Shown here: in pieces, positions 1 to 25,381 of the stretch
Position numbering within the stretch: the stretch's first letter is position 1
How the letters are laid out: the number at the start of each line of letters is the position of its first letter
Source of the DNA: a virus
IMG/VR virus record: IMGVR_UViG_3300030329_002075
Location: 1-25,381 of that record
Reading direction: 5' to 3' (one strand)
DNA length: 25,381 nt
Made by a program: the position numbers and the translations under genes
The notes under the pieces: model-generated
Told to the model about the DNA's origin: nothing
What the model saw: the letters and a program-made list of their open reading frames with translations, nothing else
Databases searched by the model: none

Positions 1-772
1 CAAGCTCTTCTTGGAGAAATTCTGTAAATGATAAAGCTGTTTCAAGCGATCCGCCCAATCCCCCTATTGCTCCTGCGATTGCCCCTGGTACTCCCGCTAC
101 TCCTGCGCCTCCTACGCCTGTAGCTACTCCTGCAGCTAATGATCCTTTATTTACCATAGACACTAATGATGAGGTAAATAATTGTGGTATCAATGACAAA
201 TTGTTTCCAAGGCCTTTAACAAAACCTAACAACCCTCCTCCTTCTTTTTCATATATTTCTTGAAATTCCCTCATCTCATCTGAAGGGCCGTAGCTTTGCA
301 TGTTTTGCACTGCCTCTATGTATTCGTTCAAGTCTTCTTGTGAAACTTCTTTACCTGATCTAAATATTTTTAAAGCATCGTCTACTGTTGCTCCTTGAGC
401 TACACCTTGTACTCCTGACCTGTACAAGTCACTAAAAAAATCTGTAAAAGCATTTTTTCCAAATACTCTTTCAAGAGCTGTTTCTTTTTCTTGAGTAACC
501 GATGAAGTAGGTTGTATTGTTTGTTGTGGTGATACTGATACCGACTCTGTCTCTTCGACAATAGACTCGGTATCGTCTTTTTTTTTTACCCCCAAATCGA
601 GAGCTAAATCATCTACTGTTCCTTGATATTGTTTTTGTGAAGTAAAATATTGATGGGTAACATCTAAAGCTTTTGGGTTGGTAACTAAAAGATTTTTATA
701 TTGATCCAATGAGCCTGTAAAACCTCCTTCTTTAAAATAATCATAAGATTCTTGTATTAATTCTTCGTTCAT
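1..772 (-). CDS. Large internal virion (ejection) protein, N-terminal part
   Basis: The reading frame starts at the ATG at 770-772 and stays open for 257 codons to the left edge, so only the N-terminus is present. Residues 1-65 hold two loose copies of a motif, about 'Y-x-Y/F-F-x-x-x-G-x-x-x-S-L-D-x-Y' (LIQESYDYFKEGGFTGSLDQ, then a diverged copy around HQYFTSQKQYQGTVDDLALD). An acidic Ser/Thr/Glu stretch follows at about 65-95. The visible end (about 190-250) is hydrophobic and Gly/Ala-rich (AAGVATGVGGAGVAGVPGAI) and could insert into a membrane. It is the last gene of a run of internal-protein candidates, the place where T7-like phages encode the largest ejection protein (gp16). I infer a role in forming the DNA channel across the envelope. 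No enzymatic domain is visible in this part. It contains an A10 run in the coding strand (plus-strand T10 at 578-587). Confidence 0.6.
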   Translation of the reverse strand, partial: MNEELIQESYDYFKEGGFTGSLDQYKNLLVTNPKALDVTHQYFTSQKQYQGTVDDLALDLGVKKKDDTESIVEETESVSVSPQQTIQPTSSVTQEKETALERVFGKNAFTDFFSDLYRSGVQGVAQGATVDDALKIFRSGKEVSQEDLNEYIEAVQNMQSYGPSDEMREFQEIYEKEGGGLLGFVKGLGNNLSLIPQLFTSSLVSMVNKGSLAAGVATGVGGAGVAGVPGAIAGAIGGLGGSLETALSFTEFLQEEL

Positions 773-781
773 AATAACCCA

Positions 782-3082
782 TTATAATGTTTCGTATCTT
801 TTTATTATTTCATCTATCCATCTTTTTTTACTACCTTCGGTATATTTTTCTTGTTTCTTTACTTGCTCTGATAAAATATCTTCTAATAAACTTCTTAAAT
901 TTTCTTCAGAATAATTTAATTTTTTCAAGCTTTTTAAATTCCCGTTTTCTAAGTCTTTTAAACGTTTTGAAAAAAAAGTCTTCGACCACTTTGACATACT
1001 ATCTGCCTTTACTTGTTGGCCTACTAAATTATTTAAATTTGTTTTCATCATTGATTCATAGGAGAGCACTCGTTTATTATACTTTTCTTTTTCTGCTGCT
1101 GTTTTAGTTATTTCTTTTGTTTTTGTTTCAATTCTTTCAGTTATAGTCTCTATTTCAGGATCAGCAGGATCATTTTTCTCTATTTCTTTTTTGATCTCTT
1201 TAAGCTCTTCTACTGTTTTGCCTTCATAAGGGTCGGTAGTTTCGTCTTTTGTTGGGGTTGGGTTTTCTGGAGTTCCTTCTAGGTTTAGCTTGTTTAGATC
1301 TTTTGCTCCATCTGTTTGTAAATTAGTTTCGGGAGGAGAAGTTTTTTGTATTTCTTTTACTTTTTCATTAACAGTGTTTAAAAACTTATTAATAGGTAAC
1401 TTTTTTAAATCACCTATTACCACTTCATTTCCTTTATTATCTACTAGCGACACGTTAAAAGAAGTAACCTCTTGTGCTGATGTGGTAGCGTCATCGGGAA
1501 ACCCAGGTGTGGTGACCTTAAAAGAATAATCTTCTATGCCTTTTACGTTTCCTATTGCTAAGTTTAAAAGATTTTCCGCTTCGTTTTTTGTTGTTTGAAG
1601 TAGATCAAAAGCTATTGGATCATTTAATACACCATATACCTTGTTGTTTAAATTACTACTTAATTTGTCGACCGTAAATACATTAAAAGGTGTAGCTGTC
1701 CGTGTATACTCAGGGTTATAAACACCTTCTTGTGTGTAGTCTTGTATAGATATATCTAAACTAGGGTTTTGTTCGTTTAGTCTATCTAAATAATCATCTC
1801 CTATATCTGTATCTGTATTTAAAAGTGTAAATAATTCTGTAGTTATTTGTTGTTTTGATTTAGGATTTCCGTTTATATCTCGTAAGTTAATAGGATCTGT
1901 AGTAAGGTCGTCTACTTCCACTTGAATGGTGTCTCCTACAATTTTAAATTCGTTAATTCTCTTGTCTAAGTTTTTTAACTTTGTGAGTGATTCAGAGGAG
2001 ACTTTACTATCTTCATTAAATATATTCCCAATCGTTCTATATAAATTCTGTGCGTTATTTTGTTTTCGCCCCATGTTTAGTGTGTAATTTCTATCATAAG
2101 CACTTTGTTTTTGTCTCTCATTAATTTCATCTATACCCACATCTATCTTTGTTCTTACTATTCTCTCAGCTTCTTCTCTTTGTTCTTCTGTGAGTTCAGG
2201 AGCGAACCCCCCATTTTCTTGAGCAACTAACTTAATACATTTACTTTTATTTTTTTGATCACACTCTCCGCCTTCAAAAACAAAAGAATAGTCAGAGTGG
2301 TCTGCTAAAATACTAGCCGTTTGAGTAGGGCTTGCTCCTACAATAGCTTTAACAGCATCGTTTTCTGCCTCTTTATAACTATCGTTTTGTTTGATGGAGC
2401 TTTTAGTAAGTATTTCTCCTGCCACCACATATTTACCTAACCCATCTACAAATGTTTTTACTGCTCCATTCAAATCATATTCACCTAAAAAAGGAGAAGC
2501 TTGATTTTGAATACTGCTTACGCTCATTAGCTTACTCGGGTTTTTATCTATTTGCCCATCTTTGCCTATAGTGGCGATGTAAAGCCTACCATCTACAGGA
2601 TTTACTACTGTGGTTTTATTAGACAAATCAGCAAATCCAAAATATCTTTCCATTAACTTTTCATATTGCTTTGAAGCTTTTTTAGAAGGATCGTTAAGAT
2701 TACCTAGCGCTTCACTATAGGTAGTGTTAAAATTTTTCATAGCAGTAGAAAGCTGAGTGTAATCATCTTTTAAAGTTTGCATGCCTAAATTATAATCACT
2801 AGGCTTTAGTAGGCCTTGCTTTAAAAGTTTGTTTTGCATAGATAAATAATCTCGTGCTTGAGCAGAAGAGTTCATTATAAATTGATTAGCTGATTGGCTA
2901 CTGCCTAACTCATATTGATTTAAAAAAGTTATGGCTTCGTTAGTATCTTTTTGTATCTTTTCTTTTTTTTGTTCTCGAACCTTTACCTCTTCAAACAGGC
3001 CGTCAGAAATATTTTTTCCTATTGTTGCCCAATCAATCTGAGCTCCTTCGTCTCTTTTTTGATACTTGTAATATGTCGCCAT
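782..3082 (-). CDS. Internal virion protein (T7 gp15-like position)
   Basis: This 766-residue protein begins MATYYKYQKRDEGAQIDW, an opening I recall from predicted internal or structural proteins of marine phages. It is hydrophilic, with no signal peptide or membrane segment. Residues 30-150 look helical and rich in Gln/Lys. A Thr/Pro/Glu-rich linker lies near 590-620 and a strongly charged coiled coil near 620-680 (KEIKKEIEKN, ERIETKTKEI). It starts one base after the stop of the LysM protein and ends nine bases before the next ejection-protein start, so the three are surely co-transcribed. From size and position I infer an ejected internal core protein, as with gp15 of T7; sequence similarity to gp15 itself is not evident. 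Confidence 0.6.
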   Translation of the reverse strand: MATYYKYQKRDEGAQIDWATIGKNISDGLFEEVKVREQKKEKIQKDTNEAITFLNQYELGSSQSANQFIMNSSAQARDYLSMQNKLLKQGLLKPSDYNLGMQTLKDDYTQLSTAMKNFNTTYSEALGNLNDPSKKASKQYEKLMERYFGFADLSNKTTVVNPVDGRLYIATIGKDGQIDKNPSKLMSVSSIQNQASPFLGEYDLNGAVKTFVDGLGKYVVAGEILTKSSIKQNDSYKEAENDAVKAIVGASPTQTASILADHSDYSFVFEGGECDQKNKSKCIKLVAQENGGFAPELTEEQREEAERIVRTKIDVGIDEINERQKQSAYDRNYTLNMGRKQNNAQNLYRTIGNIFNEDSKVSSESLTKLKNLDKRINEFKIVGDTIQVEVDDLTTDPINLRDINGNPKSKQQITTELFTLLNTDTDIGDDYLDRLNEQNPSLDISIQDYTQEGVYNPEYTRTATPFNVFTVDKLSSNLNNKVYGVLNDPIAFDLLQTTKNEAENLLNLAIGNVKGIEDYSFKVTTPGFPDDATTSAQEVTSFNVSLVDNKGNEVVIGDLKKLPINKFLNTVNEKVKEIQKTSPPETNLQTDGAKDLNKLNLEGTPENPTPTKDETTDPYEGKTVEELKEIKKEIEKNDPADPEIETITERIETKTKEITKTAAEKEKYNKRVLSYESMMKTNLNNLVGQQVKADSMSKWSKTFFSKRLKDLENGNLKSLKKLNYSEENLRSLLEDILSEQVKKQEKYTEGSKKRWIDEIIKRYETL

Positions 3083-3083
3083 G

Positions 3084-3986
3084 TTATTTTAATATTAATT
3101 TGTAGCCAATTTGAAGACTTTCAGGATCAATCTCTGGATTTAATCTTTTTAACTCGTCAACACTAATGCCGTAAGTTATTCCTAGGTTATATAAATTGTC
3201 GTCTTTTTTAATTATATGTGTTTGCGGTGTAAGAGTCTCAGTTAAAGTTTGATTTAAATTCTCTGCTACCCCTCCTGTAATATTATCTCCAAATGGAGGT
3301 AAAGGAGGTAGAGTTGATGAGGTAATTGGAGTGGTTGGTTTAGGCTGAGGGTCTAATGTAACCGTGCCTGTACTTGTGTCTACACCTACCGCGTCTCCTG
3401 TAATCTCAGGAGTAGTAGTAGTTGTTTTTTGGGTAGGATACAATGCCGCTAAACTAGCTGCTTGTAATCCTGCTTGACCTAATCCTTGTAACGCTCCTTG
3501 GCCTGCTTGAGATCCTAATTTTTGAGCTTCGGCAGCTGCAACTTGTGCTCCCTCTACTTCAGCTAAACCAATATCGGCAAGCTTACCTGCAATACGAGCA
3601 TCTTCTCGAGCAATGGCTACATCTCTATCGTATAGCTGTTTACTCATTAAATCTCTTATGTTAGCTAAATTTTGTGTACCTGCTGCTCCTATTTTTCCTA
3701 CTGATGCCGCTACACCTCTTTGATCTCCTTCTTGTACAGCTTCTAGTAATTGTTTTTGTTGGGCTGTAGACTCACGCATAGCCCTTCTATAAGACTCTAA
3801 CGGCACTTGAAGTTGTCTAGCGTAGTTTACATCAATTTTTTCTTTAGCTTCTTCTAACGCTTTTTCTGCTGCGTTCTCCGCTTGTCTTCTTAATCTATTT
3901 TGTTTACCTTGTTGCGCAAACCCTGCGGCAGATGACCCTGCTGCTATAGCTAATCCTGCTGCGCTTAGTGCTGTTGCTACTCCCAT
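3084..3986 (-). CDS. Internal virion protein with C-terminal LysM domain (T7 gp14-like)
   Basis: 300 residues in three parts. Residues 1-35 are small and hydrophobic (ALSAAGLAIAAGSSAAGFAQ) followed by an Arg/Gln stretch. Residues 35-180 are Ala/Glu/Gln-rich helix, with a 'VAASVGKIGAAGTQNLANIR' segment that resembles the layout of T7 gp14 (hydrophobic start, then long helix with a SIRAAIGES-like segment). A Thr/Pro linker spans about 183-240. Residues 256-300 form a LysM domain: THIIKKDDNLYNLGITYGIS, then V-D-E-L-K-R-L-N-P, then Q-I-G-Y-K-L-I-L. LysM binds N-acetylglucosamine in peptidoglycan. I infer a protein packed in the head and ejected at infection, with the LysM anchoring the channel in the cell wall. 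No lytic catalytic domain is visible. It lies between the acetyltransferase and the 766-residue internal protein, one base from each. Confidence 0.7.
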   Translation of the reverse strand: MGVATALSAAGLAIAAGSSAAGFAQQGKQNRLRRQAENAAEKALEEAKEKIDVNYARQLQVPLESYRRAMRESTAQQKQLLEAVQEGDQRGVAASVGKIGAAGTQNLANIRDLMSKQLYDRDVAIAREDARIAGKLADIGLAEVEGAQVAAAEAQKLGSQAGQGALQGLGQAGLQAASLAALYPTQKTTTTTPEITGDAVGVDTSTGTVTLDPQPKPTTPITSSTLPPLPPFGDNITGGVAENLNQTLTETLTPQTHIIKKDDNLYNLGITYGISVDELKRLNPEIDPESLQIGYKLILK

Positions 3987-3987
3987 A

Positions 3988-4398
3988 TTATAATATTTTA
4001 ATCATTTCGGTTGTATATTTACTTCCTTGTACAAACCCTAAATTTTCATACACATTTACCAAGCTTTTATTATGTAATAAAGCATATACATAACGCATGC
4101 CTGATTTTTTACAAACATTTGTTAACGTGTCTATTAACAGACTAAATGCTTGTTGTCTGTTTTTTCTATTTTTATATTCCATATTTGATATCACCCACTC
4201 ACACCAACCTACCTTTGAATTGGTAATATAAAAAAACCCTGCACATATAGGGGTATCGTTATCTGACACCATAAAACCTCCTGTGCCGTTGTCAGGTAAA
4301 AAATCTTTTGGCGGTGGCGTCCAACGCCAATCTTTCCACCATTCTACAAGCGTATCCTCGTAGTCACTTTCTGTGAGTGGACGTATATTTAATTTCAT
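3988..4398 (-). CDS. GNAT-family N-acetyltransferase
   Basis: 136 residues with the layout of a GNAT fold: an N-terminal strand (KLNIRPLTESDYEDTLVEWW), a central beta hairpin (GGFMVSDNDTPICAGFFYIT), the region that should carry the acetyl-CoA loop (YKNRKNRQQAFSLLIDTL) and the typical C-terminal YENLGFV at 117-123. The CoA loop lacks the usual Q/R-x-x-G-x-G/A spacing, so the substrate cannot be guessed and activity is not certain. It is the first gene of the ejection-protein unit. A TATCTTTG element ends only five bases before its ATG, so its mRNA may have almost no leader. Acetyltransferases of this type are common among marine phage structural genes as I recall; a role in modifying a virion or host protein is a guess. 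Confidence 0.72.
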   Translation of the reverse strand: MKLNIRPLTESDYEDTLVEWWKDWRWTPPPKDFLPDNGTGGFMVSDNDTPICAGFFYITNSKVGWCEWVISNMEYKNRKNRQQAFSLLIDTLTNVCKKSGMRYVYALLHNKSLVNVYENLGFVQGSKYTTEMIKIL

Positions 4399-4403
4399 TT
4401 ATG

Positions 4404-4411
4404 CAAAGATA
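4404..4411 (-). promoter_or_regulatory. TAnnTTTG promoter-like element (TATCTTTG) before the acetyltransferase
   Basis: The minus strand reads TATCTTTGCATAAATG, where the final ATG starts the acetyltransferase. TAnnTTTG is the -7 consensus of the Bacteroidota housekeeping sigma factor. No good TTTG at -33 was found. With the usual start a few bases after TTTG, the transcript would begin at or next to the ATG. Confidence 0.5.
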
Positions 4412-4418
4412 CAAAAAA

Positions 4419-5210
4419 CTAAGGATAACTTTTAAATATATTTGCACCAACTGAAAAAAGTTCTACAGCTGTAGTCTCACTATTAGTTAAAGTAATTTCA
4501 GCATAATGTCCACGAATACCTAATGCTTGCGCTTCTGCGTTTTTCATAAACATAATATAGTCATTGTTTGTAGGCACGTTACCAGCTGCCGCTGTATTAA
4601 CTGTAATAACATTAGTTGTGGTGTCAATAGCTGTAGATACACCTGATAAAGTAGGAGAGTTAGTACAATCTCCGTCTGCATTTAAAGTACAAAAATAAAT
4701 TGTGTCTCCAATACTTATTTCTGTGCCTACTGATACATTAAAAGTTAAAGTAGTTGCTCCTAGAACACCACCTACAGTTGTTACTTTTCCTAGACCACCA
4801 CCTGATCGTGCGTTCCAGTTTACTACTGAGCTGCTTGTTCTAATATAAGCAAAATATTCTGACTCTTTTTTAACAAAAAAACTACTATTTATCGTTCCGC
4901 TTTGAGCTGTGCCGTCACTATTTAACATATCACTAGTCATGCTTACACCCCACGGAGAATCTGATTCTAAAGAAATAGTTTTAAACAACTTTACTTCTAA
5001 AGGACTTTGATTAAATACACTTTTAATACTTGATGCTGTATGTGTACCATAATAAGTATTTCGTAACGCATTGACGTTATGACGATAAAGATTTCCGTTT
5101 TTAAAAGAATAAAAATAATTATTCATTCCTATCATATAATCAGGATAATAAGAATAAAAAGAAGGAAACCCTTTTACAGATTCACTATATGTTAATGTAT
5201 AGTTTGCCAT
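4419..5210 (-). CDS. Virion structural protein, conserved type of unknown role
   Basis: 263 residues starting MANYTLTYSESVKGFPSFYS, rich in Tyr, Phe, Ser and Asn. I recall proteins with this opening (TLTYSE..KG..SF, then MIGMN..FY.F.NG.LYRHN) next to tail or muzzle genes in crAss-like and marine Bacteroidota phages, where they are called virion structural proteins. Here the second pattern is at about residues 26-45 (MIGMNNYFYSFKNGNLYRHN). Residues about 145-225 look like a beta insert (IGDTIYF ... GVSTAIDTTTNVITV) resembling modules in the capsid, connector and nozzle proteins. It lies downstream of the 1941-residue gene with its own promoter-like element four bases before the ATG. A tail or tail-hub component is likely; the exact role is unknown. 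Confidence 0.62.
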   Translation of the reverse strand: MANYTLTYSESVKGFPSFYSYYPDYMIGMNNYFYSFKNGNLYRHNVNALRNTYYGTHTASSIKSVFNQSPLEVKLFKTISLESDSPWGVSMTSDMLNSDGTAQSGTINSSFFVKKESEYFAYIRTSSSVVNWNARSGGGLGKVTTVGGVLGATTLTFNVSVGTEISIGDTIYFCTLNADGDCTNSPTLSGVSTAIDTTTNVITVNTAAAGNVPTNNDYIMFMKNAEAQALGIRGHYAEITLTNSETTAVELFSVGANIFKSYP

Positions 5211-5214
5211 TTTA

Positions 5215-5222
5215 CAAAGTTA
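5215..5222 (-). promoter_or_regulatory. TAnnTTTG promoter-like element (TAACTTTG) before the 263-residue structural gene
   Basis: In the 21-base gap after the 1941-residue gene the minus strand reads TAACTTTGTAAAATG, with only four bases between the element and the start codon. It fits the Bacteroidota -7 box; a -33 TTTG is not evident. A transcript from here would be leaderless or nearly so. Confidence 0.45.
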
Positions 5223-5231
5223 TATAATATT

Positions 5232-8200
5232 TTATGTTGGACATGTTGGGCAACCAGGCGCTGTCGATGGCCATACTACCGTTCCTCCTGTTGATGTAGT
5301 AGGTAAAGTAGTTGTACATACATACGCAGTATCTCCGTTCGCTACTGTTGTCGTTTGAGGATTTCCATCTTCATCTGTCCAGCTAAAGTCAGACGTAGGA
5401 TTAGGCCCGTCATTAAATAAGTCAGCACAAGCTGGGGTTACACAATATCCTGTTTCTATTACTACTCCACATGAGCTTACAAGCATGTAGCGATTGTATA
5501 CATATAAGTAATACCCTGCAGCTAATGCTGTTGCTCCCGAAGAATCACTAAACACCCAGTCTCCTACTGCAGGAGTAGATGCGCCAGTTGTATGATAAGT
5601 AGTAGCAGAAGTATTAGTTTCAGCACACGCATCAGCTTTTACTGCTTGTACTACAGAGGCTGTAGCGCTAGTTAATGCTACCACACATGGAATATTAAAT
5701 ATAGGTGAAGAAGTAGACGCACTTGAATTAGGACAAACAGCCGCCATTTTAACTGTCATTGTTTTATCAACCACAGCAGCGTCAAAAGGAATTACCATTT
5801 TTAACACCCCTAAACTACCAGCTTGTAAATCTACGTCTGCAATAGTAAAGATTTCGGTTGTTGCTCCATCCCACACAAACGTACTTGAACCGCTGTCATA
5901 CTCATAAGAGTTCATAGTTAATGTTCCTGCCGCGGCATTTGTACATGTGCTACCCGATAATCCTACTACATCTCCTACACAACCCGTCGGGTGAGCTGTT
6001 AAATCAACTGAAGGCCCTGCTAATGTATTGTATGTCGTGCTGTTATAAGTAATAGAAAGAGCAACAGGCTCTGAACCAGGTGTAAATAACACGGTTACTG
6101 GGCCTGAAGACTGACCTGTAAAATCAACAGTCATAGTATATACTCCAGGTGAAGGAGTAGAAATAGTCACATTACCTGTATTACACGTAACAGCACATCC
6201 TGTACAAGCTACCGCGCTAGTTAACACGCCAGCTATTTGTTGTCTATAGCTAGTTGGAGATGGTGTAGTAGCATAATATCCATTAGCCGCTAATGTCGTA
6301 AGGTTTGCGTCAGTATAAACCGCAGTTGCTGTAGCTAAAGTAGATGAATCTAAATAATATGTAGAAGAAGAAGTACATGTACAGCACACGTCTACAGGAT
6401 CAGATACATGATAACATAACGTAACAGATGTCGGCTCACGGTAATCGCTTACTAAATATAAATATGGGTCAGGAGTAGCATTAGTATAAGTAAAGCTTGC
6501 TTGATATTTTCCTGTTGAAGGATTAGTAATAGGAGTAGCTGTGCTTAATAAAGGAATAAGAGTGTTAATATCAGCGTCGGTATCGGTATACAACGTACTA
6601 GATACTAAATATTTAAATTTATCTTTAGCGCTATCAAAAACAAAATCATCCCCTGATTGTTTTTCAGATATCATCGTTATTGTTTCTCCTGTTAAAGGAA
6701 ATACTCCTGTTCCTGCAGTGCCTGTTTGAGTTCTATAATTTGAAATTCCGTCTGCTTCAAAAATAATTTGAGTTTCATCGTAAGCCGATCCAAATGTAAA
6801 AGCATCGTGAATACGCTGATCTTCCTCCCCAGGAACATTTAACGCTAATTGTATAATTGTTAATTCATTTGTAGCAGGACAAGATACTTTAAGTGTATAA
6901 GAAGCTTTTCCTCCTGCGCTTGGCGCAGTAACAGCTACATCTACTTGGTTTACAGTAGATAAACTTTTTGAAAACGTATAATCTCCTGAAGCAGAGATAG
7001 CCCCTGATGATCCTGCCGCTACGCCATTATAGGTAGTAGACACAGTAATAGTGTTTCCTACATCTATACTGTCTATAGTATAGGTTACGGTTATTAAACC
7101 TGTTGTTGCGCCTGCGTCTACACAATACACATACGAATCGGTAGTCTCATTTTGAGAAACCTCAGTATCACAAGCAATACAAACCGTTGGTGTAGGTATA
7201 GCATCTTCATTGTTTGATAATACATATTCATTCATATAAGGATCAAATCCACCTAGTTTTTGTGTATAAAAATTTGTATTAAATAAATCTCTAAACCATG
7301 ACCTCATGCCCGCTTCAGAAATTACACTTAATTTGTCGGTGTTATAAGAAGAGCCTTTTAATTGTAGAACAGCTCCTCTTTTAGCGTCAGTAAAATATCT
7401 ATTATACCCATAGGCAACAAAACTTTCAGCGTTGTGGCTAATACCATATTCTTCTGTTCTCGCAATTTGTGTTCCTAACACTGTAGGAGTAGATACAATT
7501 GCTCCTCCTGCCGCAGCGTCTGAAATTAAATTTTTGTCTGCAAGCACATACGATATTTTATCTTCTTGTAAGACTAATATATCTGTTTCTCTAGCGTGTA
7601 AAATTTCAATACTACCAAATGATTTTTCTAAATTTTTAAAATTTGCTAAGCTTAAATTAAACTCGTTTAAATTATTAATATTAGACTCGTCGTTATACAC
7701 GCCGCTATAAGTAATTCCTGCAAATCTATCTGCTTCTTTATATTCTTGATTTGCAACTGTCGTTGTTCTTTCTCCTAGATTAAAAGAATGCCCTGTAAGT
7801 GAATCAAATATTTTATAACTTTCTACTCCATTTCCAAAAGTAAAACAATCAAAAAAATCTAAATTTATAATTCCTTCTTGAGTTGATGTTTGAGGTTGAT
7901 TGTCGGTGGCGCTAGCTGTTAATATCGTATAAGTTTCCCCTGAAACCATAATGTCAGCGTCTAAGCTAAGGACAGTTGCGCTGTCAATAGCAGTTATTTT
8001 AGCTGATGTATTATCAGTGGTATTAAACACCGTGTCTCCTATAGCTATGAACGGAGTAGCAGAATTTGGTATACTCGGAAAACTTTTAGTGTTGTCTTCT
8101 AATTTATTAACAGTTGTTGCTGTAGCTGTTCCTGACAACAAAGTATGCCCGTCAGTATGATATCCATTTACAATATCATAATTTTTACTTCCATCATAAT

Positions 8201-11057
8201 ATAAATCTACATCTGCGTCTATAGGAACGGTTTCAAACACCATTGTTGTTTCTGCTCTAACTACTTCAATTTCGCAACTAACAGTAGAGGTTTTTTCTGT
8301 CCAACCTAAAAAACCAGGGCAGCGACCAACTCCCCCTCTTATTCTTAGTTCTAATTTTTTATCAGCAGCATCTGTTCCATCCGTAGAAAAAAATTGATAT
8401 TGATTATCATTATCTACAAATACAGGGTTGTTTGGGTTAATAGTATTGTTGCCGATGGTAGAAGTAAAAGTGTTAGAAACAGGAACTCCTCCAAATCCAT
8501 CTTGCACTCCTGTTGTTACTCCTCCTGTAAAATCTATTCCTTCTCCTACTACAAAATCATACAAGTTATCATAATCGGTTGAGGCAGTAAAAGTTTTTTC
8601 AAATTCATACGCCACAAACGCACACGAGCCTCTTTCTGCACGATTTCTTTCCATTACTATAGTAAATTTTACCCTAGAGCCTTGCGGTAAATCATAATTA
8701 GTAAAGGTAGTTGTGCCTGTCCCATCAGTAGAAGAAGTGTAGCATGGATATATTAATACCCCAGCTGATGCGCTTTCTTCGGGATTTTCTACTACTTCTC
8801 TGCCGTTATAAATAAAATAATCAGCATCAGCAGTATTGCCTGCAGAAAAATTACGAGGTTTTAATTGTAAATAGACTCCCTTTAAAGGCTCGACTGCATT
8901 CCCTGCAGAATCTGTTATTCCAGTTAAAAATCCTGCTGCTTGAGAAGATACATCTAACGCAACTGTAGTAACTAATTGACCTAACGGGCCATTACAATCT
9001 CGTTTTACCACTAGCCTATCTCCCGCCTTAACCATTGTTTGATTGTTGCTTTCTAGTTTAAAATAAACAGAATTATCACGGCTATCTTTATAAAAAATAT
9101 TTGCATAAATAGTTTCGTAAGTTGCTTGAGAGCGTTTGACTACAAATTTATATTTGGTAGCCCACGTAGGAGCTAATAAAAGTGGGGTAATAGGAAGCTG
9201 CGCTCTAATATAATTTTGTCTTGTAGAGTTTCTAGCAGGAACAAACACGGTATTGTTTTGAGATACTAATGCGGTAGTTGCTCTATTGTATTCATCCATG
9301 TAAACAATACCCACCTCATAATCACGATTACTATGTAAACTTTTTATACTTCCGTCTTGAAGAAAGTTTACGTCAGGAGTAGTAGTAAATTTAAAATATT
9401 GATACAAAGGAGCGGCCGTACCTCCTGCGGGATTAGTATCTGTATATTTCATAGCAAGAAGTTGTATTTTTATTTCATCACTTCCAGGGGTAGTTATTAA
9501 CGCTAATGCCGATGAATACGATTGGCCTACACCCGATATTCCACTATCATTTTTTACCCAGCTAATGTCGGCACTGCTGTCTGTGGGATTGGTAACACTA
9601 CAATTAAAAATATCCGTAAGAGTTGTTCCTAAAGCACAGTTGGCTACAGTTTGAATATTACTGGGTGTTCCTAAAGCGTTAGCAAACTCTGTGCTTGACG
9701 CCATGTCATAGGTGTTATTATAGCTGTTAGATAAAGTAAAAGTTAAAGTAAAGTCAGTAGCTGCTTGACCTGTACTTACTCCCCCTGATGTACCGCTCCA
9801 TGTAGAATGAATATAAGTAAAGTTAATAGTTAAAATAGACCCTGCTGTGTAAGTTAGCCCTGACAAATCAATAGTAGCTTGAGAATCGGTAGTGGTGACC
9901 GTGCCATCAATCGTATAATTTGATCCATTTGTAAGAGTAGAGGTGGGGGTGCTTATTGTAATATCTTTTTCTTGTAAAGAAGTAGTGTAAGTTAAAGATA
10001 CTTTCTCGTCGTTTTTATCTATTAAATTGTAACCGTCTACATAATTTCCATAAAACAAACGATTCCCCATCATTGTTTGAGCTTGAGCATAACGCGGCAC
10101 GTTATCATACAAACGCAGCAACTCATCTGATCCTAATGTAGTATATATTTTACCGTTATCAAAAGTAATAGTTTGGGTGTTATTGTCTCCCCATCCTACA
10201 TCATCTTTAGTATAGCGTTCTATTACATTAATAGTTGTTTCGTCAGTCATTTTAAAACATAAATCTATTCCGACTACATTTTCTCCTCCCGTATCAAAAC
10301 TAATATTTACAGTATTGTAAATATTTTCCATCCCATTATTTTCATAAGTTGCGGGGTCTAAACGAAATGTTCCTGGAACAAATGCAGGCTCAGTAAATTG
10401 AGACAGCGCGCTATATTCTCCGTCTTTATATTTATACCTATAAGCAAAAGCAATAAACCTATCTTCAATATAATTATCAGGGTTGCTGCTTTTAAACAAA
10501 GAAATTGTAGGAGCAGTTTTTGGAGGCGCAACTATTACGTTAATATCTTCGGCTTTTAGATTATCAACACCAGCTACACTAGGAGCGGGATACGAACGCG
10601 TAACATTTATTTTTCTAGGGGGATTATAATCGTCAGTAAAAAACAATAAATCATCTATTTTATCTACCCCTGTAATTAAATATTTTGTGTTAAAATTTAA
10701 AACAGTTTTAGACAACACATGATAAGTAAGAGTGTTGTCAGTTGTTTTAAAAGAAACAATCATATCTATATTAGAATTGTCATCGCCTTGAAACCCTTTT
10801 ACAAACCAATATACAGTTTCATTTGCTCCGTCTTCATACACTCCAATACATTTACTGGTAGAAGCTAAATTAATTCCTAAATAACGTAAAGTAGTAAGTT
10901 GACTATTTCCTTTAGAATTTTCTACTGAACCGATTTCTGTGTTTTCTGTAGAGCCTAGACGAACGTTCATAGCGTCTACATATTCTCCTTGACGAACTAA
11001 ACGCTCATCAACGCTTTTATTCATTCGTCCTAATATAAAATTCTTTTGTATTTCCAT
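5232..11057 (-). CDS. Giant nozzle/muzzle-type tail protein with Cys-rich C-terminal modules
   Basis: 1941 residues, the largest gene here. The N-terminus (about 5-50) carries the pattern N-F-I-x-G-R-M-N ... D-E-R-L-V-x-x-G-E-Y-x-D-A-x-N-V ... G-S-V-E-N ... G-N, seen in crAss-like and marine phage proteins annotated as stabilization, muzzle or tail-hub proteins. Repeating beta-rich segments such as LLFFTDDYNPPRKINV and RLFYGNYVDGYNLID suggest a beta-propeller, as in T7 gp12 and P22 gp10. Residues about 982-1046 are a beta module (KLEDN ... IGDTVFN ... ITAIDSATVLSLDADIM) also found in the 333-residue connector. From residue 1293 to the end there are about 22 cysteines, against about 10 in the first 1290 residues. 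This region also has two copies of a module ending in L-A-A-x-G-Y-Y and Cys (about 1560-1620 and 1815-1873), and it ends CPTCPT. It sits one base after the ring protein gene. I infer the distal tail nozzle, with disulfide-stabilised surface domains. Confidence 0.7.
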   Translation of the reverse strand: MEIQKNFILGRMNKSVDERLVRQGEYVDAMNVRLGSTENTEIGSVENSKGNSQLTTLRYLGINLASTSKCIGVYEDGANETVYWFVKGFQGDDNSNIDMIVSFKTTDNTLTYHVLSKTVLNFNTKYLITGVDKIDDLLFFTDDYNPPRKINVTRSYPAPSVAGVDNLKAEDINVIVAPPKTAPTISLFKSSNPDNYIEDRFIAFAYRYKYKDGEYSALSQFTEPAFVPGTFRLDPATYENNGMENIYNTVNISFDTGGENVVGIDLCFKMTDETTINVIERYTKDDVGWGDNNTQTITFDNGKIYTTLGSDELLRLYDNVPRYAQAQTMMGNRLFYGNYVDGYNLIDKNDEKVSLTYTTSLQEKDITISTPTSTLTNGSNYTIDGTVTTTDSQATIDLSGLTYTAGSILTINFTYIHSTWSGTSGGVSTGQAATDFTLTFTLSNSYNNTYDMASSTEFANALGTPSNIQTVANCALGTTLTDIFNCSVTNPTDSSADISWVKNDSGISGVGQSYSSALALITTPGSDEIKIQLLAMKYTDTNPAGGTAAPLYQYFKFTTTPDVNFLQDGSIKSLHSNRDYEVGIVYMDEYNRATTALVSQNNTVFVPARNSTRQNYIRAQLPITPLLLAPTWATKYKFVVKRSQATYETIYANIFYKDSRDNSVYFKLESNNQTMVKAGDRLVVKRDCNGPLGQLVTTVALDVSSQAAGFLTGITDSAGNAVEPLKGVYLQLKPRNFSAGNTADADYFIYNGREVVENPEESASAGVLIYPCYTSSTDGTGTTTFTNYDLPQGSRVKFTIVMERNRAERGSCAFVAYEFEKTFTASTDYDNLYDFVVGEGIDFTGGVTTGVQDGFGGVPVSNTFTSTIGNNTINPNNPVFVDNDNQYQFFSTDGTDAADKKLELRIRGGVGRCPGFLGWTEKTSTVSCEIEVVRAETTMVFETVPIDADVDLYYDGSKNYDIVNGYHTDGHTLLSGTATATTVNKLEDNTKSFPSIPNSATPFIAIGDTVFNTTDNTSAKITAIDSATVLSLDADIMVSGETYTILTASATDNQPQTSTQEGIINLDFFDCFTFGNGVESYKIFDSLTGHSFNLGERTTTVANQEYKEADRFAGITYSGVYNDESNINNLNEFNLSLANFKNLEKSFGSIEILHARETDILVLQEDKISYVLADKNLISDAAAGGAIVSTPTVLGTQIARTEEYGISHNAESFVAYGYNRYFTDAKRGAVLQLKGSSYNTDKLSVISEAGMRSWFRDLFNTNFYTQKLGGFDPYMNEYVLSNNEDAIPTPTVCIACDTEVSQNETTDSYVYCVDAGATTGLITVTYTIDSIDVGNTITVSTTYNGVAAGSSGAISASGDYTFSKSLSTVNQVDVAVTAPSAGGKASYTLKVSCPATNELTIIQLALNVPGEEDQRIHDAFTFGSAYDETQIIFEADGISNYRTQTGTAGTGVFPLTGETITMISEKQSGDDFVFDSAKDKFKYLVSSTLYTDTDADINTLIPLLSTATPITNPSTGKYQASFTYTNATPDPYLYLVSDYREPTSVTLCYHVSDPVDVCCTCTSSSTYYLDSSTLATATAVYTDANLTTLAANGYYATTPSPTSYRQQIAGVLTSAVACTGCAVTCNTGNVTISTPSPGVYTMTVDFTGQSSGPVTVLFTPGSEPVALSITYNSTTYNTLAGPSVDLTAHPTGCVGDVVGLSGSTCTNAAAGTLTMNSYEYDSGSSTFVWDGATTEIFTIADVDLQAGSLGVLKMVIPFDAAVVDKTMTVKMAAVCPNSSASTSSPIFNIPCVVALTSATASVVQAVKADACAETNTSATTYHTTGASTPAVGDWVFSDSSGATALAAGYYLYVYNRYMLVSSCGVVIETGYCVTPACADLFNDGPNPTSDFSWTDEDGNPQTTTVANGDTAYVCTTTLPTTSTGGTVVWPSTAPGCPTCPT

Positions 11058-11058
11058 G

Positions 11059-11982
11059 CTATTTTATCCACTTGGCTTGACCCCTAAGGTTCATTAACAA
11101 CCTGCTAGGGTGAATATTACTTAATCGTATTTTTGCATTGCGTAACAAAGAAGATTTATCTTTTTGCGCTCTTCTTACAATATACTCTTGAATCCCCAAG
11201 CGGCTATTTAAAATAGCATATTTTATATAAGCATAGACATATTCTTCAAATAACTTGTTAACATTTACATTTCCATCTGCTCCGCTTTCCATACCATCTG
11301 AAACGTATTCTAATATACATTTTTCTCCTTTCATTCCAGAGCTAAAGTTAATCACCCCACCTCTTTTGTTTATGCTAAACGTAGGATTAGAATTAGCCGT
11401 CTCAGTATTTAAACCGTATCGTTGTCCTACTCCGTATTCAAAATACCAATTTCCATCTATACACCACCCTTCGCAGTTATTGTAAGGGCTGTCTTCATTA
11501 AGATAAAGGCTTTTTAACTTTCCATCTAAACGAGCTAAATCAATACCTGAGTTTTCTGGTTTTAAAACATTACCATCTTGGTCAAATAATATTTTATTAT
11601 TATTATCTTGTAGGTAAGTGCCGCTCCAATTTGTTTGAATGTTTTCGGTTAATGGAAATAAGGTGTTGTCTTTAAATAAAGAAATACGCACATAATTTAC
11701 ATAGTCTTGTGGAAGAATAAAACGAATATCATTTCCAATATCTAATTCTAAAATTTTTATTTCTTTTAACGCATCATAATTTAATTCTTGAATTGCTCTT
11801 TTTGCATGAAACAACACTTGATATCTGTTTAAATCATTTACTAATTTATCATTACCAACATACATTAACATAAAGTTGTTAACAATATCTGCTAATGAGA
11901 CGTACTGATATGAACCCCAATTTGCATCGGTCGGCTTCGTGCCATTGTTTTCGTAATATTTGTAATCTGTTATATAAGCCAT
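11059..11982 (-). CDS. Head-tail connector / ring protein
   Basis: 307 residues starting MAYITDYKYYENNGTKPTDA. The N-terminal 100 residues are helical (SLADIVNNFMLMYVGND, RYQVLFHAKRAIQELNYDAL), followed by a beta-rich centre (IRFILPQDYVNYVRISLF) and a C-terminal helical end (FEEYVYAYIKYAILN, RRAQKDKSSLLRNAKIRLSN). This helical-beta-helical plan and the place between another connector gene and the nozzle gene fit the adaptor/tail-tube class (T7 gp11 or crAss ring protein). No enzymatic motif is present. It is packed tightly: one base before each neighbour. The assignment rests mainly on position and fold guess. Confidence 0.6.
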   Translation of the reverse strand: MAYITDYKYYENNGTKPTDANWGSYQYVSLADIVNNFMLMYVGNDKLVNDLNRYQVLFHAKRAIQELNYDALKEIKILELDIGNDIRFILPQDYVNYVRISLFKDNTLFPLTENIQTNWSGTYLQDNNNKILFDQDGNVLKPENSGIDLARLDGKLKSLYLNEDSPYNNCEGWCIDGNWYFEYGVGQRYGLNTETANSNPTFSINKRGGVINFSSGMKGEKCILEYVSDGMESGADGNVNVNKLFEEYVYAYIKYAILNSRLGIQEYIVRRAQKDKSSLLRNAKIRLSNIHPSRLLMNLRGQAKWIK

Positions 11983-11983
11983 A

Positions 11984-12985
11984 TTATTCTGCTACTTCTT
12001 CTTGGTTTTCTCTTGCTTCCTCTACTTGTCCAAATTTATACACTTCTCCTTCTCTAATAGAGATTCCAGCAAATTGTAATATTTTATTTACCAAATCAGG
12101 TTCGTCTGAGCTTGGTAATTCAAAGTCTTGATAGTCTGCTTTTGTAGGATCAAAAACAGGTGCTCCTGTAACCACATTAGTATATGTCCATTTAGGAGTA
12201 AGTGGATACCTAACATATTGTGCTTGCACTGCGCCTTTTTGTCTGATAGTGCTTGGGTATACCGTTACAGTATTTCCTGTGCCCGTAGAGGTTGCTCCAC
12301 CTAACACATAACACGGATACTCACTAGTAGGTGCAGTAAGCGATGAGCTAGTTAAATAAAAAACTTTGTTTTGTGTTACACGCTCTACTTCTCTTATTTG
12401 ATCAGCGTTGTATATAACATAATTTTGTCCTGCTGCCATTATATCCTCACTTAAACTTAAAGTGGTGGCGCTATCAACTGCAGTAACATACGCCTTCGAT
12501 ATAGGAGCGGAACTGGTGTTCACTACAATACTCCCGACAGCAGGTGAAATTGCAGGAATAGTAGAAAATGTTTGACCCCCATCAATAAGTTTATATCCTT
12601 GTGCGCCTGTGGTTGTACCATTAAATAGTTCGGCGGGATAATAAAAAATTTTGTTTATAAAATAATAATCAGAAGGAAGGCTATATAAGTTAGCATTATT
12701 TAAGTTGGCTACAGTTTGATCTAAAAATACTTCTGCAGAAAAACTATCCATTACTTCTAATAACCCTTTGTTTATATCCGCATATCCTGAGTTATTTACT
12801 GTACGTTTAGCAATGGCTGTACGTAGGTTTTCTGAGCTCAACCACTGGTTATATTGATAGAAATAATCTTCAAAAATATCGAGCTGTGCTTGTTGTGCAA
12901 ACAAGTTAAAATCACCAGGAGAAATGTACCCGTAATTGTTTTTGTTTGCTATTGCCAATACAGTTTGTCTTACTGAATCAATCAT
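11984..12985 (-). CDS. Head-tail adaptor protein with inserted beta module
   Basis: 333 residues. The N-terminal part (1-60) is helical and Gln-rich (DFNLFAQQAQLDIFEDYFYQ), and the C-terminal end is again acidic and helical (DEPDLVNKILQFAGISIREG). Between them, residues about 131-194 form a beta module (YKLIDGGQTFSTIP ... VGSIVVN ... AYVTAVDSATTLSLSEDIM) closely resembling one in the nozzle-like protein and more loosely one in the capsid protein. It is the first gene after a strong terminator and a promoter-like element, so it probably opens a new transcription unit with the ring and nozzle genes. A connector binding the portal is inferred from gene order. I could not link it by sequence to a named family. 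Confidence 0.55.
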   Translation of the reverse strand: MIDSVRQTVLAIANKNNYGYISPGDFNLFAQQAQLDIFEDYFYQYNQWLSSENLRTAIAKRTVNNSGYADINKGLLEVMDSFSAEVFLDQTVANLNNANLYSLPSDYYFINKIFYYPAELFNGTTTGAQGYKLIDGGQTFSTIPAISPAVGSIVVNTSSAPISKAYVTAVDSATTLSLSEDIMAAGQNYVIYNADQIREVERVTQNKVFYLTSSSLTAPTSEYPCYVLGGATSTGTGNTVTVYPSTIRQKGAVQAQYVRYPLTPKWTYTNVVTGAPVFDPTKADYQDFELPSSDEPDLVNKILQFAGISIREGEVYKFGQVEEARENQEEVAE

Positions 12986-13001
12986 AGAAATATCTTTTCT
13001 A

Positions 13002-13009
13002 CAAAGATA
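13002..13009 (-). promoter_or_regulatory. TAnnTTTG promoter-like element (TATCTTTG) for the connector/nozzle unit
   Basis: The minus strand reads TATCTTTGTAGAAAAGATAT, 16 bases before the ATG at 12985. It lies directly behind the terminator at 13017-13048, which is where a new unit would be expected to start. No -33 TTTG was found because the terminator T-tract occupies that region. Confidence 0.55.
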
Positions 13010-13012
13010 ATT

Positions 13013-13048
13013 AAAAAAAAAGAGGCTAAATTTTTTTAACCTCTTTTT
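13013..13048 (-). terminator. Intrinsic terminator after the 101-residue gene
   Basis: On the minus strand AAAAAGAGGTTAAA pairs with TTTAGCCTCTTTTT across a four-base loop (14 pairs with one G-U), continuing into a U-rich tail. It lies about 20 bases after the stop of the 101-residue gene and just before the TATCTTTG element, so it separates two transcription units. Confidence 0.88.
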
Positions 13049-13069
13049 GATATTTAAAGCTATTAACTG

Positions 13070-13375
13070 TTATGAGAAGCTAATACCTGAAATTTCAGGC
13101 ACTGCGCCACCAGCATCAGTTATTCCTGATAAACTTACCTGCACAGATGGCTTTTGCCAACTTAACTGTAGTGCGTCCAAGATATTATCTTGAATTTTAT
13201 TCCTTATCTCTTCATTGTTAGCCGCCATTGTGTCATGAGCAATAGTGCACTTTTTTCCTGAAGTATAATGAATATCAACCGCAGTTGTAGATGTTTGTTC
13301 AACAATAGCTACTTCGTTAATAAGAACAAGTTGATTATCCTCATTCTTTACTGGGATACTTAAATACTTTTGCAT
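13070..13375 (-). CDS. Small protein of unknown function in the head module
   Basis: 101 residues starting MQKYLSIPVKNEDNQLVLIN. The first 50 residues look like a beta sheet (VAIVEQTSTTAVDIHYTSGK, then KCTIAHDT), followed by a helix (NNEEIRNKIQDNILDALQLS) and a short C-terminal tail (VSLSGITDAGGAVPEISG). Small proteins with a Y-L-S-I-P-V opening occur near capsid genes of marine phages as I recall, without a known role. It is a candidate capsid decoration or small virion protein. It is transcribed alone or with the 273-residue gene: a promoter-like element and a palindrome lie upstream and a strong terminator follows. A single small gene insulated this way may be expressed at a high level. 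Confidence 0.55.
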   Translation of the reverse strand: MQKYLSIPVKNEDNQLVLINEVAIVEQTSTTAVDIHYTSGKKCTIAHDTMAANNEEIRNKIQDNILDALQLSWQKPSVQVSLSGITDAGGAVPEISGISFS

Positions 13376-13399
13376 AGTAAAAAAAATTTAAGGGTTTTG

Positions 13400-13413
13400 T
13401 GAGAATATTCTCA
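13400..13413. promoter_or_regulatory. Perfect 14-bp palindrome TGAGAATATTCTCA
   Basis: TGAGAATATTCTCA reads the same on both strands. It lies three bases downstream of the TATCTTTG element and about 25 bases before the ATG of the 101-residue gene. That place fits a dimeric repressor operator over the transcription start. Because there is no loop it would make a poor RNA hairpin. It occurs once in the window as far as I could see. Confidence 0.4.
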
Positions 13414-13416
13414 TCA

Positions 13417-13424
13417 CAAAGATA
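13417..13424 (-). promoter_or_regulatory. TAnnTTTG promoter-like element (TATCTTTG) before the 101-residue gene
   Basis: The minus strand reads TTAGTTATCTTTGTGATGAG just after the 273-residue gene. It fits the Bacteroidota -7 box and is followed at once by the 14-bp palindrome. A leader of about 40 bases would precede the ATG at 13375, the longest of the six such elements here. Confidence 0.5.
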
Positions 13425-13425
13425 A

Positions 13426-14247
13426 CTAATCTTTTAGTTTCTTTTCTAGCATTTTTAATGTCTCTATTCCCTCATCCGATTGTAAATAAGAAGCTAATAT
13501 ATAAACAGGCTGTTCTCCGTAAGGAACAGTAAGAATTTTGTTTTTATTTCCTTTTAGGTTAAAACAAATATCTTTATTGTTATTTTTTAATATTACCAAA
13601 GATTCACTAAAAAATTTAGCTGCAGTATTTTGTAAACGCAACATTGGATCATCTAACGCATTGAGAAAATCTTTTGGTTGGGTTTTAGCAAACACCAACA
13701 CATCTCTTTTTAATTCTGCGTTTGAGACGGTTTCTACATTTTGTCCAAGGTATACTCTTGCAATGCTTTCTACCATACCTATCTCTAAATCACGAGCCGC
13801 AATTAAAGCGTCTACCTCATAGTTAAGAGTATCCATTTCTACTTTAGCGTCTAAAGAAGTGTCTACTTCTTTAAAAGCTTTTCCATTTAAAGGGTGTAGT
13901 TCTAAAAACTGTTGTAATACAGGATTGTTAGCAGGCACATGTAGTGAGCCGTCTTCAAACATAATAGGCTCTAAAATAGCATTTCCGTCTTGCTCATCTT
14001 CAAAAGGGCTTTTTTGATTACGCGCATAACGTAACGCCCTATTTACTTTACCATCAAAGTGCATTAAAGGAAATCTACGAGTATTTCGAGATGCCAACAT
14101 ATAAGTTAAAGGTTGCATCTCATCAGTGAGAACGTAAAACCTATCTTTTATAGGAACTTCATTCTGTTCAGGAGCGGATTTTTTAACTGTTTCTGATTGA
14201 AACACCTTCTCCTTTGATTTGTTTTTTTTTGATTTTATTTTTTCCAT
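13426..14247 (-). CDS. Protein of unknown function next to the major capsid gene
   Basis: 273 residues. The first 30 are very basic (MEKIKSKKNKSKEKVFQ). Residues 35-115 contain F-Y-V-L-T-D-E-M-Q-P-L-T-Y-M-L-A-S-R-N and a short Arg-rich part (KVNRALRYARNQKSPFEDEQ). Residues 125-200 are acidic and helical (LNYEVDALIAARDLEIGM, ELKRDVLVFAKTQPKDFLNA), and the C-terminus resembles a small domain with VPYGEQPVYILASYLQ. I do not recognise the family; similar genes follow the capsid gene in marine Bacteroidota phages as I recall. It starts a new unit behind the capsid terminator, with a degenerate TAACTTTA upstream. A head-completion or capsid-associated role is plausible from position only. Confidence 0.55.
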   Translation of the reverse strand: MEKIKSKKNKSKEKVFQSETVKKSAPEQNEVPIKDRFYVLTDEMQPLTYMLASRNTRRFPLMHFDGKVNRALRYARNQKSPFEDEQDGNAILEPIMFEDGSLHVPANNPVLQQFLELHPLNGKAFKEVDTSLDAKVEMDTLNYEVDALIAARDLEIGMVESIARVYLGQNVETVSNAELKRDVLVFAKTQPKDFLNALDDPMLRLQNTAAKFFSESLVILKNNNKDICFNLKGNKNKILTVPYGEQPVYILASYLQSDEGIETLKMLEKKLKD

Positions 14248-14270
14248 TTGATAAAATTTAATTAAAGTTA

Positions 14271-14304
14271 AAAATAAAAAAAGGGGGAGAGAAAAACTCT
14301 CCCC
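14271..14304 (-). terminator. Strong intrinsic terminator after the major capsid gene
   Basis: The minus strand forms GGGGAGAG-TTTTT-CTCTCCCC (eight perfect pairs, six of them G-C, in an otherwise AT-rich genome), then C and a T-rich tail (TTTTTTTATTTT). It begins about 28 bases after the capsid stop. A T-run also flanks the other side, so it may act in both directions. It ends the unit that runs from the holin region to the capsid gene. Confidence 0.92.
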
Positions 14305-14332
14305 TTCTTTTTTTGTGTGATTATGCTAAATC

Positions 14333-15772
14333 CTAAGCTTCTTTAAATAAGAAGAAATTGTTAGCACCGAGAGTACATAGAGCTCTTTCTGATAAGAAAT
14401 GTACTTCCATTGCATCAAGATCGCTTGTAGCAGCGCCACCAGCAGAACCTGTGATCCAAGTTTTGTACCTTCTGTCTTCAGTCTCACTAGCTCTATATCT
14501 AACGTGTAAGAAAGGTCTCTTAGCATTTTTACCAAGAATTTGATCATACACAGATGTTGAACCAGCTGGAACAAGAACACCATTAATTTTACCCCCTACA
14601 ATACCGCCTCTAAGAGCAGCATCGTTTAAATATTTCCAGTCTGTTTTGTAGAAGTCGTAACCTCTTCTAAAACCACTGAATCCTAAATTCAACGCCATAT
14701 CTTCATCGTTGTCAAAAAGACCATAAGAAGTACCACCAGCTCCATGAGAATTTTGAGCTGCTAACATATCATCCATGTCAAAGATAAAATCTCTGTTTGC
14801 AAAGATGACATTTTCTTCTATTGCGCCTTGTTTGTCTAATCTTGAGATAATTGCATCAAAATCAGCTAGAGCAGTTGGGTTTCCACCGCCCCAAACGTTT
14901 CCTCTTGCATTAATTACATAGAACAATCCGTCTGAACCGTTTAAGTCAGCTGCAGAAGCTGCTGCTGCTACTCCTTGGAAGTAACCACCAGCTCCAGAAG
15001 CTGCATCCGCAGGCACTGCTTCAATCATTGCCATTTCAAGATAGTCGTCGAAACGTAATCTTGTTTCATGCTCTGATTTTAGATACCATAAGTATCCTGA
15101 AGCTCCATCTTCAGTAGTAATTTCTACCCATCCAATTTGAGCCATGTCTGATCCAGATACTGAATATTTGTCTTTGATGATAATAGGTTTATTATCAAAA
15201 AATACATCATCAGATTCTACTGATTCGGCCATTCCACTAGTTCCTTTATTAAATTCAGAACCATATACATAAACCGTACATTGTATTGCTGTTGCCATTG
15301 TTTGGCCGCCACCCTCATAGTATGCAGCGGTAAATGTTCCCAAAGTATAATCTACTGCAGTAACAACTGCTTTGTTTTCAAAAGTAGAACCAGCTGTGTT
15401 ATCAGAGATAAATACAGTTTGTCCAACTCTAATGTTAATTCCTCCTGTACCAGGGGTTAACGCATCGTTTACAGTCCATACTGCGTCGTCATCTCCTGCA
15501 TTCCCAGCAGAAGTAACATTAGTATATTTAGTATGCAGTCTACCTTGCTCTGCCCATTTAATAAGGTCAGAGTTAGAAGGCATTTCTGCTCCTACCATTC
15601 TTAAAAATGCGGCAATAGTTCTATTGCCATATCTTTCAAATTCTTTTTCATAAGTATCAGGTAGATACTGATTCAAAAAATTGAAATTATTTATATAATT
15701 CGTCGAGAGGGCTACCCTCTCCGCACTTGGTTGTAAGTCATAACCAGGTGCTGCTTGTACGCTTCCAGGCAT
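14333..15772 (-). CDS. Major capsid protein
   Basis: 479 residues, directly after portal and scaffold and before a strong terminator, the normal place and size for a HK97-fold capsid protein. The N-terminal region has FNFLNQYLPDTYEKEFERYG and FLRMVGAEMPSNSDLIKWAE, which resembles capsid proteins of crAss-like and marine Bacteroidota phages. Residues about 108-170 (VGQTVFISDNTAG ... AVVTAVDYTLGTF) look like an inserted beta module related to one in the connector and nozzle-like proteins. The second half has the mixed helical-beta character of the A domain (DFDAIISRLDKQGAIEENVI, FIFDMDDMLAAQN) and the usual C-terminal strand (MEVHFLSERALCTLGANNFF). No protease gene lies in the cassette, so proteolytic maturation is not suggested. 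Confidence 0.85.
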   Translation of the reverse strand: MPGSVQAAPGYDLQPSAERVALSTNYINNFNFLNQYLPDTYEKEFERYGNRTIAAFLRMVGAEMPSNSDLIKWAEQGRLHTKYTNVTSAGNAGDDDAVWTVNDALTPGTGGINIRVGQTVFISDNTAGSTFENKAVVTAVDYTLGTFTAAYYEGGGQTMATAIQCTVYVYGSEFNKGTSGMAESVESDDVFFDNKPIIIKDKYSVSGSDMAQIGWVEITTEDGASGYLWYLKSEHETRLRFDDYLEMAMIEAVPADAASGAGGYFQGVAAAASAADLNGSDGLFYVINARGNVWGGGNPTALADFDAIISRLDKQGAIEENVIFANRDFIFDMDDMLAAQNSHGAGGTSYGLFDNDEDMALNLGFSGFRRGYDFYKTDWKYLNDAALRGGIVGGKINGVLVPAGSTSVYDQILGKNAKRPFLHVRYRASETEDRRYKTWITGSAGGAATSDLDAMEVHFLSERALCTLGANNFFLFKEA

Positions 15773-15792
15773 AATTTATTTATTTTAAATGT

Positions 15793-17019
15793 TTAACTTC
15801 TATTTTTATTGGTGCTCCTAATCTTTAATCCTCTACCGTGGTTTTGGCTTAAAGATACGACCTTGACTCCTTGAGATTTATTAATGCTTTGTGGTGATTT
15901 TCGAATATCTAAATTTACATTTTTCGAATTTTTCACTACATCATCAATGCCCTCTGCTTTTCCTTGTTCATAAAAGAACTCAGCAAAGCGTTCTGGATTC
16001 ATTGCCAGAGCTAAAGCTTTGTGATATCCTGTGGCATCTTTCATTAAACCTTTATCGTCTAAAAATCTGTTTATAAAAACAGATATATCTGATTGAGATT
16101 TTTTTAATTCTGCCGCATCTCCTGGTGAATAAGTAATTTTTTTATCGTTGATATCGAACTCAAAACCTTTGAACTCATTGTTAAACACTTGATCTGTTTG
16201 GTTTAAAAACCATTCTGATTTGCGCTTATTCTCCTCTTGGATACTTTGTGCTTCATTTAAATATTGCTTATAAGCTTTAAGCTGCTCTGCGTCTTGCTCA
16301 GAAACAGTTCCTTTTGACTCAAGAGGAACTTTATATGTTTCTTGCATATCAGCAAAATACTTTTTAGCCTTAGCAAGTTCTCTTTTTTTAGCTCGCATTC
16401 TTTTCTTCACTTCCCTTTCTTCATCTACCTCTTTATCATACCCAAACTTATCTTCCATTAAATCTTTGATATCACTATCATCCAACCCAACTTCAGTTTG
16501 CTTATAATAACGAGCCAATAAAGCATCGGCAGGAACATCTGCAATATCTTTTGTCATATTAACAAAATCTTCAATATTCCTACCAGTTTCTTTTTTATAC
16601 TTAAAGTAAGCCATAACGTCTTCAGGTAATTCTTCAGACTTTTCTTGCTCTTCAACTAACTCATTAATTGAGTTAATTTTCTTTCCGTATTTGTTTTCAA
16701 TAAATGAAAGAACATCTTCTTCATTTAGTGGAGGTTGTTCGACAACTTCCTCTTTTTTTTCTTCTTTTACCTCAGGTGGTGCTTCAGGTATTTTTTTTTC
16801 TTTTTTACTTAAATCCACCTTTATGTCTTTAGGAGGAGCAGAAGACTCTTCTTCTTTATTCTCTTTTCCTAAATCTTTTGCCTCTTTTATATTAGGCTTC
16901 TCTGGGCTATCTTTTGCCGCTCCTTCTTGTTTTTCTTCGTGTTTTTCTAAAAGTTCTTTTTCAACTTCTTGTTGGGATTTTTCTTCGACCATCCCTAGGT
17001 CTTTTACTTTTATTTCCAT
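15793..17019 (-). CDS. Capsid scaffolding protein
   Basis: 408 residues between portal and capsid genes. Residues 1-100 are low-complexity Glu/Lys/Pro (KKEKKIPEAPPEVKEEKKEE) and probably disordered. Residues 195-270 are a highly charged coiled coil (KKRMRAKKRELAKAKKYFAD, YKQYLNEAQSIQEENKRKSE). The C-terminal 40 residues are basic (KSPQSINKSQGVKVVSLS, RGLKIRSTNKNRS), as expected of a scaffold end that binds the capsid protein. No fold with catalytic motifs and no protease signature is visible. Highly charged helical proteins in this position are the classic scaffold. The charged repeats make sequence comparison unreliable, so gene order is the main support. Confidence 0.75.
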   Translation of the reverse strand: MEIKVKDLGMVEEKSQQEVEKELLEKHEEKQEGAAKDSPEKPNIKEAKDLGKENKEEESSAPPKDIKVDLSKKEKKIPEAPPEVKEEKKEEVVEQPPLNEEDVLSFIENKYGKKINSINELVEEQEKSEELPEDVMAYFKYKKETGRNIEDFVNMTKDIADVPADALLARYYKQTEVGLDDSDIKDLMEDKFGYDKEVDEEREVKKRMRAKKRELAKAKKYFADMQETYKVPLESKGTVSEQDAEQLKAYKQYLNEAQSIQEENKRKSEWFLNQTDQVFNNEFKGFEFDINDKKITYSPGDAAELKKSQSDISVFINRFLDDKGLMKDATGYHKALALAMNPERFAEFFYEQGKAEGIDDVVKNSKNVNLDIRKSPQSINKSQGVKVVSLSQNHGRGLKIRSTNKNRS

Positions 17020-17034
17020 TACATTAAATTTTTA

Positions 17035-17042
17035 CAAAGTTA
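17035..17042 (-). promoter_or_regulatory. TAnnTTTG promoter-like element (TAACTTTG) before scaffold and capsid genes
   Basis: In the 51-base gap behind the portal gene the minus strand reads TAACTTTG, 15 bases before the scaffold ATG. A second weaker TTTG lies just upstream (AAATTTGTATAACTTTG). It could give the scaffold and capsid genes an extra promoter so that capsid protein is made in excess of portal and terminase. Confidence 0.45.
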
Positions 17043-17070
17043 TACAAATTTTATCTACTTAATTTAAGCA

Positions 17071-19506
17071 TTATCTAGGCTCAAATTGTGCTAAATCAAA
17101 TCCATCTAAACTATCTTCGTTAGATTCAAAGTCAATAGGAGGAAGGTTGTTTTTACGTTGATTAATTAATTGTGATTGTTGCGTGTTTGCTTGACTAATT
17201 CTTTTATCTTTTGCTTTTTCTCTTTCTTTTTCTCGTGAATTAATTTGAGATTCTTGTATTCCTTTTAAGCCTAAGTTATATTGATATTCTTTTTCCATTA
17301 ACTGAGATTTTAATACCGCTTCGTTTTTCATTTTTTCTATATCAAACGCAATTTCAGCTTGTTTTATTCTCATTTCATTTTCTGCTTCAAACTGCATTTT
17401 TTGTGCTTCTTGTTGTGCTTGCATTTGTTGCACTTGCATTTTTGTTTGTGCATCCATTTGTTTTAACTCCATAGCTCGTTGTTGGTCTGCATCTTGTTTT
17501 TGTTTTCTTTTCAACTTTAAAAGTTGATTAGCCATTTTTACATTTTTTACTTCGCGAATATCTATTGCGTCTTCTAGGTTTATATCATTCTTAGATAACG
17601 CCATTTGTATATTTTGTTCTAATTGAGCTTTTTGTTCTTCATCGGGAGATATTTCAATAAAAATTCCAAAGTCATATAAATACAAATCTTTAATATCATC
17701 TAAAATTGCTACATTATATTTTCCAATTTGTAACGTAAACTCTTCTTTGAAATTAGAATACTCTAAAATATCTGCTACTCTACACGCCAATCCTTCTGCT
17801 AGTCTTCGAGTTAAGAAAAGGCCTCCTTCTAAAATGTGACGAGTGGCTGTATTAGAATTTAAAGCAGCAAGTTTTTGAACTCCCACTAAAGCATTTGGAT
17901 CAGGACTTGATCCGTCGCGCGCTTCATTTAAACCTGTGACACCGCGAAGCATATCTAAATAATGATTATAACTACCAATTAAACTTTGAATTTTAGCTTG
18001 GCCGCTGTTAGAGGTTAATTGTTGAATAGGAACTCGAGCATTATTAAACTCACCATCTTGGGTATAACTTCTTCCCACCACACTACCTGTTTGGAAATAT
18101 AAACGCAACGCGTCTTCAGGATTGTAGGCGTTCCCTGTGCCTAAGTCTACTTCATTTAAGCCGTCGGCATCTATGAACACACCATCAGGGACAACGCGAG
18201 CAATAACTTGTTGAAGTTTAAGATGAGTTATTTGTATTAAATCAGCAAATGTAATCATTCTTCTTACTAATGATTCAATCGCGCCTTTATACATACGTGG
18301 AGCTACAGCTACATAATTAGCAACTGCATGCTGAGAAGCTGATTTAGGTCTGACCATGTTTTCTGCTAACTCCCACTTTAACATAATATTTGTTCCCATT
18401 ACCATAATTCCCTCATACCACACTTCAATAGTTTTTTCTACTTTTTCGAAGTTGCCTTCTTCCATCATCTCTTCAGGAGGATTAAACGTGTCGTCTTTTT
18501 CAATAACACGAGACGCGTTACCTCCAAGGTTTTTCTTTTTATAAACAAACTTTTTAGTTGTCTTATAAGAAAAATACAATAGGGTAGCTGTATCTCTATA
18601 AAAAACACTATTCTCGTAATATTGAGCAACATTAAAATAATCATACCACGTTTGACTATGTAATGAAATTTCTTTTAAATCTTCAGTTGTTAAGCTTGGG
18701 TCAATTTTAATTAGCTCAGTTAAAGGAACAGTTTTAATTTCTCCCCAATAAAAACAATCTTTAAAGTAAGGATCTTCGGTGTAACTGTACACCACGTTGG
18801 CTGGATCTACATAACTTACTGTGACACCGTTACCAGGTAAAAATTCATGTTTTACCACGCCTAAACCTAAGACTGTTAAATCATAATCCACACGTTTTTT
18901 AATATCAATAAAATGATTGTCTTCTAAAATCGTGTTAATCGCTTCTTCTTCTGCAATTTCTATGCCAGGTTTATAATTTAACTGCATATATAAAGCTAAT
19001 TCTTCATCGGTTTCAGGTAAGTTTTCTGGGTCAGTTAAAAAAGGGTCAACACCAAAGTCAGTTTGAATTTGGTCTAACAAAGGTTTTGCTATCATATCAC
19101 CTTCTATCATGTCTTGATAGGCGTTTCTTTTTTCTGCAGAAAGAGCATCTTGAGCATACGCTTTTACGCTAAATAAACGGTCAGACATGCCGTTTACCAC
19201 AATATCTACAAACTTAGGGATAATAGGCACAGGAGTCCAGTCTAAATTTAAATAAGATAAATCCCCATCTACAGCTAATTCATTTTTATATTTAGCGATT
19301 GACTGCTCACCTCTAGCATACAAACGCAATCTCATATAATCTCTCCATTGAGAATAAAAACGACATTGGTTGCTGTCTTTTCTAAACCACTCATACTGAA
19401 TTGCTTGTCCTATTTGCAAACCAAACTCTTCGGTAGCTTTTTCACGGTCAGAAACAAATTGACTAGGAAACCCAACATTTGATATTTCAATCTTTATATC
19501 TTTCAT
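17071..19506 (-). CDS. Portal protein with long coiled-coil C-terminus
   Basis: 811 residues, directly after the large terminase (stop and start are adjacent). The body (about 40-620) has features of the large P22/crAss-type portal: early helices with basic residues (FYSQWRDYMRLRLYARGEQ), VPIIPKFVDIVVNGMSDRLF, a beta part with VSYVDPANVVYSYTEDPYFK, and the central helix region with KIQSLIGSYNHYLDMLRGVT and TGLNEARDGSSPDPNALVGV. The last about 190 residues (DADQQRAMELKQMDAQTKMQ, QVQQMQAQQEAQKMQFEAEN) form a Gln/Lys/Glu-rich coiled coil, comparable to the helical barrel of P22 gp1. It forms the dodecameric DNA channel at one capsid vertex and is the docking site for the terminase. Confidence 0.85.
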   Translation of the reverse strand: MKDIKIEISNVGFPSQFVSDREKATEEFGLQIGQAIQYEWFRKDSNQCRFYSQWRDYMRLRLYARGEQSIAKYKNELAVDGDLSYLNLDWTPVPIIPKFVDIVVNGMSDRLFSVKAYAQDALSAEKRNAYQDMIEGDMIAKPLLDQIQTDFGVDPFLTDPENLPETDEELALYMQLNYKPGIEIAEEEAINTILEDNHFIDIKKRVDYDLTVLGLGVVKHEFLPGNGVTVSYVDPANVVYSYTEDPYFKDCFYWGEIKTVPLTELIKIDPSLTTEDLKEISLHSQTWYDYFNVAQYYENSVFYRDTATLLYFSYKTTKKFVYKKKNLGGNASRVIEKDDTFNPPEEMMEEGNFEKVEKTIEVWYEGIMVMGTNIMLKWELAENMVRPKSASQHAVANYVAVAPRMYKGAIESLVRRMITFADLIQITHLKLQQVIARVVPDGVFIDADGLNEVDLGTGNAYNPEDALRLYFQTGSVVGRSYTQDGEFNNARVPIQQLTSNSGQAKIQSLIGSYNHYLDMLRGVTGLNEARDGSSPDPNALVGVQKLAALNSNTATRHILEGGLFLTRRLAEGLACRVADILEYSNFKEEFTLQIGKYNVAILDDIKDLYLYDFGIFIEISPDEEQKAQLEQNIQMALSKNDINLEDAIDIREVKNVKMANQLLKLKRKQKQDADQQRAMELKQMDAQTKMQVQQMQAQQEAQKMQFEAENEMRIKQAEIAFDIEKMKNEAVLKSQLMEKEYQYNLGLKGIQESQINSREKEREKAKDKRISQANTQQSQLINQRKNNLPPIDFESNEDSLDGFDLAQFEPR

Positions 19507-21753
19507 TTATTGTAATATTTCACTAAGAGAACCTCGGTTGTTATATCTTGCAAAGTTAATGCTTATTTTTGATTTTTTTTCTTGGGGAGTATAAACATGT
19601 TTTTGGTTTGCCATAATCGCTAATCCCGCACTAATTGTAGCATCATATTTAGTTCTGTTATTAATATTAAACCTTGCCCAATCTTCTAACGTACGCGTAA
19701 AATACATTGTTCCCATATCTCCTTGTTCTCTGTATGACCCTGTCATATCTAAGCCCACATGTTTTTCTATATAAGACTCAATGGCAGTGGCGTGTGACTG
19801 CTTGACATCTTCTGAGCTATTAGGTATTCCACCTAATTCTTTTTCACTTTTAGATAGTTTATTGTAAGTTCTATCTGGACGGTTTAAACTAAAGTTGCGA
19901 TAGCCCCTATTTTTAAAATGATACAACAAACGAGGTTTATTATTTTCCGCTAAAATAGGCATTCCATAAAACACACAAGCCATTAACACTTCTTCAAAAA
20001 ATATCTCTGCAGTTTGAGGACGAGCTACGTATTCTAAAAAAAACTCTGAGCTAGGCGCATTGTCCATATTAAATTTTGTCATTCCATGTAACGCACCATT
20101 TGACCCTCTACCTCCCACTGTTCCTGATATATCATAAGAGTCACAGCCAAATGAGCCAATATGTTCATTCCCTGGATATTTTTTTCCTTGTCGTATGGAT
20201 ACATTATTTTGTAAAGATTTTTCAGGAAGCCATGAAACTAAAAACCTACCTTTATTATTAGGTGTCCAAATTACTTTACTATCTACTTCTCCATTTTGCC
20301 AATGAAACGATCCTCGTGTTAAAAAATGTTCTTTAATTAAAGAATCATTATAATCTATTTGTTGATAAATTTTAGTTAAGTTAAATAAAGACTGCTTGCT
20401 TTCATCCCTAAACGCATGTGATTCGGTGCGAGGAAATTGACGATAAAATTCATTTAAAGCATCAGCGTCACTTTTTAAAGAACTTACTTCGTTTTCCCAA
20501 TAATTTATTGAACCTAAGTTTATATTTTCTTTATCTATTCCTTTCACACTTTTTTCAGGCGTATAAAAAACAGGCATGCCATGTTTGTCTATATACCCTT
20601 CAAAGTTCCATTCCATAGGAATAAATAAAGAATATAATCCTGATTTTGTTTCACCGTTTGCATTTCGTGTTGTTACATGGGAGTCATTAAATAATGTTTT
20701 AAAATTATTTCCTCCTTTATCTAACGCATTGGATGTAGAGCCCATCATACATTTTCCAATAATTTTACTTCCTAATCGTAAACATGTTTTTGTTACCCTC
20801 CAGTTGTTTAAAATGTTTTCTGGCTTTTCCCATTTTCCTGACTCGTCATGAATTAAAAGTTGTAATTTTTCTCCATCATAACTATTGTCTGAAGTATTTT
20901 TCCAGTCTATGGTGGTGTCTAAACCTTCTAGCTCTTCTACTTCAACATTATACATGTTCTTTTTTGTAATCTTAGATGCAGGCACACGATAGGCTAATTC
21001 TGTTTTAGGTTTATCCATACCATCCTGAATAGGTTTAAAAAAGAAAGGATAGTTGTTAGATATAGGAACAACCTTATCCGTAAACATTTTTTTAGCATCC
21101 CCCCCTGTTTTAGATAAAATTCCTATTCTAGCGTCTCTTGAAATAGTGGCTGTGTTTACTCCCTCACACGAACCCATAAAAGAAAATCCCGATCTTCTTA
21201 TTTTTAAATAACACATTCCAAACGAACGGCTATCCGCTTTACATGCTTCCCAAAAAATATAAAATATTCTATTAGCTTCTCGATAATCAGGATATCCTAC
21301 ATCTATTTTTGTCCACTGTAAATACATATAGTGCGTTCCTGTGATGTAGGTAGGGATGCCGTTATTCATAAACCACATTCCTTTTTCTCTTCGGTCAAAT
21401 TCTTTTTCAATGTAATTAATCCACTGTTGTTTAAACACGTTGCTCATTTCATTCCATTGAAATATAGATTTAATTCTGTCTAAGATTTTAGGATAAGAAA
21501 ACCTTACCCAATATTGATTATGAGGTTTATCATTTCTTTTATAACAAATTTTAGGAGTATAAGGTAATCCTATTAATAAACCATTGATGTTATATATGTC
21601 TCCTAACGTTCCATCTTTAGAAATAATTACTATATCATATTTTTTATTATACCCATATTCCCAATTTTGACGTTTGTTTTTATTTCTTTTAACCCTATTA
21701 GGAACAACCGTATTTTCTATAGTATAAAGATTATTTAGATTTTCTTTCTGCAA
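19507..21753 (-). CDS. terL: Terminase large subunit (packaging ATPase and nuclease)
   Basis: 748 residues. The ATPase part shows Walker B at L-L-I-H-D303-E304 and the coupling motif G338-S-T-S. The Walker A equivalent is K184-I-R-R-S-G-F-S: no GK[ST], but the pattern matches the deviant P-loop of lambda gpA (K-S-A-R-V-G-Y-S), with Lys at the front. The nuclease part has the RNase H-like acidic set: D538 in S-F-G-C-D-S-Y, E603 in P-I-L-A-E-N, and D704 in K-Y-D-A-T-I-S-A-G-L-A. It drives DNA into the prohead through the portal and cuts the concatemer. The gene overlaps the upstream 90-residue gene by 23 bases and abuts the portal gene, so translation is probably coupled. A 120-residue N-terminal extension before the ATPase core is longer than usual and has no recognised function. 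Confidence 0.88.
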   Translation of the reverse strand: MQKENLNNLYTIENTVVPNRVKRNKNKRQNWEYGYNKKYDIVIISKDGTLGDIYNINGLLIGLPYTPKICYKRNDKPHNQYWVRFSYPKILDRIKSIFQWNEMSNVFKQQWINYIEKEFDRREKGMWFMNNGIPTYITGTHYMYLQWTKIDVGYPDYREANRIFYIFWEACKADSRSFGMCYLKIRRSGFSFMGSCEGVNTATISRDARIGILSKTGGDAKKMFTDKVVPISNNYPFFFKPIQDGMDKPKTELAYRVPASKITKKNMYNVEVEELEGLDTTIDWKNTSDNSYDGEKLQLLIHDESGKWEKPENILNNWRVTKTCLRLGSKIIGKCMMGSTSNALDKGGNNFKTLFNDSHVTTRNANGETKSGLYSLFIPMEWNFEGYIDKHGMPVFYTPEKSVKGIDKENINLGSINYWENEVSSLKSDADALNEFYRQFPRTESHAFRDESKQSLFNLTKIYQQIDYNDSLIKEHFLTRGSFHWQNGEVDSKVIWTPNNKGRFLVSWLPEKSLQNNVSIRQGKKYPGNEHIGSFGCDSYDISGTVGGRGSNGALHGMTKFNMDNAPSSEFFLEYVARPQTAEIFFEEVLMACVFYGMPILAENNKPRLLYHFKNRGYRNFSLNRPDRTYNKLSKSEKELGGIPNSSEDVKQSHATAIESYIEKHVGLDMTGSYREQGDMGTMYFTRTLEDWARFNINNRTKYDATISAGLAIMANQKHVYTPQEKKSKISINFARYNNRGSLSEILQ

Positions 21754-22003
21754 AACCTTGAGTATTTTTAGTGTTAGAAATAGGACTGTCTATAATTTCT
21801 TTTTCAGCTTCAATGCGAGAAAGAATTTCAAACGCATCAAAGATAGCTAGTTTTTTTGTTGCCGCAGCGTTTTTTAATCTATCAGCTGCTAATTCATCGT
21901 CAGGATCAGGTTTAATAATATCTTCTTTAGCTACTTTAATTAGTTGTTTTACCGCTTTTCTTCCTGCTTCAATAATTTGTAATTTTATATCTTCTGTTTT
22001 CAT
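21731..22003 (-). CDS. Candidate small terminase subunit
   Basis: 90 residues, overlapping the start of the large terminase gene by 23 bases. It is helical throughout: MKTEDIKLQIIEAGRKAVKQ, then AADRLKNAAATKKLAIFDAF, then EILSRIEAEKEIID, ending in a basic tail. Small terminases in many phages lie just before terL and bind the packaging site through an N-terminal helix-turn-helix with a central helical oligomerisation part. Here no clear HTH is seen, so the call rests on position, size and helical character. A terminase accessory protein is the alternative. Confidence 0.5.
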   Translation of the reverse strand: MKTEDIKLQIIEAGRKAVKQLIKVAKEDIIKPDPDDELAADRLKNAAATKKLAIFDAFEILSRIEAEKEIIDSPISNTKNTQGFAERKSK

Positions 22004-22013
22004 AATATTAGAG

Positions 22014-22484
22014 TTATTTTTTTTTTAAAAAAGTTACTTGAATTAAACGAGACAAGTCGCCTTTTCCAAAATTTTCATATATATTTCGAGAATGATTAAG
22101 GTGAGCATCAAATACAATCATTCTATTATATGCCCCCACAAACATACACATAGGTTTTATATTATTATCATATAAAGTTGTGCCGTTGTATAAATTTTCT
22201 TGTTTATTTAAATATGTAATAACAGTTAAGTCTCCCATCATATCATCTTTATGAACAAAATTAGGCTCGGTTTGATCTAAAGGAGATTGTCTAACAAAAT
22301 TTAAAGCAATATTATAAGAAATAAATTTTTTTAAAACAAATTGAGCAATTTCGTCATTACCCCGTTCTTTAACAGACTTAAAAATATCGTTGCCTATAGT
22401 TACATCTTCAAACCCATTTTTTAATATTTTTTTTACATAGTCATCAGGGTTTTTTAATACATTGTTGAAAATATGTAAAATCAT
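22014..22484 (-). CDS. 2-oxoglutarate/Fe(II)-dependent dioxygenase-like protein
   Basis: 156 residues with the iron-binding facial triad: H78-K-D80 after PNFV, then a distal His in AHLNHSR (H131, or H128). The 2-oxoglutarate-binding Arg is probably R146 in LSRLIQVTF. Between them lie the expected jelly-roll strands (DLTVITYLNKQE, GTTLYDN, MFVGAYNRMIVFDAHL). The HxD ... YLN ... G-T ... F-x-G ... H-S-R layout resembles the DUF6445 group of dioxygenases. Such enzymes hydroxylate proteins or small molecules using O2; the substrate is unknown. The gene starts four bases inside the GroES-like gene (ATGA) and ends 10 bases before the small-terminase candidate, so it is surely co-expressed with packaging genes. 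Its short length means only the catalytic core is present. Confidence 0.75.
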   Translation of the reverse strand: MILHIFNNVLKNPDDYVKKILKNGFEDVTIGNDIFKSVKERGNDEIAQFVLKKFISYNIALNFVRQSPLDQTEPNFVHKDDMMGDLTVITYLNKQENLYNGTTLYDNNIKPMCMFVGAYNRMIVFDAHLNHSRNIYENFGKGDLSRLIQVTFLKKK

Positions 22485-23044
22485 AATTTAATTGTAATGT
22501 TATTTGTAAACATTCTATATAACTTTTCATCGTCTATATAAAACTCATATTCACTTTCTGGGGTAAAAGAAACTCTATCATTAACTTTTACTCCTAATTT
22601 TTCTAACTCTACGTTTCCATAACGTATCGTTCCTAACAAAGGCTCTTCGTTTCCTCCCTTTAAAATTATAGAATCTTCTAACGGTATCGGCTTGATAAAA
22701 CAATATTTAGAATGAGACCTCCATTCTCCTTTATGTTTGTATAAAAAAAACTGATCAAAATCTACAAAAAATAAATTTTCTTTAAAAAAACTTCTTCCGC
22801 TACGCTCTCTTCCTTTCATGTCGTAGTAGTATTTAAAAACATTATGATGCACCACCAAAGTATCTCCCTTTACTATTTCTCCTTTGTATCCTAAAGGAAC
22901 TTCTACTACTGTACAAAAACGATTGGATGCTTTATGGTCTTCTTGAGACGTGCTTGTAATTAATTCTACTTTTCCTACTTTTTTGGTGTTATTATATCTT
23001 TTATTATTAACAGGAGTAACAATAAAATAAAAAGGAGATTGCAT
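22481..23044 (-). CDS. Double GroES-like (co-chaperonin-type) protein
   Basis: 187 residues that read as two GroES-type beta-barrels in tandem. Domain 1 (about 5-105): FYFIVTPV, a mobile-loop-like stretch KVGKVELITSTSQEDHKASN, then TVVEVPLGYKGEIVKGDTLV (compare GroES G-E-V-L-A-V-G ... V-K-V-G-D-I-V) and a closing NLFFVDFDQFFLY (compare V-L-I-M-S-E-S-D-I-L-A). Domain 2 (113-187): CFIKPIPLE, EPLLGTIRYGNVELEKLGVK, VNDRVSFTPESEYEFYIDDE and KLYRMFTNNITI, again the barrel order, but with a shortened loop (LKGGNEEP). Phage co-chaperonins such as T4 gp31 replace GroES so that GroEL can fold the capsid protein. I infer a similar role here. The gene overlaps both neighbours by one and four bases. Confidence 0.65.
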   Translation of the reverse strand: MQSPFYFIVTPVNNKRYNNTKKVGKVELITSTSQEDHKASNRFCTVVEVPLGYKGEIVKGDTLVVHHNVFKYYYDMKGRERSGRSFFKENLFFVDFDQFFLYKHKGEWRSHSKYCFIKPIPLEDSIILKGGNEEPLLGTIRYGNVELEKLGVKVNDRVSFTPESEYEFYIDDEKLYRMFTNNITIKL

Positions 23045-23268
23045 TAAAAATTAATGTTATATTCTACTGAAACAGGCATCACCTGGTTAAACTCTTTCCA
23101 CAATACAATTTCATCTTCTTGTTGTATCCAGATTTTATAAGAACAAGAGTCTTTGTCATATTGAATAAGATGTATTTTATATGAGCCACCTAACACCTCT
23201 TGATTAGAGATATAGTGCATTGCCCCAGATTTGTAATCAGGGCCTATTGATATTTTTCTAATATCCAT
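23044..23268 (-). CDS. Small protein of unknown function
   Basis: 74 residues starting MDIRKISIGPDYKSGAMHYI. It looks beta-rich with alternating polar and aromatic residues (SYKIHLIQYDKDSCSYKIWI). The D-I-R-K-I-S-I-G-P-D-Y-K opening is one I recall from small proteins in marine phages, of unknown role, often beside co-chaperonin-type and dioxygenase genes. The stop shares one base with the ATG of the GroES-like gene (TAATG), so the two are likely coupled. It could be a partner of that protein; this is inference only. Confidence 0.6.
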   Translation of the reverse strand: MDIRKISIGPDYKSGAMHYISNQEVLGGSYKIHLIQYDKDSCSYKIWIQQEDEIVLWKEFNQVMPVSVEYNINF

Positions 23269-23285
23269 TTAATTTATATTAAATT

Positions 23286-24368
23286 TTAAATTGATGTCCA
23301 CAAATTAGTCCCATTACAAACTAACATTCTGTAAGGGGGAGCGCTCCATCCGTAAAGTATACTAACGCTAGTATCTCCTTCTATAGTATCTGAACCTGCT
23401 CGTTGCACCGTAATATTATTAGCTGCGTTAGTAGCAATAAATATAAACACCATTCCAGAAACGCCTGTAGCTGCTGCTGAAGGTAAAGTAAAGGTATGTC
23501 CTCCTCCAGATGTGTCTACAATTTGTACTGTTGCGCTATCAGCATCTAATGCTGTAGTAGCGCCTGCTCCTGTAGTGTTAGCTACTGAAAATTTAAGAGA
23601 TTTAGTCGTAAGGGCCTTCCCAACAGTAAATTTCTCCAGCACATTCATGTCTCCATTTTCCGCCATAGTAGAACGAAGGGTGTTGTTTGTGTATAATTGT
23701 ATATTGCCTGTTGCTGAGGTTGTTCCAATTTTCATCGCCCCGTCTGTAGCAGAAAAAATCTCAGTGTCTGCTGTTCCTGTAAAAGAAATTTCATTTTGAG
23801 CTGTATTGGCGATGTTTAAAGCTGCCGCACTAGCCGCCACATTATTAAGCGAAAGAGTATCTGTAATAGTTACAGCATTAGGGAGTCCGATAGTTAATGT
23901 TTGAGAGGCCGCTACAGTAGTAGTTTCAATTTCGTTAGTAGTTCCTGCTATTGTAAAATTTTGAGAATCCAAATCTACCGCGCCTATTACCGTAGGATCG
24001 TCTCCCGTAAAATCTAAGTCTGATCCTGAAACTTGCGCGTCGATATATGTTTTAAGGGCTAAGGTTGAGCCAATATTTGTATTGGCTGCTCCTACTAAAT
24101 TTACATCTGTAATTAAAGCCGTTCCCGCTATTGAGCCGTTAAAATAAGCTACCCCTTTAAGATAAAAATCTTTCCATTGCGCGGTAGTTGATCCAATATC
24201 ATACGTGTTGTCAGTTGTAGGAATTAAATCTCCTAGAGATACAACAGCCAAATCAGCAATACTTTGTGCAGTAAAGTTTTTGGTTGCATTGCTAGAGCCT
24301 ACATCTGTTCCTAATACTAAATCGGTAGCAGCGGGGGTAACGGTTTGATATGTACTAATTTTAGCCAT
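23286..24368 (-). CDS. Tail fibre / appendage-like protein
   Basis: 360 residues, rich in Thr, Ala, Asn and Ser, with the fibre motif IPTTDNTYDIGSTTAQWKDF followed by Y-L-K-G-V-A-Y-F-N-G at about 50-80, a pattern common in phage fibre proteins. The middle is built of short beta repeats (NFTIAGTTNEIETTTVAASQ, AMKIGTTSATGNIQLYTNNT). The C-terminal part (DSATVQIVDTSGGGHTFTLP ... GWSAPPYRMLVCNGTNLW) resembles the end domain of other marine phage appendage proteins. No chaperone or enzymatic domain is seen. Its ATG lies eight bases inside the previous gene. It could bind the host surface; its position before terminase, away from the other tail genes, is unusual but known in marine phages. Confidence 0.65.
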   Translation of the reverse strand: MAKISTYQTVTPAATDLVLGTDVGSSNATKNFTAQSIADLAVVSLGDLIPTTDNTYDIGSTTAQWKDFYLKGVAYFNGSIAGTALITDVNLVGAANTNIGSTLALKTYIDAQVSGSDLDFTGDDPTVIGAVDLDSQNFTIAGTTNEIETTTVAASQTLTIGLPNAVTITDTLSLNNVAASAAALNIANTAQNEISFTGTADTEIFSATDGAMKIGTTSATGNIQLYTNNTLRSTMAENGDMNVLEKFTVGKALTTKSLKFSVANTTGAGATTALDADSATVQIVDTSGGGHTFTLPSAAATGVSGMVFIFIATNAANNITVQRAGSDTIEGDTSVSILYGWSAPPYRMLVCNGTNLWTSI

Positions 24369-24636
24369 CTATTGTTTTTGTTTCACTTTTTGGTTTTTCT
24401 TCTTCACTTTCTTTTTCTTTTATTTCTCCTGTTTGAAGATTAATTACTGTGTTCTCTCCATAATGTTGTATAAGTCCTTTTTCAATACTCACAAACTCTT
24501 CTCGTATCATATCCGCTTGGTGTAACAATATATGTTTTTGTATTGACACCTCTCCCAGCTGAGCTTTTAGTTTAACAAACTTTTCGTTTATTTCTTGAAT
24601 AGATTTTAATTCTTGTTCTGTTACTTTATTTGCCAT
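24361..24636 (-). CDS. Small coiled-coil protein of unknown function
   Basis: 91 residues, nearly all helix. Residues 5-55 make a heptad-like coiled coil (ELKSIQEINEKFVKLKAQLG, IQKHILLHQADMIREEFVSI), followed by LIQHYGENTVINLQTGEI and an acidic tail. The Y-G-x-x-x-V-I-N-L-x-T-G-E-I end is one I recall from small marine phage proteins next to fibre or lysis genes. The role is unknown. It has a promoter-like TATCTTTG upstream and overlaps the fibre gene by eight bases. Confidence 0.6.
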   Translation of the reverse strand: MANKVTEQELKSIQEINEKFVKLKAQLGEVSIQKHILLHQADMIREEFVSIEKGLIQHYGENTVINLQTGEIKEKESEEEKPKSETKTIDG

Positions 24637-24657
24637 TTTTTTTAAATTTAATTTCTA

Positions 24658-24665
24658 CAAAGATA
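24658..24665 (-). promoter_or_regulatory. TAnnTTTG promoter-like element (TATCTTTG) before the coiled-coil gene
   Basis: The minus strand reads TTACTATCTTTGTAGAAATT, 21 bases before the ATG at 24636, in the gap behind the holin gene. It fits the Bacteroidota -7 box; the region around -33 is a T-run without a clear TTTG. It probably drives the unit that runs to the capsid terminator. Confidence 0.5.
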
Positions 24666-24687
24666 GTAAAAAAAAAAGATTGAAAAA

Positions 24688-25095
24688 TTATTTTTTTCTT
24701 ATTTGTTGTCCTTTTTCGTATGACCTTCCTCCAAAAAAAGCTCCTACGGTTGTAATAAGAGTAAGTTGCAACAAATCTACCCACTTGTCTGCCACCTCAA
24801 ACTTAAGAGAACCTGAGTCTATAAAGACTAAAATCACTGTAGATAAAATTAAAAAAATCAACACCAAAGGTCTTACTGAACGCGTAAGCCAGTTTCCATA
24901 TTGTAAGTCTGCCTCCCACCTTCGTGTAACGTTTTCCTGCATTTTTGCTTCTGCTTCAATAAATAATGTTTCCATTTCTTTTTGAAACTTTCTTTTTTCA
25001 TCGCCTGTAGTTATAAACTTATCCGCTACGTTTCCTAGTTTTTCTACAATTCCCCCTGCAGCATTACCAAATATTTTTCCTAATATTTTAGTCAT
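24688..25095 (-). CDS. Holin-like protein (GTA/3TM holin type)
   Basis: 135 residues. An amphipathic start (MTKILGKIFGNAAGGIVEKL) is followed by a charged helix (KRKFQKEMETLFIEAEAKMQ) and the segment RWEADLQYGNWLTRSVRPLV leading into a membrane helix at about 75-93 (LVLIFLILSTVILVFID). A second hydrophobic segment is at about 107-121, ending G-A-F-F-G-G-R-S-Y-E-K. This layout, with W-L-T-R-S-x-R-P and the G-R-S-x-E-K end, matches the 3TM holin family first noted in gene transfer agents (PF11351). It would make pores that release a lysin; no lysin gene is in the window. Its start overlaps the stop of the 28-residue membrane ORF (ATGA). Confidence 0.8.
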   Translation of the reverse strand: MTKILGKIFGNAAGGIVEKLGNVADKFITTGDEKRKFQKEMETLFIEAEAKMQENVTRRWEADLQYGNWLTRSVRPLVLIFLILSTVILVFIDSGSLKFEVADKWVDLLQLTLITTVGAFFGGRSYEKGQQIRKK

Positions 25096-25178
25096 TGTTT
25101 TTTATTATGAGCAGAAACTAACACATATACAATTAGTCCTGCGCTTAATACCATTAATGTTATTGCTAAGATAGTCAT
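25092..25178 (-). CDS. 28-residue single-pass membrane peptide
   Basis: The reading frame is MTILAITLMVLSAGLIVYVL followed by V-S-A-H-N-K-K-Q. It is one hydrophobic helix with a short basic end. It is linked on both sides by overlapping codons: TAATG with the upstream basic ORF and ATGA with the holin gene. The tight overlap and clean membrane segment support a real gene. It may help or regulate the holin, but that is inference; a leader peptide for holin translation is the alternative. Confidence 0.5.
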   Translation of the reverse strand: MTILAITLMVLSAGLIVYVLVSAHNKKQ

Positions 25179-25273
25179 TATCTTTTTTTCTTTTTATGTC
25201 TGTGCATCTTTAGTCTTTTTTTTCTAAGATGCTTTTTAACTTTTTTTTTCTTTCTTTTGCGTCCATTAGGCAT
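25178..25273 (-). CDS. 31-residue Lys/Arg-rich peptide
   Basis: The frame starts MPNGRKRKKKKVKKHLRKKR and ends L-K-M-H-R-H-K-K-K-K-R: 22 of 31 residues are Lys, Arg or His. It starts four bases after the stop of the edge ORF and its stop shares a base with the membrane-peptide start. Such composition suggests nucleic-acid binding or packaging with DNA. A-rich DNA can give Lys-rich frames by chance, so the main support is its perfect fit between its neighbours. Confidence 0.4.
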   Translation of the reverse strand: MPNGRKRKKKKVKKHLRKKRLKMHRHKKKKR

Positions 25274-25276
25274 GTT

Positions 25277-25381
25277 TTACCACTTTACTTTATTTGCCCA
25301 ATATGCCGCACTCATTTTACCTTTAGCTATATTTTTTGCGTGTCTTGCTTTAAAGCTTCTACGTCTAGCTTTTGATTTAGC
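25277..25381 (-). CDS. Basic Arg/Lys/aromatic protein, C-terminal part
   Basis: The last 34 codons of a frame open at the right edge end with RRRSFKARHAKN ... GKMSAAYWANKVKW before TAA. I recall the S-F-K-A-R-H ... Y-W-A-x-K-V-K-W ending from small basic proteins of marine phages and cyanophages, role unknown. The strong positive charge suggests binding to DNA or to the capsid interior. The start lies outside the window. Confidence 0.6.
   Translation of the reverse strand, partial: AKSKARRRSFKARHAKNIAKGKMSAAYWANKVKW

Follow-up and report, generated by a model that had tools for sequence, protein, structure and literature searches.

What does a protein that resembles two GroES co-chaperonins in one chain do beside the packaging genes of a phage? 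The window analysed here is a virus record of 25,381 bases, a fragment in which phage structural genes are present, and the protein, 187 aa long, is encoded on its minus strand (22481-23044). In the direction of transcription it is preceded by a small gene of 74 aa (23044-23268), and followed by a 2OG-Fe(II) oxygenase-like gene of 156 aa (22014-22484), a 90-aa gene (21731-22003) and the gene for the terminase large subunit, TerL (19507-21753; PHROG 6681, E 5e-177), all on the same strand. Overlapping start and stop codons join the 74-aa, 187-aa and oxygenase genes, with TAATG coupling the first two. Elsewhere in the window, a small gene amid the structural genes (3988-4398) reads like a GNAT acetyltransferase, judged from its sequence.

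A conserved tandem family in phages of marine Bacteroidetes

The open reading frame of the 187-aa protein is a real and strongly conserved gene. Its match to the profile of PHROG 13932, 'co-chaperonin GroES', has an E-value of 4.1e-20 and places residues 1-183 on positions 1-195 of 200, and the profile is also matched by all 57 aligned members of the family. This alignment of 57 sequences, from which two rows from annotated records were left out, was used for the conservation as well as for the AF2 model, and the two-part layout is preserved in all of it. In IMG/VR, 437 relatives were confirmed in one scan and at least 599 in a second; a scan of viral contigs with the sequence from Maribacter phage Panino as query gave no relatives. 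The cultured relatives are Flavobacterium Elemo phages, Cellulophaga phages phi38:1, phi40:1 and Calle, and Panino. The phages of PHROG 13932 are the Pervagoviridae Calle/phi38:1, Elemovirus and Panino, with phi18:3 of the Pachyviridae as a more distant relative, and its members belong to the same family as the 187-aa protein and hold the same place before TerL.

The phage relatives already carry the label co-chaperonin GroES or Cpn10 in PHROG 13932, in RefSeq and in a published study, where 'chaperonin cpn10' is listed as a core protein of the Pervagoviridae (PMC8776804). Neither the annotations of the PHROG 13932 members nor the passages covered on them mention a tandem form, and no description of a tandem GroES in phages was found in the literature covered, which is incomplete. 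Tandem co-chaperonins have been described for plastids and the apicoplast, and chloroplast Cpn20, a chaperonin cofactor of plastids, has two GroES domains joined head to tail as its hallmark (PMC5780408). The 187-aa protein belongs to a family of probable Cpn20-type tandem co-chaperonins in marine Bacteroidetes phages; the family is already named and its architecture is known from plastids. The preliminary description of this DNA, which spoke of a new architecture, was overstated in this respect, given the precedent of Cpn20 and the annotation of the cultured relatives.

Fold, homology and anatomy of the two halves

The AF2 model of the protein (pLDDT 90.5, pTM 0.82) consists of two GroES-type barrels, and not of a single unrelated one. 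The N domain covers approximately residues 1-106, and the C-terminal domain residues 107-187 (22481..22726, minus strand), with a short variable loop, a helix where GroES has its roof hairpin, a G/N-D turn and a closing strand. The norm in the Pfam family Cpn10/GroES (PF00166) is a single barrel of about 95 residues that forms a homoheptamer, whereas here two barrels share one chain of 187 residues. The best PDB match to the model found with Foldseek extends over residues 1-187 and is 7ekq_R (E 2.8e-5), a chain listed as 'Cpn20 co-chaperonin subunit' in the PDB sequence search; VIA-align gives Z 10.2 for the same chain, with 157 residues aligned over 1-187. Single-domain GroES chains match residues 107-187 with a Z of about 8, and the predicted fold of the N half rests on the whole-chain match to 7ekq_R.

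The two halves differ in how well their sequences can be linked to GroES. By sequence the C half is GroES: in hhalign it matches the cellular GroES profile at E 3e-8 and a probability of 95%, as compared to 0.3 for a reversed-profile control. The N half, compared with a phage and cellular GroES profile, gives E 0.0015 and a probability of 17% over colinear residues 7-65, against 0.15 for the reversed control, and this match is weak on its own. The N half has diverged too far to establish the link by itself, and the link is made through gp096 of Cellulophaga phage phi18:3, a similar two-domain protein. For the N half of gp096, the match to phage GroES has E 2.4e-5 and that to the N halves of the tandem family 1.9e-12, and the full-length comparison with the family gives 5.2e-15. 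Together with the two-barrel model and the whole-chain Cpn20 match, these results bear out the earlier reading of a tandem GroES-like protein, directly for the second half and by way of phi18:3 for the first.

The 187-aa protein itself scores 13.4 bits against PF00166, under the curated cut-off of 21.1. The cut-off is passed by its relatives in phi38:1, phi18:3 and the record L186, with several relatives passing in the C half, and 15 of the 59 tandem-family members match Cpn10 at E<=0.01. A PDB search with the alignment as query pointed to GroES at E 0.06. With the single 187-aa sequence as query, the same type of search returned only YabJ (E 0.09-0.14), which we judged to be a chance match.

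Compared with each other, the N and C halves give E 0.027 in hhalign, and their mutual recognition is confined to the G-D turn. A recent internal duplication of one domain was rejected for this reason. It implies that any duplication is old, or that different GroES lineages were joined in the fusion.

In the N domain the mobile-loop region spans residues 11-42 (22919..23014, minus strand). It has the lowest confidence of the model, 66-76 per block of ten residues, which marks it as flexible, and yet it is conserved, with a mean of 2.7 bits for residues 12-41. A hairpin is predicted within it at residues 20-29, and the hydrophobic stretch V-E-L-I lies at the position of I-V-L in GroES. An acidic or similar residue is found in the middle of this stretch in 47 of the 57 aligned sequences, and five of the 57, of Elemo type, have a canonical G-L-I/V-L loop. 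In phi18:3 gp096 the loop is K-T-E-S-G-L-E-L, which is nearly canonical. The corresponding loop of the C domain (residues 122-132) is short and variable, and it is the least conserved stretch of the protein (1.75 bits). This agrees with the initial observation that only the first half keeps a long segment of this kind, and the conservation of one loop together with the variability of the other suggests that there is one docking loop per chain.

The two short strings first noticed as turns of GroES type, K-G-D-T-L-V and V-N-D-R-V-S-F, were located at residues 59-64 and 154-160. In the first half the G-D turn is nearly invariant, 90% or more in the 57-row alignment, and it is followed by an insert that is not present in GroES. 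The turn and the start of the insert occupy residues 60-78 (22811..22867, minus strand), where H66, H67, N68 and G78 are invariant in all 57 sequences; the H-H-N motif, within residues 60-73 (22826-22867), has no counterpart in GroES. Furthermore, the roof hairpin of GroES is missing from both domains of the model: there are no strands at residues 49-61 of the N domain, and residues 145-149 of the C domain form a short helix.

The closest known systems share some of these features. Chloroplast Cpn20/Cpn21 also has two head-to-tail GroES barrels in a chain of about 190 residues, and it occurs alongside single-domain Cpn10 and Cpn60, as the phage protein mostly does alongside single-domain GroES and GroEL. 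The tandem protein is, however, encoded by phages, and does not belong to the plastid or apicoplast of a plant, an alga or a parasite. It also differs in that its halves show no mutual profile match beyond the G-D turn, in the N-domain insert with H-H-N, in the short variable loop of the C domain and in the missing roof hairpin. The phage co-chaperonin T4 gp31 lacks roof loops and has a longer loop; it is a single-domain protein that forms a heptamer of identical subunits, with host GroEL as partner (PMC6318259). The GroES fold and the absence of a roof hairpin are common to gp31 and the tandem protein, but gp31 has one domain where the latter has two barrels in its 187 residues.

Neighbouring genes and chaperonins in the related genomes

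The neighbours were counted in loci with enough flanking sequence, 180 on the upstream side and 142 on the downstream side. The 74-aa gene lies upstream of the tandem gene in 179 of the 180 loci, so that the small partner initially proposed stands as a conserved neighbour, coupled by the TAATG overlap. Its product is all-beta by prediction and of no known family. The model is poor (pLDDT 71.7); Foldseek gave no significant fold match, and the best VIA Z was 3.7. Phage phi18:3 has both the tandem protein and TerL, and no homologue of the 74-aa gene was detected in its first 50 kb.

On the other side, TerL is found downstream of the tandem gene in all 142 loci, and the oxygenase lies between the two in 16 of them. 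A sister phage, L001, shares 99.1% identity with the window across 6,008 bases and 97.7% across 2,904 bases, but lacks the oxygenase, and there the stop codon of the tandem gene directly overlaps the start of the 90-aa gene. Compared with L001, the oxygenase is a clean insertion (22011-22480), flanked on both sides by ATTATGA, a string shared with L001 at the insertion point. Its absence from such a near relative implies that it is an optional insert. The dioxygenase had been suggested to belong to one set of accessory assembly factors, and this was rejected because it occurs in 16/142 loci and is absent from the 98-99% identical L001. The PHROG labels of the oxygenase, 'minor coat protein' and 'DNA endonuclease V', look misleading beside its weak Pfam 2OG-Fe(II) match.

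The 90-aa gene precedes TerL in 116 of the 142 loci. Its product weakly matches residues 72-149 of the phi38:1 TerL (E 0.014), and judging from this sequence similarity it possibly corresponds to the N-terminal part of TerL in Elemo, Calle and Panino, where TerL is longer (876-879 aa). The phi18:3 proteins annotated as found in the virion by mass spectrometry include the portal and tail neighbours of gp096, but not gp096 itself. This fits an assembly factor, as an argument from annotation only.

Chaperonins are common elsewhere in these genomes. Among 24 long related records, GroEL was found in 19, a separate single-domain Cpn10 in 19 and both in 18, where single-domain Cpn10 was counted if above the Pfam cut-off and present besides the tandem protein. 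The parent contig of L001 has both GroEL and GroES. In the literature, GroEL is reported for the same phage group (PMC5332604), GroEL and GroES are reported for Panino (PMC11590407), and the GroEL of phi38:1 was detected during infection and found to be methylated (PMC13288928). Phage phi18:3 has a single-domain GroES (L343:31108-31362) and the tandem protein (L343:41458-42060), and no GroEL was found in it, which would leave its lids dependent on the GroEL of the host.

The GroELs of the related phages (L341, L188-L199, L203) retain D52, D87 and D398, the residues of the ATPase. In the GroES-binding groove most of them have E at the position of L234 in E. coli and A at V263/V264. The E at L234 implies that GroES binding may be altered, and the pairing with the lid may be specialised. 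The separate GroES of these phages (phi38:1 gp007, Elemo gp44) lies near GroEL and not near TerL, and mostly has a canonical loop of the S-G-L-L-L type; its roof is 9-12 residues as compared to 15 in cellular GroES. The tandem protein shares the GroES family with it but has a second domain. With a canonical GroES beside GroEL in the same genomes, a lid would be available even without the tandem protein.

Putative role of the tandem protein

On balance we lean, with some reserve, towards a putative phage co-chaperonin of the Cpn20 kind, encoded together with head and packaging genes. Its likeliest function would be to serve late head and packaging proteins as a second, Cpn20-like co-chaperonin. 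Mixed rings of Cpn10 and Cpn20 with seven domains have been described (PMC5780408), and by analogy several tandem chains, probably together with the single-domain GroES of the phage, may form the lid on a GroEL ring, the GroEL being the phage's own where it is encoded and otherwise that of the host. The first domain would dock by its mobile loop, and the second, having lost its loop, would mainly build the ring. With its truncated roof the dome would be wider, like that of T4 gp31, and suited to large phage proteins such as capsid, portal or terminase. We infer GroEL binding, the composition of the ring, its substrates and its timing from fold, homology, loop and roof anatomy, the TerL context, the co-occurrence with GroEL and GroES, and the ATPase residues retained in the phage GroELs. 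Counting against a co-chaperonin are the canonical GroES already present beside GroEL, the acidic-centred loop (47/57), the N-domain insert with H-H-N, the E at the L234 position in most phage GroELs, and the tie of the gene to TerL rather than to GroEL.

Some of these features could point to the main rival, a GroES-fold protein that no longer caps GroEL and has a direct role in head assembly or packaging, for instance by acting with the 74-aa protein as scaffold or adaptor for TerL or portal. The fixed neighbours on both sides (TerL in 142/142 and the 74-aa gene in 179/180 loci) speak for such a role; GroEL is already accompanied by a separate GroES, the loop is altered in most members, and the invariant H-H-N and the insert lack a GroES counterpart. 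Against it stand the conserved N-domain loop, which is canonical in the Elemo-type members and close to canonical in phi18:3, the GroES sequence signal retained by the C domain, and phi18:3 itself, which has the tandem protein and TerL without a detectable 74-aa homologue in 50 kb. We regard this alternative as possible but rather doubtful.

Two further readings are of little weight. The closest solved structure, 7ekq, is the entry of a ClpP complex, and it could be imagined that the tandem protein caps the Clp protease of the host and protects phage proteins, like chloroplast Cpn11/20/23 with ClpP in 7EKQ. What the protein resembles is Cpn20 itself, though, which in plastids is a chaperonin cofactor (PMC5780408), and no pointer to Clp was seen in these phage genomes, which makes such a cap very improbable. 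That the protein is not GroES at all, by chance resemblance or as a GroES-like barrel of alcohol dehydrogenases, seems more improbable still. Dehydrogenase barrels do match residues 1-108, with Z up to 4.9, and the window protein alone is under the Pfam cut-off. The results of both the profile and the fold comparisons already contradict this reading, since Cpn20 spans both halves at more than twice that Z, GroES chains also score higher, the C half has its profile match and other members of the family match Cpn10.

Returning to the Cpn20-like co-chaperonin, a wider and more tentative idea is that marine Bacteroidetes phages run a chloroplast-like set, with their own GroEL, a single-domain GroES and a packaging-linked tandem co-chaperonin, in which mixed lids would give a wider and specialised cage for head proteins. 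We hold this to be possible, though on the unlikely side. If true, the division of labour between Cpn10 and Cpn20 would have arisen here independently. How even-numbered domains fit a seven-fold ring is a question raised for the plastid and apicoplast proteins (PMC5780408). GroEL, GroES and a tandem chain in one genome, with cultured members such as phi38:1, Calle, Elemo and Panino, make a small genetic system that bears on this question, and on why some phages bring their own chaperonin. The tandem family is common in public viral contigs, and its function therefore bears on many uncharacterised phage assembly genes.
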